A stretch of 64,000 bases of DNA from Ruegeria denitrificans (lineage in GTDB: Bacteria > Pseudomonadota > Alphaproteobacteria > Rhodobacterales > Rhodobacteraceae): contig NZ_CYUD01000001.1 of the NCBI RefSeq assembly GCF_001458295.1, positions 434,001-498,000 on the forward strand. Direction: 5' to 3'. Below, one piece after another: positions 1-64,000 of this stretch. The notes under the pieces were generated by a model, which searched no databases, had not been told where the DNA came from, and saw nothing but the letters and a program-made list of their open reading frames with translations. The stretch's first letter is position 1. Every line of letters begins with the position of its first letter. The position numbers were made by a program, and so were the translations under genes.

Positions 1-360
1 TATCTGTCGTTGAAAGGTTATACGGTCATTCCGGTCAATCCGGGCCACGCTGGCAAAGAGCTGTTTGGTCAGACCGTCAGGGCGTCGTTGTCAGAAATTT
101 CCGAGCCCGTGGATATGGTCGACATCTTCCGCCGCCCTGAATCCGTTCCGCCAATCGTGGATGAAGCTTTGGACGCTTTCCCGAGCTTGCGCACCGTTTG
201 GATGCAGATTGGTGTTGTAAACGAAGATGCCGCGGCCAAAGCACAAGCGCGCGGGGTAGATGTGGTGATGAATCACTGCCCCAAGATAGAATATCAGCGA
301 TTGTTTGGTGAGCTGCGCATGGGTGGGTTTGCGACCGGCGTGATCTCGTCCAAGCTTTGA
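1..360 (+). CDS. CoA-binding (YccU-type) protein, 5' truncated
   Basis: The reading frame is open from base 1 to the TGA at 358-360, so the true start lies left of the window. The visible 119 residues match the CoA-binding Rossmann-like domain family: a GYTVIPVNPG strand-turn, a VDMVDIFRRPE segment, a VWMQIGV strand and a C-terminal MNHCPKIEY motif with the conserved cysteine. Family members are about 135-150 residues, so only the N-terminal nucleotide-binding loop is missing. The biochemical role of the family is unclear. Its stop is three bases before the end of the convergent lipoprotein gene. Confidence 0.85.
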   Translation, partial: YLSLKGYTVIPVNPGHAGKELFGQTVRASLSEISEPVDMVDIFRRPESVPPIVDEALDAFPSLRTVWMQIGVVNEDAAAKAQARGVDVVMNHCPKIEYQRLFGELRMGGFATGVISSKL

Positions 361-363
361 CGC

Positions 364-930
364 CTAGTTGCCGGCATAGGGCAATAATTCACCGTATTGT
401 TCCACGCGCCGCTTCTCCAGCACAACGTCGCGCGGCACCCAATCGTATTTCGTGTCTTCGATCAGAGGGGACCAGAACAGCACCCCGCCATAGCGCCAGG
501 GGTCCAACACCACGCCGTCATACAACGTTTCACCCTTGCGGCTGATGATGGCTGTGCTGTGATCAATTCTGAACGGATTATCCGCATTGGCGATGGCGCG
601 GTGCAGCTCAAGCGTCTGGAAGTTTTCCTGTTTCAGGCGGCGCTCAATATCTTCGGCCCAGTGCCAGCATAACCCGCGCGGGCGCACGCCCTTGTTGACC
701 TTGGCGTTGTGGATCAACGGAGGGTCAGTGATCTCGTATTCCTGCACCAGCTGCGCCGTATAGGAATATGCAATGCGCGCTGCACGGTCAGCCTCGCCCG
801 GGTCGATATCGGGGCCAAGACTGCGTATTTCGCTGGCCAGCCGTTGAACTTCATCTCCGGTCGAAGGGGGAGGGGTCGCGCAAGCTCCCAGCGTCACTAG
901 GGCCAGTACCAAGGCCAAAGCTTTGATCAT
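364..930 (-). CDS. Conserved hypothetical lipoprotein
   Basis: This 188-residue protein starts at ATG 928-930 with an AAGGG Shine-Dalgarno on the minus strand seven bases away. The N-terminus is a lipoprotein signal (hydrophobic residues 3-13, lipobox LGAC with Cys17), so the mature protein should be lipid-anchored. The rest has no domain I can name; a GLCWHWAEDIE stretch and a DPWRYGGVLFW stretch look like conserved cores. I infer an envelope location only. It is convergent with the CoA-binding gene and lies downstream of hisE, separated by about 75 bases. Confidence 0.7.
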   Translation of the reverse strand: MIKALALVLALVTLGACATPPPSTGDEVQRLASEIRSLGPDIDPGEADRAARIAYSYTAQLVQEYEITDPPLIHNAKVNKGVRPRGLCWHWAEDIERRLKQENFQTLELHRAIANADNPFRIDHSTAIISRKGETLYDGVVLDPWRYGGVLFWSPLIEDTKYDWVPRDVVLEKRRVEQYGELLPYAGN

Positions 931-1003
931 CTGCGTGCCCTTCGATCTGCAAAGCGTGAAACACGATGATAAAGGGTTGAACGGTTTGACGAAACCCTGC
1001 CGC

Positions 1004-1321
1004 TTACCCTTTGGGGCGCCCGGCTTTTTCGGCTATGCCGCTGGTGCCCTGGCGTCGTTCCAGTTCCGCCAGAACGTCATCCAATGCCACATCCCGCGAC
1101 GCCAGCATGACCAGCAGGTGATAAAGCACATCTGCGGCTTCGGTCGTTAGTCCGACCTTGTTATCCTTGACGGCCTCGATGATGGCTTCAACTGCCTCTT
1201 CCCCGAATTTCTCGGCACATTTCTCGGGCCCTTTAGCCAGCAGTTTGGCGGTCCAGCTGGACTCGGGATCAGCGCTTTTGCGGGCCTCAATCGTTGTGGC
1301 CAGATCGTGCAGAATGCTCAT
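1004..1321 (-). CDS. hisE: Phosphoribosyl-ATP pyrophosphatase
   Basis: HisE hydrolyses phosphoribosyl-ATP to phosphoribosyl-AMP and pyrophosphate, the second step of histidine synthesis. The 105-residue length is typical of a stand-alone HisE. The MazG-like helical core is visible: [20 protein letters not shown] followed by [10 protein letters not shown] and [11 protein letters not shown], which hold the acidic metal-binding residues. Its ATG overlaps the hisF stop by four bases (ATGA), so it is translationally coupled as the last gene of the his block. HisI is not in the window. Confidence 0.95.
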
Positions 1322-2079
1322 GCCAACCTCATCGGGATGCCTGCGGCGACCATATGTTCCTTGGCCTCGCGAATGGTGTATTCGCCGAAATGAAAGATCG
1401 AGGCGGCAAGAACTGCGCTGGCCCCACCTTCGGTCACGCCCTCGACCAGGTGATCGAGGTTGCCAACACCGCCCGAGGCGATCACCGGCACGTCCACAGC
1501 GTCCGAAATCGCGCGGGTCAGGGGCAGATTGAACCCGGCTTTGGTGCCGTCACGATCCATCGAGGTCAATAGAATTTCTCCGGCACCCTTGGCGACGACG
1601 GTTTTGGCGAACTCCACCGCGTCGATGCCGGTGGGTTTGCGACCACCATGGGTGAAAATCTCCCACTTGCCGGGGCTGACAGTCTTGGCGTCGATGGCGC
1701 AGACAATGCATTGACTGCCGAATTGATCCGCCGATTCCGAGATCACATCCGGGTTTGCAACAGCGGCCGAGTTAAAACTGACCTTGTCCGCGCCGGCCAG
1801 AAGCAGGGCGCGCACATCATCCTTGGTGCGAACGCCGCCGCCTACAGTCAGAGGGACAAAACACTGCTCGGCCGTGCGTTTCACCACGTCGAACATGGTG
1901 CCGCGATTTTCATGAGTTGCGTGGATGTCCAGAAAACAGATTTCGTCTGCGCCAGCGGCGTCATAGGCCTTGGCTGATTCAACCGGATCGCCCGCATCGC
2001 GAAGACCAACGAAGTTCACGCCCTTGACCACGCGGCCATCGGCGACATCCAGACAGGGAATGATGCGGGTTTTCAGCAT
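1318..2079 (-). CDS. hisF: Imidazole glycerol phosphate synthase, cyclase subunit
   Basis: HisF is the TIM-barrel cyclase that pairs with HisH to convert PRFAR and ammonia to imidazole glycerol phosphate and AICAR. The protein is 253 residues, the family length. It starts [20 protein letters not shown] with the catalytic Asp11 in the first strand, shows the phosphate loops VGGGV and ASGGVG, and has the second catalytic Asp in [10 protein letters not shown]. An AAGGATG Shine-Dalgarno precedes the ATG. It lies downstream of hisA, separated by the opposite-strand DUF302 gene. Confidence 0.97.
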
Positions 2080-2197
2080 GTCGGCATCCTTTGTTGGCGC
2101 ACCTCTACCGGCAAAGCCCCGCCGATGCCAGAGTTGTGATTGCCAGCCAGCTTAAAACTGTGAAAACTGCGCCCAAATTCATTAGGAGATCAATGAG

Positions 2198-2644
2198 ATG
2201 CGCAAACTTATTTTGGCAACCGCTTTTGTATTTGGAGGGACCGTCGCAGCAATGGCAGACGACATCATTAAAGTGAACACAGCTAAATCCGTGTCCGAGG
2301 CGATGGACGCGCTGGAGGCCGCCGTTGGCAACGCGGGCGCAACGGTGTTCGCGCGTGTTGATCACGCGGCTGGGGCTGAAAAGGTTGGGCTGACCATCCC
2401 GGCAAATCAGGTTCTGATCTTCGGCAACCCGGCATTGGGCACACCCGCCATGCAAATCGATCCACGCGCCGGATTGTTCCTACCGCTGAAAGTTCAGGCC
2501 TATGAGGATGAAAACGGTCAGGTCTGGCTGGCCTATGAAGACCCGAAAGAGACGATGGATGACCTCGACGATGTCGAGAAAGCGCCCGTTATCGAAAAAA
2601 TGCGCGGTGCGTTGGCCAAGCTGACCTCGGTCGCTGCTCAATAA
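2198..2644 (+). CDS. Periplasmic DUF302 protein
   Basis: A 148-residue protein with a clear Sec signal peptide (MRKLILATAFVFGGTVAAMA, cleavage near residue 20) followed by a DUF302 domain: FARVDHAAGAEKVGL, the VLIFGNPALGTPAM turn and a PLKVQAYEDENGQVWLAY strand pair. The function of DUF302 proteins is unknown. It sits on the plus strand in the gap between hisA and hisF. A Shine-Dalgarno (TTAGGAG) lies just before the ATG, and a hairpin follows the stop, so it looks like an independent transcription unit. Confidence 0.85.
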   Translation: MRKLILATAFVFGGTVAAMADDIIKVNTAKSVSEAMDALEAAVGNAGATVFARVDHAAGAEKVGLTIPANQVLIFGNPALGTPAMQIDPRAGLFLPLKVQAYEDENGQVWLAYEDPKETMDDLDDVEKAPVIEKMRGALAKLTSVAAQ

Positions 2645-2653
2645 TACAAGGAT

Positions 2654-2679
2654 GCGCCAGCAGCACTTCTTGCTGGCGC
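2654..2679 (+). terminator. Hairpin after the DUF302 gene
   Basis: A nine-base-pair inverted repeat (GCGCCAGCA with TGCTGGCGC, loop of eight bases) begins ten bases after the DUF302 stop. The following T-tract is poor, so termination strength is uncertain. Confidence 0.5.
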
Positions 2680-2693
2680 CTTCAAACCACGGG

Positions 2694-2714
2694 AAAAAGC
2701 GGCTGACCCGCTTT
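2694..2714 (-). terminator. Intrinsic terminator at the end of hisA
   Basis: On the minus strand the last bases of hisA form AAAGCGG, a five-base loop, CCGCTTT and a run of T. The stem overlaps the hisA stop codon. This suggests that hisF-hisE may depend on read-through or on a promoter of their own. Confidence 0.5.
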
Positions 2715-3435
2715 AGTTGCCCAATGTGGCCAGGGCTTCTTTCAGATCAAGCGCTCCGTCATAAAGCGCACGTCCGGAAATCGCGCCGTTCAGCGCCACA
2801 CCGCAATCGCGCAGGGCGATCAGATCATCGAGCGAGCTGACACCACCAGAGGCAATCACTGGGATCGAAACGGCGCGGGCCAAATCGGCGGTCGCTTCGA
2901 TATTGGGGCCCTGCATCGCGCCATCGCGGTTGATATCGGTATAGATGATGGCCGCGACGCCTGCGTCTTCAAAACTGCGGGCCAGATCGGTGACCTGAAC
3001 ATTGGTCTCTTCGGCCCAACCCTTGGTGGCGACCATGCCGTTCCGCGCGTCAATACCCACAGCGACCTTACCGGGGAAGGCTTTTGCGGCCTCGCGCACC
3101 AGATCGGGGTTTTCTACTGCGACCGTTCCCAGAATTACGCGAGCGAGACCTTTTTCGATCCAGGTTTCGATCGTTTTCATATCGCGAATGCCGCCACCCA
3201 ACTGCGCGGGCACGTTGCAGGTTTTCAATATGGCTTCAACCGGAGCGGCATTAACCGGCTCACCCGCAAAGGCGCCGTTCAGATCAACAAGATGCAACCA
3301 CGCACACCCGGCGTCGACAAAAGCACGGGCTTGCGCGGCCGGATCGTCGTTGAACACGGTGGCCTTATCCATTTCACCGCGCAGCAGGCGCACGGCCTGG
3401 CCGTCTTTGAGGTCGATGGCGGGGTAGAGGATCAT
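2713..3435 (-). CDS. hisA: Phosphoribosylformimino-5-aminoimidazole carboxamide ribotide isomerase
   Basis: HisA isomerises ProFAR to PRFAR, the substrate of HisHF. The protein is 240 residues with a TIM barrel: [17 protein letters not shown] with catalytic Asp8, GGGIRD phosphate loop, [15 protein letters not shown] with the second catalytic Asp, and ASGGVSS near the C-terminus. It is paralogous to HisF in this block. It lies between hisH and hisF, with an opposite-strand periplasmic gene on each side, instead of the tight HAF overlap seen in enterobacteria. Confidence 0.97.
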
Positions 3436-3569
3436 GTCGGGCGGCCCTATATCTTGGTTAGTCGCGCGGGATATCGCACAGTCAGGGCAGGGGATGCAAC
3501 GCGACGCAAAGTCATTCTTGCCCGAAGCCGGTCACCGGGTCAGAGTAATTGTAAAACAGGGAGAGCATT

Positions 3570-3971
3570 ATGAAGAAACTTCTACTTGCGGCAGGTTTTG
3601 CCACGATGGCAACCACCGCTTTTGCGGCCGATCCGGTTGACGGTCTGTGGAAGACCCAGCCGGGGGATACGGGCGGCTATCTGCATGTAACCGTTGCGGA
3701 ATGCGGTAGCGCGGTCTGCGGCACTATCGACAGCGCATTCAGTGCCGATGGCAATCAAAATCTGGAATACGAAAATCTGGGCAAGCAGATTATCTGGGAC
3801 ATGGTGCCCGAGGGTGGCGGCACCTATGACAGCGGTAAGATCTGGGACCCTGAGCGCAATAAAACCTACAATTCGAAAATGACACTGGACAGCCAGAATG
3901 AACTGACCGTCAAAGGCTGTGTTGCCGGTGGCCTGGTCTGCCGTGGGCAGACCTGGACGCGGGTTCAGTAA
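3570..3971 (+). CDS. Periplasmic DUF2147 protein
   Basis: A 133-residue protein with a Sec signal (MKKLLLAAGFATMATTAFA, cleavage before ADPVDG) and a DUF2147 domain: DGLWKTQ, two cysteines in AECGSAVCG, GKIWDPERNKTYNSKM and a C-terminal LVCRGQTWTRVQ. The domain is known from secreted proteins of proteobacteria, and its function is not established. A GGGAG Shine-Dalgarno lies upstream of the ATG. It is on the plus strand between hisA and hisH, ends three bases before the hisH stop, and is the second small periplasmic gene inserted in the his block. Confidence 0.88.
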   Translation: MKKLLLAAGFATMATTAFAADPVDGLWKTQPGDTGGYLHVTVAECGSAVCGTIDSAFSADGNQNLEYENLGKQIIWDMVPEGGGTYDSGKIWDPERNKTYNSKMTLDSQNELTVKGCVAGGLVCRGQTWTRVQ

Positions 3972-3974
3972 TCT

Positions 3975-4613
3975 TCAGGGGGTCCAGGTTAGGAAGTTCC
4001 CGATCATGCGCAGGCCTACATCCTGGCTTTTCTCGGGGTGGAACTGCATGCCAACCATCGTGTCGCGGCCAATCACGGCCGTGACTTCCTGTCCGTAATC
4101 CACATAGGCCAACCGTTCTGCCGGTTCTGTCACCCGGAAATGGTATGAGTGGACAAAATAGACGTGGTCGCCCGTTTTGACACCGCTAAACACCGGGTGA
4201 TCGCTTTCCAGCACCAGATCGTTCCAGCCCATATGGGGCACTTTCAACGCACTGTCCGACGGTTCGATCCGCAGAACATCACCAGCGACCCAGCCCAGAC
4301 CGTCGGTCTCGGTATATTCATGACCTTTTGAGGCCATCAGCTGCATCCCGACGCAGATCCCCAGAAATGGGCGGCCTTTTTGTTCGACTGCCTCGACCAT
4401 CGCATCATAGATGCCCTTGTGGCCGCGCAATTCGGACGCGCAAGCCGGGAACGCGCCGTCCCCGGGCAAGACCAGACGGTCGGCGCGTGCGACAACATCC
4501 GCGTCCGAGGTTACAACGACCTCACCCGCGTCCACTTCGCGCGCCATGCGCTGAAACGCCTTTTCAGCCGAGTGCAGATTGCCGCTTTCGTAGTCAATAA
4601 TGGCCGTGAGCAT
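3975..4613 (-). CDS. hisH: Imidazole glycerol phosphate synthase, glutaminase subunit
   Basis: HisH is the class I glutamine amidotransferase that feeds ammonia to HisF. The 212-residue protein has the nucleophile elbow GICVGMQLM with catalytic Cys and the C-terminal MQFHPEKSQ with the His-Glu pair. The DYESGNLHS N-terminus and LPGDGAFPAC loop are family features. It starts directly after the hisB stop, with no spacer, so hisB-hisH are one operon. Confidence 0.97.
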   Translation of the reverse strand: MLTAIIDYESGNLHSAEKAFQRMAREVDAGEVVVTSDADVVARADRLVLPGDGAFPACASELRGHKGIYDAMVEAVEQKGRPFLGICVGMQLMASKGHEYTETDGLGWVAGDVLRIEPSDSALKVPHMGWNDLVLESDHPVFSGVKTGDHVYFVHSYHFRVTEPAERLAYVDYGQEVTAVIGRDTMVGMQFHPEKSQDVGLRMIGNFLTWTP

Positions 4614-5201
4614 TTACAGCGCGCCCTTTGTGGACGGAATCGCATCGGCCTTGCTCGGGTCAGTCTCAACCGCCAGACGCAGGGCGCGGGCGACGGCCTT
4701 GAACGCGGCCTCGGCAATGTGGTGGCTGTTGAAGCCGTGCAGCTGGTCGATGTGCAGCGTGATGCCGCCATGGGTGCTGAGTGCCTGAAAGAACTCGCGC
4801 ACCAGTTCGGTGTCGAATGTCCCGATTTTCGGAGTCGGCAGATCCACGTTCCAGATCAGGAATGGACGGCCCGACAGATCCAGCGCACACCGGACCTGCG
4901 CGTCATCCATGGGCAGGTGGCATTCGCCATAGCGACGGATACCCTTTTTGTCACCCAGGGCTTGCGTCAACGCCTGACCCAGCGCGATGCCGGTATCCTC
5001 GACCGTGTGGTGATCGTCGATGTGATAATCACCCTTGGCGCGGATTGTCATGTCAATCAGCGAATGGCGCGCCAACTGGTCCAGCATGTGATCGAAGAAC
5101 CCAACGCCGGTCTGGTTGTCATAGGTGCCAGTGCCGTCCAGATTGACCTCGACCGAGATTTCGGTCTCGGCGGTTTGACGGCTGATCTTTACGCTGCGCA
5201 T
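4614..5201 (-). CDS. hisB: Imidazoleglycerol-phosphate dehydratase
   Basis: This is the monofunctional dehydratase that converts imidazole glycerol phosphate to imidazole acetol phosphate. It is 195 residues, lacking the phosphatase domain found in enterobacterial HisB. The manganese-binding histidine motifs are visible: [24 protein letters not shown], and near the C-terminus [20 protein letters not shown]. The start is followed by the usual R-x-A-E-x-T-x-E-T core. It is the first gene of the minus-strand his block. Confidence 0.97.
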
Positions 5202-5355
5202 GGGCGAATTCCTTTTGCTTCAGGCGCGCTTATAGACTTGGATGGCCCGCCTTATCCAGACCAAGCGTGGCATTCACCGCAAACTGTTGCAGGGGATTGC
5301 GCCCGGTCGCAGCCCATGCCAGCCTGCGGGCAACTGAACCAACAAGGCACGGCCC

Positions 5356-5595
5356 ATGTCCACTTGCGTTTTCATCCAGATTCGCTGCAAACCCGGCTCC
5401 ACCTACAAGGTGGCCGAGGAAATCGCCCTGCGCGAAATCCATTCCGAACTGTATTCGACCAGCGGTGAGTTTGACCTGCTGTTGAAACTCTACATCCCCG
5501 AGACCGAAGATGTGGGCCATTTCATCAATGAAAACCTGTTGGTGATTCCCAATATCGAACGATCGCTGACCACGATGACGTTCAAGGCATTCTAA
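5356..5595 (+). CDS. Stand-alone Lrp/AsnC ligand-binding (RAM) domain protein
   Basis: A 79-residue protein that is only the effector and oligomerisation domain of Lrp/AsnC regulators: FIQIRCKPGSTYKVAEEI, a SGEFDLLLKLYIP strand and a C-terminal IERSLTTMTFKAF. No helix-turn-helix is present. Such short proteins may bind amino acids or pair with full-length regulators; this is inference from the family. It is divergent from hisB, which might point to a link with amino acid supply. Its stop overlaps the convergent GNAT stop by two bases. Confidence 0.85.
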   Translation: MSTCVFIQIRCKPGSTYKVAEEIALREIHSELYSTSGEFDLLLKLYIPETEDVGHFINENLLVIPNIERSLTTMTFKAF

Positions 5596-6452
5596 CCCAG
5601 CTCAAAGGTCGTGACACCAAAGATGCGGCTCAGGTCGATGTCCGGTTGATGGCTGGAATACATCCGCGCCGTTTCGAAAACCTTCTCCAATCCAAGCTTG
5701 GCTGCCAAATCAAAAGCAGCCTGGTTGGGTTGGGGCATGTCGATAAAGACCTCTTGCGTGCTTTGATCCTCTGCCAACGTTGCTAACAGGCTTGCCAGCA
5801 AGGTTTCGGCAATGTCGGCGCGGTCTGCGAATAACGGCCCGATCTTGTAGCTGTTTTTGCAAGGGCGCAACGTGGCATAGCCTTTGATCTGTCCGCCCTC
5901 GGAATACACGCGTGAGACATGGCTCGGTGCGCTGATCCAGCCCTGCAGGAAAGTGTCGCGCGGGGTCGGGAACAGTTGGCGATCATATGCCTGTAATTCA
6001 TCAGAAACCGTAGTTAGGGCGTCGGTGCCGGCCGATGGCGGCAAAGCTCGCTGAATATCCGCTACGGTCCCGGTGAAGCGATAGTTGTTGTAGGCGAAGG
6101 CAAAGCCCGATTTGCGGTAATTGTGCTGTTGATCGACGACCCCATCCAACCCGACGTTGCGCGCAGTGCAGTTGGACAATGCACGCTGCCAAAGCTTCAG
6201 CCCATGTCCAGCGCCACGATGCTCGGGGTGCACGATATAGAATCCGAGGAAGGCAAACGTGTCGTCGTAATGGACCACCGAGATTGAGGCGATCATCTCA
6301 CCATCCAGAAACCCGCCTAGAAACCCGTCTGTATCAGTACTGTGGAAACATGCGGTATCATGATGACCGGGATTCCACCCCTCTTGCCCGGCCCAATCCA
6401 CGGCCTGCTGCAGTTCGTCAGCGGTAAGAGGGCGGATAACGTAATCAGACAT
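5592..6452 (-). CDS. GNAT family N-acetyltransferase
   Basis: A 286-residue acyltransferase. The N-terminal GNAT fold is visible: MSDYVIRPLTADELQQAVDW, IASISVVHYDDTFAFLGFYIV and the acetyl-CoA loop HPEHRGAGHGLKLW. The C-terminal half is a second GNAT-like domain (SRVYSEGGQIKGYATLRP, then a DMPQPNQAAFDLAAKLGL helix). The substrate is unknown. I chose the ATG at 6450-6452 because the longer open frame runs upstream through the tRNA-Gly gene and matches nothing. Confidence 0.85.
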   Translation of the reverse strand: MSDYVIRPLTADELQQAVDWAGQEGWNPGHHDTACFHSTDTDGFLGGFLDGEMIASISVVHYDDTFAFLGFYIVHPEHRGAGHGLKLWQRALSNCTARNVGLDGVVDQQHNYRKSGFAFAYNNYRFTGTVADIQRALPPSAGTDALTTVSDELQAYDRQLFPTPRDTFLQGWISAPSHVSRVYSEGGQIKGYATLRPCKNSYKIGPLFADRADIAETLLASLLATLAEDQSTQEVFIDMPQPNQAAFDLAAKLGLEKVFETARMYSSHQPDIDLSRIFGVTTFELG

Positions 6453-6535
6453 GGATGAACCCTGTGTTGCACATTGCAACCAGAATGACGCAATGAATTG
6501 CGAAGAACCAGCATGTTTGGAAAAGGGTTTGTATC

Positions 6536-6610
6536 TGGAGCGGGCGAGGCGATTCGAACGCCCGACCCTAACCTTGGCAAGGTTATGCTCTACCCCTGAG
6601 CTACGCCCGC
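6536..6610 (-). tRNA. tRNA-Gly (anticodon GCC)
   Basis: The minus strand folds as a full cloverleaf. The acceptor stem is GCGGGCG with CGCCCGC and discriminator T. The D arm is in GTAGCTCAGGGGTAGAGC. The anticodon stem TAACC/GGTTA encloses TTGCCAA with GCC. The T loop is GTTCGAATC. A genomic CCA (bases 6536-6538 on the minus strand) is encoded. The gene sits immediately upstream of the GNAT gene. Confidence 0.97.
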
Positions 6611-6758
6611 GCCGTTGAGTGAGGAGGGATGTATTAATTCCCACGCGGGCCTGCAAGCGGAAAAACACAAAAAAGCGGAAAAATCTTTCGACGGAAACCC
6701 GGCCGCCGCACGTTCAAAATACTCAGCATTATAAAACAAGAGGGTTCGAGGAGGGGAA

Positions 6759-6911
6759 ATGACACGGATAGCAGATATGAAAATGGCACTGTTGGCCGCC
6801 TTGATTGTGTTTACAGCAGTGTTCTGCGCGCGAGATGAGGACAAGCTGGTCGAAGTTGAGCCGATCCTCATGAAAGCGCCCCTGATTGAGACGCAGATAT
6901 TGGCGGGCTAA
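6759..6911 (+). CDS. Small single-span membrane or exported protein, 50 residues
   Basis: The ATG at 6759 is preceded by a very strong Shine-Dalgarno (GAGGAGGGG, two bases before AAATG region). The frame runs to TAA at 6909-6911. The product starts MTRIADMKMALLAALIVFTA, giving a hydrophobic helix at residues 9-23, one Cys at 23 and a short acidic tail of about 25 residues. The segment could be a signal anchor or a lipoprotein-like signal. No family is recognised. It lies between tRNA-Gly and the MAPEG gene and is convergent with the latter. Confidence 0.5.
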   Translation: MTRIADMKMALLAALIVFTAVFCARDEDKLVEVEPILMKAPLIETQILAG

Positions 6912-6926
6912 ACCCCGCCAACCGGA

Positions 6927-7310
6927 TCACAGAGCCAGCACGAGATTTGCGATGGCGGCAACCAGAATCGCCGTGAAAGTCAGCAGCATGCCGATCTGAC
7001 GCAGAATCACGATCTGCGGGCTGCGACCGAAGCCGTAGGCATGCATCACTCGTCCAGTCAGTAACGCCAGACCCAGCAGGTTCAGCAGCAGCCCACCTGC
7101 GCCCTGCAGGTCAACCATCGCGATGAGCAGCAGCGCAAAGGGCGTGTATTCAACAAAGTTGGAATGCGTCCGCATCACCTTGAGCATGCTCTGATTATTG
7201 CCATCGCCGTAGGAAATCTTGTCGCTGCGACGTTGGCTGATGACCTTAGCGCTTAGGACGACGTACAAAATTGCCAGCAGCGCGGCGTAGATTGGGGTAA
7301 CGGTCAGCAT
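6927..7310 (-). CDS. MAPEG family membrane protein
   Basis: A 127-residue integral membrane protein with four hydrophobic helices (about residues 4-24, 50-70, 74-92 and 104-126). The MAPEG pattern is visible: an MLKVMRTHSNFVEYTPFALL segment after helix 1 and a TGRVMHAYGF motif before the last helix. Eukaryotic members act on eicosanoids and glutathione; the bacterial YecN-type members have no settled function. The gene stands alone, convergent with the 50-residue membrane protein. Confidence 0.88.
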   Translation of the reverse strand: MLTVTPIYAALLAILYVVLSAKVISQRRSDKISYGDGNNQSMLKVMRTHSNFVEYTPFALLLIAMVDLQGAGGLLLNLLGLALLTGRVMHAYGFGRSPQIVILRQIGMLLTFTAILVAAIANLVLAL

Positions 7311-7559
7311 TATGGCCTCTCTTGGATCAAAAAGCCGCGCAAGAGACGGCGCGGTGTTTGAGACATTAGCCGGATTTACAACTTGTTCCAGATTGACCGA
7401 GCGTTGTGCGCACCGCTCGCAAGATCAGGGTGGCCGAGCGCCAAACAAACTTCTGCCGTAGTTTTGCCGAATTCCAAATTCAATCTATTCAAATACCATG
7501 TTTTGCACATGCATTTTCTTGGCTGCTGCTGCCAATGATAAAAGGGACAGGTGAGACGA

Positions 7560-8525
7560 ATGAAACAAGTTTTGCGGATCACGCGCGTATTTGCGATTTC
7601 ATTGATGTTGGTTGGGGTGGCCAGCTTTGCTGCGGTTGTCGCTATGCCAGACATTGCGATCGCCAAGAATGGTAACGGCGGTGGCAATGGCGGCGGTAAC
7701 GGCGGCGGAAATGATGGTGGCAAGGGGAATAGTGGCGATAGAGGCAATGGTGGCGGCAAGTCCGGCGAAAAAGGCGCAACAGCCAAAGGCGGTTCAAGTA
7801 ACAAATCAGCCAGTACCAGCAAGGGTCTGCTGGGCAAACTGGGCATCAAAAAAACCGACCGGAAGAAATCTGCAAAATCCCGTTCAACAAACACGAACAA
7901 GCCAGCTTTGATGACCAAGTTGGAAAACTTCGTGAAGGGCAATAAAAATCAGACCAAGACCAAAACGCCAGCGAAATCCAAGCCTGTTGCCGTGATTGAA
8001 GAAGAAGTTGTTCCCGCCAACAAACATGGAAAAATCGCATCCGAGCTCAAGGGGCTCAACGCGGCGCATGCCAGCCAGACGGGGCTTATGAACGCCGCTC
8101 CCAACAGTATGCCGGGCAAGCTGTATTCGTATCAGCAAAGTGTATTGGGCTACCCGGATGCGACTGCGGATCTGGAAGAAAAACAGACGGATCTGTCAGA
8201 CCTGCAAGGTTTGACGGATGAGCAAATCGAAGAACAGTACGCGCCCACCGATGAAGAGGTCGCCCAAGGCATTACTGCAGAAGATAAGTATAATGACGCG
8301 GTCGCCGAAGCAGAACAGGCAGTCCAAGACGCTGAAGATACACTGGCCGAAGCGGTTGAGCCGGAAGAAGCGTTTGATGCGCTAACAGATGGCCGAGAAT
8401 TGTCACCTGATGCAATGGACGAATTGCACGACCTTTTAGGACTGCCTGAGCCAGAAGAAGTCGACGAAACCGCGGCCGAGGCTGGGACAGAAACGGCAGA
8501 CGAAGAAGAGGTGGCCGACGGCTGA
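7560..8525 (+). CDS. Secreted Gly/Asn-rich protein with acidic C-terminus
   Basis: A 321-residue protein with a signal peptide (hydrophobic residues 8-30 ending near AIA). Next is a low-complexity stretch built on NGGG repeats (about residues 37-65), a Lys/Ser-rich basic segment, and a strongly acidic C-terminal third with Glu/Asp/Ala-rich probable coiled coil (DAVAEAEQAVQDAEDTLAEA). I do not recognise a family. The contrast of basic middle and acidic tail suggests an extended surface protein. I used the ATG at 7560; a GTG at 7551 is also in frame. An intrinsic terminator follows. Confidence 0.6.
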   Translation: MKQVLRITRVFAISLMLVGVASFAAVVAMPDIAIAKNGNGGGNGGGNGGGNDGGKGNSGDRGNGGGKSGEKGATAKGGSSNKSASTSKGLLGKLGIKKTDRKKSAKSRSTNTNKPALMTKLENFVKGNKNQTKTKTPAKSKPVAVIEEEVVPANKHGKIASELKGLNAAHASQTGLMNAAPNSMPGKLYSYQQSVLGYPDATADLEEKQTDLSDLQGLTDEQIEEQYAPTDEEVAQGITAEDKYNDAVAEAEQAVQDAEDTLAEAVEPEEAFDALTDGRELSPDAMDELHDLLGLPEPEEVDETAAEAGTETADEEEVADG

Positions 8526-8551
8526 TATCCACGCCCGCCCAAATTTGAAAA

Positions 8552-8580
8552 GGCGCGCAATTTGCGCGCCTTCCTTCTTT
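8552..8580. terminator. Intrinsic terminator between the Gly-rich protein gene and pyc
   Basis: A perfect stem GGCGCGCA with TGCGCGCC and a three-base loop lies 26 bases after the stop of the plus-strand gene and is followed by a T-rich run. On the minus strand it is followed by TTTTC, so it may serve the convergent pyc gene too. Confidence 0.75.
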
Positions 8581-11500
8581 ATTCCAGTTCGATCAGCAGG
8601 TCCTTGGCGTCGATCTGCCCGCCGGGCTGTACGTGGACAGCTTTGACGGTCGCGTCCCGCTCGGCATGGATACCGGTTTCCATCTTCATCGCTTCGATGG
8701 TCAGCAGCATGTCGCCTTCCTTGACCTGCTGGCCAGCTGTAACGGCAACAGTGGCCACAACACCCGGCATCGGTGCGCCGACATGGTCGTGGTTGCCCGC
8801 CTCGGCCTTGGGCCGCGCCTGCGTGGTCGAGGTGACCATGCGATTTGGAACCCGGATCACGCGGGGTTGGCCGTTGAGTTCGAAGAACACTTTGACCTCG
8901 CCCTTTTCGTCGGTCTCGCTAACCGCCTGACAACGGATTTCCAGCGTCTTGCCCGGGTCGATTTCGGCGGTGATCTCTTCGCCGGGCTCCATGCCATAAA
9001 AGAACGTGCGGGTGGGCAGGGTGCGGACCGGGCCATAGATACGGTGGCGGCCCATGTAATCCAGAAAGACCTTGGGATACATCAGGTACCCGTTCAGATC
9101 CTCGTCATCGACATCTTTGCCTTCCAGCTGCTTGGAGAGCTCGGCGCGGGTGGCTTCCAGATCAACTGCGGGTACGTCCTTGCCGGGGCGGTCGGTGTTC
9201 GGAGCCTCGTCCTTCAACACCTTATTGATGATGGTATCGGGGAACCCACCCGGAGGCTGGCCCAGATTGCCGCGCATCATATCCACGACCGAGTCAGGGA
9301 AGGCCACATCCGTATTCGGGTCTTCGACCTGCGCCCGTGTCATGTTCTGGCTGACCATCATCAACGCCATGTCACCAACGACTTTGGAGGAAGGCGTCAC
9401 CTTCACAATGTCACCGAACATCTGGTTCACGTCTGCATACATCTGAGCGACCTCGTGCCAACGTTCTTCCAGACCCAGTGAACGTGCCTGCGCCTTGAGG
9501 TTGGTAAACTGCCCCCCAGGCATCTCGTGCAGGTACACCTCGGACGCAGGGGCTTGCAGGCTGGATTCGAAGGCCGCGTATTGCCCGCGGACCGCCTCAA
9601 AATAATCGCTGATCTCACGGATGGCCTTGATGTCCAACCCGGTGTCACGCTCGGTATGGCGCAGTGCCTCGACCACGGTGCCCAGTGTTGCCTGTGATGT
9701 GTTGCCGCTGAAGCTGTCCATCGCGCAGTCCACCGCGTCCACGCCCGCCTCGGACGCGGCCAGAATGGTCGCGCTGGCAATGCCAGCGGTGTCGTGCGTG
9801 TGGAAGTGGATCGGCAGCCCGACCTCTTCTTTCAGCGCGCGGATCAGAATCCTGGCCGAGGCCGGTTTCAGCAGGCCCGCCATATCCTTAAGGCCCAGAA
9901 CGTGGGCCCCTGCATCGCGTAGCTCTTTCGCCATGCCGACATAGTATTTCAAGTCATACTTGGCACGATCCGGGTCCAGAATGTCACCGGTATAGCACAC
10001 GGTGCCCTCACAGATTTTGCCGTTCTCGACGACCGCATCCATGGCAACGCGCATGTTCTCGACCCAGTTCAATGAGTCGAACACGCGGAACACGTCGATA
10101 TTCTTGGAGGCCTGACGCACGAACTCCTGCACCACGTTGTCGGGATAGTTGGTGTAGCCAACCCCATTCGCGCCGCGCAGCAGCATTTGAGTCATCAGGT
10201 TCGGCATCGCCTCGCGCAAGTCGCGCAGGCGCTGCCAGGGACATTCTTGCAAGAACCGATAGGCCACATCAAAGGTCGCACCGCCCCAGCACTCGACCGA
10301 GAACAGTTGCGGAAGGTTGGCCGCATAGGTCGGCGCGACCTTGATCATGTCGATCGAGCGCATCCGGGTGGCCAGTAGCGATTGGTGCCCGTCGCGCATG
10401 GTGGTGTCGGTGATCAGCAACTGCCGTTGCGCCTTCATCCAGTCGGCAACAGCCTGCGGGCCTTTTTGTTCCAGCAGGTTGCGGGCGCCCATTTGTGGCT
10501 CGCCCTTGGGCGCAGGGGCCTTGGCCTCTTTCAGATCGGCACGCGGTGCCGGGCGATCCGTGGTTTCGGGATGACCGTTTACGGTGATATCCGCAATATA
10601 GGTCAGAACCTTGGTCCCCCGGTCGCGGCGACGCTTGAAGGTGAACAGGTCCGGCGTCGTATCGATGAATTTGGTGGTGTATTCGTTCGACAGGAAGGTC
10701 GGGTGCTTCAGCAGGTTGATGACAAAATCGATATTGGTGCTGACGCCACGAATACGGAACTCGCGCAGGGCGCGGTCCATACGGGCAATCGCGGCATCGG
10801 GTGTCGGTGCCTTGGCGGTCACCTTGGTCAGCAACGAGTCATAGTACCGCGTGATTACCCCACCCGCATAAGCGGTGCCGCCGTCCAGTCGGATGCCCAT
10901 GCCGGTGGCCGAGCGATAGGCGGTAATACGGCCGTAGTCGGGGATAAAGTTGTTCTGCGGGTCTTCGGTGGTGATCCGGGTCTGTAGCGCGTGACCAGTC
11001 AGATGCACGTCTGCCTGGTTGGCGGCACCGGTGGCCTCGGCCAGTGACTTGCCTTCGGCAATCAGAATCTGGGCCTGGACGATATCGATGCCGGTGACTT
11101 CTTCGGTGACAGTGTGTTCCACCTGCACGCGGGGGTTCACCTCGATGAAATAGAAATTGCCAGTTTCCATATCCATCAGGAATTCGACGGTGCCCGCGCA
11201 TTCATAATTCACATGGGCGCAGATTTTACGGCCAAGTTCGCAAATCTCGGCGCGCTGCGCCTCGCTCAGATACGGGGCAGGCGCGCGCTCAACGACCTTC
11301 TGGTTCCGGCGCTGGACCGAGCAGTCGCGTTCATACAAGTGATAAATCTCACCATGCTTGTCGCCCAATATCTGCACCTCGACGTGGCGGGCACGGATAA
11401 TCATCTTTTCCAGATAACCTTCGCCATTGCCAAACGCGGCTTCGGCCTCGCGGCGGCCTTCCAGCACTTTCTCTTCCAGCTCATCCTCGGACTCGATCGG

Positions 11501-12016
11501 GCGCATCCCGCGACCGCCGCCGCCCCAGCTGGCCTTGAGCATCAGCGGATAGCCGATTTCCTTGGCCTCGGCACGGATCGCATCCATGTCGTCACCCAGA
11601 ACCTCGGTTGCCGGGATCACCGGAACACCGGCTTCAACGGCAACACGCCGCGCGCTGGCTTTGTCACCAAGGGCGCGCATGGTTTCGGCCTTGGGGCCGA
11701 TGAAGGTGATGCCGTTCTGGACGCAAGCATCCACAAAATCGGGGTTCTCGGACAGCAAGCCGTAACCCGGATGGATCGCGTCCGCACCGCATTCCTTGGC
11801 CACGCGGATAATCTCGTCAATGCTCAGGTAAGCAGCGACCGGCCCCATCCCTTCGCCAATGCGATAGGCCTCATCCGCCTTGAAACGGTGCAAGCCCAGC
11901 TTATCTTCTTCGGCGAAGACTGCGACGGTGCGTTTTCCCATCTCGTTTGCTGCGCGCATCACGCGAATGGCTATTTCGCCACGATTGGCGATCAGGATCT
12001 TGTTGAAGTCGGTCAT
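8579..12016 (-). CDS. pyc: Pyruvate carboxylase
   Basis: A 1145-residue single-chain pyruvate carboxylase, which makes oxaloacetate from pyruvate, ATP and bicarbonate to refill the TCA cycle. Residues 1-450 are the biotin carboxylase with the ATP-grasp loop KASWGGGGRGMRP and the FIEVNPRVQVEHTVTEEVTG motif. Residues 535-800 are the carboxyltransferase barrel (TTMRDGHQSLLATRMR, HFHTHDTAG). The last 70 residues are the biotinyl domain with EAMKMETG, placing the biotinylated Lys near 1111. The length is normal for alphaproteobacteria. It stands alone, convergent with the Gly-rich protein gene. Confidence 0.98.
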   Translation of the reverse strand: MTDFNKILIANRGEIAIRVMRAANEMGKRTVAVFAEEDKLGLHRFKADEAYRIGEGMGPVAAYLSIDEIIRVAKECGADAIHPGYGLLSENPDFVDACVQNGITFIGPKAETMRALGDKASARRVAVEAGVPVIPATEVLGDDMDAIRAEAKEIGYPLMLKASWGGGGRGMRPIESEDELEEKVLEGRREAEAAFGNGEGYLEKMIIRARHVEVQILGDKHGEIYHLYERDCSVQRRNQKVVERAPAPYLSEAQRAEICELGRKICAHVNYECAGTVEFLMDMETGNFYFIEVNPRVQVEHTVTEEVTGIDIVQAQILIAEGKSLAEATGAANQADVHLTGHALQTRITTEDPQNNFIPDYGRITAYRSATGMGIRLDGGTAYAGGVITRYYDSLLTKVTAKAPTPDAAIARMDRALREFRIRGVSTNIDFVINLLKHPTFLSNEYTTKFIDTTPDLFTFKRRRDRGTKVLTYIADITVNGHPETTDRPAPRADLKEAKAPAPKGEPQMGARNLLEQKGPQAVADWMKAQRQLLITDTTMRDGHQSLLATRMRSIDMIKVAPTYAANLPQLFSVECWGGATFDVAYRFLQECPWQRLRDLREAMPNLMTQMLLRGANGVGYTNYPDNVVQEFVRQASKNIDVFRVFDSLNWVENMRVAMDAVVENGKICEGTVCYTGDILDPDRAKYDLKYYVGMAKELRDAGAHVLGLKDMAGLLKPASARILIRALKEEVGLPIHFHTHDTAGIASATILAASEAGVDAVDCAMDSFSGNTSQATLGTVVEALRHTERDTGLDIKAIREISDYFEAVRGQYAAFESSLQAPASEVYLHEMPGGQFTNLKAQARSLGLEERWHEVAQMYADVNQMFGDIVKVTPSSKVVGDMALMMVSQNMTRAQVEDPNTDVAFPDSVVDMMRGNLGQPPGGFPDTIINKVLKDEAPNTDRPGKDVPAVDLEATRAELSKQLEGKDVDDEDLNGYLMYPKVFLDYMGRHRIYGPVRTLPTRTFFYGMEPGEEITAEIDPGKTLEIRCQAVSETDEKGEVKVFFELNGQPRVIRVPNRMVTSTTQARPKAEAGNHDHVGAPMPGVVATVAVTAGQQVKEGDMLLTIEAMKMETGIHAERDATVKAVHVQPGGQIDAKDLLIELE

Positions 12017-12162
12017 GTCAGGTCCCGGTCCTACTTGTTTGGCCGTGTTGATAGGCGGACAATACGCGCTCGTATATCAGTCGTTCTGGGTAGAACCGGC
12101 ATGTTAACGCTCGCAAACGCCGTTTGTTGGCGCAAACGTATTAACAATTCTGCGCTGCAGCA

Positions 12163-13299
12163 TCAATTGCTGTGTTGATGGGTTGAAAGTCGACTTAGAT
12201 GTGAAAGACCCAGCTGGCCCATATTCGCCAACATATCCTGTCGTAGAATGTCGATGACATGGGCTGGACCGCGCGGCCCAAGGGCCGCCAAACCATAAAG
12301 AAACCCGCGCCCCAGCATGATAAAATCCGCGCCAAGTGCCAGGGCACGCAGGATATCAAGCCCGCCTTCGATGCCACCATCAAAGATCAAGGGCAAATCT
12401 GTAGCAGCTCGAATTGTGGGAAGGACGGAAATGCTGGCCGGGGCACCGTCAAACTGTCGTCCACCGTGATTCGAGACCCAAAGGGCATCAACTCCGGCCT
12501 GTTCCAGACGCTTCGTATCTTCGGCGCGCATCACGCCCTTTATGATGAACGGACCATCCCACGCATCGCGCAACCATTTGACATAGTCCATATCCGGCGA
12601 CGTGCGCAGCAGGTATCCGACATGGGCTGTGGGGGGCAGTACGCTATTGCTGTCGATGTATTTGTCGAGAGTCTGCATCCGCGGCATGCCATGCCGTGCC
12701 ATCGCCAAAGCCCAGGTTGGGCACCGGGTGATTTGCGCCAGTAGACGAGGTGTTAATCTGGGCGGATGCGTCAGGCCGGACCGAACCTGTCGTTCCCGCC
12801 GAGACGCAACCGGTATGTCGACTGTCAGAACAAGCGTTGTGAAGCCCGCTGTTTTAGCCCGGCGCAACAGATCAGAGCGAATGTCGGAGTCCTTCGGCGG
12901 ATAAAGCTGAAACCAGGCGTTTTGACCAAGATGAGGGGCCAGGTTCTCAGGGCTTTGGCTGGCGACGGTCGACAAGGTGTAAGGCAAGCCCGCCTCGGCA
13001 CCCGCCCGTGCCAAAAGCCTTTCCGCGTTAGGCCAGATCAGCCCCGACATCCCAATAGGAGCAATGCCAAAAGGCAGGGGGTAGTCATGGCCCAGAAACC
13101 GCGTGCTGGTGTCACATTCGATGGGACCATGCAGGATCGACGGCAAAAATTCCACTTCATCCAGTGCGGTCCGGTTTCGTCGCAGCGTGACTTCAGAACC
13201 CGTGCCGCTGTCCAGAAACTCCCAGACGAAATGCGGAATCCTGCGCTGTGCGCGATGTTTCAGATCGGCAATGCAGGGGAATGAGCTGTGCAGGTCCAT
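12163..13299 (-). CDS. FMN-dependent alpha-hydroxy acid dehydrogenase
   Basis: A 378-residue flavoprotein of the LldD/glycolate oxidase/mandelate dehydrogenase family, which oxidises 2-hydroxy acids to 2-oxo acids. Family features are FGIAPIGMSGLIWPNAE, the flavin-binding LTVDIPVASRRERQ, a PFIIKGVM lysine strand, the catalytic VSNHGGRQFDGAP and the phosphate-binding FDGGIEGGLDILRALALGA. L-lactate is the commonest substrate, but the sequence does not decide it. I used the ATG at 13297-13299, which aligns with the family start; an upstream in-frame start adds seven residues. It follows the diguanylate cyclase gene by 40 bases on the same strand. Confidence 0.9.
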   Translation of the reverse strand: MDLHSSFPCIADLKHRAQRRIPHFVWEFLDSGTGSEVTLRRNRTALDEVEFLPSILHGPIECDTSTRFLGHDYPLPFGIAPIGMSGLIWPNAERLLARAGAEAGLPYTLSTVASQSPENLAPHLGQNAWFQLYPPKDSDIRSDLLRRAKTAGFTTLVLTVDIPVASRRERQVRSGLTHPPRLTPRLLAQITRCPTWALAMARHGMPRMQTLDKYIDSNSVLPPTAHVGYLLRTSPDMDYVKWLRDAWDGPFIIKGVMRAEDTKRLEQAGVDALWVSNHGGRQFDGAPASISVLPTIRAATDLPLIFDGGIEGGLDILRALALGADFIMLGRGFLYGLAALGPRGPAHVIDILRQDMLANMGQLGLSHLSRLSTHQHSN

Positions 13300-13338
13300 G
13301 TGAATTGATCCGACCTGCACAGCGATTCTGCAAGGTTC

Positions 13339-15126
13339 TCAGGCTGCTGATTGCGGAGGAACGGTATTCGGCGATTGCCGGGGCTTGGCCGCAATGCCCT
13401 CAACGGCAACAGTGCCCTTGGCGACCTGCACCTGATTGCGGCCTTTGTCTTTGGCCGAATACAGCGCGTCATCCGACGCGCGCATCAAGTCCTGCGGCAT
13501 CGTTCCGTGCGCCGGATAATGGGCCACGCCGACTGAAATCGTGATCCGCGGCAGCGACTTCTCGCCATAGCGAACCGAGACAGCTTCGACTGCCTGCCGC
13601 AAGTGCTCGGCCCGGGTCACGGCGTCTTCGGGGGAGTTGTCGGGCAGGATCACCATGAACTCCTCTCCTCCGATACGGCAGGCTATCTCATCCCGGTCGC
13701 AGCCTTGTTCCAAAGCCGAGCCTACCGCCCGCAGCACCATGTCACCGGCATCATGGCCGTGGGTGTCGTTGAACTTTTTGAAGTGATCTACATCCACGGC
13801 GATCAGGCTTAGAGGCGCGCCGGTCTGCTGGCTACGGCTGATGGATTTGCGTAGCGTTTCGGTCATATGCCTGCGATTGAATAGCCCGGTCAGTGGATCG
13901 CGGACCGATTGGTCATGCAATTGATCCCGCATCCGCACATTTGCAATCGCCATGCTGATCTGTTCGGCGCACAGTTGGGCCAGCTTCCTGTTGGAATGAA
14001 ACACCTCTTCGTTGCCTTCGTGCGACCGTAGGTGCAGCAGGCCAACCGTCTCACCATGCGCCAGAATTGGAAAGCAGAAATAGGGTCGGCCATCATGCGG
14101 TACGGCATGTTCACAAACAAAATCTATTTCGGATGCACCATATTCATAAGTGCGGCCCCGCCGCAGACCCCAGCACCCTTCGGGGTGGATATGCGCCTTG
14201 TGGGTGCCGTCATTCCAACTGGCGCAGCCGTCCAGCACATCACGCGAATTCGAGTAGACATAAACGCTGCCCTCAGCCTCGGGCAGGATGTGGGTCATAA
14301 AGCGCGAGACCATGTCGAACAGTTCATCCAGGGACCGGCTGGATTGTAGCCATTCGTTCAATTCGCCCAGCAGACGCACCTCACGCGCCAGGCGAAGCTG
14401 CTCATCCATCAGATTGCGTTCCTTTGCAGACTGCAGTTGCAACGCGCGTACCTGCAGACGGTTGGTGCGATATGTCACCAATGAGACGCTGGCCAAAGCG
14501 AACAAAGCTATGCCGCTAAGGATCGAAAGTGAAACCCTCAGTCGGGTAATAAATGTTGTGCGCAGATCGGTGAAATCGGTGAAAAACTCAATCGCGCCGA
14601 TGAAGCGTCCGTTTTTTGTGATCGGAATAAACACCTCAGCCACCTGATGTTGCATTGCGGTATGCGTGTGTTCGGAATGCAGGTCGAGTCCGTCGATCTC
14701 GGACAGCTGGAGCGCTTCCTGAATATAATGTGTCATTCCGCGTGCAACATCACTTCGGAAAAAGGCGCGGGTTTCGTAGGACCCAATTTCCTCGGGGCGC
14801 GTTGACCACACAATACGCCCGGCTGTGTCGAACAAATTGAACCGATACACGTCCGACGCTTCGGGCATCGAAGAAAGAAATTCGGCATCATGCGGGTCGA
14901 TATTCCCGGTTAGCAAGGCCGTTTCGGGGTCGTTTAGATGCAGGAGAACGCGACGTTTCCACAGTTCGGACTGTTTCAATATGTCAGTTTTCAGCATCCG
15001 GTCCACAACCGGTGCGGGAAGAGTATAGACTCCCCAACCTGCGACCGCTGCCAGCGCTATCAACAAAACGGTGATCCCCGCCCATTTCACACGATGGGCA
15101 AGCCGACCACGAGCCGTAAGTTTCAT
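13339..15126 (-). CDS. Membrane sensor diguanylate cyclase (GAF-GGDEF)
   Basis: A 595-residue protein predicted to make cyclic di-GMP. TM1 is at about 15-33, a periplasmic sensory region at 34-194, TM2 at 197-218, a coiled linker, a GAF domain at about 264-396 and a GGDEF domain from 405. The active site is GGEEF at 486-490. The allosteric I-site position, normally RxxD nine residues before, reads DRDE here, so classical product inhibition may be lost. The ATG at 15126 has a GGGAG Shine-Dalgarno seven bases upstream; the longer GTG start overlaps it. It may share a transcript with the hydroxy acid dehydrogenase. Confidence 0.92.
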   Translation of the reverse strand: MKLTARGRLAHRVKWAGITVLLIALAAVAGWGVYTLPAPVVDRMLKTDILKQSELWKRRVLLHLNDPETALLTGNIDPHDAEFLSSMPEASDVYRFNLFDTAGRIVWSTRPEEIGSYETRAFFRSDVARGMTHYIQEALQLSEIDGLDLHSEHTHTAMQHQVAEVFIPITKNGRFIGAIEFFTDFTDLRTTFITRLRVSLSILSGIALFALASVSLVTYRTNRLQVRALQLQSAKERNLMDEQLRLAREVRLLGELNEWLQSSRSLDELFDMVSRFMTHILPEAEGSVYVYSNSRDVLDGCASWNDGTHKAHIHPEGCWGLRRGRTYEYGASEIDFVCEHAVPHDGRPYFCFPILAHGETVGLLHLRSHEGNEEVFHSNRKLAQLCAEQISMAIANVRMRDQLHDQSVRDPLTGLFNRRHMTETLRKSISRSQQTGAPLSLIAVDVDHFKKFNDTHGHDAGDMVLRAVGSALEQGCDRDEIACRIGGEEFMVILPDNSPEDAVTRAEHLRQAVEAVSVRYGEKSLPRITISVGVAHYPAHGTMPQDLMRASDDALYSAKDKGRNQVQVAKGTVAVEGIAAKPRQSPNTVPPQSAA

Positions 15127-15315
15127 ATCCCGTACTCCCACAATCTGACTTCAGCATTGGGGTCAGAGTTTGAGAGAGGGTTAACGAGCTCAGCAAAGGA
15201 GCAGACAATATCGCTCAAATTGCTCAGAGGTGTAGATAAAGATTTGTTATATATTAGGTGAACAAGCCGTGAACAAACCCTTTCCCTTGTCGCGGAACCG
15301 GCGTAGTTTGGGAGA

Positions 15316-17712
15316 ATGAGCAGTTTCGACGAAATGGACGCCTTTGACGGCGCATCGCTTTCGGCACGCGCGATGGCAGCGCGGCCCGCACCTTATCTGG
15401 ATGAGTTGAACCCGGCGCAACGCGAAGCAGTTGAGCGGCTGGACGGCCCGGTTTTGATGCTGGCCGGGGCGGGGACGGGTAAAACCAAGGCCCTGACCGC
15501 GCGTATTGCCCACTTGCTTAGCACGGCGCGGGCGCGACCGAATGAGATTCTGTCTGTGACGTTCACCAACAAAGCTGCACGCGAAATGAAAGACCGGGTG
15601 GGCCGCCTGCTGGGCCAGCCCGCCGAGGGAATGCCGTGGCTGGGCACCTTCCATTCTATCTGCGTCAAGCTGCTACGCCGTCATGCTGAGCTTGCCGGTC
15701 TGAAATCGAATTTCACCATCCTGGATACGGACGATCAGTTGCGCTTGCTGAAGCAATTGATCCAGGCCGCGAATATCGACGATAAACGCTGGCCTGCAAG
15801 AATGCTGGCCGGAATCATCGACGACTGGAAGAACCGGGCGCTGACGCCGGACAAGGTGCCTGCAGCGGATGCCGGGGCCTATAACAACAAGGGCATCGAA
15901 CTTTACGCCCAGTACCAAATCCGCCTGCGCGAGCTGAACGCGGTGGATTTCGGTGACCTGCTGCTGCACATTGTTACGATCTTCCAAACGCATCAGGATG
16001 TGCTGGAGCAATACCAACGCTGGTTCCGCTATATTCTGGTGGACGAGTATCAAGATACCAACGTCGCCCAATATCTATGGCTGCGTTTGCTGGCCGGAGC
16101 ACATAAGAACATCTGCTGCGTCGGTGACGATGACCAGTCAATCTATGGCTGGAGAGGGGCTGAAGTGGGCAATATTCTGCGGTTCGAAAAAGACTTTCCC
16201 GGTGCCTACGTGGTGCGGCTGGAACAGAATTATCGCTCGACCCCGCATATTCTGGCGGCAGCGTCCAACGTGATCCGAGGTAACGAAAACCGGTTGGGTA
16301 AAGAACTTTGGACCGACGCGGAAGAAGGTGAAAAAGTCCGTCTGATCGGCCATTGGGATGGCGAGGAAGAGGCTCGCTGGATCGGTGAAGAGATTGACGC
16401 GATGCAAGGTGGGACGCGGGGGGCGCGGCCCTTCAATCTGGATGAGATTGCCATTCTGGTCCGGGCCTCGCATCAGATGCGCGCGTTCGAAGATAGGTTC
16501 TTGACCATCGGCCTGCCTTACAAAGTGATTGGTGGCCCACGTTTCTATGAGCGGATGGAGATCCGCGATGCCATGGCCTATTTCCGGTTGGTGGTCAGCC
16601 CCGGCGATGATCTGGCGTTCGAGCGGATCGTGAACACTCCCAAACGTGGCCTTGGAGACAAGGCACAGCAGACGATTCAGGCGACGGCGCGCGAAAACGG
16701 CGTATCTCTGGTCGATGGCGCGCGGATCGCAGTCGACAACGGATTGATCAAGGGCAAAGGCGGCAACGCACTGCGCGAGTTGATCGACGGGTTGGCGCGG
16801 TGGAATGCGATGACTCGCGGGCCGCGAATTGAGGTCGACGACGATTCTGTCATTGACGACGGCAGAGCGCCTATGCGGTTCGGTGAGCCGGAGGTGTCGC
16901 ATATCGAACTGGCCCAGATCATATTGGATGAATCTGGCTATACCGCCCATTGGCAGAACGAAAAATCGCCCGAAGCACCCGGACGGCTGGAGAACCTGAA
17001 GGAACTCGTCAACCAGTTGGACAATTTCGAGAATCTGCAGGGGTTTCTGGAACACGTCAGCTTGGTCATGGACAATGAGCAAGAGGGTGACGGGGCCAAA
17101 GTCTCGATCATGACCTTGCACGCGGCCAAGGGGCTGGAGTTTCCCGCCGTCTTCCTACCGGGTTGGGAGGACGGGCTGTTCCCTTCGCAACGGTCGATGG
17201 ACGAATCCGGCCTTAAGGGTCTCGAGGAAGAACGACGGCTAGCCTATGTGGGCATCACCCGCGCGGAGGAAGTCTGTACGATATCTTTCGCTGCCAACCG
17301 GCGCGTGTTCGGTCAGTGGAAGAACGCGATGCCGTCGCGGTTTATCGACGAACTGCCCGAAGATCACGTTGAAGTGCTGACTCCTCCGGGTCTTTATGGC
17401 GGGAGTCAACCGGCGGCGGGGATTGAAACCCGCGCGGCTGAGGCGAATGTCTACAACTCTCCGGGTTGGAAGCGGATGCAGGCGCGGCAAGGGCAGTATG
17501 GAATGTCTCAGCCTCGCGAAACCCGAAATACGGTGATCGACGCAACGGCCGTCGCCAGCTTTACCCTTGGTGAGCGCGTTTTCCATCAGAAGTTCGGCTA
17601 TGGCGCGGTGGTCGGTATCGAAGGCGACAAAGTCGAGGTGGACTTTGACAAGGCGGGCACCAAAAAGGTGGTGTCGCGTTTCCTGTCAACCAAGGACGAC
17701 GTGCCGTTCTAA
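15316..17712 (+). CDS. uvrD: ATP-dependent 3'-5' DNA helicase, UvrD/PcrA type
   Basis: A 798-residue superfamily 1A helicase acting in nucleotide excision and mismatch repair and in clearing replication blocks. Visible motifs are LNPAQREAVE (Q motif), Walker A AGAGTGKT near 50-57, VTFTNKAAREM (Ia), VDEYQDTN (II), DDDQSIYGWRGA (III), QNYRSTPHIL (IV), MTLHAAKGLEFPAV (V) and EERRLAYVGITRA (VI). The C-terminal FGYGAVVGIEGDKVEVDF region is the Tudor-like RNA polymerase-binding domain of PcrA/UvrD. It stands alone and its stop is five bases from the convergent DUF1330 gene. Confidence 0.95.
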   Translation: MSSFDEMDAFDGASLSARAMAARPAPYLDELNPAQREAVERLDGPVLMLAGAGTGKTKALTARIAHLLSTARARPNEILSVTFTNKAAREMKDRVGRLLGQPAEGMPWLGTFHSICVKLLRRHAELAGLKSNFTILDTDDQLRLLKQLIQAANIDDKRWPARMLAGIIDDWKNRALTPDKVPAADAGAYNNKGIELYAQYQIRLRELNAVDFGDLLLHIVTIFQTHQDVLEQYQRWFRYILVDEYQDTNVAQYLWLRLLAGAHKNICCVGDDDQSIYGWRGAEVGNILRFEKDFPGAYVVRLEQNYRSTPHILAAASNVIRGNENRLGKELWTDAEEGEKVRLIGHWDGEEEARWIGEEIDAMQGGTRGARPFNLDEIAILVRASHQMRAFEDRFLTIGLPYKVIGGPRFYERMEIRDAMAYFRLVVSPGDDLAFERIVNTPKRGLGDKAQQTIQATARENGVSLVDGARIAVDNGLIKGKGGNALRELIDGLARWNAMTRGPRIEVDDDSVIDDGRAPMRFGEPEVSHIELAQIILDESGYTAHWQNEKSPEAPGRLENLKELVNQLDNFENLQGFLEHVSLVMDNEQEGDGAKVSIMTLHAAKGLEFPAVFLPGWEDGLFPSQRSMDESGLKGLEEERRLAYVGITRAEEVCTISFAANRRVFGQWKNAMPSRFIDELPEDHVEVLTPPGLYGGSQPAAGIETRAAEANVYNSPGWKRMQARQGQYGMSQPRETRNTVIDATAVASFTLGERVFHQKFGYGAVVGIEGDKVEVDFDKAGTKKVVSRFLSTKDDVPF

Positions 17713-17716
17713 ACGG

Positions 17717-18007
17717 CTACAGACCTTCGACCAGTACCATGTTTGCTGTGGCTGTCTGATGCCGGATCTTGGCGAGTTCTATATAGTCGGGGTCGTCTTT
17801 CCACGCCCTGGCGGCCTCAAGCGACGGAAACTCCATCAAGACAATGCCGTTTTCCGCCCAGGTGCCCTCGATCACCTCTACAGGCTTTGAGGATACAGTC
17901 AAAAGCCTGCCTCCATGGCGGTCAAAGATCGGCATGAAGCCTTCAAGATATTTCTGATAGCCATCCGGGTCGTGAATGGAGATCTGGGCGATGAAATAGG
18001 CGGCCAT
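17717..18007 (-). CDS. DUF1330 protein
   Basis: A 96-residue cytoplasmic protein of the DUF1330 family (ferredoxin-like dimeric alpha/beta-barrel fold). It has the family start AAYFIAQISIHDPDGYQKYL, the central GGRLLTVSSKPVEVIEG strand, and the FPSLEAARAWKDDPDY motif. The function of the family is unknown. The gene is downstream of the hairpin RNA array on the same strand, separated from its terminator by about 48 bases. Confidence 0.9.
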   Translation of the reverse strand: MAAYFIAQISIHDPDGYQKYLEGFMPIFDRHGGRLLTVSSKPVEVIEGTWAENGIVLMEFPSLEAARAWKDDPDYIELAKIRHQTATANMVLVEGL

Positions 18008-18055
18008 GGGAAGCTCCTGACATTCAGTTCAGGGCTTCATTCTACACGTGTGGGC

Positions 18056-18102
18056 AAAAAGAAAAACGGCGGTTCCCAGGGAGGAGGAGGGGAACCGCCG
18101 TT
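18056..18102 (-). terminator. Terminator of the hairpin RNA array (hairpin H8)
   Basis: The last hairpin of the array on the minus strand has a stem of 11-13 perfect pairs (18065-18077 with 18090-18102). On the minus strand it runs straight into TTTTTCTTTTT, as a Rho-independent terminator does. The plus strand after this stem has a much weaker T-tract, which supports minus-strand transcription. Confidence 0.85.
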
Positions 18103-18142
18103 CTTTTCAACATCAAGGCAGGGAGGAGAATAGCCCCGATGT
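18065..18142 (-). ncRNA. CcsR-like small RNA, copy 4
   Basis: It contains two adjacent hairpins on the minus strand: H7 (18110-18142, loop TCTCCTCCC, stem with two G-U pairs that exist only in minus-strand RNA) and H8 (18065-18102, loop CCTCCTCCC), separated by about seven bases. The layout is that of the Rhodobacter CcsR ('cuckoo') RNAs, each of which has two stem-loops with a C/U-rich anti-Shine-Dalgarno loop. H8 doubles as the terminator. Confidence 0.8.
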
Positions 18143-18177
18143 ATCTGAACCCGGGTTTGATCCCGGTATGTGTAAGT

Positions 18178-18255
18178 CGCGGCGACACCAGGGAGGAGGA
18201 GAGGTGTCGCCGCGCGCTTTCAACATCAGGGCAGGGAGGAGGAGAGCCCCGATGT
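18178..18255 (-). ncRNA. CcsR-like small RNA, copy 3
   Basis: Two hairpins: H5 (18223-18255, stem ACATC-GGGC type with one G-U pair in the minus-strand RNA) and H6 (18178-18214, twelve perfect pairs). Both loops are CCTCCTCCC on the minus strand. The flanking spacers each hold a small CCGGG/CCCGG hairpin and probably separate the mature RNAs. Confidence 0.8.
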
Positions 18256-18290
18256 ATCTGCACCCGGGTTTGATCCCGGTATGTGTAAGT

Positions 18291-18366
18291 CGCGGCGACG
18301 TCAGGGAGGAGGACGACGCCGCCGCGCGCTTTCAACACCGGGAAAGGGAGGAGAAGTACCCGGTGT
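18291..18366 (-). ncRNA. CcsR-like small RNA, copy 2
   Basis: Two hairpins: H3 (18335-18366, eight perfect pairs, loop with TCTCCTCCC) and H4 (18291-18326, twelve pairs of which one is G-U only in minus-strand RNA, loop CCTCCTCCC). They are nine bases apart, like the other pairs of the array. Confidence 0.8.
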
Positions 18367-18400
18367 GTTAGTGTCCGGCATTCGGGGCCGGTATAAGGCG

Positions 18401-18470
18401 CGGCGATATCAGGGAGGAGGAGAGATATCACCGCTGAAATACAGGTCCTAAAGGGAGGAGGAAGGACCTG
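18401..18470 (-). ncRNA. CcsR-like small RNA, copy 1
   Basis: The first pair downstream of the DUF1127 stop: H1 (18442-18470, eight perfect pairs) and H2 (18401-18433, ten pairs, one of them G-U only in minus-strand RNA). Both loops carry CCTCCTCCC. H1 starts 23 bases after the DUF1127 stop codon, so the RNA is probably processed from a shared transcript, as described for CcsR1-4 in R. sphaeroides. Confidence 0.8.
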
Positions 18471-18493
18471 ATCTCGGTTATGTCGGTGCGCGC

Positions 18494-18718
18494 TTACTGC
18501 GCGACGTATTCTTCGGCCGCTTGCAATGCTACGCGGCGGATCATCGAACGGTGTAGGCCCAGATCGGCCAGCTCTCGGTTCGATAGGTCGGACAGTTCGT
18601 TCACAGTCCGGCGGTAGACCCGGTGCCGAATGAACCTGGTCTTTGCGGCTTCAATCAGCGATGCCAAGCCGATTTCCGGTGCGCCTTTGAGCGCGGTTCG
18701 ATGCGTTGCTACAGCCAT
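18494..18718 (-). CDS. DUF1127 protein, CcaF1-like
   Basis: A 74-residue basic protein with a C-terminal DUF1127 motif: VYRRTVNELSDLSNRELADLGLHRSMI. In R. sphaeroides the DUF1127 protein CcaF1, encoded directly upstream of CcsR1-4, binds RNA and aids maturation of those small RNAs. The same order here (DUF1127 gene, then paired anti-Shine-Dalgarno hairpins) supports the same role by inference. I chose the ATG at 18716-18718 because a GAG Shine-Dalgarno sits eight bases upstream; an ATG two codons earlier is also possible. No firm promoter was identified in the 150 bases upstream. Confidence 0.85.
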   Translation of the reverse strand: MAVATHRTALKGAPEIGLASLIEAAKTRFIRHRVYRRTVNELSDLSNRELADLGLHRSMIRRVALQAAEEYVAQ

Positions 18719-18724
18719 TTGCAT

Positions 18725-19243
18725 TACTCGATATGTTTAGTTGTTGCCGGGGTGTTCCAGCGTTTGGTTGAGGATGAAGATAGGCAAATGCTGCGCATGC
18801 ACAATAGGTGAAGTCATCAATGCTGCTATGCAGCAATTGCATAGATATCAATTCGGTAATGCGCTCGTGTATTTTGTAGGGGCCTTGAAGCAGAAGTTTC
18901 GAGGGTGTTTTGCCCGCTGCAATGATTTCTGCTTCCTTGAGCGCGTTGATCTTAAGTTGACTGTTCTGTCAATCAGTAGCGGCGCTGGCCCGGCATAAAG
19001 AGCGTTATGGAGTGCATGGGAAATCATGGGCTAAGCGTTGAGCTGTCTTCACGCATGGCATCGATTACCTTGGATGTAAGGTGATTCGCGCTGCGAAATC
19101 TGAGGAATTGGCTGCTAAGTCAGAAAATAATTCAATAATAGAGAAATATTTGGGAATTTATGGGGCACAGTAATTTTCAGATCACTTTTACTACATATAG
19201 GGTTATTAATTAGTTTAACGTCTATCAGTGGTGTAATGCGGGT
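18725..19243. other. Non-coding gap between the DUF1127 gene and the mraZ leader
   Basis: About 520 bases with no convincing gene on either strand. The left part must hold the promoter of the DUF1127-RNA unit (minus strand). The right part (about 19120-19240) is clearly AT-rich compared with its surroundings and probably contains upstream promoter elements for the division cluster. No repeat or hairpin stands out. Confidence 0.5.
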
Positions 19244-19285
19244 GGTTTTCAATCGGTTTTCAATCGGTTTTCATATGGGTATATT
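19244..19285 (+). promoter_or_regulatory. Triple 11-bp direct repeat and probable promoter upstream of mraZ
   Basis: GGTTTTCAATC is repeated at 19244 and 19255 and again at 19266 with its last bases changed. The period is about one helical turn, so a protein could bind on one face. A possible sigma-70 promoter overlaps it: TTTTCA (19257-19262), 17 bases, TATATT (19280-19285). MraZ is known in other bacteria to bind spaced short GG-containing repeats in its own promoter, so this is a candidate MraZ operator; that link is inference. Confidence 0.5.
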
Positions 19286-19327
19286 GCGATTCTTGATTTG
19301 AGATTTTGAATTTTCCTGTTGATTTCC

Positions 19328-19528
19328 ATGAATTCCCATGGCATCCCTTATTTATCCGATGAGGACGAGGCACATGGGGCACCAAACGACCCCGAAACAA
19401 TAAAACAGGTTTCATACAGGCATCTCGCTTTCATCAATCAAGAGATCCGGCGCGCGGGCGAGCAGACATCCCCCCAGGTGGCGCGCGCAGCTGGACATCC
19501 CGCACAGCGGGTCAATGCGGCGGGTTGA
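19328..19528 (+). CDS. Possible small protein in the mraZ leader
   Basis: An open frame of 66 codons (ATG 19328, TGA 19526-19528) lies wholly inside the leader. Its stop is in the left arm of the terminator. No Shine-Dalgarno is visible near the ATG or the TTG three codons upstream. The product (start MNSHGIPYLSDEDEAHG) is hydrophilic and not recognised. It could be a leader peptide or chance. Confidence 0.22.
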   Translation: MNSHGIPYLSDEDEAHGAPNDPETIKQVSYRHLAFINQEIRRAGEQTSPQVARAAGHPAQRVNAAG

Positions 19529-19558
19529 TCAGTGGCAGCAGATCAACCCGCCGTTTTT
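19519..19558 (+). terminator. Strong intrinsic terminator upstream of mraZ
   Basis: GGCGGGTTGATC (19519-19530) pairs perfectly with GATCAACCCGCC (19541-19552) over a ten-base loop and is followed by GTTTTT. It stands 50 bases before the mraZ start, so transcription of the whole cluster must read through it or start after it. Confidence 0.9.
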
Positions 19559-19609
19559 CATCTGGGGGTGTGAATTTTAAGTGGGGCGCAAGCGGAAGGG
19601 ACAGTCGTC

Positions 19610-20113
19610 TTGGCGCGCAGGTTTAGAGGTGAAAGCCACCACAAGGTGGATACGAAGGGCAGGGTGTCGATCCCGGCTTCGTTTCGCCGTGTGCTTGAGG
19701 CCTCGGACCCGAACTGGCAGCCCGGTGATACCCCCGAACTGGTGATCGTATACGGTGATCATCGCCGGAAATTCCTTGAATGTTATACGATGCAGGCGAT
19801 TGACGAGGTCGATCAAAAGATTGATGCGCTTCCGCGTGGCTCAATGCAGCGGAAGATGTTGCAGCGCATGTTCCACGGTCAATCCTTCCCCACCACAGTG
19901 GATGAAACCGGCCGTCTGGTTTTGCCAGCCAAGCTGCGTACCAAGATCGGATTGGAAAACGAGGCGTTCTTTATCGCCGCGGGTGATACGTTCCAGATCT
20001 GGAAACCCGAGACATATGAATCCGAAGAGTTGGCCTCCACCGAAGAATGGCTGGATGAACAGCCCGAGGATTTCGATCCTCTAGAGTTCCTAGATGGCGT
20101 CGGGGACGCGTAA
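19610..20113 (+). CDS. mraZ: Transcriptional regulator MraZ
   Basis: A 167-residue MraZ with two AbrB-like (SpoVT) DNA-binding repeats: [20 protein letters not shown] in the first, and [18 protein letters not shown] in the second. MraZ assembles into a ring and represses its own division operon in other bacteria. The predicted start is a TTG at 19610, giving the family N-terminus MARRFRGE; a GGAAGGG Shine-Dalgarno lies upstream. It is the first gene of the cluster, four bases ahead of rsmH. Confidence 0.95.
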
Positions 20114-20117
20114 CGGC

Positions 20118-21110
20118 ATGGCCGGCGCTGACACCCCTTCTGAGAAGCCGCATATCCCTGTACTGCTGCGACCGTTACTGGCTGCGGTGGCACCGGTGTC
20201 TGGTGTTTGGCTGGACGGGACGTTTGGAGCGGGCGGCTATACCCGTGGCTTGTTGGAGGCCGGGGCTGACAAGGTTATTGGCGTGGACCGTGACCCGCTG
20301 GCTTTTGAGATGGCGGCTGACTGGGCGGATGGTTATGGCGACCGTCTGGTGATGCAGCCCGGTGTATTTTCCGGACTAGACGAATATGCGCAGGATCTGG
20401 ATGGGGTTGTTCTGGACCTTGGTGTCTCTTCCATGCAGTTGGATCAAGCCGAGCGCGGCTTTTCCTTCATGAAGGACGGCCCGCTGGATATGCGGATGAG
20501 CCAGGAAGGCGAGAGCGCCGCCGATCTGGTGAACACGGCGACCGAGGCACAGCTAGCCGACATTCTGTTTCACTATGGTGAGGAGCGTGCCAGCCGCCGT
20601 ATCGCGAAGGCTATCGTTAAAGCGCGGGCAGAGGAGCCGGTCACCACAACTCTGCGCCTGGTCGGGATCATCGAATCCTGCCTGCCGCGTCCAAAGCCAG
20701 GGCAATCGCACCCGGCAACGCGCAGCTTTCAGGGGCTTCGGATTGCAGTAAACGCGGAATATGATGAACTATTTCAAGGTCTTATGGCCGCAGAACGCGC
20801 ATTGAGGCCGGGCGGGCAGTTGGCCGTTGTGACTTTCCATTCCATCGAGGATCGGATGGTCAAACGGTTCTTTCAGTCCCGCGCAGGCAAGACCGGGCGG
20901 GCCAACCGTTATGCGCCTGAAATGGAACAGGAGCTGCCGCAATTCACACTCAAGACCCGCAAAGCCGTGGGGCCGGATGAGCAGGAGTTGCAAGAAAATC
21001 CACGCGCGCGCTCAGCCAAGCTGCGCGTGGCAGTACGGACCGAGGCTCCGGCAGGGGAAATTGATGCCCGCGCCATCGGGATGCCGCAACTGGGGGGAAG
21101 GGCAAGATGA
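20118..21110 (+). CDS. rsmH: 16S rRNA (cytosine-1402 N4) methyltransferase
   Basis: RsmH (MraW) methylates N4 of C1402 in the 16S rRNA decoding site using SAM. The 330-residue protein starts [17 protein letters not shown] four bases after the mraZ stop. Motifs include [18 protein letters not shown] (SAM loop), [41 protein letters not shown], and the C-terminal [15 protein letters not shown] and [12 protein letters not shown]. It overlaps ftsL by four bases. Confidence 0.97.
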
Positions 21111-21475
21111 AAAGTGTTTTGTATGCGTTAACAGCTCTGTCCGTGTTTGGACTGGCGCTTTGGGCGTATCAGGAGAATTACCGCACTCAGCAGGTGGCGA
21201 AGGAAACACAGAAGTTACAGCGCGAGATTGGCATGGCGCAGGTGCGGCTGGCCGTTTTGAACGCGGAATGGGCCTATCTGAACCGTCCCGACCGATTGCG
21301 CGAACTGGCCGACCTGAACTTTGAACGTCTCGGCCTGTTGCCGCTGCGCGCTGAACAGTTCGGGCGCGCGGACCAGATTTCTTATGCCGAAGACCCGGAC
21401 CTGCCTATCGTCGACCCGATTGAATTGCAGGCAATTACCAGTACTCAGGCGCTGGGCGAGGTGCAGATTCCATGA
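21107..21475 (+). CDS. ftsL: Cell division protein FtsL
   Basis: A 122-residue bitopic protein: short N-terminus, membrane helix at about 3-20, then a periplasmic coiled coil ([20 protein letters not shown]) and the [20 protein letters not shown] motif seen in alphaproteobacterial FtsL. FtsL joins FtsB and FtsQ to activate FtsWI in the septum. The ATG overlaps the rsmH stop by four bases and its stop overlaps the ftsI ATG by four bases. Confidence 0.9.
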
Positions 21476-23259
21476 CCCGTACCCCTCTGCGTCCTTTGGC
21501 CCGTGTTCTTGATGCTCGCGCCCGTGGGGAAAACCCAAAGGCGATCGAGCGGGAAAACATTCGTCAACGTCACGAAAACATGAAAGACCGCGCCCGCGCC
21601 CGCGCCGAAGGGCGTCTGTTGGTGCTGGGCCTGTTCTTTTTCTGCGCGTTCTCGGTGGTCGGTGTCCGCATGGGCATGCTTGCCACCTCAGAGGCGCAAG
21701 AGCCACTGGCCAGTGCCCCCGGTGCTGCGATTGCGATGCAGCGTGCCAATATCGTGGATCGCGAAGGGCGCATTTTGGCGACCAATCTGGACACGTATTC
21801 TGTCTATGCCCAGCCGCCTGCGATGATCGACCCGAATGCGGCCGCAGATCAGCTGGTGGCGATCTTTCCAGATCTGGACAAAGAGCGTCTGGTCAAAGAT
21901 TTTACCGGCACCCGCAAGTTCCTGTGGATCAAGAAACGTATCTCGCCGGAACAGAAACAAGCGGTGCATGATATCGGCGATCCGGGCATCCTGTTCGGTC
22001 CACGCGAGATGAGGTTGTATCCAAACGGACGTCTGGCCGCGCATATTCTGGGTGGATCGGGTTTTGGCCGCGAAGGCGTCAGCGCCGCCGAAGTTATTGG
22101 TGTGGCGGGTGTTGAAAAGCAATTCGACGACTATCTGCGTGACCCGGCCAATGGCAACAAGCCGCTGCAACTTTCGCTGGACCTGACCATTCAGGCAGCG
22201 GTCGAGCAGGTTCTGTACGGCGGCATGAAAATCATGAACGCAAAAGGGGCCTCGGCCGTGTTGATGAACGCGCACACGGGCGAGGTAATCTCGGCCGCGT
22301 CACTGCCATCCTTTGACCCGAACGACCGTCCGCGCCCGCCGACCTCGGGGTTTGATCCGTCAGACAGCCCTTTGTTCAACCGCTATGTGCAGGGCGTGTA
22401 TGAGCTTGGATCGGTGTTCAAAATCTTTACTGCTGCGCAAGCTGTTCAACTGGGTTTGGTGAATTCTGAGACGATCATCGATACCTCTGGTCCGATGCGG
22501 ATCGGGCGGTTCCCGATTGGTGAGTTCAACGGCAAGAACTACGGCAAGATCAGCGTTGCGGATGTGATCGTCCACAGCTCGAACCGTGGCACGGGCCGAT
22601 TGGCGTTGCAGATCGGCGCGCGCCGTCAGCAGGATTTCCTTGAGGCGCTGGGTATGTTCGAACCCACCCCCTTTGAAATCGTCGAGGCCGCCGGCGGTGA
22701 ACCGCTCAAGCCCAAGAAATGGGGCGAGCTGAGCACGGTGACCATTTCCTATGGTCATGGTCTGTCAACCAGCCCGATGCATCTGGCGGCCGGATATGCG
22801 GCGATTGCCAATGGCGGGCATTATGTCAGCCCGACTATTCTGCGTAAGAACGGTGCGCAGTACGGACCGCGGGTCATGTCTGAAAGCGCTGCAAAACAGG
22901 CGCAGAACATGCTGCGGCGTGTGGTGACAGATGGCACGGCCAGCTTTGGCGATGTTGCTGGATATGACGTGGCTGGCAAAACTGGTACGGCGGATAAGCC
23001 CAAGCCACGCGGTGGGTATTACGATGACAAAGTGATCGCGACCTTTGCGACGTTCTTCCCGGCCTATGATCCGAAATATGTGCTGATCGTCACGCTGGAT
23101 GAGCCGTCGATTGTTGCCTATGGCGAAAAGCGCCGGACGGCGGGTTGGACAGCTGTTCCGGTGGCCGCCGAGTTGATCGGACGGATCGCCCCGTTGCTTG
23201 GGTTGCGTCCCCGGCTTGAGCCTGAGGCACGCGCTGCTATAACCCTGACCTCAAATTAG
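21472..23259 (+). CDS. ftsI: Septal peptidoglycan transpeptidase (PBP3)
   Basis: A 595-residue class B penicillin-binding protein that cross-links septal peptidoglycan. One membrane helix at about 47-68, a pedestal domain starting RANIVDREGRILATNLDTYS, then the transpeptidase with SVFK (catalytic Ser314 and Lys317), SSN at 369-371 and KTGT at 503-506. Length and motif order are normal. The basic cytosolic tail is about 45 residues. It follows ftsL with a four-base overlap; murE begins 21 bases downstream. Confidence 0.97.
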   Translation: MTRTPLRPLARVLDARARGENPKAIERENIRQRHENMKDRARARAEGRLLVLGLFFFCAFSVVGVRMGMLATSEAQEPLASAPGAAIAMQRANIVDREGRILATNLDTYSVYAQPPAMIDPNAAADQLVAIFPDLDKERLVKDFTGTRKFLWIKKRISPEQKQAVHDIGDPGILFGPREMRLYPNGRLAAHILGGSGFGREGVSAAEVIGVAGVEKQFDDYLRDPANGNKPLQLSLDLTIQAAVEQVLYGGMKIMNAKGASAVLMNAHTGEVISAASLPSFDPNDRPRPPTSGFDPSDSPLFNRYVQGVYELGSVFKIFTAAQAVQLGLVNSETIIDTSGPMRIGRFPIGEFNGKNYGKISVADVIVHSSNRGTGRLALQIGARRQQDFLEALGMFEPTPFEIVEAAGGEPLKPKKWGELSTVTISYGHGLSTSPMHLAAGYAAIANGGHYVSPTILRKNGAQYGPRVMSESAAKQAQNMLRRVVTDGTASFGDVAGYDVAGKTGTADKPKPRGGYYDDKVIATFATFFPAYDPKYVLIVTLDEPSIVAYGEKRRTAGWTAVPVAAELIGRIAPLLGLRPRLEPEARAAITLTSN

Positions 23260-23280
23260 GCTGTCCAGCAGAGGTGGGTC

Positions 23281-24762
23281 ATGGGCACAAGGACGAAAAC
23301 ACTTAGCCAACTGGCCCTGACAGCGCGGGGCGGAGCGAATCCCGACATCACCGGACTGGCCGTTGATAGCCGCGAGGTAAAGGATGGCTATCTGTTTGCC
23401 GCGCTTCCCGGCACTCGCGTTCATGGCGGAGAATTCATCCAATTTGCCCTGCGAATGGGGGCTGCTGCGATCCTGACGGATGCTGAGGGCGCTGAAATTG
23501 CGGCCGACGAGTTGGCCGCCTCAGATGCTGCATTGATCGTGGTCGAAGACCCCAGGCAGGCGCTGGCCGGATGCGCCGCGCTTTGGTTTGGGGCCCAGCC
23601 GAAGACCATCGTAGCCGTCACCGGGACCAACGGCAAAACGTCCGTGGCCACCTTTGTGCGCCAGATCTGGATGGAACTTGGCTTGGCCGCTGTCAATCTT
23701 GGAACAACGGGAGTTGAGGGGACCTGGACCGCACCCTTGGCGCATACCACGCCTGAGCCGATCACTCTGCACCGCTGTTTAGCTGAAGCTGCTGAAAACG
23801 GCGTGACCCATGCTGCGATGGAAGCGTCCTCGCACGGGCTCGAACAGCGTCGTCTGGATGGTGTGCATCTGGCCGCCGCAGGCTTTTCGAATTTCACACA
23901 GGATCATCTGGATTATCACGAAACCTTCGAGGCTTATTTCTCCGCCAAGGCGGGGTTGTTTGATCGGGTTTTGCCACAGGATGGCACGGTGGTGATCAAC
24001 ATGAGCGATCCAAAAGGTGCCGAGGTTCGCAATATTGCCGAAGCGCGCGGTCAGAAAATCCTGACTGTCGGGTTGGGCGATGCCGATCTGTGTCTGATCG
24101 GTCAGCGCTTTGACGCGACGGGGCAGGATTTGCGGTTCTCGTGGCAGGGGAAGGTACTCCAAACCCGTCTAAACCTGATCGGAGGGTTTCAGGCCGAGAA
24201 TATCCTGCTCGCCTGTGGGCTGGTCATCGCCGCAGGGGAAGAGCCCGAGCGCGTGTTCGAAACCCTGCCGCATCTGACAACCGTCCGGGGCCGGATGCAG
24301 CTGGCCGCGACCCGCGACAACGGCGCAGCGGTTTTTGTCGACTATGCCCATACTCCAGATGCGGTAGCGACAGCACTTAAGGCGATGCGGCCGCATGTCA
24401 TGGGCCGCCTGATTGCAATTGTTGGCGCGGGCGGGGACAGAGATGCCACCAAACGCCCGTTAATGGGCAAGGCGGCGGCTGATCACGCGGACCTTGTCTT
24501 TGTTACCGACGACAACCCACGTAGCGAAGACCCGGCCACCATCCGCGCCGCTGTTTTGCTAGGCGCGCCGGAGGCCACCGAAGTTGGTGACCGGGCCGAA
24601 GCCATCCTGCGCGGCATTGATGCTCTGCAACCTGGTGATGCGCTGTTGATTGCCGGGAAAGGGCATGAGACCGGGCAGATCGTCGGTGATCAGGTGCTGC
24701 CGTTCGACGATGTGGAACAAGCCAGCATCAGCGTGGCCGCGCTGGACGGGAGGGTTGCATGA
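23281..24762 (+). CDS. murE: UDP-MurNAc-tripeptide synthetase (meso-diaminopimelate ligase)
   Basis: MurE adds the third residue of the stem peptide. The 493-residue protein has the ATP loop GTNGKT at 115-120, a central TTPEP and EASSHGLEQRRLDG motif with the carbamylated-Lys region, YAHTPDA, and DNPR at 411-414, the signature of meso-diaminopimelate-specific enzymes. It overlaps murF by four bases (ATGA). Confidence 0.97.
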   Translation: MGTRTKTLSQLALTARGGANPDITGLAVDSREVKDGYLFAALPGTRVHGGEFIQFALRMGAAAILTDAEGAEIAADELAASDAALIVVEDPRQALAGCAALWFGAQPKTIVAVTGTNGKTSVATFVRQIWMELGLAAVNLGTTGVEGTWTAPLAHTTPEPITLHRCLAEAAENGVTHAAMEASSHGLEQRRLDGVHLAAAGFSNFTQDHLDYHETFEAYFSAKAGLFDRVLPQDGTVVINMSDPKGAEVRNIAEARGQKILTVGLGDADLCLIGQRFDATGQDLRFSWQGKVLQTRLNLIGGFQAENILLACGLVIAAGEEPERVFETLPHLTTVRGRMQLAATRDNGAAVFVDYAHTPDAVATALKAMRPHVMGRLIAIVGAGGDRDATKRPLMGKAAADHADLVFVTDDNPRSEDPATIRAAVLLGAPEATEVGDRAEAILRGIDALQPGDALLIAGKGHETGQIVGDQVLPFDDVEQASISVAALDGRVA

Positions 24763-26153
24763 CGCTTTGGACAGCAGCCGAGGCGGCAGAAGCCACTGGC
24801 GGGTGCGCCACCACCGATTGGGTGGTAAATGGCGTGTCGATCGACACCAGAACCATTCAGCCAGGCGATATGTTCGTGGCCCTCAAAGACGTGCGTGACG
24901 GGCATGATTTCGTGGCGCAGGCGCTAGAAAAAGGCGCGGGCGCGGCGTTGGTGTCGCGTATCCCCGAGGGTGTTCCGGACGACGCGCCTCTATTAATTGT
25001 CGATGATGTTCAGACCGGACTTGAGGCGCTGGGGCAGGCGGGCCGTGCCCGGACCGGTGCGCGCGTGGTCGGTGTGACCGGCAGCGTCGGTAAGACGTCC
25101 ACCAAGGAAATGCTGGCCACCATTTTGGAAACGCAAGGAAAAACCCATGCCAGCGTGGCCAGCTACAATAACCATTGGGGCGTTCCCCTGACGCTGGCGC
25201 GGATGCCGCGAGACACCGAATTCGCGGTGATCGAGATCGGCATGAACCACCCCGGAGAGATTGCCCCACTGGCACGGCAGGCACGCCCGCATGTGGCGCT
25301 GGTGACGACCGTTGCGGCGGTACACCTTGAGGCTTTTGAATCCGTTGCGGGCATCGCTGAAGAAAAGGCCGCAATATTTGAGGGGCTCGAGCCCGGTGGC
25401 GCGGCCATCGTGAATGCCGATATCCAGCATGCAGAGATTTTGCGTCAGGCCGCGCAAGACCATGGGGCCGGGATCGTTGATTTTGGTCGTCAAGCTGTGG
25501 ACTTCGGTCTGATCGACGTTTCGCAAGGGGGCGACTCGGTCCGTGCTAGTGCTACGGTGCGTGATGTGACTATCACCTATGAGGTACAGTCCGCTGGTAC
25601 CCATTTTGCCATGAATGCGTTGGGAGCATTGGCGGCTTGTGTTGAAATGGATGTTGATCTTGATGACGCTATTGCGGCTCTGCGCCAATGGTCTCCGGTC
25701 AAGGGGCGGGGCGTGCGTGAAGTGATGCCGCTGGCGACGGGCGGGCAGATTGAATTGTTGGACGACAGCTACAATGCCAATCCCACCTCGATGGAGGCGG
25801 CGCTGGATGTACTGGCCGCGGCCCAGGGAACGCGCCGGATCGCTTTTCTGGGCGATATGAAAGAGTTGGGCGCGCAGGAAACCGCCATGCATGCCAGCAT
25901 GGCGGATGTCGCGGCAATGGCTCAGATCGATCAGGTTCACTGTATCGGTCCATTGATGAAGGCGCTGCATGAAGCGCTGCCCGAGGGCAAGCGCGGGCTG
26001 TGGAGCAAAACAAGCGCCGAGATGGTCGGGCACCTGCCGGATTTGATCCAGGCCGGTGATACAGTTCTGGCCAAGGGTTCTCTGAGTATGGCGCTGGCTC
26101 AGATTGTTGACGGTTTGCGGAAAATGGGGCAAGGGAGCGCGCTTGACCCATGA
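24759..26153 (+). CDS. murF: UDP-MurNAc-pentapeptide synthetase
   Basis: MurF adds D-Ala-D-Ala to the UDP-MurNAc-tripeptide. The 464-residue protein has the ATP loop GSVGKTS at 108-114, the VASYNNHWGVPLTL stretch, EIGMNHPGEI, the DDSYNANPTSMEAAL motif and a C-terminal FLGDMKELG and VLAKGSLSM. The start MTLWTAAEAAEATGG aligns with family members. It ends 24 bases before mraY. Confidence 0.97.
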   Translation: MTLWTAAEAAEATGGCATTDWVVNGVSIDTRTIQPGDMFVALKDVRDGHDFVAQALEKGAGAALVSRIPEGVPDDAPLLIVDDVQTGLEALGQAGRARTGARVVGVTGSVGKTSTKEMLATILETQGKTHASVASYNNHWGVPLTLARMPRDTEFAVIEIGMNHPGEIAPLARQARPHVALVTTVAAVHLEAFESVAGIAEEKAAIFEGLEPGGAAIVNADIQHAEILRQAAQDHGAGIVDFGRQAVDFGLIDVSQGGDSVRASATVRDVTITYEVQSAGTHFAMNALGALAACVEMDVDLDDAIAALRQWSPVKGRGVREVMPLATGGQIELLDDSYNANPTSMEAALDVLAAAQGTRRIAFLGDMKELGAQETAMHASMADVAAMAQIDQVHCIGPLMKALHEALPEGKRGLWSKTSAEMVGHLPDLIQAGDTVLAKGSLSMALAQIVDGLRKMGQGSALDP

Positions 26154-26177
26154 CCTCCGCGTGAGAAAGGTTTTGAC

Positions 26178-27260
26178 ATGCTCTATTGGTTGACCGCCCT
26201 GTCGGATGGGGGGGATTTCTTTAACCTCTTCCGCTATATCACCTTCCGTGCGGGCGGAGCCTTTATGACCGCGCTGATCTTTGGTTTCATCTTCGGCAAA
26301 CCGCTGATCAACGTGCTGCGCAGGAAGCAGGGTAAAGGCCAGCCGATCCGGGATGACGGGCCCGAGGGACATTTCTCCAAAGCCGGAACGCCAACTATGG
26401 GCGGATTGCTGATCGTGGGCGCGCTGGTGACGTCAACGCTGGTCTGGGCGCGGTGGGACAATCCGTATGTCTGGATGGTGCTGTTCGTTACGTTGGCCTA
26501 TGCGGCCATTGGCTTTGCGGATGACTATGCCAAGGTGTCCAAGCAGAACACCAAGGGTGTGTCTGGCAAGATGAGGTTGGCGCTGGGTGTTATAATCGCA
26601 GTTCTAGCATCACTCTGGGCCTCTCTTCACCACCCCGAAGCCTTGCAATATCAGCTCGCGGTACCGGTGTTAAAAGATACATTGCTCAATCTGGGGGTTT
26701 TCTACATTCCCTTTGCTATCGTGGTGATCGTTGGGGCCGCCAATGCCGTGAACCTGACCGACGGGCTGGATGGGTTGGCGATCATGCCAGCGATGATTGC
26801 CGCCTCGACACTTGGCATCATTGCCTATGCGGTCGGCCGGGTCGACTTTACCGAATATCTGGACGTGCATTATGTGCCGGGCACGGGTGAGATATTTATC
26901 TTTACCTCGGCGCTGTTCGGCGCGGGGCTTGGGTTCCTTTGGTATAATGCGCCGCCTGCTGCCGTGTTTATGGGCGATACCGGTTCGTTGGCTTTAGGCG
27001 GTGCATTGGGTGCGATTGCCGTTGCCACCAAACACGAGTTGGTGCTGGCTGTCGTTGGCGGACTTTTCGTTGTAGAGGCGCTGAGTGTGATCATTCAGGT
27101 GCTCTATTTCAAACGAACAGGGCGCCGCGTGTTTCTGATGGCGCCGATTCATCACCACTATGAGAAAAAAGGTTGGGCTGAGCCGACTATCGTGATCCGG
27201 TTCTGGATCATCTCTCTGATCCTGGCGATGATCGGTTTGGCGACATTGAAAGTCCGGTAA
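26178..27260 (+). CDS. mraY: Phospho-MurNAc-pentapeptide translocase
   Basis: MraY transfers phospho-MurNAc-pentapeptide to undecaprenyl phosphate, making lipid I at the inner face of the membrane. The 360-residue protein has about ten hydrophobic helices, the [12 protein letters not shown] loop, the Mg-binding FADDYAK (Asp115, Asp116), [21 protein letters not shown] and the cytoplasmic [13 protein letters not shown] histidine motif. A GAGAAAGG Shine-Dalgarno precedes the ATG. Two hairpins follow its stop. Confidence 0.97.
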
Positions 27261-27312
27261 CGCTCCCGCCAGGTTCGGCGAACCTGCGGTCCACCTGCCA
27301 CCTGTTGGGCCC

Positions 27313-27338
27313 GGCTCGCGCTGATGCGCGAGCCTTTT
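27313..27338 (+). terminator. Intrinsic terminator between mraY and murD
   Basis: GGCTCGCG and CGCGAGCC form an eight-base-pair stem with a six-base loop, followed by TTTT. A second, smaller hairpin (CAGGTTC/GAACCTG) lies about 40 bases earlier. Together they suggest that murD and later genes are partly uncoupled from the mraZ-mraY transcript. Confidence 0.6.
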
Positions 27339-27411
27339 GCCACCCTTGCCAATGGGGATTTCTTCTGCGCAGTGTGACGGCCAAATTGGACGTCAGAAGA
27401 AGGTAGGTAGC

Positions 27412-28812
27412 ATGATCCCGGTCAAAGGGTTTTCGGGGCAGAAGGTTGCGGTTCTGGGGCTTGGCCGATCGGGTCTGGCCACGGCCCGTGCATTGCGGGC
27501 GGGCAAAGCCGAACCGGTCTGTTGGGATGACAATCCTGCTGCCCGTGAGCAAGCCGAGGCGGAAGGGTTCACTTGTACCGATCTGCACCGGCATGGGGCG
27601 TTTGACGAAATAGCCTCGCTGATCGTGTCGCCGGGTATTCCGCATCTTTACCCGGAACCGAACCGGGTTGTGGCCGCTGCGTTGGAAGCCGGAGTTCCGG
27701 TGGACAACGATATCGGGTTGTTCTTCCGATCCTTTGCGGGACCGGAATGGAACAACTATGACACCCCGCCCCGCGTGATTGCGGTGACCGGTTCGAATGG
27801 GAAATCAACCACTGCCGCCCTGATCCATCACATCCTGACCGAGGCCGGGCGCGAGGCGCAACTGGCCGGGAATATCGGGCGTGGAGTGCTGGATATTGAT
27901 CCGGGCGGAGACGGATCGGTGGTTGTGCTGGAACTGTCCAGCTATCAAACCGACCTGGCCCGCGCCCTGACACCCGACGTGGCGGTGTTTACGAACCTAT
28001 CACCGGATCATCTGGACCGGCATGGCGGGATGGGTGGTTATTTCGCGGCCAAACGCCGGTTGTTTGCCGAAGGTGGACCGGACCGTGCGGTGATTGGTGT
28101 GGATGAAAACGAAGGCGCGTTTCTGGCAGGCCAACTGGCCGAAGGACCGACTGATGACCGGGTGATCCGTGTCTCGGTGGCGCGCAAGCTGACCGGGCCG
28201 GGTTGGCAGGTCTTTGCGCGCAAGGGGTTTTTGTCGGAATACCGCAAGGGGCGGCAGGCCGGATCAATCGACCTGCGGCAGATCAAGGGGCTGCCCGGCG
28301 CGCATAACCACCAGAACGCCTGCGCCGCCTATGCGGCCTGCCGCGCGTTGGGGCTGGCACCGCGCGTGATCGAGGATGCGTTGCATAGTTATCCCGGCCT
28401 GCCACATCGCAGCCAGATCATCGCCGAAGCGGATGGCGTGACCTATGTCAACGATTCCAAGGCCACCAATGTGGACAGTGCGTTGAAAGCTCTGAACGCG
28501 TTCAAAAAGATCCGCTGGATCTGCGGCGGGCTAGAAAAAGAGGGGGGAATTGGGGCGTTGAACGGCGCAGCGGATCAGGTGCTCAAGGCCTATGTGATCG
28601 GGCGTGAGGCCGCGAATTTTGCGCTTCGACTTGAGGTCGAGACGCATGTTTGCACCACCATGGCGGAAGCAGTGGCGCAGGCGATGGCAGACGCGCAACC
28701 GGGCGAGACAGTGTTGCTAGCCCCGGCAGCGGCCAGTTTCGATCAGTACGACAATTTTGAACAACGCGGAGAGGATTTCGCCGAACAGGTTCGGCGAGGG
28801 CTTTCAGACTAG
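27412..28812 (+). CDS. murD: UDP-MurNAc-L-alanine D-glutamate ligase
   Basis: MurD adds D-Glu to UDP-MurNAc-L-Ala. The 466-residue protein starts [21 protein letters not shown], has the ATP loop GSNGKST at 127-133, an [11 protein letters not shown] motif, the [13 protein letters not shown] stretch, [14 protein letters not shown] and the late [10 protein letters not shown] chose the ATG at 27412, with a GGTAGG Shine-Dalgarno, because the 25 codons upstream match nothing and include the mraY terminator flank. Confidence 0.97.
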
Positions 28813-28917
28813 TCATTTGCAATAGACCGCCGGTTGGGCCAAGCTGAGGCGCTATCAGCTTGACGCGCCATGATTATTGGTTTTGCCTGCCTGCAAATTC
28901 AACACGAGGTAATGAAT

Positions 28918-29292
28918 ATGCCATTTCGTAAGTTTTCTCTGATCTTGCCTGCCGTTCTGGTGGCAGGTGCCTGCACGAATGTTGGTGCCAACTATCAGCC
29001 GATTGTTGATGGTCCGATCGGCCCCAACTACAACGTGGACCTGCAGCAATGCCAACAGTTGGCCGCATCGCAAGCCAGCGTTGATGGCTCTACCGCCGGG
29101 AACGCCGCAATCGGCGCGGCCGGTGCTGCCGCTGTCACCGGGATCGTTCAGGACAGCAGCGACAATCTGGGTCGTGCAGCGGTTGCCGGTGCCCTGGTTG
29201 GTGCGGGTGCAGACGTGATCAACAAGAATCAGAATAAAGAAGTCATTGTGCGCAATTGCATGCGCGGACGTGGCTACAACGTCGTCGGCTAA
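28918..29292 (+). CDS. Small glycine-zipper lipoprotein
   Basis: A 124-residue protein with a lipoprotein signal: MPFRKFSLILPAVLVAGACT, lipobox AGAC with Cys19. The mature part has a conserved-looking YNVDLQQCQQLAASQ, then Ala/Gly-rich stretches of glycine-zipper type (NAAIGAAGAAAVTG and AAVAGALVGAGAD), and a C-terminal VIVRNCMRGRGYNVVG. Similar proteins are outer-membrane lipoproteins of unknown role. I used the ATG at 28918, eight bases after a GAGG; an ATG two codons earlier is too close. Its stop overlaps the convergent flavoprotein stop. Confidence 0.75.
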   Translation: MPFRKFSLILPAVLVAGACTNVGANYQPIVDGPIGPNYNVDLQQCQQLAASQASVDGSTAGNAAIGAAGAAAVTGIVQDSSDNLGRAAVAGALVGAGADVINKNQNKEVIVRNCMRGRGYNVVG

Positions 29293-30467
29293 CGGGTTGC
29301 GATTGCAGTTCCAGCGGCGTGGCCCGAGGACCACGCCCATTGGAAATTGTAGCCGCCCAACCAACCGGTGACATCCACCGCTTCGCCAATTGCATAGAGG
29401 CCGGGGACATCCCTGGCCTCCATCGTTTTTGACGAAAGATCATCTGTGTCGATCCCGCCCAGCGTAACCTCGGCCGTGCGATACCCTTCGGTCCCTGAAG
29501 GCGACAGTGGCCAATCGGACAGAGCAGCAATCAACTCGGTCAGTGCCGCGTCGGACTGATCGGCCAGATTACCCTGCATCGGGATATGCTGGCTCAGGTA
29601 CTCCACCAGCCGCGTTGGAAGGTGGCGTGCCAGTTCAGTTGTCAGGGCCTTGCGCCCGCCGCATTGCCGCTGATCGCGCAGCAAGTCGAACAGGGGCAGG
29701 TCAGGGATCAGGTTGACCCGGATCGTTTCACCCTCGCGCCAGTAGGAAGACAATTGCAGCACGGATGGCCCGCTGAGGCCGCGATGGGTGAACAGCAAGG
29801 CCTCGTTGAATGTGGTTCGGTTGTTAGACAGGCGCGCAGGTAAAGAGACACCGGACAGATCCTTGAATTTCCCGTCCGAGAAAGTGAACGGCACCAGTGC
29901 TGCGCGTGTTTCTGTCATGCGCAGCCCGAACTGACGGGCGATATCATAGGCCAACCCGGTTGCACCCATCTTGGGGATCGATTTGCCACCCGTGGCCAGC
30001 ACCAGATTTGTGCAGGTCAGGCTCAGGCGTTGCCCTTCGCGGTCAACCTCCAGCGCGAACCCGGTCTCAGTCTTGTGCAGGTCTTTCAACTCGGTTCGTA
30101 CCCACAGCTCGGCCCCGTTACGCGCCATCTCGTCCAGCAGCATCTGGATGATCTGTTTCGACGACCCGTCGCAGAAGAGCTGTCCCAGCGTTTTCTCATG
30201 CCAAGCAATGCCGTGACGCCCAACCAGATCGACGAAATCCCACTGCGTGTACCGCGCCAATGCGGATTTGCAGAAATGCGGGTTTTGCGACAGGAAATTT
30301 CCCGGCCCGGCGTACATATTGGTGAAATTGCAGCGCCCGCCGCCTGAGATGCGGATTTTCTCTCCGGCCGCTTTGGCATGGTCGATCACCAGCACGCGTC
30401 CGCCGCAATGGATCGCGCACATCATTCCGGCAGCACCGGCACCAAGGATGATCGTGTCATAGCTCAT
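29289..30467 (-). CDS. HI0933-family FAD-dependent oxidoreductase
   Basis: A 392-residue flavoprotein of the HI0933/YhiN family. The dinucleotide fold is seen in DTIILGAGAAGMMCAIHCG, followed by the family hallmark ISGGGRCNFTNM, the VLATGGKSIPKMGATG loop and the C-terminal AIGEAVDVTGWLGGYNFQWAWSSG. The family's reaction is not settled. It is the only minus-strand gene inside the division cluster, with a short convergent overlap to the lipoprotein gene. Confidence 0.9.
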   Translation of the reverse strand: MSYDTIILGAGAAGMMCAIHCGGRVLVIDHAKAAGEKIRISGGGRCNFTNMYAGPGNFLSQNPHFCKSALARYTQWDFVDLVGRHGIAWHEKTLGQLFCDGSSKQIIQMLLDEMARNGAELWVRTELKDLHKTETGFALEVDREGQRLSLTCTNLVLATGGKSIPKMGATGLAYDIARQFGLRMTETRAALVPFTFSDGKFKDLSGVSLPARLSNNRTTFNEALLFTHRGLSGPSVLQLSSYWREGETIRVNLIPDLPLFDLLRDQRQCGGRKALTTELARHLPTRLVEYLSQHIPMQGNLADQSDAALTELIAALSDWPLSPSGTEGYRTAEVTLGGIDTDDLSSKTMEARDVPGLYAIGEAVDVTGWLGGYNFQWAWSSGHAAGTAIATR

Positions 30468-30648
30468 GGGGTGCGCATGGCGTGGAATGACGGGGATAGC
30501 AAGAGGCAGAACGACTTCTGGGTCCAGCAGAAGCCTTGTTGTTCAACGGGGGGGTAAGGCGTCTTAGCCAGAAGAAATGCAGATTGCCAGTTGTCCAACT
30601 CGCTGTCATGCTGCCCTTTTAGGCATGTTTTCAAAGAAGGATAAATGG

Positions 30649-30984
30649 ATGCAATTTCCCGGCTTTATTACTGCATTTCCCAAGTTGGACGTGCCTTTCC
30701 CCGAGGATGTCGTGCAGACGGCGGTCATAAGATCTGATGCTGGCCTCGCGGCGTTTTTTACGTTTCTCAAGGATATGGAACTTCCATTGCATTCACATGG
30801 GGCCCAATGGGGGACGGTCATCGAAGGTGAGGTAGAGTTGACTATCGGAGGAACTACCAAAACTTACCGCCCCGGTGACAGTTATTCGATACCGGCCGGG
30901 GTGGAGCACGGCGGTCAGATCAAGGCCGGGACCCGTGTGATCGACGTGTTTGAAGAGCCGGATCGATATCCAATCAAAGAGTGA
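30649..30984 (+). CDS. Cupin-domain protein
   Basis: A 111-residue single cupin. Motif 1 is LPLHSHGAQWGTVIEGEVEL, with two His and a Glu as likely metal ligands, and motif 2 is YRPGDSYSIPAGVEHGGQI with a further His. Its substrate is unknown. The GAAGGA Shine-Dalgarno eight bases before ATG 30649 decides the start; the open frame extends 24 codons further upstream. It is alone between the flavoprotein gene (divergent) and ftsW, which is 215 bases on. Confidence 0.85.
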   Translation: MQFPGFITAFPKLDVPFPEDVVQTAVIRSDAGLAAFFTFLKDMELPLHSHGAQWGTVIEGEVELTIGGTTKTYRPGDSYSIPAGVEHGGQIKAGTRVIDVFEEPDRYPIKE

Positions 30985-31199
30985 CGTACTTTCTGCCGCT
31001 GTCCTGCGCGGGCAATTTGCGGCCCCTTAGACATCGCGATGCGAACGGGACCGTTTGTCCATTTGCTGAGGTCACCGCCTCTGGCGGGCCGTTTTCCGCA
31101 TACCCGTTCATTCCGCTAGCCCAATTGCAAAAATGTCTGTAGACTCTCAATCAGATCCCGAAAACGGGACATGAACGAGGCAGTAAGTGGCGGTATCTC

Positions 31200-32363
31200 A
31201 TGACTGAGATGGTGTATGGCGCGGTCCAGGACCAGCGCGGAGAACCGATTCTACCAAAGTGGTGGCGGACAATTGATCGCTGGACCATGTCCTGCGTGCT
31301 GATCCTGTTTGTCATCGGGCTATTGCTGGGGCTGGCCTCGTCGCCGCCACTGGCGGGGCGCAACGGGTTTGATCCGTTCCACTATGTCGAACGACAGGCG
31401 ATCTTTGGCGGGCTGGCCTTGGTTGCGATGCTGCTGACTTCGATGATGTCTCCGACATTGGTGCGGCGACTGGCGGTGCTGGGCTTTCTTGCGTCGTTTG
31501 TTGCGCTGGCCTTTCTGCCGGTCTTCGGCACAGATTTCGGCAAGGGCGCGGTGCGCTGGTATTCACTGGGCTTTGCCTCGATGCAGCCATCCGAGTTTCT
31601 GAAGCCCGGTTTTATCGTCGTGGCCGCGTGGCTGCTGGCCGCGTCGCAGGAAATTAACGGTCCACCAGGGCGGTTGTGGTCCTTCGCGTTGTGCATGGCC
31701 ATCGTTGGCATGCTGGTTCTGCAGCCTGATTTCGGTCAAGCCTGTCTGATCCTATTTGGCTGGGGCGTTATGTATTTCGTGGCTGGGGCGCCTATGCTGC
31801 TGCTGCTGGGTATGGCCGGGGCGGTCGTGCTGGGCGGCATGCTGGCCTATTCGAACTCGGAACACTTTGCGCGTCGCATCGACGGGTTCCTGAACCAAGA
31901 GGTCGATCCGACCACACAGCTTGGCTATGCCACCAACGCCATCCGCGAAGGTGGATTATTCGGTGTCGGTGTAGGTGAGGGGCAGGTGAAATGGTCGCTG
32001 CCCGATGCGCATACCGATTTCATCATTGCGGTGGCCGCCGAAGAGTACGGCCTGATCCTGGTGCTGATCATCATCGCACTTTACTCGATCATCGTTGTAC
32101 GCTCGCTGCTGCGGCTGATGCGCGAGCGGGACATGTTCATCCGTCTGGCAGGCACCGGTCTGGCTTGCATGTTCGGCGTGCAGGCGATGATCAACATGGG
32201 TGTTGCGGTGCGGTTGCTGCCCGCCAAGGGCATGACGCTGCCGTTTGTCAGCTATGGTGGCTCGTCCCTGATCGCGGGTGGTATTGCCGTTGGCATGTTG
32301 CTGGCCTTTACCCGTGCCCGTCCGCAAGGCGAACTTGGCGATATTTTGCGCGGAAGAGGTTGA
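31200..32363 (+). CDS. ftsW: Septal peptidoglycan glycosyltransferase FtsW
   Basis: A 387-residue SEDS-family membrane protein with about ten helices that polymerises lipid II together with FtsI. Visible SEDS motifs are [32 protein letters not shown], and near the C-terminus [20 protein letters not shown]. It starts [16 protein letters not shown], has an N-terminal cytosolic segment of about 30 residues, and its TGA stop overlaps the murG ATG by one base. Confidence 0.96.
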
Positions 32364-33460
32364 TGAGCAAACCCTATCTTCTGATTGCGGCTGGCGGCAC
32401 CGGGGGCCACATGTTCCCGGCGCAGGCGCTGGCCGAGGCGATGTTGCAAAAAGGTTGGCGCGTGCGCCTGTCCACCGATACGCGCGGTGCGCGGTATACC
32501 AGCGGCTTTCCGCATTCGACCGAAATTGTCGAGGCGTCCTCGGCCACTTTCGCGCGGGGTGGTTTGGTCGCCAAAGCGTTGGTCGGTCCCAAGATTGCGG
32601 GCGGCGTGACCAGCATGTCGCTGCAAATGATGCGCGACCGACCGGACGTGGTCGTGGGGTTCGGTGGCTACCCTTCGATCCCGGCGTTGGGCGCAGCGAC
32701 GATGCTGAAAATCCCACGCATGATCCATGAGCAGAACGGCATTCTGGGGCGGGTTAACCAGCTGTTTGCCACCCGTGTGTCTCAGGTGGCTTGCGGTATT
32801 TGGCCTACGGATCTGCCTGAGGGGGCAAGGGGCATTCATACTGGAAACCCGGTCCGTGCAGCTGTGCTTGAACGCGCCGCGGCAGGTTATATTCCGCCCG
32901 GCGATTACCCGATGTCGATTCTGGTGATGGGCGGGTCGCAGGGCGCACGTATCCTTAGCGATGTCGTGCCCGGCGCGATTTCTGCCTTACCCGCCAATAT
33001 GCGTGATCATATCCGCGTTGCTCATCAGGCGCGCGACGAGGATGGCGAGCGTGTGACAGCATTCTACGCCGATCATGGTATCCGGGCCGAGGTCAAGCCA
33101 TTCTTTCACGACGTTCCGCGCCGCATGTCAGATGCACAATTGGTTATCTCGCGTTCAGGCGCGTCGAGTGTTGCCGATATCTCGGTCATCGGGCGACCTT
33201 CGATCCTAATCCCGTTTGCCGCCGCCGCTGGCGACCACCAGACCGCCAATGCACGCGGGTTGGTACAGGCGGGTGGGGCGATCATGATTCCTGAAAACGC
33301 CCTTGACGTTTCCTCGCTGACCGAGCAAGTCACGGCAGTTCTGACAAACCCTGAAGCCGCGCAAAAGATGGCCCATGCCGCCCTTTCGACCGGTGCGCCG
33401 GATGCAACCGAGCGTCTGACAGCCCTTGTCGAACAACTGGCGCAGAAGGAGACCGCATGA
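32363..33460 (+). CDS. murG: Lipid II synthase (MurNAc-pentapeptide GlcNAc transferase)
   Basis: MurG adds GlcNAc to lipid I on the inner membrane face. The 365-residue protein has the first glycine loop [18 protein letters not shown] near residues 9-26, [30 protein letters not shown], the second loop [12 protein letters not shown], and [12 protein letters not shown] used the ATG at 32363, which overlaps the ftsW stop, over a much longer open frame that is antiparallel noise in ftsW. It overlaps murC by four bases. Confidence 0.97.
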
Positions 33461-34866
33461 ATCCTGCAACCAAATTGCCGCAAGACGTAGGGCCGATCCA
33501 CTTCGTAGGGATCGGCGGGATCGGGATGTCAGGCATTGCCGAGGTTCTTTTGAACCTGGGGTACCGGGTGCAGGGGTCTGACCTGAAAGCGTCGAAGATC
33601 ACGGACCGACTGGCCAGTTTGGGGGGCGAGATTTTTGTCGGTCAGCGCGCCGAGAACTTGGAAAACGCCGCCGTTGTGGTGGTGTCGACCGCGATCAAGC
33701 CGGGCAACCCGGAACTGGACGGCGCCCGCGCTCGTGGATTGCCGGTGGTGCGCCGCGCCGACATGCTTGCTGAACTGATGCGCCTGAAGTCCAACATCGC
33801 CATCGCCGGAACTCACGGCAAGACCACCACCACCACCATGATGGCCGAGTTGATGGTGGCGGGTGATTTCGACCCGACCGTAATCAATGGCGGTATCATT
33901 CACGCTTATGGTTCGAACGCGCGCATGGGGCAGGGCGAATGGATGGTGGTCGAGGCCGACGAATCTGACGGTTCGTTCAATCGCTTGCCCGCGACCATTG
34001 CCATCGTCACCAATATCGACCCCGAGCATATGGAGCACTGGGGCGACTTCGACAAACTGCGGGATGGGTTTCACGAGTTTGTCTCGAACTTGCCATTCTA
34101 CGGTCTGGCCGTGTGCTGCACCGATCATGCCGAAGTGCAGACGCTGGTTGGTCGCATCACCGATCGGCGCGTGCGCACGTATGGTTTCAACGCCCAGGCC
34201 GATGTGCGGGCGGTGAACCTGACCTATGAAGGCGGCATTGCGCATTTTGACATCCACCTACAATACGAAGATACGGTGATCGAAGGATGCACCCTGCCGA
34301 TGCCCGGTGATCACAACGTGTCGAACGCGCTGTCTGCGGCTGCCGTGGCGCGGCATCTGGGCATGAAGGCTGCGGAAATTCGCGATGCGCTGGCCAATTT
34401 CGGCGGCGTCAATCGCCGCTTCACCAAGGTGGGTGAGGTCGACGGGGTCACTATTATTGACGATTATGGCCATCACCCGGTGGAAATTGCGGCAGTGCTT
34501 AAAGCGGCCCGTCAGGCGACCGAAGGTCGGGTGATCGCCGTGCATCAGCCGCACCGTTATTCCCGCCTGTCCAATCTGTTCGACGATTTCTGTACCTGCT
34601 TCAACGACGCCGATGTCGTAGCCATTGCTGACATTTTCGCTGCCGGAGAAGACCCGATACCGGGGGCCTCGCGTGATGATTTGGTGCAAGGCCTGATCCG
34701 CCACGGCCACCGCCATGCCCGTGCATTGCTGGATGAAAGCGATCTTGAACGCCTCGTCCGCGAACAGGCCCGCCCCGGAGATATGGTCGTCTGCTTGGGC
34801 GCGGGTACAATCAGCGCCTGGGCCAATGGATTGCCTGTGCGATTGCAGCAAAAACAGGCTGTCTGA
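33457..34866 (+). CDS. murC: UDP-MurNAc L-alanine ligase
   Basis: MurC adds the first amino acid of the stem peptide. The 469-residue protein shows the nucleotide-fold [17 protein letters not shown], the ATP loop GTHGKTT at 118-124, [20 protein letters not shown], the ribose loop [12 protein letters not shown] and [10 protein letters not shown]. It starts four bases inside murG and is followed by the DUF2484 genes after about 75 bases. Confidence 0.97.
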
Positions 34867-34941
34867 GGCAATGGACTCTCTAGCGCCGCAACTCTAAAGT
34901 GTGGCGTCGCAACCGCAGACGGGGTGTCCTCGGAGGGGCAA

Positions 34942-35190
34942 TTGGCATATTCGGTAATGTTTGCAGCCTTGTGGGTCGTGGCCTCGACGATTGTGGCCAT
35001 GTTGCCTATGCGTCTGCAATTCCCGCCTGGGGTTTTGCTGTTTGTCTCTGCGCCTGCATTGATTGTCTGGCTGGGCCATGATTACGGCTGGGTGATTTCC
35101 CTGCTGGCCTGCGCTGCGTTTGCATCAATGTTCCGCAATCCCATCCGTTTTTATTGGCGCCGGTGGACCGGTGCGGAGGTTCAGGAATGA
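34942..35190 (+). CDS. DUF2484 membrane protein, first copy
   Basis: An 82-residue membrane protein with three hydrophobic stretches (about 5-23, 29-42 and 48-62). It matches the DUF2484 family of rhodobacterial division clusters ([24 protein letters not shown]). Function is unknown; its location implies a role with cell-wall genes. The TTG at 34942 has a GGAGG Shine-Dalgarno five bases upstream; a GTG six codons earlier overlaps it. Its stop overlaps the second copy by four bases. Confidence 0.72.
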
Positions 35191-35435
35191 ACTGGTCTAT
35201 CGCCCTTGCGGCGCTTTGGGGACTTGCCGCAAATGTGTTGGCGATGATCCCCAGCAAAGACAATCACTGGACCCGCGCCTATATCCTGATCGCTGTGGGT
35301 ATTCCGATTTTGGGGTACGTGACACTTCAAAACGGGCCATGGATCGGGTTGATGGTGATGGCGGCGGGCATGTCAGTGCTGCGCTGGCCGGTGATCTATC
35401 TGGGGCGGTGGGTGCGGCGTATGGTCGGAGAATAG
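35187..35435 (+). CDS. DUF2484 membrane protein, second copy
   Basis: An 82-residue membrane protein with the same plan as its neighbour: [21 protein letters not shown], a charged SKDNHWTR loop, then two more hydrophobic helices and a basic C-terminus (RWVRRMVGE). It looks like a diverged tandem duplicate of the preceding gene. The ATG overlaps the upstream stop (ATGA), so the two are coupled in translation. A Shine-Dalgarno near its 3' end serves the next frame. Confidence 0.78.
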
Positions 35436-35437
35436 AA

Positions 35438-35803
35438 TTGGACCCCAGAATATTCGCGTTTCTCTGCGGGCTTACCTTAGTTTCTGTTATGGTCGCGATT
35501 TATTCGCATTTATGCACAAAAGCAGGTAAACTTCGCGGCCCACTCATTTTGTTTTTGTTTTTGACTGCGTCGGGACTCTACGGCTTTGTTACCCGCGTAC
35601 ATTTCGAGCCAGTATCTATCGATGAACAAACCGCAATGATAGACGCTTGGATTGTGATCTACATGCTTGCGGTCTCCATTCCGTTGATTGCCGCCTTATT
35701 CGTTGGGTTTATCACCGGGAGGGTGCACCGGGTTCTGGCGCGGTGGAAGAACAATTCCAAGCAATTGGGTGACAAAACCGCCCAAGCAGACTACCAGAGC
35801 ACC
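35438..35803 (+). CDS. Three-helix membrane segment in frame with murB
   Basis: A 122-codon stretch opens at TTG 35438, seven bases after a GGAG Shine-Dalgarno, and runs without a stop directly into murB. It encodes three hydrophobic helices (about 5-23, 34-53 and 71-94). By the positive-inside rule the loop after TM1 (KAGKLRG) and the tail after TM3 ([14 protein letters not shown]) are cytosolic, so a MurB domain joined to it would face the cytosol. The base composition is AT-richer than its neighbours. It is either an N-terminal anchor of MurB or a small gene that has lost its stop codon. Confidence 0.55.
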
Positions 35804-36733
35804 ATGGATCAATTGCTTCCCAAGCCACGCGGCAAACTCTCGGAAAAACGGGCTCTTAATGACTTGACTTGGCTGCGTGTTGGCGGCCCGGCTGACTATT
35901 TGTTCCAGCCTGCCGATATCGAAGATCTGCAGCATTTCATGAAAGAATTGCCAGCAGATGTCGTGATCTTTCCGATGGGCGTAGGCTCGAACCTGATCGT
36001 GCGGGATGGCGGTTTGCGCGCAGTCGTCATACGGCTTGGGCGTGGGTTCAACGGCATCTCGGTCGAAGGCAACACCGTCACCGCAGGCGCGGCTGCGCTG
36101 GATGCGCATGTGGCGCGTAAGGCCGCGGATGCGGGTGTTGATCTGACTTTTCTACGCACCATTCCCGGCTCGATTGGTGGGGCAGTGCGGATGAATGCGG
36201 GGTGTTATGGCAGCTACACGGCGGATGTGCTGCGCAAGGCTACCATCGTCACACGACAGGGTGAGGTCTTGGACCTGACCCCGGAGGATCTGAACTTCCG
36301 CTACCGTCAATCCGATCTGCCCGATGGTGCGGTTTTGATCTCGGCCACGTTCGAGGGCTCATCAGGCGATCCGGAAGAACTGCACGCCCGCATGGCAGCG
36401 CAATTGCAAAAGCGGGATGAAACCCAGCCCACCAAAGATCGCAGCGCCGGGTCAACCTTTCGCAACCCGGCAGGTTTTTCGTCCACGGGCCGCGCCGATG
36501 ATGTGCATGACCTGAAAGCATGGAAGGTCATCGACGATGCCGGCATGCGCGGGGCGTCTCTGGGTGGGGCGCAGATGAGTCCGAAGCATTCAAATTTCCT
36601 GATCAATACCGGCACGGCCACTGCTGCGGACCTGGAAGGTCTGGGCGAAGAGGTGCGAAAAAAGGTTTACGAAACAAGCGGCATCACGCTAGAGTGGGAA
36701 ATCATGCGGATCGGTGATCCGTTGAAGGAATAA
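35804..36733 (+). CDS. murB: UDP-N-acetylenolpyruvoylglucosamine reductase
   Basis: MurB reduces enolpyruvyl-UDP-GlcNAc to UDP-MurNAc with NADPH and FAD. From ATG 35804 the protein is 309 residues, the normal length, starting [20 protein letters not shown]. The FAD-binding part holds [11 protein letters not shown] and [15 protein letters not shown]; the catalytic part has [27 protein letters not shown] (active Ser) and a late LEWEI (Glu). No good Shine-Dalgarno precedes ATG 35804, and the frame continues upstream through a membrane segment to TTG 35438, so the real protein may be a 431-residue membrane-anchored form. Confidence 0.93.
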
Positions 36734-36840
36734 AGCCCCAACCGTCAGACCATAACAGGCAAATTCAGGCGACGGATCAAAGGCATAACGCAGTACGGAC
36801 CACCACATAAGGTCCGGGGACATTGAGGCGCACGTTGGGT

Positions 36841-37758
36841 ATGTCGAGCAGGACAAACCCCAAAGTGGCGGTATTGATGGGTGGCCCCTCGGCGGAACGC
36901 GAGGTGTCTCTCAGCTCTGGGCGCGAATGCGCAGCCGCCCTGCGGGGAGAAGGCTTTGAAGTAGTTGAACTGGACGCAGGTCCCGATCTTTACGCGCGCC
37001 TTTTGGAAATCAAGCCGGGTGTGGTTTTCAACGCCTTGCATGGCCGCTGGGGCGAGGATGGTTGCGTGCAGGGCTTGCTGGAATGGATGCGGATTCCGTA
37101 CACGCATTCCGGCGTGCTGGCCTCGGCGCTGGCGATGGATAAGCAGCGCAGCAAAGAGGTGTATCAGGCCGAAGGACTGCCCGTTGTGCCTAGCGTGATC
37201 GTGCCTAGGGTCGAGGTGATCGAGGCTCACGTGATGGAACCTCCCTACGTCGCCAAGCCCAATAACGAAGGATCAAGCGTTGGTATTTATATCGTGCATG
37301 AAGGGTCGAATGGACCGCCGCAATTGTCTGCGGAAATGCCAGAATTCGTGATGGTCGAGAAATACATCGCGGGGCGCGAATTGACGGTGACCGTGATGGG
37401 CGACCGCGCCCTGACCGTAACCGAGATCATGACCGATGGCGGCTGGTACGACTATGACGCCAAATACAAGCCGGGCGGATCGTGGCATGTGCTGCCCGCC
37501 GATATCCCGCAGGATATCTTTGACCGCTGCCTGGATTACGCTGTGCGCGCTCACAATGCATTGGGATGCAAAGGGGTCAGCCGCACCGATTATCGCTGGG
37601 ATGACAGCATGGGGGCCGATGGGCTGTTCCTGCTGGAAACCAACACGCAGCCCGGTATGACGCCGACGTCGCTGGTGCCGGAACAGGCCGAGCATTTCAG
37701 CATGAGCTTTGGCCAGCTTTGCGCATGGATGGTGGAGGACGCCTCATGCGACCGCTAA
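36841..37758 (+). CDS. ddl: D-alanine-D-alanine ligase
   Basis: Ddl makes the D-Ala-D-Ala dipeptide used by MurF. The 305-residue ATP-grasp protein starts MSSRTNPKVAVLMGGPSAER, has the VVFNALHGRWGEDG loop, KPNNEGSSVGIYI, VEKYIAGRELTVTVMGD and the C-terminal LETNTQPGMTPTSLVPEQA with the metal ligands. I used ATG 36841; six in-frame codons upstream are not conserved. It overlaps ftsQ by 13 bases. Confidence 0.96.
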   Translation: MSSRTNPKVAVLMGGPSAEREVSLSSGRECAAALRGEGFEVVELDAGPDLYARLLEIKPGVVFNALHGRWGEDGCVQGLLEWMRIPYTHSGVLASALAMDKQRSKEVYQAEGLPVVPSVIVPRVEVIEAHVMEPPYVAKPNNEGSSVGIYIVHEGSNGPPQLSAEMPEFVMVEKYIAGRELTVTVMGDRALTVTEIMTDGGWYDYDAKYKPGGSWHVLPADIPQDIFDRCLDYAVRAHNALGCKGVSRTDYRWDDSMGADGLFLLETNTQPGMTPTSLVPEQAEHFSMSFGQLCAWMVEDASCDR

Positions 37759-38747
37759 GAGCCACCCGCGCGCCGGTAATTCACCGCTCAAAACCTCTGG
37801 CGGGGCCGGATGCGGATTTTAGCTCGGGTGCACGGTCTGAGGCAGAGCCAAAGCTACGGCTGAGTGGTGTAAAGCTGTTCGGCCGTAAATCGCAACGCTT
37901 TGACCCGACGCCGTCGCGGCTGAATTACCGATTGCAGCGCTGGATGCTGACGCCAGGTGTGCGCCGAGGCTTGCGGGTTGGGTTGCCTATTTTCGCGATT
38001 TGCGCCGCGGCCGGGATTTACTTCGGTTCGGCGGAACGGCGCGAGGCGGTTGTGGCGTATGTGGCCGACGTCAAAACCTCGATCCAACAGCGCCCGGAAT
38101 TCATGGTCAATCTGATGGCCATTGACGGCGCGGGCACCAACCTGTCAGAGGATATCCGCGAAGTGGTGCCGTTGGATTTCCCGATCAGTTCCTGGGATCT
38201 GGATGTCGAACAAATCCGCGACACGATCACTGGGTTGGACCCGGTGAAATCCGCCTCGGTCCGGGTACGCCCCGGTGGCATCCTGCAAGTGGATGTTGAG
38301 GAACGTCAGCCGGTCATCGTCTGGCGCACGCGTCGCGGGATCGAACTGTTGGACGAAACCGGTGCGCATGTGGAACGCATCGCTTCGCGTAAGGAACACG
38401 CCAACCTGCCGTTGATCGCGGGTAAGGGCGCGGATGCGCATGTGGCAGAAGCACTGCAATTGGTGAATACCGCCCGCAGTCTGGGCGGTCGAGTGCGCGG
38501 CATTGTGCGGATTGGCGAACGTCGCTGGGATCTGGTTCTGGATCGCGGCCAGCGCATCATGTTGCCAACCGAACGTCCTGTGCGCGCGTTAGAGCGTGTG
38601 CTGGCAGTGAACGAGGTGCAGGACCTGTTGGAACGCGACGTGGCCGTGGTGGACATGCGGCTTGGGCAGCGCCCGACAATCAGAATGACTAAAGCTGCCA
38701 GCGAAGACTGGTGGAATACAAAAGTGACAGTGGGTAACGGGCAGTAA
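37746..38747 (+). CDS. ftsQ: Cell division protein FtsQ
   Basis: A 333-residue bitopic divisome protein linking FtsL/FtsB to the ring. A basic cytosolic tail of about 75 residues precedes one membrane helix (LRVGLPIFAICAAAGIYFG). The periplasmic part has a POTRA domain (VDLE-type strand in LDVEQIRDTITGLDPVKSAS and VRPGGILQVDVEERQP) and the FtsQ beta domain to the end. Start ATG 37746 lies inside the ddl end. It is followed by ftsA after five bases. Confidence 0.94.
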   Translation: MRPLRATRAPVIHRSKPLAGPDADFSSGARSEAEPKLRLSGVKLFGRKSQRFDPTPSRLNYRLQRWMLTPGVRRGLRVGLPIFAICAAAGIYFGSAERREAVVAYVADVKTSIQQRPEFMVNLMAIDGAGTNLSEDIREVVPLDFPISSWDLDVEQIRDTITGLDPVKSASVRVRPGGILQVDVEERQPVIVWRTRRGIELLDETGAHVERIASRKEHANLPLIAGKGADAHVAEALQLVNTARSLGGRVRGIVRIGERRWDLVLDRGQRIMLPTERPVRALERVLAVNEVQDLLERDVAVVDMRLGQRPTIRMTKAASEDWWNTKVTVGNGQ

Positions 38748-38752
38748 CGACT

Positions 38753-40090
38753 ATGATGACCGATCTTTATCAGTCCCAACGGGCCATGCGGCAGATGCGC
38801 AGACAGGCGATGCAACGTGGTGTTGTCGCCATTCTGGATGTCGGCAGTTCCAAGATTGCCTGCCTTGTACTGCGCTTCGACGGGGCAAACCGCCTGAGCG
38901 AGGATAACAGCATCGGGTCTCTGGCAGGGCAGACCGGGTTTCGGGTGATCGGCGCAGCGACCACTCGGTCGCGTGGCGTGCAGTTTGGCGAAGTCACTGC
39001 CATGCAGGAAACCGAACGCGCCATTCGGACCGCATTGCAGGCGGCGCAAAAGATGGCAGATATCCGGGTGGATCACGTGATCGCCTGTTTTTCGGGCGCA
39101 AACCCGCGTTCTTATGGTCTGGACGCGCAGGTTGATCTGGAAGGGCAGGTTGTGTCCGAGTCTGAGGTTGGCCGTGTGCTGAACGCCTGCGACGTGCCCG
39201 ATTACGGGGTGGGGCGTGAAGTGCTGCATGCCCAGCCGGTGAACTTTGCGTTAGATAACCGATCTGGCCTGATCGACCCTCGCGGGCAAATGGGGCAAAG
39301 CCTTGCGGTCGACATGCACATGCTGACCGTCGACGCTGTGGCCATCCAGAACATCGTGCGCTGCATCAAGCGCTGCGATCTGGAACTGGCGGGGATCGCG
39401 AACTCGGCCTACGTGTCGGGTGTTTCAGCGCTGGTCGAGGATGAGCAGGAACTGGGTGCGGCATGTATCGACATGGGCGGTGGTACGACCAGCGTGTCGA
39501 TCTTTATGAAAAAACACATGATCTATGCCGATTGCGTGCGCATGGGCGGCGACCATGTGACTGCCGATATCTCGATGGGGCTGGGTGTTCCGGCAGCTGT
39601 GGCCGAGCGGATCAAGACCTTCAACGGCGGTGTCCACGCGACCGGAGCCGATGACCGCGATTTGATCGACATCGGCGGTGATACCGGTGACTGGGAGCAT
39701 GACCGCCGCACCGTCAGTCGGGCCGAGTTGATCGGTATCATGCGCCCACGTGTCGAGGAGATTCTGGAAGAGGTGCGTGTGCGTCTGGATGCAGCAGGTT
39801 TTGAACATATGCCCAGCCAGCAGATCGTTTTGACTGGTGGCGGCAGTCAGATTATGGGGCTGGATGGCCTTGCGACCCGGATTCTGGGTCAGCGCGTGCG
39901 TTTGGGGCGCCCCCTGCGGGTTCACGGCCTGCCGCAATCGGCGACGGGGCCGGGGTTCTCGTCGGCGGTGGGGCTCAGCCTGTTTGCGGCGCATCCGCAG
40001 GACGAATGGTGGGATTTCGAGATCCCGGTCGACACCTATGCCGCGCGTCCCTTCAAACGCGCCATGCGCTGGTTCCGTGACAATTGGTAA
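38753..40090 (+). CDS. ftsA: Cell division protein FtsA
   Basis: FtsA is an actin-like ATPase that tethers FtsZ to the membrane. The 445-residue protein has the phosphate-1 loop AILDVGSSKIACLV, the 1C SHS2-type domain (ADIRVDHVIACFSG), phosphate-2 CIDMGGGTTSVSIF, and the adenosine loop VLTGGGSQIMGLDGLA. The C-terminus (RPFKRAMRWFRDNW) is an amphipathic basic helix, the likely membrane-targeting sequence. It overlaps the small secreted protein gene by 14 bases. Confidence 0.96.
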   Translation: MMTDLYQSQRAMRQMRRQAMQRGVVAILDVGSSKIACLVLRFDGANRLSEDNSIGSLAGQTGFRVIGAATTRSRGVQFGEVTAMQETERAIRTALQAAQKMADIRVDHVIACFSGANPRSYGLDAQVDLEGQVVSESEVGRVLNACDVPDYGVGREVLHAQPVNFALDNRSGLIDPRGQMGQSLAVDMHMLTVDAVAIQNIVRCIKRCDLELAGIANSAYVSGVSALVEDEQELGAACIDMGGGTTSVSIFMKKHMIYADCVRMGGDHVTADISMGLGVPAAVAERIKTFNGGVHATGADDRDLIDIGGDTGDWEHDRRTVSRAELIGIMRPRVEEILEEVRVRLDAAGFEHMPSQQIVLTGGGSQIMGLDGLATRILGQRVRLGRPLRVHGLPQSATGPGFSSAVGLSLFAAHPQDEWWDFEIPVDTYAARPFKRAMRWFRDNW

Positions 40091-40493
40091 GGCAGTTGGA
40101 GTTGCGACGCTGATCGCCGCGATTCCTTTTGCCGCACACGCCCAAACCCGCATCACGCCCGAGGCTTTTCTGGCCGCTGTTCAGGGCAAGACCGTCACGT
40201 TTCATGACTATCCCAGTGGTATTCTGGTGGGGACCGAGGAATTCCTCAGCCGCAAATTGTCTGTCTGGCGAATGGAGGGGCGGGGCTGTGTCTATGGGCA
40301 GATCACCACACCCAACGGGCAGATCTGCTTTCTATACGACGATGATCCGGATGACGTGCCGGTGTGTTGGTGGACCTTTGAGCACGAAGGTCGCCTGATG
40401 GTGCGGCTGGCCAACTTCGAAAGACGTGAAATTCAAGAAGTCAGCAGCATAACCGAGGACGGTCTAAATTGCCCAAGTACCCCAATTAACTAA
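40077..40493 (+). CDS. Small secreted protein between ftsA and ftsZ
   Basis: A 138-residue protein starting at GTG 40077 inside the end of ftsA. It has a signal peptide (hydrophobic residues 5-18, AHA cleavage site before QTRITPE). The mature part has four Cys (RGCVYGQ, GQICFLYDDD, DVPVCWW, GLNCPS), possibly two disulfides, and a strand-rich look (WTFEHEGRLMVRLANF). I do not recognise a family. Its overlap with ftsA and its place before ftsZ suggest co-expression with division genes; a role there is inference only. Confidence 0.65.
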   Translation: MTIGKAVGVATLIAAIPFAAHAQTRITPEAFLAAVQGKTVTFHDYPSGILVGTEEFLSRKLSVWRMEGRGCVYGQITTPNGQICFLYDDDPDDVPVCWWTFEHEGRLMVRLANFERREIQEVSSITEDGLNCPSTPIN

Positions 40494-40840
40494 AGAAATA
40501 GGTTGCAGCCAGCGGCTATATCCCGCAAGATATCCACAAGGCCCGTTAGAGGCCCCGCGGCAGGACCTGAGCAGTTTTCCGCATCTGAAATCAGTGATTC
40601 TCTCAAGTGACGTGCATGTTGGCCACGGCGCAAGTGTCGCTTGCTTTGTGGTGGATTGAGTTCATTCCGCAACATCTGGCAATGAATGCGAAATACCGCA
40701 GTCAGCTGCCTTAATTCCTCCATATTTTGTGGGATTCGGCGATTTTTGGCGTGACGTTTGCCGTTTCGATCGGTAGGATTGTTGGCGGATAGGTAAGAAA
40801 AACACCGCTTTGGCGGGTCAATAAAACAGGCGGACAGAGC
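40494..40840 (+). promoter_or_regulatory. Leader region of ftsZ
   Basis: Three hundred and forty-seven bases without a gene. It holds two GANTC sites (40596-40600 and 40733-40737), which in alphaproteobacteria are methylated by CcrM and can link transcription to the cell cycle. A TTAA (40711) could be half of a CtrA site, but no full site is seen. No convincing terminator follows the secreted protein gene. A promoter for ftsZ probably lies here. Confidence 0.45.
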
Positions 40841-42463
40841 ATGACATTGAATCTTTCGATGCCCGGGCACGACGAACTGAAGCCTCGGATTACAGTATTT
40901 GGCGTTGGTGGTGCGGGCGGTAACGCTGTCAACAACATGATTGAGAAACAGCTGGACGGCGTTGATTTTGTCGTCGCTAACACAGACGCGCAGGCGCTGC
41001 AGCAAAGCCAGTCCTCGGCGCGGGTGCAACTGGGCGTGAAAGTGACCGAAGGTCTGGGGGCAGGAGCCCGTCCGACCGTAGGTGCTGCGGCAGCCGAAGA
41101 AAGCATTGAGCAGATTGTTGATCACCTGGCCGGTGCACATATGTGTTTCATCACGGCTGGAATGGGTGGCGGTACCGGTACGGGTGCCGCACCGATCATC
41201 GCGCAGGCCGCACGGGAATTGGGCGTCCTGACAGTTGGCGTTGTCACCAAACCCTTCCAGTTCGAAGGCGCCAAGCGGATGCGTCAGGCCGAAGACGGCG
41301 TTGAGGCGCTGCAACGGGTTGTCGACACGCTGATCATCATTCCGAACCAGAACCTGTTCCGACTGGCCAACGAAAAGACCACGTTTACCGAGGCGTTCTC
41401 AATGGCTGATGACGTTCTGTATCAGGGCGTTAAGGGTGTGACAGACCTGATGGTCCGTCCGGGCTTGATCAACCTCGACTTTGCTGATGTTCGCGCCGTG
41501 ATGGACGAGATGGGCAAGGCGATGATGGGCACGGGCGAAGCCACTGGCGAAGACCGCGCGGTTCAGGCCGCCGAGAAGGCAATTGCCAACCCGCTGCTGG
41601 ACGAAATCAGCCTCAAGGGTGCCAAGGGCGTGCTGATCAACATCACCGGCTCGCACGACCTGACCCTATTCGAACTGGACGAAGCCGCCAACCGCATTCG
41701 TGAGGAAGTGGATCCTGAGGCCAATATCATCGTCGGTTCGACCCTGGATACCGCGATGGAAGGCGGTATGCGTGTGTCGGTTGTGGCCACTGGTATCGAC
41801 GCCAGCGAAAAACCTGTCGACGTTCCCGTTGCGCGCCGCTCGATGTCCGAGCCGCTGACCCGCACCGTTTCTGCGGAAGATGCGCAGCAAGAAGAGGTCC
41901 CAGCCGATATGACCGAAGTAGCAGAAGCTGCTCCGCAGTCGGAAGTGAACCGGGAGCCGTCTCTGTTCGAAACGACAGAAGAGCCTGCGCAACCGCAGTT
42001 TCAGCCTCGGGTTGAGCGGGACGATGACGGCTTGCCACCGCCGGCTTACCAACCACGTGTGGCTGAGTTCGAGCCGACGCCAGAACCGGTCGAGCCCGCC
42101 CCGGAAAGCTTTGTTGCACCGCAACCGCAGCCCGCAGCTGGCACACCGTCACCAGAAGCGATGCAACGTCTGCAGGCCGCGGTTCAGAATATCCCAGCGT
42201 CCGAACGCGCCCAAGCTGCAGCGCGTCAACAGCCACCGCAACCGGCCCCTGCACCGCAGGCGGATGAGCAGGATCGCCCCCGGTTTGGCTTTAACCGCCT
42301 GATCGACCGGATGACCGGTCACGCCGCTGACACACCGGCCCAGCCAGTGCGCCAGCAACCTCCGATGCGCCAAGCTGACGCTACGGCACCTGCACATGAT
42401 GAGGCAGACCCCGAACAGGACCGCATTGAAATTCCGGCCTTCCTGCGTCGCCAGGCGAACTGA
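40841..42463 (+). CDS. ftsZ: Cell division GTPase FtsZ
   Basis: The tubulin-like ring protein. The 540-residue chain has the GTPase core (residues 1-320) with the G-box GGGTGTG at 109-115 and the T7 synergy loop [15 protein letters not shown]. It is followed by a long Pro/Glu/Gln-rich disordered linker (about 320-525), and the conserved C-terminal peptide EIPAFLRRQ that binds FtsA and other partners. Such long linkers are known in alphaproteobacteria. A strong terminator follows. Confidence 0.98.
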
Positions 42464-42487
42464 TTACGGTAACAAATTAACGAATTG

Positions 42488-42516
42488 GGACCGCCATTTG
42501 GCGGTCCTTTTCTTTT
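42488..42516 (+). terminator. Intrinsic terminator after ftsZ
   Basis: GGACCGCC pairs with GGCGGTCC over a four-base loop and is followed by TTTTCTTTTT. It lies 24 bases after the ftsZ stop and separates the division cluster from lpxC. Confidence 0.93.
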
Positions 42517-42676
42517 TAAATACACGGCTTTAAGGGCATGTAAGCAGGGTTTTGCCGATCTGTTACATTCATGTTTCAATCGGTTATAAAGAGTGAGTTG
42601 AGCCTTGACGCTTGCTTCCTTAGGTGAGTGTCCAACACGGACCGTAAAGGCCGGAAACCACTCACCGAGGTTCACC

Positions 42677-43597
42677 TTGCAACATACGCTCAAATCTCCG
42701 ATCACGTTTACAGGCGTCGGGCTGCACAGCGGTAAGCCTGCGACGATGGTGTTGAAACCGGCGGCCGCCGGTCATGGCATCTGGTTCAAACGTACGGATA
42801 TCGAGCTTGGCAACGCGCTGATCCCAGCGATCTATGATGTGGTCGAGCGGACACCGCTCTGCACCCGTCTGGTGAATGATGCAGATGTTTCGGTATCGAC
42901 CGTTGAGCATATCATGGCTGCGCTGGCAGGATGTGGTGTACACAATGCCCTGATCGAGATTGATGGCCCCGAAGTTCCGATCATGGACGGTTCCTCGATT
43001 GATTTTGTGCGCGGTATCATGGCCAAGGGTGTACGTCGTCAGGCCAGCCCTGTTCTTGCGTTCGAAGTTCTCAAGCCCGTCACTGCCACGCGCGAAGGTG
43101 CCAGCGCGTCAATCGCGCCCGCGGATGGTCTTATCATCGATTTCCACATTGATTTCGAAGACAGCGCTATTGGAAGCCAGGCTAAAACGCTGGACATGCG
43201 CAACGGCTCGTTCGCGCGCGAACTTAGCGATTGCCGCACGTTCTGCCGCCGCACTGATGTCGAAGCGATGCGCGAAAACGGTCTGGCCCTAGGTGGAACG
43301 CTGGAGAATGCAGTAGTCGTTCAGGGTGACGAAGTGCTGACCCCGGGCGGTTTCCGCCACGCAGATGAAGCGGTACGTCATAAGATGCTGGACGCTTTGG
43401 GCGATCTGTATTTGGCTGGCGGCCCGATTTTTGGTCACTTTACCGGTGACAAATCCGGCCATGCGATGACGAATACCTTGCTGCGTAAGTTGTTTGAAAC
43501 ACCCGGCGCTGTACGTCCGGTGCTGTGTACCCCGGAACAGGCTGCGCGTCTGCCGGGCCAGGGTCTTGTTTGGAACGAAATTCCGGAAGTTGCCTGA
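42677..43597 (+). CDS. lpxC: UDP-3-O-acyl-N-acetylglucosamine deacetylase
   Basis: LpxC catalyses the committed step of lipid A synthesis. The 306-residue zinc enzyme starts MQHTLKSPITFTGVGLHSGK and has the zinc ligands His78 (STVEHIMAALAG), His235 and Asp239 (RHKMLDALGDL), and the catalytic His262 in GDKSGHAM. The predicted start is TTG 42677 with a CGAGG Shine-Dalgarno six bases upstream; the open frame before it matches nothing. It has its own promoter region after the ftsZ terminator. Confidence 0.95.
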   Translation: MQHTLKSPITFTGVGLHSGKPATMVLKPAAAGHGIWFKRTDIELGNALIPAIYDVVERTPLCTRLVNDADVSVSTVEHIMAALAGCGVHNALIEIDGPEVPIMDGSSIDFVRGIMAKGVRRQASPVLAFEVLKPVTATREGASASIAPADGLIIDFHIDFEDSAIGSQAKTLDMRNGSFARELSDCRTFCRRTDVEAMRENGLALGGTLENAVVVQGDEVLTPGGFRHADEAVRHKMLDALGDLYLAGGPIFGHFTGDKSGHAMTNTLLRKLFETPGAVRPVLCTPEQAARLPGQGLVWNEIPEVA

Positions 43598-43724
43598 TTG
43601 GATCAAGTCCGCCGACAATTCCGTCAGCAGGTGTACTAAGACGTTTTGCCCCGGAATTATATATGCTAGACCAAGGGCCAATCCGGGGCTTGCCCCGATA
43701 AGCAATACGACAAGGATAGGCGGA

Positions 43725-44567
43725 ATGGTTGGCACCAAAGCGGCAGTCAGATTCGCAGGCGCGATACTTCTGACAGCAGTTTTGACGGCGTGCAGCGGCA
43801 AAGGAGCAGACCGCAATCAGAATCTGGAAGGCTTTACGCCTGAACAGATTTACACGCGCGGCGAATTTGAGCTGTCACAGAATCGCTCGGATGATGCGGC
43901 GTGGTACTTTTCAGAAGTCGAGCGTCTGTATCCCTATTCCGACTGGGCGAAACGGGCACTGATCATGCAGGCGTTCTCGTTCCATACGGATAAAAACTAC
44001 GAAGAAAGCCGGGCCGCAGCGCAGCGCTATATCGACTTTTACCCGGCGGATGAAGATGCGGCCTATGCCCAGTATCTTCTGGCGCTCAGCTACTATGACC
44101 AGATTGACGAAGTTGGTCGCGATCAGGGACTGACCTTCCAGGCGCTGCAATCCTTGCGTACGGTGATCGAGGTTTATCCTGACAGCGAATACGCCACGTC
44201 GGCGGTATTGAAGTTTGATCTTGCATTCGACCACCTGGCTGGCAAGGAAATGGAGATCGGACGCTATTACCTGCGTCAGGATCACTATACCGCGGCCATC
44301 AACCGATTCCGTGTTGTGGTCGAGGATTTCCAGACCACGACTCATACCGCCGAAGCGCTTTATCGTCTGATTGAGGCCTACCTGTCCCTTGGTCTGGTGG
44401 ATGAGGCGCAGTCAGCCGGTGCCATTCTGGGGTACAACTATCAATCGTCGGAATGGTATGACGCAGGCTATTCCCTGCTGACTTCGCGCGGGTTGGACCT
44501 GAAGAGCCGCGGCAATAACTGGTTGAGCCAGATTTACCGTCAGACGATCAAAGGTGAGTGGTTGTAA
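43725..44567 (+). CDS. bamD: Outer membrane protein assembly factor BamD
   Basis: A 280-residue lipoprotein of the BAM complex, which inserts outer-membrane proteins. The signal ends in lipobox LTAC with Cys23. Tetratricopeptide repeats follow: QIYTRGEFELSQNRSDDAAW, YFSEVERLYPYSDWA, AQRYIDFYPADEDA and VVEDFQTTTHTAEALYRL. The ATG 43725 has an AGGATAGG Shine-Dalgarno; the open frame extends further upstream into lpxC. It follows lpxC by 127 bases and precedes recN by 35. Confidence 0.94.
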   Translation: MVGTKAAVRFAGAILLTAVLTACSGKGADRNQNLEGFTPEQIYTRGEFELSQNRSDDAAWYFSEVERLYPYSDWAKRALIMQAFSFHTDKNYEESRAAAQRYIDFYPADEDAAYAQYLLALSYYDQIDEVGRDQGLTFQALQSLRTVIEVYPDSEYATSAVLKFDLAFDHLAGKEMEIGRYYLRQDHYTAAINRFRVVVEDFQTTTHTAEALYRLIEAYLSLGLVDEAQSAGAILGYNYQSSEWYDAGYSLLTSRGLDLKSRGNNWLSQIYRQTIKGEWL

Positions 44568-44602
44568 TCGCCATGGCTACAGGCGTGGGACGCTAAGACC
44601 CG

Positions 44603-46252
44603 ATGCTGCGCGCCCTTGATATCCGCGACATGCTGATCATTGACCGGCTGGAACTGACGTTTCAGCCGGGCCTGAACGCGTTGACTGGAGAGACCGGTGC
44701 GGGAAAGTCCATCTTATTGGATTCACTGGGCTTTGTTTTGGGTTGGCGTGGGCGGGCCGAACTGGTCCGGCAGGGTGCCGCGCAAGGTGAGGTCGTGGCC
44801 GAGTTCGAACTGCCTGAAGGACACCCCGCACATGCGGTTCTGGCCGAGGCCGGCCTACCTGGTGGCGAGGAACTGATCCTACGGCGCGTCAACACGGCCG
44901 AGGGGCGCAAGACAGCCTGGGTCAACGACCGACGTTGCTCGGGCGAGGTTTTGCGCGCGCTGTCAGAGACTTTGATTGAACTACACGGCCAACATGATGA
45001 CCGCGGATTGCTGAACCCGCGCGGGCACCGGGCGATGTTGGATGATTATGCGGGGGCAGCGGGTCATCTATCAGCGGTGCGCACCGCTTGGACGGATATG
45101 TCCCGTGCGCGGAAGGCTTTGACCGAAACCGAGGCGGCACTTGCCGCCATGCGCGCCGAAGAGGAATTCCTGCGCCACGCTGTTGCCGAATTAGACAAGC
45201 TGGACCCGCAGGCGGGTGAGGATGCCGAACTGGACGCTCGTCGACGCATGATGCAGGGGGCCGAACGTATTCGCGACGATGTCGCCCGCGCGTTTGATCT
45301 GCTGGGCAGCGATGGGGCCGAGGGTGCGATGTCAGATGCCGTGCGTTGGTTGGAAGGCGTCTGCGACAACGCGGGGGGGCAGCTTGAGGGCCCGATTGCC
45401 ACATTGGGGCGTGCCTTGATCGAATTAGGTGAGGCACAGGACGGGGTGAATGCCTGCCTTCAGGCTTTGGATTTCAACCCGGCAGAGCTTGAGGCTGCCG
45501 AGGAACGCCTGTTTGCGATCCGCGCACTGGCCCGCAAGCATGATGTGGCGCCGGACGATTTGGGCATCTTTGCCGATACACTGCGCGACCGCTTGAACCG
45601 TTTGGAAGCAGGCGACGCCGATCTGGCGGACCAGCGTGCTGCGGTTGAGGCCGCGCGGGCGGCCTATGATAAAGCCGCGGCCGCACTCAGCGCTGCGCGC
45701 CAGCAGGCCGCCGGGCAATTGGATGCCGCTGTGATGGCCGAACTCGCGCCGCTAAAAATGGAGCGTGCAGTGTTTCAGACCGAAATCACCGCCGCTGATC
45801 CCGGCCCTGAGGGGGCCGATGCCGTGGCTTTCACCGTCGCCACCAACCCGGGTGCACCCTCTGGTCCGCTGAACAAGATCGCTTCGGGCGGGGAACTCAG
45901 CCGGTTCTTGCTTGCGCTCAAGGTGTGTCTGACCGGCGACGACAGCGCCCGGACCATGATCTTTGATGAAATCGACCGAGGCGTTGGCGGGGCCACGGCT
46001 GATGCGGTTGGACGCCGTCTGGCGTCTCTGGCGCAGGGTGGGCAGGTTCTGGTGGTGACGCATTCGCCCCAGGTAGCCGCCCGCGCGGCGCATCACTGGC
46101 GGGTGCAAAAACAGGTGACCGATGGGCAGACCTTGTCGACGGTCATTCCCCTGGCCGATCCTGACCGCGTGGACGAGATTGCCCGGATGGTCGCCGGAGA
46201 CATCATCACGGATGAGGCGCGAGCCGCCGCTCGCGCCCTTTTGGACGCCTGA
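44603..46252 (+). CDS. recN: DNA repair protein RecN
   Basis: An SMC-like ATPase in recombinational repair of double-strand breaks. The 549-residue protein has the Walker A region LTGETGAGKSILLDSLGFVL at its N-terminus, the QHDDRGLLNPRGH stretch, a coiled-coil middle rich in Ala/Glu/Arg, the ABC signature IASGGELSRFLLALK and Walker B TMIFDEIDRGVGG. The C-terminal LVVTHSPQVAARA histidine switch follows. It is adjacent to bamD, as in other alphaproteobacteria. Confidence 0.96.
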   Translation: MLRALDIRDMLIIDRLELTFQPGLNALTGETGAGKSILLDSLGFVLGWRGRAELVRQGAAQGEVVAEFELPEGHPAHAVLAEAGLPGGEELILRRVNTAEGRKTAWVNDRRCSGEVLRALSETLIELHGQHDDRGLLNPRGHRAMLDDYAGAAGHLSAVRTAWTDMSRARKALTETEAALAAMRAEEEFLRHAVAELDKLDPQAGEDAELDARRRMMQGAERIRDDVARAFDLLGSDGAEGAMSDAVRWLEGVCDNAGGQLEGPIATLGRALIELGEAQDGVNACLQALDFNPAELEAAEERLFAIRALARKHDVAPDDLGIFADTLRDRLNRLEAGDADLADQRAAVEAARAAYDKAAAALSAARQQAAGQLDAAVMAELAPLKMERAVFQTEITAADPGPEGADAVAFTVATNPGAPSGPLNKIASGGELSRFLLALKVCLTGDDSARTMIFDEIDRGVGGATADAVGRRLASLAQGGQVLVVTHSPQVAARAAHHWRVQKQVTDGQTLSTVIPLADPDRVDEIARMVAGDIITDEARAAARALLDA

Positions 46253-46352
46253 GGTAAATCTGCCGCTTTCTGCTTTTCACACCGTCGCGATCTCACTATT
46301 ATCAAGCGGCTCGGTGGCTTACTAAGGAACAAACCTTGATCCCCGAGAGCCA

Positions 46353-48038
46353 ATGACCCAAACAACCCGCACCGTTCTGCGTAACCAGCTCAATCAGGCT
46401 CTGGCCGCGATGAAAGACGCGTGGCGAGTAATGTTGCGGCGTGGGCCCAGTCAGATTCAGTTCTGGTTCATCGCCTTGGCGATCGGGATTGCGGCCGGGT
46501 TCATGGCGCTGGGATTTCGCAAAGTAATCCGCGCGTTGCAGGCTTATGTCTACGATACAGACGATGTTTCACTGCTGCATAGCCATGCCGAGAAACTGCC
46601 TTGGTTCCTGATTTTGATCACGCCGATCATTGGTGGGCTGATCGTTGGCGTTATCCTGCACAGGTTTACTGATGACGGGCGTGTTCGCTCGGTCGCGGAT
46701 GTAATCGAAGGCGCAGCGCTGACCAATGGTCGGGTCGAGGGGAAGGCCGGGATCGCTTCGTTCTTTGCTTCGTTGATCACGCTCAGCACAGGTGGGTCGT
46801 CGGGTCGTGAAGGTCCGGTTGTGCATATGGCAGGAGTAATCTCGACCTGGGTCAGCGACAGGATCCATGCGGATGGTATCACCGGTCGCGACCTGTTGGG
46901 TTGCGCCGTGGCAGCGGCGGTGTCGGCCAGCTTCAACTCACCCATCGCGGGCGCGTTGTTCGCGCTTGAGGTGGTGCTACGCCACTTTGCAGTGCACGCT
47001 TTTGCGCCCATCGTCATCGCCTCGGTTGCGGGTACTGTGATCAACCGGCTGGAATATGGCGACGTGACAGAGTTCGTTCTGGACACACCCGGATCGCTAC
47101 AATTCTACGTGGAATTGCCCGCCTTTCTGATACTAGGCCTGATCTGCGGGCTGGTGTCTTTGTTGTTAATGCGCTCGATCTTCTTCGCCGAGGATATTGG
47201 CAGTCACATCCAAAACCGCTTGTCGCTGCCACGTTGGCTGCGACCCGCTGTTTCCGGTGCAATGTTGGGCCTGCTGGCGATCTGGTTCCCTCATATCATC
47301 GGGGTCGGGTACGAGACAACGATCCGCGCCCTGACCGGCGACCTGACCCTGACGGTCGCGATCCTGTTTGCCGTGATCAAAACGGTTGCGCTGGCCATCA
47401 CCATGGGCGGGCGTATGGGCGGCGGTGTGTTTTCGCCTTCGTTGATGATCGGCGCACTGACAGGCTTGGCCTTTGGCTTGATCGCCACCGGGCTGCTGCC
47501 GGACGTTTCTGGGACCCATACACTCTATGCCTTTGCTGGAATGGGGGCCGTGGCAGCCGCGGTGTTGGGCGCACCGATTTCTACCACGATGATCGTGTTT
47601 GAATTGACCGGCGACTGGCAGATCGGGCTTGCTGTGATGGTCTCGGTTTCGATGTCCACGGCATTGGCCTCGCGCCTTGTGGATCGGTCGTTCTTCCTGA
47701 CACAGTTGGAACGGCGCGATGTCCATCTTGCCGCCGGGCCGCAGGCCTATCTGTTGGCGATGCTACGCACCGGAGCAGTGATGCGTCCGATCGGTGAGCC
47801 GCGCTCGATCACCAAAGAAAAGGCGCAGGAGCTGATTGAACAGGGGCTATGCGTGCAAGCCAGTGCCACGTTAGAGGCCGCGATGCCCTATTTCGATCAT
47901 GACGACATCCCCTGTATTCCGGTCGTCGTGACGGATGACGATGGCAACGAATCTCCGGTCGGCGCGCTTTTTCATATCGACGCGCTGAAGGCCTATAACC
48001 GTGCGCTGGCGGCTACGGCCGCCGAGGAGCATTCCTAA
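46353..48038 (+). CDS. ClC-family chloride channel or H+/Cl- antiporter
   Basis: A 561-residue membrane protein with the ClC helix pattern. The chloride-pathway motif GREGP at 151-155 holds the gating Glu153, and GRMGGGVFSPSLMIGA is the second signature. From about residue 470 there is a cytosolic CBS-like region with DDIPCIPVVVTDDDGNES. The proton-pathway residues could not be assigned, so channel or antiporter is open. Its stop overlaps the convergent DUF3179 gene by four bases. Confidence 0.92.
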   Translation: MTQTTRTVLRNQLNQALAAMKDAWRVMLRRGPSQIQFWFIALAIGIAAGFMALGFRKVIRALQAYVYDTDDVSLLHSHAEKLPWFLILITPIIGGLIVGVILHRFTDDGRVRSVADVIEGAALTNGRVEGKAGIASFFASLITLSTGGSSGREGPVVHMAGVISTWVSDRIHADGITGRDLLGCAVAAAVSASFNSPIAGALFALEVVLRHFAVHAFAPIVIASVAGTVINRLEYGDVTEFVLDTPGSLQFYVELPAFLILGLICGLVSLLLMRSIFFAEDIGSHIQNRLSLPRWLRPAVSGAMLGLLAIWFPHIIGVGYETTIRALTGDLTLTVAILFAVIKTVALAITMGGRMGGGVFSPSLMIGALTGLAFGLIATGLLPDVSGTHTLYAFAGMGAVAAAVLGAPISTTMIVFELTGDWQIGLAVMVSVSMSTALASRLVDRSFFLTQLERRDVHLAAGPQAYLLAMLRTGAVMRPIGEPRSITKEKAQELIEQGLCVQASATLEAAMPYFDHDDIPCIPVVVTDDDGNESPVGALFHIDALKAYNRALAATAAEEHS

Positions 48039-49399
48039 CCGCCATACACCGTACCCGCGTCACCCAGATAATTGTCCCAGGCAAACCAGTAAGAGATGTG
48101 CCCGGCAACTCGCGGCAGCTGTGTCCCGTCCGGTCCGATCAGAACCTCTTCGGTTATGGTCCATTTCTGACCCGCCTGATCTACTAGACCTCCGTCTGAC
48201 ACGGTGAACCTGTGCGATTTGCGCTCATAAGCCCGCACGGCACGCTTATCGGAATTGCCGATCAGAACCAGTGGCCGGTTGGAAATCGCGTCATTTATCA
48301 CACGCGTTCTGGTAAACGCATCCAAAGGCCATGCCCGCGCAGCACCGAACTGGCGGATAGCGAAGACATAATCTTTCTGCTGATGTGCGGATTGATCGAC
48401 CAGCGCTGGAAACATCAGTTCGGAGGAGGCGAAATAGTCGCGATACACCACGCCCGAGCCATAGTTGCGCCGGTGGCCGGTGTTTAGGGATAGAACGCGG
48501 CTATCGGGATGCGAAGTCTTCCAGCTTGCCCATGTGGTGATGACCACCGGGCGCTGTTTCAGCTCGATCCCACTGTTGACCAATGGACCAACGACCGGCT
48601 TTCCGGTGTATTGGTTCCACAGCGAATGAGTCTCGCGATCAAACATCAGCTTGTTGGACCGATACAGGAAGCCAGATGAGCCAAAGACCAGCGGTTTTCG
48701 CCGTCCTGCCACTTGCGTTTCGAACAGGATACCTGACCCGCACAGCGTACAATAGGCCAGCGCCACCGGGACGCCGCCGATCACCTCGTTGAACATCTCA
48801 TGCCATCCCATGATCCGCAGCGGATAAGCACGCTCATCCCCGTTGATCGAGACACCAAAGACCAGATCATCATCCTTCAGATAACTGGCACCTGATGCCG
48901 GGATCAGTGTGGGATTGTCGAGGGACGGGATGCCGTCTTTGTACACACCTCCCCATGTGATCTCCTCCAGCCGAATTTTCATCTTGTCGCGCTGCAGATA
49001 TTCCGGGCGCAGGAAATCGTCGAAATTCGAGTCAATGCCCAGCAGAACCTCGCGCTTGAACGGGATTAACGAGGGGTGGGGGACCACTTGCGGGTTCTTT
49101 TCCTGCCACAACATCCAGTCAAACCAATCGGTGCCGATGTTCTGACCAGTCAGGGTTTGCATGGTCTTTGCGATCTCATCCCTGCGCCGTTGTCCATATC
49201 GCAGCCCGGTCAGAAGCGCTGGGACCACATCCGGGTTGCCGCGCTGCACCAGAAAGGCCATGCCCTGTTCGAATTCAGTTCTGCTGCCGTATAAGCTGGA
49301 CCTGACGGCTTCAAACACGGGGTCTTGCTGCGCTGAAAGAGTGCTGGGTAACGCGGCGGCGACCAGCATTCCAGTGAAGCTGCGGCGAGTGATCGACAT
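48035..49399 (-). CDS. DUF3179 protein, probable Tat substrate
   Basis: A 454-residue secreted protein with a twin-arginine-like signal (ITRRSFTGMLVAAALPS, cleavage after LSAQ). The DUF3179 core is visible: YLKDDDLVFGVSINGDERAY, the LAYCTLCGSGILFE cysteine motif, LVFGSSGFLYRSNKLMFD and HSLWNQYTGKPVVG. Its biochemical function is unknown; the Tat signal suggests folding or cofactor loading before export. It is divergent from the cyclodeaminase-family gene, 226 bases away. Confidence 0.88.
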   Translation of the reverse strand: MSITRRSFTGMLVAAALPSTLSAQQDPVFEAVRSSLYGSRTEFEQGMAFLVQRGNPDVVPALLTGLRYGQRRRDEIAKTMQTLTGQNIGTDWFDWMLWQEKNPQVVPHPSLIPFKREVLLGIDSNFDDFLRPEYLQRDKMKIRLEEITWGGVYKDGIPSLDNPTLIPASGASYLKDDDLVFGVSINGDERAYPLRIMGWHEMFNEVIGGVPVALAYCTLCGSGILFETQVAGRRKPLVFGSSGFLYRSNKLMFDRETHSLWNQYTGKPVVGPLVNSGIELKQRPVVITTWASWKTSHPDSRVLSLNTGHRRNYGSGVVYRDYFASSELMFPALVDQSAHQQKDYVFAIRQFGAARAWPLDAFTRTRVINDAISNRPLVLIGNSDKRAVRAYERKSHRFTVSDGGLVDQAGQKWTITEEVLIGPDGTQLPRVAGHISYWFAWDNYLGDAGTVYGG

Positions 49400-49625
49400 G
49401 GCATCCTCCGATGGTATCCATGTCCAGTGTGCCCTGCGCGTTGATCACTTGCATGCAACAGGTGCGTGAGCAGCGTATGAGACCGGTGCGATGCCTGCCG
49501 TTCAAGCTGAGTAATGAACCTTTTGAACCTTCTGCGGTTCTTGCGAACTTTGGCCAAGCATACGAGACTAGCTACGATTTCGACCACTTTCGGAACGCTA
49601 GTTACCAGAATAGGGAGGCAGCTAC

Positions 49626-50570
49626 ATGATGTCCGAAAAGGCACTGGTCTATCTGTCTGACAATGACCTCGAAGAATTGGGTATCCAACCTTACGAAGTC
49701 GCGGATGCCATCGAGGACACCTTGATGGCCAAAGCAAAAGGAAACTTCTACGCGGCACCCAAGACAGCCATCCTGCCCGGTGACGGACGTTATGCGATGT
49801 CAACTCTGGCCGTTGGGGATGATGGGTTCATCGTGACGAAACAGGTGACTGTGTGCCCCAAGAACCCTGAGAGGGGGCTTCCCTCGATTAATGGCGCAAT
49901 CATGGTCTTGGATTCGCAAACAGGAATTCTGCGCGCTGTCTTGGATGCGAATTGGATCACGGCAATCCGAACGGCGGCCCTTTCTACGGTGGCCGCACGT
50001 CGACTTGCCGACCCAGATTCCGAAACGGTTGGATTTATTGGTACTGGCGTTCAGGCTCGTTCGCATCTTGCTGCCTTTGCCGAAGCCTTCCCGCTAAAGC
50101 GGGTTCGCGTATTCGGGCGCGGTAAAGCGAATGTCGACAAGCTGTGTGAGCTTGCACAAGGCCTGGGGCTGGAGGCCGAAACAAGCACCGAGGCCAGAGA
50201 CGTTTTGCGGGAGGCCGACCTTGTTGTGACATCCATTACGCTGGATTATTCCATCGTGCCTTTTCTGGATGCCCGATGGCTGAAGCCCACGGCTTTCGCA
50301 GCCATAACGGACGCGTGCATACCATGGAAGCCAGAGGGCATGCCTGCGTTCGAAACTGTGATTGTCGATGATCGAACGCAGGAACGCGAAAGCGAAAAGC
50401 CAATGTTGCCTTACCAGAGTGTAACTGGTGATCTGATGGAACTGGTTGCAGGGCAAATCGACAGTTCTGAAATCGAGAAACCAGCTGCCTTTGCTTTTCG
50501 AGGAATCTCCTTGGGCGACTACGCTGCTGCAGTCCTTGCAGTTCGCCGCGCCTCTGACAGAGGATCGTAG
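49626..50570 (+). CDS. Ornithine cyclodeaminase / mu-crystallin family protein
   Basis: A 314-residue NAD(P)-binding enzyme of the family including ornithine cyclodeaminase, alanine dehydrogenase and ketimine reductase. It has the N-terminal DDLEELGIQPYEVADAIEDT helix, AMSTLAVGDDGFIVTKQ with the substrate Lys, the LDANWITAIRTAALSTVAAR motif, and the nucleotide loop VGFIGTGVQARSHL. The substrate is undecided. The GGAGG Shine-Dalgarno seven bases upstream supports ATG 49626; a second Met follows directly. A hairpin at about 50600 follows its stop. Confidence 0.9.
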   Translation: MMSEKALVYLSDNDLEELGIQPYEVADAIEDTLMAKAKGNFYAAPKTAILPGDGRYAMSTLAVGDDGFIVTKQVTVCPKNPERGLPSINGAIMVLDSQTGILRAVLDANWITAIRTAALSTVAARRLADPDSETVGFIGTGVQARSHLAAFAEAFPLKRVRVFGRGKANVDKLCELAQGLGLEAETSTEARDVLREADLVVTSITLDYSIVPFLDARWLKPTAFAAITDACIPWKPEGMPAFETVIVDDRTQERESEKPMLPYQSVTGDLMELVAGQIDSSEIEKPAAFAFRGISLGDYAAAVLAVRRASDRGS

Positions 50571-50672
50571 ATTTCTTGCAGGCCGGTCAGGACGTCTTGC
50601 AGCCGCTTTTTGCACAAAGCGGCCTAGGCAAAACACCGTTTAGAAGGGTGGTGAGGACCGCTCCTTCCTTTG

Positions 50673-51014
50673 TTAAATCTGCTCAACCTTTACGGACTCG
50701 ACCGGGTAAAACGCCACATAGCCCTTGATCTCGGCCATGGCGGGGACGGGGTTTTCATAGCTCCACGCGGCGTTTTCGGTCACCGAGGATTTGTTGACGA
50801 TCGAGAAATGCGAGGCATTCCCTTTGTGCGGGCAATGGGTGACTTTGTCGGTGCTGTCCAGAAAGGCCATCGCGATGTCAGTGCGAGGGAAATAGATTAC
50901 CGGGGTCAGATCACCTTCGGCCAGTTCCAGCGCGCCAGTGCTTTCGCCCAGAACGGCACCACCGGAACGGACGCTCCATTTGCCCGGAGCTTTACGGATC
51001 GTGATCTCAACCAT
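50673..51014 (-). CDS. DUF427 protein
   Basis: A 113-residue protein of the DUF427 family, single beta-rich domain: APGKWSVRSGGAVLGES, PVIYFPRTDIAMAFL, the THCPHKGNASHFSI motif with Cys and His, and NAAWSYENPVPAMAEIKGYV. Function of the family is unknown. The GAGGG Shine-Dalgarno before ATG 51014 decides the start; the open frame runs 16 codons further. It may be coupled to the aminopeptidase gene 60 bases upstream. Confidence 0.88.
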   Translation of the reverse strand: MVEITIRKAPGKWSVRSGGAVLGESTGALELAEGDLTPVIYFPRTDIAMAFLDSTDKVTHCPHKGNASHFSIVNKSSVTENAAWSYENPVPAMAEIKGYVAFYPVESVKVEQI

Positions 51015-51074
51015 ATTTCTTCCCTCGTCCTGTTTTGCACCTCTCCTCTGCCCTGTTTGCATGACAGGTCGATG

Positions 51075-52856
51075 TCAGATCGGCGCGGTTGCGGCATCCA
51101 ACCACAGTTGCGCGTCATCGCCCAGCCTTGCGCGCAATTTTTCCGTAACGTCGTGGTGATAGGTGTTCAGCCAGTCACGTTCTGCCGACGTCAACATGTC
51201 TGTCACGATCAGCCGTCTGTCGATCGGGACATAGGTCAGCGTTCGCCAGTTCAGCATGGCGCGTTCCGCGTCACCGCCGGGCAGGGCCGGGGCCTCTTGC
51301 ACGACCACCAGATTTTCGATGCGGATGCCAAACGCGCCCTCGCGGTAATAGCCCGGTTCGTTGGATAGGATCATACCCGGTTGCAAAGGCACATGGCTGA
51401 CTTTGGATAGGCGCTGGGGCCCTTCGTGGACGCTCAGGTAAGCACCGACGCCGTGCCCGACGCCGTGGTTAAAGTCCTGGCCCGCGACCCACAGCGGAGC
51501 CCGAGCGATACATTCGATGTCACGCCCGGCCAGCCCAACGGGCCAGCGCAGCATTGACAGGTTAATCATGCCCTTCAACACACGGGTAAAGCACGCTTTT
51601 TCCTCATCGCCAACTTCACCGATGGCGATGGTGCGGGTGATGTCTGTGGTGCCGTCCAGATACTGCCCTCCACTGTCCAGAACCAGAATATGACCGTCTT
51701 CAAGGCGGCAGTCGGTTTCTTCGGTCACGCGGTAATGCATGATCGCGCCGTTTGGACCAGTGCCAGCGATTGTATCGAACGAGATGTCCTGCAGCGCGTT
51801 GTCCTTGCGCCGGTTCTCTTCAAGACGCGTCACCACCTGCGTTTCGGTCAGGGTGCCCAGTACCTGCTTATCCAGCCAGCACAAGGTTTCGATTACCGCC
51901 ACCGCGTCGCGAAGATGTGCCTCAGCGCTGCCTGCTATTTCGGCCGCGTTCTTGCAGGCCTTGGGCAGGGCACAGGGATCGCCGCCATCTACCATCTGGT
52001 CTTGCAATACGTCCGCTACGGCCTGCGGCAGCGTTCCAAGATCAACCTGAACCTTCTCCTCAAGCGTAGCGGCGGCGTTCAGAAATGCCTCGGGGGCGTG
52101 GATCGAAACCTGATCCCCCAATGGTACCGACAGTTTTTCCCGGGCCATAAACAGATTCACCTGACCATCGTCATGCAAAATGGCAAAGCCATGCGCCACC
52201 GGGTTGTACCCGATATCCGAGCCGCGAATGTTCAGAAGCCACATAATTGAATCCGGCAAAGTGATCACCGCAGCTGTGCAATCAGCCTCGTGCAGGGCTT
52301 CGGCCAGGCGGGTGATTTTGCTGTCTGCGGTTTCACCTGCAAACTCAATCGGATGGGCCTTGACCGGGTTCATCGGGGCGGCGGGCTGATCTGCCCACAC
52401 GCGATCTACCAGATTGTCACAGCGCACCAGTTCGATACCGCTGTTGGCCAGGTCTTTCTGCACGCTTGCGATCTGACCTGCTGCGTGCAGCCACGGATCA
52501 AAGCCAACCTTGCCGCCATTGGGAAGATGTTCCTGCAGCCAGGCGCTCAGACTGACCTCGGGCCACGGGACCGGAGTGAATTCAGAAGCGACCTGGGCCT
52601 TGACCTGCGTGCGATAGCGGCCATCGACGAAGACCCCTGCTACATCTGACAGCACAGCGCAAAACCCTGCTGAACCAGTGAAGCCCGTCAACCACGCCAA
52701 CCTCTCGTCCCGAGGGGCCACGTATTCGCCCTGATGCGCGTCTGCGCGTGGGATCAGAAACCCGTTCAACCCTTCGTTCGAAATCTCGTCCCGCAGAGCA
52801 GCCAGCCGGGGCGGTCCCTGTTCCGGGCGCGCGGTCACTTCAAAGGACTGAAACAT
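51075..52856 (-). CDS. M24B family aminopeptidase P (Xaa-Pro aminopeptidase)
   Basis: A 593-residue metallopeptidase that removes residues before proline. Two N-terminal creatinase-like domains (RADAHQGEYVAPRDERLAWL) precede the pita-bread catalytic domain with metal ligands in LDSGGQYLDGTTDITRT, FNHGVGHGVGAYLSVHEGP, ILSNEPGYY and RIENLVVVQ. The length matches the three-domain type found in eukaryotes and some bacteria. ATG 52854-52856 has a GGGAGAGG Shine-Dalgarno. It follows cobT on the same strand by 74 bases. Confidence 0.94.
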   Translation of the reverse strand: MFQSFEVTARPEQGPPRLAALRDEISNEGLNGFLIPRADAHQGEYVAPRDERLAWLTGFTGSAGFCAVLSDVAGVFVDGRYRTQVKAQVASEFTPVPWPEVSLSAWLQEHLPNGGKVGFDPWLHAAGQIASVQKDLANSGIELVRCDNLVDRVWADQPAAPMNPVKAHPIEFAGETADSKITRLAEALHEADCTAAVITLPDSIMWLLNIRGSDIGYNPVAHGFAILHDDGQVNLFMAREKLSVPLGDQVSIHAPEAFLNAAATLEEKVQVDLGTLPQAVADVLQDQMVDGGDPCALPKACKNAAEIAGSAEAHLRDAVAVIETLCWLDKQVLGTLTETQVVTRLEENRRKDNALQDISFDTIAGTGPNGAIMHYRVTEETDCRLEDGHILVLDSGGQYLDGTTDITRTIAIGEVGDEEKACFTRVLKGMINLSMLRWPVGLAGRDIECIARAPLWVAGQDFNHGVGHGVGAYLSVHEGPQRLSKVSHVPLQPGMILSNEPGYYREGAFGIRIENLVVVQEAPALPGGDAERAMLNWRTLTYVPIDRRLIVTDMLTSAERDWLNTYHHDVTEKLRARLGDDAQLWLDAATAPI

Positions 52857-52930
52857 CACAAACCTCTCCCAATTGGGGTCGCACCCCTTGTTCTTTTTGG
52901 AAAAAACTTTGGCGTGAGGCAAGGCCAGTC

Positions 52931-54808
52931 TCAGCTGGCCCTTTTCATGCCCATCACCCGAGCACGTGCGCGTGGATCACTGTCGAACAAGGCCGCCAGT
53001 TGCTCGGTCATCGCGCCTGCCAGTTGTTCAACATCGGTGATCGTCACTGCGCGGTCATAGTAACGCGTTACATCGTGACCGATGCCGATAGCCAATAGTT
53101 CCACAGCTTTGCGTTTCTCCACCATGGCGATCACATCGCGCAGGTGTTTTTCCAGATAATTCGCGGGGTTAACGCTGAGTGTTGAATCGTCGACCGGCGC
53201 GCCATCCGAAATCACCATCAGGATTTTGCGTGCCTCACGCCGGGCCAGCATCCGGCGGTGTGCCCATTCCAGCGCTTCACCGTCGATGTTTTCCTTTAGC
53301 AGGCCCTCTTTCATCATCAGGCCCAGATTTGGTCGCGCGCGCCGCCATGGGGCATCTGCGCCTTTGTAGATAATGTGACGCAGGTCGTTTAGACGTCCGG
53401 GCTGTTGCGGGCGGCCATCGTTCAGCCATGCCTCGCGCGCCTGACCGCCTTTCCAGGCGCGGGTGGTAAAGCCCAGAATCTCGACCTTCACATTGCAGCG
53501 TTCCAGCGTCCGGGCCAGAACATCCGCGCAGATCGCGGCGATGGAAATTGGACGTCCGCGCATCGAGCCCGAATTGTCCAACAGTAGCGTCACCACCGTG
53601 TCGCGGAATTCGGTGTCCTTCTCGACCTTGAAGCTCAGCGGCGTGGTCGGGTTCGCTACAACACGCGCCAGACGACCGGCATCCAAAATGCCTTCCTCGC
53701 GGTCGAACTCCCAGCTGCGGTTCTGTTGCGCTTGCAGGCGGCGCTGCAACTTGTTGGCCAACCGGCTGACGGCACCTTTCAGCGGCTCCAACTGCTGATC
53801 CAAGTAAGCCCGCAGCCGTTCCAGTTCGGCCGGTTCGGCCAAATCCTCGGCGGCGATCTCTTCATCGTACGTGTTCAGATAGACCTTGTAGTCCGGATCA
53901 GCCTCGGATGCAGGTTGGGGGGCAGGGGGTTCCAGCGGAGCCTCACCTTCGGGCATCTCTGCCTCATCGCCCATCTCATCCTCTGCCATCTCGTCCATCG
54001 AGACCTGCGCCTGAGATTGGTCCTGCTGTTCTTCCTGCGTTTGTTCAGGAGAGGCGTCGGCGTCCTGTTCGTCCTGATCATCCTGCCCGGTGCTGTCCGG
54101 GTCTTGCTGTTCCTCGGCGTTTTCTTCGGCCTGATCTTCCTGTTCGTCGTCCAGTTCATCGGGGTCGTCGCCCAGCTGGTCGCCGTAGCCCAAATCCTTG
54201 ATCATCTGACGGGCAAACTTGGCGAATTCCGTCTGATCCGACAGAACGTCATCAAGATTTTCAAGCGCTCCACCGGCCTGCTCTTCGATAAATCCACGCC
54301 ACAGGTTCATGACGTTTGCAGCCGCCGGAGGTAGATCGCGCCCGGTGGCAAGGTGCCGTATCAGGTACCCCGCGGCCACCGGCAGTGGCGTATCGGCGGG
54401 TTGCGTACATTGATCGTAACCGCGCCGCAGCGCCTCGTGACCAATCTTGACGTCGATGTTAGAGGCTGTGCCGGGCATATCCCGCGCGCCCATTGCCTCG
54501 CATCGGGCCGTTTCCATGGCCTCATACAAATCACGCGCCAAATCCCCCGGTGGGGCATAGCGCGCGTGGGTCGCGTCGTCGTGGTATTTGCGCTGCAATG
54601 CCAGAGCATCCGCCGTACCCCGCGCCAGCAAAACCTCTTCGCGGATCATCCGGCGGCTGACTTGCGGCAAACGCATCGACTCGCCCGAAATGCCGGATGG
54701 GTCGACAGTGTAGGTAACGTTCAGCTCGCGATCATCGGCCATTACTTTGGTGGCCTCGGCCAAAGCCTTCTTGAACGGATCGGCGGGGTTGTCGTTAGGT
54801 TTGCTCAT
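52931..54808 (-). CDS. cobT: Aerobic cobaltochelatase subunit CobT
   Basis: CobT forms, with CobS and CobN, the ATP-dependent chelatase inserting cobalt into hydrogenobyrinic acid a,c-diamide in aerobic vitamin B12 synthesis. The 625-residue protein has a CobT N-terminal domain, a long acidic low-complexity region (about 195-300), and a C-terminal von Willebrand type A domain with the MIDAS DNSGS at 411-415. I used ATG 54806-54808, the family start [20 protein letters not shown]. It is separated from cobS by two sulfotransferase-type genes. Confidence 0.95.
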
Positions 54809-54952
54809 CAGCGGCAGTCCGGTCTTGTTCTGTCCCGGCAACCTAGTGCCAATCCAAGGTCTTGACCATAGGGCCAACCCCGAATTCGCATGAAACCAGA
54901 ATGATGCGTAAAGCAAAACCCTGGCTGAGGTTTCATTGCAGGACGCGCTGTC

Positions 54953-55672
54953 TTATCTGAACCATCCCGCAATATTGTCCATTGCACCCCGAAGCCCACC
55001 GGAGCTAAAAAACCGCTGATCCTGGCCGTGATGTGAATTCAGAACGATATCCGTCAACATATTTAATTGCCCGGCGTTAAGTGTCATTGGGTCAGTGACG
55101 GCGCTTGAATTCACGCGTTTGGCGGGCATGTCGGACAGGTCGAAATCATTTACGCGCGCGAATTTCTTTAACCCCTTTTGCAGATCGGCAAAGTCCAACA
55201 ACGAGACACGCGCTCCGGATACATGCCGAGCACTCTTGTTGATCAACAGCCTGCCGGAAATATTTTCGGCGTCCAGCAATTCTGAGATGGATTTGTTCGA
55301 CGAGACAAGCGCCTCAAACTGTTCGGGGTCAATAGGCTCATCCCGGGCATCGAGATCAAAGCCGCCATCTTCCTTTGCGCGCATCCAGCGATGGGGTGAA
55401 TAATAAAGAGAAATCATCCGCTCGACCGGAGGGCGGGCAAAGGCATAGGCGGTATAGTCGGCAAAGGCTGGACCAATTAGTGTGTTGTAGTCCGTGAGTG
55501 TCTGATGCTTGGACTTGGTCGCATCACCGCTCAGCTCAAACCGATCGGTGCCGTCCTGATGACCTTTGACGACGATGGCGTCGTCTGAAAATCGAAGGAA
55601 ACAACGTGTAAAAAAGTTTCCCCCGGTCTTCGGTACGTGGATGAACACGCATTTTTGCTTTGCAAAATGCAC
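54953..55672 (-). CDS. Sulfotransferase-like protein
   Basis: A 239-residue protein with the 5'-phosphosulfate-binding loop of sulfotransferases at its N-terminus: CVFIHVPKTGGNFFTRCF. A later AFARPPVERMISLYYSPHRW is like the 3'-phosphate-binding Arg/Ser stretch. Such proteins transfer sulfate from PAPS to sugars or other acceptors; the acceptor here is unknown. Base composition is lower in GC than the flanking cob genes, hinting at separate acquisition. It lies downstream of the GT25 fusion gene on the same strand, about 125 bases on. Confidence 0.75.
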   Translation of the reverse strand: MHFAKQKCVFIHVPKTGGNFFTRCFLRFSDDAIVVKGHQDGTDRFELSGDATKSKHQTLTDYNTLIGPAFADYTAYAFARPPVERMISLYYSPHRWMRAKEDGGFDLDARDEPIDPEQFEALVSSNKSISELLDAENISGRLLINKSARHVSGARVSLLDFADLQKGLKKFARVNDFDLSDMPAKRVNSSAVTDPMTLNAGQLNMLTDIVLNSHHGQDQRFFSSGGLRGAMDNIAGWFR

Positions 55673-55799
55673 GCAACTACTCCTGAAAAACGCTCGGGGC
55701 TTTTTCTGACAATTCTACGTCAACATAGCGTTGATTCACGTCAATCAGAGTCTTGAACATCAACTCAGTAGTATTGCTGCAGGGATTGGTCATTTTCGT

Positions 55800-57287
55800 C
55801 TACTTCGTTGCACCAGCCGGAATAGTGTAGCCGTACAGTGTGCAGTATTCTTGCAGAAGCTTTTTCGGAACTGGACCGATTTTACCCCAATCCGTGTCTG
55901 CGACTTTTGGTTTTTCGTAGTGGACGCCCTTGTACAGTTTTTCGGCGTTTACCGGTTCCAAATCCAGCTTTTCCTTGTGGACGTCAAAGCCTGTGTCGTG
56001 AAGAAAATCAATCAGCGCTTCGCTGTCGTGCTCGATACGAAAAACAAAATCTGGCTTTTGCTCTCGTATGATTTGCGCCCATAGGCACAATGATGCGATT
56101 GCGCGCTCAGCCTCGGTGTTGAAGTCGTCCAAATCAATTCCAGTTTCGCTTTTTATGTGGTCGCGGCGGAAGGAATAGGACGCCGGGGCATGTTCGTTTT
56201 CGCGCATGATGGAAGGTATCGCCGTAGCTGGATCGCGCACTGTTTGTATCAGGATACGCCAGTGCAATGCCCTACGAGTGCGTGCGATAGGATCCAGCGC
56301 CCATGGGTTTTCGTCAGCGTCGACGGCAAACATCCAAGAACTGATACCATCCGCACCATCGGTCTCATGCCCTATGTCCAGGCCGGACTTCGTGCAAAGC
56401 TCTGCGACGTATCCTGTGCCGGTTCTTGGGTGCCCTACGCACAGAATTGGACGACTAAACATGCGTTGGACGTGACGTCTCAGCCGCTGCTCATGTTCGG
56501 TGTGCTCGTCCACCCGGTTATGCGCGGCAAGAAACGCCAGGCGATTTTTTTTGGGGTGGATTTGAGAATCCACTGACCCATCCGACCAAGACAGTTCGGA
56601 CGCAATCGGAGGGAATACTGTCCAAGAGTTGCTTTCATCAGCAACCTGTTTGTGCATGAAGATGTCAGAAGTCGTTTCGACCCGTGTGAAACGGTCAAGC
56701 AACAACCGGGCAAATGCAGGCGTCAGCGCATAGCAGGGATTCGACAATCGATCCTTGTGTTTCACACGAAAGAGTCGAAATGCACTATGATCTCGCGATT
56801 TGGCCCACCCCATTCTCAAAAGCATTGAGGTTTGTGCGTCAAAGGCGATACTACCGTTTTGAATTTTCTTCCTAAGCCGGTGGACGACCCGGTTTGTCCA
56901 AGGGTGGAAAAAGACGTCATCCTCTATGACCAACGTACGTTGACCGGACTGGCTGATCGATTCCCAAATATCCAGATGGCTGGCGAAATTGGCAACCTGC
57001 GAAGGGATCAAAACGTTATTTTCGCAGTCGCAACATTTCTGCCCGCAGCGAAAGCAAGGTGGAAAGGAGGCGACCAGCCCCTGCTCCTGCAAGGCCTGAA
57101 CCTTTGGGTGATCTGGGCTGAAAGCGTCATGCCATTCGAACGCGGATATACCAAACTCGGCAAGATGCTGTGGCAGACGTTCTCGCCGCTCGGTGGCATC
57201 GGGCAGGCTAAGCACGATGACTTTTGTTACAATGCCTTCAAAAGCCCCCAATCCTTCGGCGATATCTGATTGAGAGCCTGCCCTCAC
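55800..57287 (-). CDS. GT25-type glycosyltransferase fused to a sulfotransferase-like domain
   Basis: A 495-residue two-domain protein. Residues 20-250 resemble family 25 glycosyltransferases of LPS and surface glycans: KVIVLSLPDATERRERL, ANFASHLDIWESI and the acidic IEDDVFFH (Glu122-Asp124). A cysteine cluster (78, 81, 85, 86, 88) lies between them. Residues 278-495 have a second phosphosulfate-binding loop, VGHPRTGTGYVAE. This suggests glycosyl and sulfate transfer in one chain, both inferred. The GTG start at 57287 is seven bases after the cobS stop; other starts are possible. AT-richer than cobS and cobT. Confidence 0.72.
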   Translation of the reverse strand: MRAGSQSDIAEGLGAFEGIVTKVIVLSLPDATERRERLPQHLAEFGISAFEWHDAFSPDHPKVQALQEQGLVASFPPCFRCGQKCCDCENNVLIPSQVANFASHLDIWESISQSGQRTLVIEDDVFFHPWTNRVVHRLRKKIQNGSIAFDAQTSMLLRMGWAKSRDHSAFRLFRVKHKDRLSNPCYALTPAFARLLLDRFTRVETTSDIFMHKQVADESNSWTVFPPIASELSWSDGSVDSQIHPKKNRLAFLAAHNRVDEHTEHEQRLRRHVQRMFSRPILCVGHPRTGTGYVAELCTKSGLDIGHETDGADGISSWMFAVDADENPWALDPIARTRRALHWRILIQTVRDPATAIPSIMRENEHAPASYSFRRDHIKSETGIDLDDFNTEAERAIASLCLWAQIIREQKPDFVFRIEHDSEALIDFLHDTGFDVHKEKLDLEPVNAEKLYKGVHYEKPKVADTDWGKIGPVPKKLLQEYCTLYGYTIPAGATK

Positions 57288-57293
57288 GATCGC

Positions 57294-58280
57294 TTACCCC
57301 AGGCTTACGCTTGCGGCACTTTCCGGCAGTTCCTCATCAAAGCAACGCTGATAGAACTCGGCCACGGTCTGACGTTCCAGTTCGTCACATTTGTTCAGGA
57401 AGGACAGGCGGAAAGCATAGCCCACATCGCGGAAAATCTCGGCGTTCTGGGCCCAGTTGATCACGGTTCGCGGGCTCATCACGGTGGACAAATCACCATT
57501 CATGAAGGCGGTCCGGGTCAGGTCGGCGACGGTCACCATCTGGCTGACGGTCTTGCGGCCCTTTTCGGTGTTGTAATGCGGTGCCTTGGACAGCACGATC
57601 ATCGTCTCGGCATCATGGCTCAGGTAATTCAGGGTCGAGACCAGTGACCAGCGGTCCATCTGCGCCTGGTTGATCTGCTGCGTGCCGTGATAGAGGCCAG
57701 TGGTGTCACCAAGACCCACGGTGTTTGCTGTGGCGAACAGGCGGAAATTCGGGTTCGGCGTGATGATTTCGTTCTGGTCCAGCAGGGTCAGCTTGCCGTC
57801 ATGTTCCAGTACGCGCTGGATCACGAACATTACGTCAGCGCGTCCTGCATCGTATTCGTCGAACACAATGGCAACAGGGTTGCGTAGGGCCCATGGCAGG
57901 ATGCCTTCGTGGAATTCAGTGACCTGCTTGCCGTCGCGCAGTTTGATCGCGTCCTTGCCGATCAGGTCGATCCGGCTGATATGGCTGTCCAAGTTCACAC
58001 GCACTGCGGGCCAGTTCAGGCGGGCGGCAACCTGTTCGATATGGGTCGATTTACCAGTACCGTGGTAGCCCTGAATCATCACCCGGCGGTTATGGGAAAA
58101 GCCTGCAAGAATCGCCAGTGTGGTTTCGGGGTCAAATTTGTAGGTCGGGTCGATCGCCGGAACCCGGTCACTGCGCTCTGCAAAGCCTTTGACCGCCATG
58201 TCTGTATCAATGCCGAAAACGTCCCGAACCGAGATTTCTTCGGTGGGTTTTGCGTTGATATCAATCGATCCGTCAGCCAT
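57294..58280 (-). CDS. cobS: Aerobic cobaltochelatase subunit CobS
   Basis: CobS is the AAA+ ATPase ring of the aerobic cobaltochelatase. The 328-residue protein starts [20 protein letters not shown] at ATG 58278-58280, has Walker [10 protein letters not shown] near 71-79, Walker [11 protein letters not shown], and the sensor stretch [15 protein letters not shown]. The open frame extends 31 codons upstream without conserved sequence. It is the first gene of a minus-strand unit ending with cobT and the aminopeptidase. Confidence 0.96.
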
Positions 58281-58667
58281 TCGCCTTGTCCTTATCCTTT
58301 GGCCCGTCTTGCCGGGTTTGAACCAGTGTGTGGTGCAACATATTGACAGGAAGGGCAAGGGAAAGAGGCGCAAGACGAAGGCTGAGAGGATGTTTCTTCG
58401 AAACTGGCCTTATCGGTGCGTGCCAAGGAATATTCGAGCGTAACTCTGGTGCATACGGGGAAGAATTTTACTCAGTCAGGTGTAAACATCATAATATTTA
58501 AATTGGGTTAAATTTAAATCTTGTAGACTGTGCACACGGGGTCAGTTTGATTGTTCCAGTGTGTGAGGGTCTTTTGAAAAACAAAAGTAATTGCGAAAGG
58601 GTGCTTAGCCGCTTTTCGCGCAGGGGCGTGCCTGTTTCGGTTACTATTGACGCAATAGGTGTATGCA
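58281..58667. promoter_or_regulatory. Divergent intergenic region between cobS and the Hint protein gene
   Basis: About 390 bases without a gene. The middle (58460-58540) is AT-rich and likely holds promoters for both directions. A possible hairpin GCGAAAG/CTTTTCGC lies near 58596-58620. No cobalamin riboswitch consensus was recognised by eye. Confidence 0.4.
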
Positions 58668-59552
58668 ATGGCGTTTAGTGTTCTTCTTCACACGGTCAAC
58701 ACTGCCAATGGTGACCTGGTCGTTCAAAACACGACACTGCCAGCAATTGTTGATGGGCAAACGATTTCCTTTGACGGGGGTGTGACGTTTCAGCCCTATA
58801 CTTACCTTGGGCAGGGTACCAGGCTTAGTAACGGCGAGTCCGGCGAATTCATTCAGATCGGTGGGCAAATTTACGCTTGGGATACGGACGATCCCACGGG
58901 GCCGATGAGCACCGGTAACTGGAAAATCACCGAAGACGACCTGGATCCGACTGATCCCCCGTGTTTTGTAGCCGGTACACTAATCGACACCGACTCTGGG
59001 CCGCGACCGGTCGAAGAATTGGCGGTTGGCGACAGGGTATGCGTATCCAATGGAGAAACATTGCCGATAGTATGGATCGGAAAACGAACACTCAGCGCGC
59101 AAACATTACGCCTTCAACCGAAATTCCGACCTGTCCTGATTCAGTGCGATGCGCTGGGCAAAGGTTTGCCTGACTGCGATCTATACGTGTCCCCGCAACA
59201 TCGGATTGTGATTGAAGGCTGGCGGGCCGAGTTGCTGTTTGGTGAGCAGATGGTCTTTTCTGCCGCGATTCATCTGGTTAATGATCACACGATCCGTCAG
59301 ATTGGTGCGGATGAACCCGTTACTTATTTTCACATCGCTTGCGAAGAACATGCCATTTTGACATCGCATGGTCTGCAAAGTGAGAGCCTGTTTATTGGTG
59401 GTCGGGCATTAGGCTCTTTTAGTCGCGCAGATGTTGACGAATTGCGCGTGCTTTTTCCCGATCTCAGTGATGGCGCGCGGGTACGAAAAACCAAACTGCG
59501 CTGCTTGAAACGCCCCGAAGCGCAGGCACTGCGGGGCATATTTCCGGCGTAG
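58668..59552 (+). CDS. Hint-domain (hedgehog/intein-type) protein
   Basis: A 294-residue protein. Residues 1-95 form a beta-rich N-terminal region (NGDLVVQNTTLPAIVDGQTI), and from Cys99 there is a Hint domain: PCFVAGTLIDTDSGPRPVEE, LAVGDRVCVSNGE, YVSPQHRIVIEGWRAELLFG and YFHIACEEHAILTSHGL. Such proteins are common in rhodobacters, often secreted by type I routes; no signal peptide is visible. Autoprocessing at the Cys is inference from the fold. Start ATG 58668 has an AGGTG eight bases upstream. Confidence 0.85.
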   Translation: MAFSVLLHTVNTANGDLVVQNTTLPAIVDGQTISFDGGVTFQPYTYLGQGTRLSNGESGEFIQIGGQIYAWDTDDPTGPMSTGNWKITEDDLDPTDPPCFVAGTLIDTDSGPRPVEELAVGDRVCVSNGETLPIVWIGKRTLSAQTLRLQPKFRPVLIQCDALGKGLPDCDLYVSPQHRIVIEGWRAELLFGEQMVFSAAIHLVNDHTIRQIGADEPVTYFHIACEEHAILTSHGLQSESLFIGGRALGSFSRADVDELRVLFPDLSDGARVRKTKLRCLKRPEAQALRGIFPA

Positions 59553-59558
59553 CGGAGC

Positions 59559-60182
59559 CTACTTGAAGTTCCGGCTGTCCTTGATCTGATCCCAGGCCCA
59601 GACAACCTCTTGCAGCTGTTCCTCTTGGGACCGATCACCACCGTTCATGTCCGGGTGCAGTACCTTGATCAGCTTTTTATATGCCTTGCGCACCTCGGCC
59701 TTGGACCAGCTGTCCTGTGCTTCAAGAATCTCGATAGCACGACGTTCGGTGGGCGGCAGGCGGCGGCCGCCGGAATTGGCGCGGCCGGGGTTCTTGGTGG
59801 CGTTCTCGCCCAGAACCTGATGCGGGTCCTCGATGCCCAGACGAGCCCAGGCGCGCGCCTCGGGGTCGCCCATCGGCTTGGTCTCGCGCTCCCACACTTT
59901 GTCCTTGGAACGTTGCGCGTTCAGTTCGGCCTCGGTCGTGCCGTCGAAAAAGTTCCACTTGTTGTTGTATTCGCGGACGTGCTGTTGGCAGAACCAGAAG
60001 AAGTCGTCCAATACATCCGGCGCCTTGGGCGCACGGAACTTACCGGCCTCTTCGCAACCCTCGTGATCGCAGATACGCGTCGAGGTTTCAGACGCACCCG
60101 ACATGCCCCGGCGCCCACGCGGGTTCTTTTTCTTGGCGTTGGAAACGGACATATCGAATCCGAAGGGGTCTGACTTCACCAT
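59559..60182 (-). CDS. J-domain (DnaJ-type) protein
   Basis: A 207-residue protein with a C-terminal J domain: DSWSKAEVRKAYKKLIKVL then HPD at 176-178. J domains stimulate the ATPase of Hsp70 partners. The N-terminal part has a CDHEGCEEAGKFRAPKAP segment with two Cys and a WFCQQHVREYN motif, possibly metal-binding. This architecture is a recurrent alphaproteobacterial protein of unknown client. Its GAGG Shine-Dalgarno before ATG 60182 supports the start. It is divergent from bolA. Confidence 0.9.
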   Translation of the reverse strand: MVKSDPFGFDMSVSNAKKKNPRGRRGMSGASETSTRICDHEGCEEAGKFRAPKAPDVLDDFFWFCQQHVREYNNKWNFFDGTTEAELNAQRSKDKVWERETKPMGDPEARAWARLGIEDPHQVLGENATKNPGRANSGGRRLPPTERRAIEILEAQDSWSKAEVRKAYKKLIKVLHPDMNGGDRSQEEQLQEVVWAWDQIKDSRNFK

Positions 60183-60289
60183 GCTCTGATCCTCAAGAAC
60201 GCATCTTTTCGACTCGGAGGCAGCAGTTTAGTCTAAGCAGCCGAAAGTAGAAGAGGGGGGCGGTAAATTTTTTGCCGCTGAGCGAAAAA

Positions 60290-60544
60290 ATGAGCGTGAC
60301 CGACGAAATCCATAAGCGCCTTGAGGCCGCGTTCAATCCGCGCGAGCTGGAGGTAATCGACGACAGCGAAAGCCATCGTGGCCACGCCGGGTATCAGGAC
60401 GGCGGCGAAAGTCATTTCAACGTCCGCATTCGCGCCAGCGCGTTCGAGGGCCAGTCCCGCGTCGCCCGCCACCGCTCGGTGCATAAGGCGTTGGGCGATA
60501 TCGTACCGCGCATTCATGCGCTGGCGCTGGATATTGGAACATGA
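60290..60544 (+). CDS. bolA: BolA family protein
   Basis: An 84-residue BolA protein, starting MSVTDEIHKRLEAAFNPREL. The family signature is GHAGYQDGGESHFNVRI with the invariant His, and HRSVHKALGD. BolA proteins act with monothiol glutaredoxins in iron-sulfur and stress pathways. I chose ATG 60290; a TTG 18 bases earlier is in frame. The gene is alone. Confidence 0.9.
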   Translation: MSVTDEIHKRLEAAFNPRELEVIDDSESHRGHAGYQDGGESHFNVRIRASAFEGQSRVARHRSVHKALGDIVPRIHALALDIGT

Positions 60545-60595
60545 GAGAGTCTTAATCGCCCATTGAGGCCGCATTTTTCCCTGCTGGGTGTGGGC

Positions 60596-60706
60596 ATGAA
60601 AATACTGTGTTTGGGGACCGCTATTCCCGACAATTCGATTGCTGCAGAAACTAAAGGTTTCGACGCCGCCGATGAAAGTCAGTACAAATGGCTGTCAGAA
60701 TACTGA
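60596..60706 (+). CDS. Very short open frame, doubtful
   Basis: An ATG at 60596 begins a 36-codon frame (start MKILCLGTAIPDNSIAAETK). No good Shine-Dalgarno is present and the product matches nothing known to me. It may be a fragment of a lost gene. Confidence 0.12.
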   Translation: MKILCLGTAIPDNSIAAETKGFDAADESQYKWLSEY

Positions 60707-60927
60707 AACCTAGAAGCGGGCGCCTTTCTCTGGAATTCGACGAGTTGGATATTTAGGGTGTCAAATCGAAAATCGAACGGCTGTTCGGCACAGCCACTCA
60801 AAGATAGTTTGTTGTGGAAAGCAATGTCAGGTTTGGACGTGCGGATTTCACTTTCTGGAATGAGTGGAATGACCCTTGTCTCATCTCGGGAACCGCTCAG
60901 GGTGATGCGCACCTTCGGCAAATTCAT
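60679..60927 (-). CDS. Small hypothetical protein, doubtful
   Basis: An 82-codon open frame in the region between bolA and the DUF4177 gene. The product (start MNLPKVRITLSGSRDETRVI) has no recognisable family, no signal peptide and no Shine-Dalgarno. Codon use is not strongly coding-like. The roughly 460-base gap it occupies (60545-61005) may simply be non-coding or a gene remnant. Confidence 0.2.
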   Translation of the reverse strand: MNLPKVRITLSGSRDETRVIPLIPESEIRTSKPDIAFHNKLSLSGCAEQPFDFRFDTLNIQLVEFQRKAPASRFQYSDSHLY

Positions 60928-61005
60928 GACGAATTGACCAAATGTTAAGCTGAGTTAGGCTAAAATAGGCTTCAATCTGCGCTTGTTGTATTGGAACAAA
61001 CGGGA

Positions 61006-61413
61006 TCACGCCTTTTCGGGGTTTTCAGTGTCTTCTTGTTCAGGGTGTCTCAGAAACAGTGGCGGCTCTTTGGCCTCTTCCGAAATCGGTGCGGGTGCCA
61101 CAACGTTACCTGGCCCAGGAACCGATCGCGCCACCGCAACAGTGTCTGTCGTTTCTACTGGTGCCAGAGTTTTTGAGTCTTCTAATTCACGGCGAAACAC
61201 CAACACATTGCGCCAGTTCACTGTCGATCCAGTCAGGCCTGCGCGTTCCTCGCTGGGCAGCAATTCGGCGCGCCGATATTCCCAGCCGTCTTGCCCCATC
61301 TCGTTCAGTACCTGTTCCACGGAAGCAGCGAACCGGCCTTCGGCGGATTTGACGCCCTTGGCCTTGGTGCCTTTTTGCGGAGCTGGGACAACTTTGTATT
61401 CGTAGCGCTGCAT
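61006..61413 (-). CDS. DUF4177 protein
   Basis: A 135-residue protein. The N-terminal DUF4177 domain begins QRYEYKVVPAPQKG and has the LNEMGQDGWEYRRAEL core typical of this short domain. The C-terminal half is Pro/Glu-rich and likely disordered (LEDSKTLAPVETTDTVAV onwards). Function is unknown. The AGGA Shine-Dalgarno before ATG 61411-61413 decides the start over an ATG ten codons earlier. Confidence 0.85.
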   Translation of the reverse strand: MQRYEYKVVPAPQKGTKAKGVKSAEGRFAASVEQVLNEMGQDGWEYRRAELLPSEERAGLTGSTVNWRNVLVFRRELEDSKTLAPVETTDTVAVARSVPGPGNVVAPAPISEEAKEPPLFLRHPEQEDTENPEKA

Positions 61414-61494
61414 CGGATTTTCCTGGTTGCCGGGTTCCGGCAATCTAACATGTTGGTGATTTTGGGAAAGTCATCATCGCATGGACGTAGCGGA

Positions 61495-61523
61495 AAGAAA
61501 AACGGCAGGGTTTATGCAAACCC
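61495..61523 (-). terminator. Possible terminator after gatB
   Basis: On the minus strand GGGTTT, a four-base loop and AAACCC form a hairpin, followed after six bases by TTTTTCTTT. It lies about 27 bases downstream of the gatB stop. The distance to the T-tract makes it weak. Confidence 0.4.
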
Positions 61524-61549
61524 CGACGTTTTTCGAAAACTTAAGCGCC

Positions 61550-63061
61550 TTACGAGCCCAGCTTTTTGCCGACCAATTCGTTCACCGCCTTGGGGTTGGC
61601 CTTGCCGCCCGTGGCTTTCATCACCTGACCGACGAACCAGCCCGCCAGTTTCGGGTTCACCTTGGCCTTTTCAACCTGTGCTGGGTTGGCGGCGATGATC
61701 TCATCAAGTGCGGTTTCAATCGCGCCGGTGTCGGTCACCTGTTTCATGCCGCGCTCTTCCACGATCTGCGCCGGATCGCCGCCTTCGGTATAGACGACCT
61801 CGAACAGGTCCTTGGCGATCTTGCCCGAGATCGCTTCCGAAGCGATCAGGTCGATGATCCCACCCAATTGCGCCGGAGACACGGGCGATTCCGTGATGTC
61901 GTGGTCTTCTTTCTTAAGCCGACCGAATAGTTCGTTGATGACCCAGTTCGCGGCCAGCTTGCCGTTACGGCCCTTGGCGACTTCTTCAAAATAGGCGGCA
62001 GATTCCACCTCGGCGGTCAGCACGGACGCGTCATAGTCGGTCAGGCCAAACTCGCTGATAAACCGCGCCTTTTTGTCGTCGGGCAGTTCAGGCAGTTTGG
62101 CAGCAATTTCGTCCACCCATGCCTGCTCGATCTCCAGCGGCAGCAGATCGGGGTCGGGGAAGTAACGGTAATCATGCGCCTCCTCCTTGGACCGCATCGA
62201 GCGGGTCTCGCCCTTGTCTGGGTCATACAGGCGGGTTTCCTGATCGACTTTGCCGCCGCCTTCGACGATGGCAATCTGACGGCGGGCTTCAACCTCGATC
62301 GCTTGCTGGATAAAGCGCATCGAGTTCATGTTCTTGATCTCGCAACGGGTGCCCAGATGCGAGAAATCCTGCGTTTCCTGATACTTTTCGTACGCCCCCG
62401 GCAAACAGATCGAGACGTTCACGTCCGCCCGCAGGTTGCCGTTCTGCATGTTGCCATCGCAGGTGCCCAGATACCGCAGGATCTGACGCAGTTTGACGAT
62501 ATAGGCAGCCGCTTCTTCGGGTCCGCGAATATCGGGACGCGACACGATCTCCATCAGACAAACACCGGTCCGGTTCAGATCGACGAAGGACATATGCGGG
62601 TCCATATCGTGGATCGACTTACCGGCGTCCTGCTCCATATGGATGCGTTCGATCCGCACATTGCGCGCGGTGCCGTCACCCATTTCAACCAACACTTCAC
62701 CTTCGCCCACGATGGGATGGTACAGCTGGGAAATCTGATAGCCCTGCGGCAGGTCAGGGTAGAAATAGTTCTTGCGGTCAAAGGCCGATTTCAGGTTGAT
62801 ATCCGCCTTCAGGCCCAGCCCGGTGCGTACCGCTTGTTCCACGCAGTATTCGTTGATGACCGGCAGCATTCCCGGCATTGCCGCGTCCACAAAAGCCACG
62901 TTCGAATTCGGCTCGGCCCCGAATTGGGTCGACGCGCCGGAAAACAGCTTGGCATTGGACGAGACCTGAGCGTGCACCTCCATCCCGATCACCAGTTCCC
63001 AATCGTGCTTGGCCCCGGCAATGGTTTTGGGTTTGGGCATTTCGTATGTCAGGTCGAGCAT
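61550..63061 (-). CDS. gatB: Asp-tRNA(Asn)/Glu-tRNA(Gln) amidotransferase subunit B
   Basis: GatB, with GatA and GatC, converts misacylated Glu-tRNA(Gln) or Asp-tRNA(Asn) to the correct amidated form; it binds the tRNA and activates the carboxyl group. The 503-residue protein has [39 protein letters not shown], a [19 protein letters not shown] motif and the C-terminal YqeY-like tail ([20 protein letters not shown]). The ATG at 63059-63061 is preceded by GAGG six bases away; a longer start adds four residues. gatA and gatC are not in the window. Confidence 0.97.
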
Positions 63062-63131
63062 GGCGCGCCTCATTTCCGCAGAAGTCTAAGCCTGCGTATT
63101 AGGCCCGGCAGGGACGAGGGGCAAGGGGGAA

Positions 63132-64000
63132 TCAGTGCTGCGACAGGCGCAGGCCCGACGGCGTAAAGGTCACGTCCATTCCGTTGTGCAATTCCTCGCG
63201 GAACAGATTGCGGATAGCAAGCAAAGCATCGCGCTTACCACGGGCCGCAAACCGCTCGGCCGAATTGATGCGGACCGAGTTGTTGAACCCGTTCGCGGCA
63301 TGCGCCCAGATAAGCGGATGCAGCTCGGTCATGTGGTCGCGGATCAGCCCGTTTGCGGCCTCGTGAATTTGCGAGCGCACAAGATCGGCCTTTTCGTTCA
63401 GGCCTTGACCGTTCTGAATCGTGATAGCGCAATAGGCAGACAGCATGTTGACGGTCTGCTGATCAGGGCGACGATGCAGAATGTCGTGAAAACCTTCCAG
63501 GAAATACTCAACATCCAGCCGGGCGCAGGCCTCTTCGTCCAAAGCGATAGCGTCAAACTGGACCCAAGTGTAGCCGCCGGCGCCCCAGATGTCGGCAGTT
63601 CGTGCCGCGTTGCGCAGCGCCTGAACCTCTAGTTTTTCATAGCTGCCGAACCAACGTGGCAGCAGATGTGTACCCATCGCCCGCATATGTCGCTGATTGT
63701 GCGGGTCTAACGTGATCAGATGTTCGTATTCTTCGGCGACGCGCTGGTTGGTTTTCCGTTGACCCGCCAGCAGGGCGCAACTTGCGGCTGCGACAATCGG
63801 GCTGTCTGGCAGCGCGGCGCGGCATGTCGGCAAAAGGTCCGCAGCCCGGTCGAAATGCGCGGCACAGCGTGACTGGTGAAGCGGGGGCAGGGTTGCATCC
63901 GTTGCAATCCCGCGCCACGCCCAGGCCAGGTCGATATGCGCTAAGGCCACGACCAGAGTGATCATCGGATCATCCGGATACTCACGCATTTCGTCTTCGA
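63132..64000 (-). CDS. Unrecognised protein, 5' end outside the window
   Basis: The frame is open from the right edge of the window to a TGA on the minus strand at 63132. The visible 289 codons encode a soluble, helix-rich protein with repeats reminiscent of tetratricopeptide proteins (AAHFDRAADLLPTCRAAL, RVAEEYEHLITLDPHNQRH, YEKLEVQALRNAARTADIWG). An in-frame ATG at 63987-63989 lacks a Shine-Dalgarno, so the gene probably starts beyond the window. I cannot name a family. It lies upstream of gatB on the same strand, 70 bases away. Confidence 0.7.
   Translation of the reverse strand, partial: EDEMREYPDDPMITLVVALAHIDLAWAWRGIATDATLPPLHQSRCAAHFDRAADLLPTCRAALPDSPIVAAASCALLAGQRKTNQRVAEEYEHLITLDPHNQRHMRAMGTHLLPRWFGSYEKLEVQALRNAARTADIWGAGGYTWVQFDAIALDEEACARLDVEYFLEGFHDILHRRPDQQTVNMLSAYCAITIQNGQGLNEKADLVRSQIHEAANGLIRDHMTELHPLIWAHAANGFNNSVRINSAERFAARGKRDALLAIRNLFREELHNGMDVTFTPSGLRLSQH

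Follow-up and report, generated by a model that had tools for sequence, protein, structure and literature searches.

A CcsR-like array of paired anti-Shine-Dalgarno hairpins behind a DUF1127 gene in Ruegeria denitrificans, with a predicted LsrB/VtlR-type operator

Which kind of RNA is encoded by a row of hairpins that follows a small DUF1127 gene in Ruegeria denitrificans, and which regulator might switch it on? The row lies on the minus strand of the window, i.e., the whole stretch of 64,000 nucleotides that was analysed. We report that the array, judged by its sequence, belongs to the known cuckoo RNA/CIN1 class as a new, CcsR-like member and that it is preceded by a conserved, predicted LysR operator. 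Array and operator together are likely to constitute a CcaF1-CcsR (CIN1)-type stress operon under the control of an LsrB/VtlR-type LysR regulator. While the array alone adds one further member to a widespread known class, the operator and its link to LsrB are the part for which we found no report in the literature searched.

Gene, hairpins and spacers

The coordinates of the features are given in Table 1. The DUF1127 frame ends with TAA at 18494 as read directly on the minus strand, and an alternative start at 18724, giving 76 aa, is also open. The first stem starts 23 bases after this stop, as an earlier note on this DNA had described, and all eight minus-strand hairpins reported there were recovered, with CCTCCTCCC in six loops and TCTCCTCCC in the two at 18353 and 18128. 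In all eight hairpins the stems around CTCCTCCC reach 8 or more of 12 Watson-Crick pairs. The six occurrences of CCTCCTCCC compare with 0.60 expected in the window, and six were reached in none of 100 shuffles; CTCCTCCC occurs 64 times on both strands of the 4.62 Mb host genome, and its only eight occurrences in the window are the array loops.

Table 1. Features predicted or read in the window around the hairpin array
Feature	Position	Strand	Basis
Predicted LysR (LsrB/VtlR-type) operator	18818-18841	-	fits TGCA-N6-GCAT-R-GC-N-G-N-ATTG; conserved before arrays across the family
Predicted core promoter, TTGTGC (18804-18799), 16 nt, TATCTT (18782-18777)	18777-18804	-	20 upstream regions aligned; geometry in 81 sites
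DUF1127 protein gene, CcaF1-like, 74 aa	18494-18718	-	PF06568 E 1.3e-15; aligned with 19 family proteins
CcsR-like unit 1, two hairpins, loops at 18460 and 18419	18395-18475	-	Rfam CcsR1 45.0 bits, E 2.8e-9
Small hairpin (CCGGC/GCCGG), gap between units 1 and 2	18375-18391	-	gap fold -8.3 kcal/mol
CcsR-like unit 2, loops at 18353 (TCTCCTCCC) and 18311	18287-18360	-	Rfam CcsR1 34.9 bits, E 2.8e-6
Small hairpin (CCGGG/CCCGG), gap between units 2 and 3	18261-18283	-	gap fold -10.3 kcal/mol
CcsR-like unit 3, loops at 18241 and 18198	18174-18258	-	Rfam CcsR1 45.6 bits, E 1.8e-9
Small hairpin (CCGGG/CCCGG), gap between units 3 and 4	18151-18166	-	gap fold -9.6 kcal/mol
CcsR-like unit 4, loops at 18128 (TCTCCTCCC) and 18086	18061-18145	-	Rfam CcsR1 31.4 bits, E 3e-5
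Unit 4 last hairpin and T tract, putative intrinsic terminator of the operon	18056-18105	-	inverted repeat 18062-18077/18090-18105, read by eye

Over 96 nt, units 3 and 4 share 94% identity, and in the second hairpins of the four units the stems are kept with differing bases (pair table). Moreover, the three gaps between the units each fold one small third hairpin that the earlier note did not contain. The long gaps between motifs in relatives (129 distinct, 50-75 nt) have a mean folding z of -2.46 against mononucleotide shuffles; 64% of them fold better than 95% of their own shuffles, and five or more pairs form in 93%. The U-tract terminator proposed for the array end was also found by eye, the last hairpin running into a T-rich tract; the terminator scan of the window did not list this hairpin because its 12-base loop exceeds the 3-8 bases that the scan allows.

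Placement within the cuckoo RNA/CIN1 class

The four-times-two layout that had been likened to CcsR is borne out by the Rfam CcsR1 model (RF02791), which each of the four units matches over all 83 positions. The covariance-model search proposed beforehand thus gave full-length matches for 4/4 units (E 1.8e-9 to 3e-5), with scores (31.4-45.6 bits) that stay below the CcsR1 gathering score of 65.3, the best unit having 45.6 bits. These matches came from an E-value search; at gathering cut-offs Rfam yields one tRNA alone in the window. Because of the scores below the gathering score we file the array as CcsR-like within the wider cuckoo class and not as a member of Rfam CcsR1. The ar14/NfeR1 model (RF02344) gave 46.1 and 41.2 bits on the array, below its gathering score of 58.8.

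A small DUF1127 gene lies directly upstream on the same strand, and the hairpins carry the CCUCCUCCC-type loop of CIN1 (CTCCTCCC in 8/8, two with U before it instead of C). This layout of DUF1127 gene and array corresponds to the published CIN1, which is often found in Alphaproteobacteria according to the portion of PMC10253847 available to us. A pattern scan of 198 Rhodobacteraceae genomes, about one per genus, detected tandem CTCCTCCC pairs in 161; the reversed control pattern matched in 36/198, in part because the arrays themselves contain it. Among the 30 array loci listed, 27 have a DUF1127 frame, which in 26 stands before the first motif, and in 23 of these 27 the next motif follows 17-50 nt past the DUF1127 stop; the number of CTCCTCCC per locus ranges from 2 to 26. 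Since arrays are common in the family and the CIN1 layout is published, we regard the locus as a typical representative of a known class.

The closest known system is CcaF1-CcsR1-4 of Rhodobacter sphaeroides (RSP_6037 and RSs0680a-d; RF02791), where a DUF1127 gene is likewise followed by four two-hairpin RNAs with CCUCCUCCC loops and a terminator at the end. The comparison was made through the Rfam model and not the R. sphaeroides sequence, and it differs in that the window units score below the CcsR1 gathering cut-off, perhaps in the small spacer hairpins between the window units, and in the predicted LysR operator, of which the available portions of the R. sphaeroides literature make no mention. 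NfeR1/ar14 cuckoo sRNAs of Rhizobiales (RF02344) share the anti-Shine-Dalgarno loop and, as far as the accessible text of PMC10746234 goes, an LsrB site upstream of the promoter; there one RNA has three hairpins, whereas the window has two-hairpin units.

The host has nine DUF1127 matches in all, eight over the cut-off; the other DUF1127 genes are without a neighbouring array, their 3-kb stretches (L002-L009) holding a single CTCCTCC and no cluster. One relative (L017) has 26 CTCCTCCC, largely in near-identical three-hairpin repeats with one DUF1127 gene in front, and tandem duplication seems to expand arrays, given the near identity of these repeats. Separately, 46 of 82 IMG/VR stretches (L040-L121) carry three or more strongly paired motif hairpins, for the most part spaced by about 35 and 40 nt, and DUF1127 is present in 2/82 of these viral-contig stretches, a few of which resemble tandem repeats. 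Such stretches may carry ar14-like RNAs that lie within or next to proviruses, in host flanks or at an attachment site.

Conserved promoter block, operator and LsrB-like regulator

An alignment of 20 upstream regions shows a block of about 60 nt, composed of ATGCA-N6-GCATrGCaGCATTG, 12-13 nt, TTGTGCAnnnGCAGCA and a TATnTT/CATnTT box. In the window TTGTGC-N16-TATCTT precedes the DUF1127 gene and is conserved in relatives; this putative promoter may be used by RpoHI/RpoHII or by another sigma factor. A promoter pattern containing neither array nor protein gave at least 117 stretches in a scan of the genome collection, with 80 loci listed. Among the matches listed, 74/81 sites precede a DUF1127 gene, 73/81 at least two CTCCTCCC and 68/81 both features, and the two sites with neither are at most 55 nt from the locus end. 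Nearly all loci among the matches listed are labelled Rhodobacterales or its genera; L179 and L252 are labelled merely Pseudomonadota and Alphaproteobacteria. In six loci (L186, L208, L234, L247, L253 and L205) the promoter is directly followed by the motif with no DUF1127 gene between, L205 having two motif-preceding promoters in succession.

The operator, allowing two mismatches, lies upstream in sense orientation in 26 of the 30 array-picked loci listed, and was seen there in 0/30 antisense and 0/29 downstream; 19 of the 30 had helped define it, and it is present in 8 of the other 11. As to the four loci without it, L015 and L021 have no DUF1127 gene, L017 is cut by the locus end and L012 has a weak DUF1127 match. 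In the host genome two sites fit without mismatch, the window site being one. The pattern was written to fit both, and is therefore tested by other genomes only. In 149 family genomes the 24-bp operator occurs at 68 sites in 63 genomes and its reversed control at none; an exact copy is absent from 86/149, which we count against control by LsrB. With respect to context, 49 of the 66 sites read precede DUF1127 and array, four an array only and four a DUF1127 gene only; five are behind an lsrB-like gene, all five being followed by a SorY-like sRNA, and a stricter array count left these numbers unchanged. The operator is thus near-exclusive (62/66 sites) to the DUF1127-CcsR operon, stand-alone arrays or DUF1127 genes, and the SorX/SorY-like sRNA behind lsrB. 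Judged by eye, the other four comprise L334 and L352, preceding small basic frames (that of L352 resembles a diverged DUF1127), L366, where the operator-like site precedes a lipoyl-synthase-like frame with the ribosome-binding site GGGAGGAG, and L315, where the site seems to be within a coding stretch.

The operator contains TGCA-N6-GCAT near the promoter (within 18841-18818). In the part of PMC10746234 that we could consult, LsrB is an indispensable activator of the cuckoo-type sRNA NfeR1 and its site in the Sinorhizobium NfeR1 promoter is TGCA-N6-GCAT at -72 to -60; the window operator would be at about -71 to -58, an estimate that assumes a transcription start 7 nt past the -10 box. The reverse complement of the window site also matches 13/15 positions of the VtlR motif CAATGCAGCCATGCA, as given in the available section of PMC12595884.

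To find the regulator gene, an LsrB alignment was built from eight other alphaproteobacterial genomes, using the LysR frames that follow trxB there; one of these proteins matches PDB 9HH1 at 4.3e-94, the A. tumefaciens LsrB according to the text at hand from PMC11975290. At E 1e-70 the alignment detects a single LsrB-like gene in each of 144/149 family genomes. In the host, the sole match at this threshold is C4:296364-297272 (302 aa), which qualifies as the orthologue; its product matches PDB 9HH1 at 1.5e-68, the next LysR chain being at 7.1e-26. Looking for the gene next to trxB worked in other Alphaproteobacteria and failed in the host, where lsrB is not beside trxB, unlike in Rhizobiales, and the trxB neighbour is by eye an Lrp/AsnC-type frame. 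The host protein has a single cysteine, Cys191, and hence is without the C144/C273 pair of Agrobacterium, so that redox sensing by such a pair is unsupported. At 1e-70 an LsrB match is missing from five of the 149 genomes; two of these five, G114 (100% complete) and G028 (86%), have nevertheless kept the operator. Considering the absent cysteine pair, the different location of trxB and these two genomes, the protein may respond to a different signal, and a regulator other than LsrB may act.

The second perfect host operator starts three bases past the lsrB stop; behind it come a promoter-like stretch and an sRNA (G000:C4 about 297276-297441; L308 3776-3941). This sRNA passes the SorX (RF02784) cut-off with 48.4 vs 46.6, and matches SorY (RF02651) at E 2e-9 with 57.5 vs a cut-off of 111, i.e., below it; it is a separate gene on another contig (C4) than the array. 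Its core TCCCTGTTGGACT is present in 12/13 lsrB loci (the 12 top-scoring loci of the family search and the host), namely the host and 11/12 family loci (L296-L307).

Since the operator precedes arrays and DUF1127 genes, and since the host LsrB-like gene has the same operator together with an sRNA, LsrB probably controls CcsR-type RNAs in Rhodobacteraceae. Control of such RNAs by LsrB/VtlR in Rhodobacter or its relatives is unreported in the literature searched, a coverage that leaves the founding CcsR work outside.

The strongest competitor of LsrB control, which we rate as unlikely though worth weighing, is a CcaF1-CcsR-like operon driven by RpoH-type sigma factors only, with the conserved block being the site of another LysR protein (OxyR, GcvA-like) or an extended promoter. 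Sites of the T-N11-A type are common to many LysR proteins. Furthermore, the R. sphaeroides operon has been published as RpoHI/RpoHII-controlled, and LysR is unmentioned in the portions available, which counts against LsrB. This explanation is opposed by the presence of the same 24-bp element immediately behind the lsrB-like gene, both in the host and in five further genomes, by the enrichment of TGCA-N6-GCAT within 300 nt past the lsrB stop (7/13 loci vs 14/1340 random 300-nt windows), and by the fit of the element to the LsrB site before NfeR1 at a similar estimated distance from the transcription start.

The VtlR/LsrB regulon of Agrobacterium and Brucella offers a parallel to the predicted control, given that there one LysR regulator serves both AbcR sRNAs and DUF1127 genes, and in Brucella an sRNA gene lies near the regulator gene (consulted parts of PMC12595884 and PMC7486931). 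In these accounts the DUF1127 genes and sRNAs are separate targets, whereas the window combines them in one array and belongs to another bacterial order; the host lsrB also differs by the absence of the cysteine pair and of the trxB linkage, a trait stated for Rhizobiales only. We lean, with some reserve, towards LsrB/VtlR being a near-universal Rhodobacteraceae regulator beyond Rhizobiales, and LsrB, DUF1127 proteins and anti-Shine-Dalgarno sRNAs forming one ancient alphaproteobacterial circuit. If true, the circuit unites CcsR and SorX/SorY of R. sphaeroides, NfeR1/AbcR of rhizobia and the VtlR-DUF1127 link. If LsrB control holds, two bacterial orders share the transcriptional input of their anti-Shine-Dalgarno RNAs. 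The description of LsrB as unique to Rhizobiales, drawn from a few representatives in the part of PMC11975290 available, would then need revision.

Possible mode of action and the RNA strand

Starting from what can be read in the DNA (gene, hairpins, strand, conserved operator and promoter, LsrB-like gene), we infer the following course from operator binding to base pairing. An LsrB/VtlR-type regulator would bind the predicted operator, and RNA polymerase, with a stress sigma factor, would start at the promoter just downstream, giving one transcript that carries both the frame of the small RNA-binding DUF1127 protein and the four RNAs of two hairpins each. This transcript would be cut between the units, probably by RNase E at A/U-rich linkers beside the spacer hairpins, and the DUF1127 protein may aid the processing into four redundant anti-Shine-Dalgarno sRNAs. 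Their CUCCUCCC loops could pair with Shine-Dalgarno sequences and lower the translation of selected mRNAs with GGGAGGAG-like ribosome-binding sites. The stress response, processing, Hfq binding and targets are assumed here by analogy with R. sphaeroides.

The earlier suggestion to predict mRNAs from ribosome-binding sites that pair with the loop gave 27 candidates in a list that is unspecific. Outside the array, 27/56 GGGAGGAG sites of the host genome are followed at a distance of 3-13 nt by the potential start of a frame with 60 aa or more, compared with 0/6 for the reversed motif in the same stretches and 941/6600 random positions; as GGGAGGAG before starts only shows a good Shine-Dalgarno sequence, these 27 are candidates and not targets. 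NCBIfam, applied to nine of the 27 (fragments only), matched seven and left two without a match. The matches are molybdenum-hydroxylase type dehydrogenase subunits (twice), an acetate-CoA ligase, a TRAP binding protein, two sugar ABC binding proteins and a GbdR-like regulator, the TRAP protein alone passing a curated cut-off (NF037995).

That the hairpins act in cis instead, as a long structured 3' UTR which protects the DUF1127 mRNA or times its decay with no trans-acting sRNAs, appears improbable to us. The hairpins do stand directly past the stop codon, and stable stems and spacer hairpins would suit such a function; yet the loop is fixed while the stems vary, as for a pairing seed, and promoter and array occur without a detected DUF1127 gene in 5/81 sites among the matches listed (L186, L208, L234, L247 and L253), as do operator and array in 4/66 sites. 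In addition, flhR mRNA is a target of the R. sphaeroides CcsR RNAs according to the portion of PMC8307010 at hand.

The minus strand as the RNA strand, as the earlier note had it, agrees with a wobble-pair test in relatives. Among 668 distinct clustered motifs (110 loci), 596 have stems with at least 8/12 Watson-Crick pairs, and on the C-loop strand these strong stems have 427 G-U vs 91 A-C; at random positions strong stems numbered 436/4040, with 192 G-U vs 226 A-C. This excess of G-U over A-C relative to the control argues that selection acted on RNA of the C-loop strand. A plus-strand transcript would present GGGAGGAG in its loops and might act as a CsrB-like sponge for CsrA; we reject this practically negligible reading because CsrA (PF02599) was not found in the host genome at E 1e-3 (14 control genomes; found in E. 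coli, B. subtilis and T. maritima), the wobble pairs favour the opposite strand, and the DUF1127 gene, promoter block and T tract are all on the minus strand.

Finally, the minus-strand operon is flanked by genes that we take, from their sequence, to be uvrD (15316-17712) and mraZ (19610-20113), and a small DUF1330 gene (17717-18007) lies between uvrD and the array. The mraZ leader (window 19200-19610) adjoins the operon, and the corresponding place in R. sphaeroides is that of the sRNA UpsM, whose former name RSs0682, in the source text available, is close in number to RSs0680a-d.
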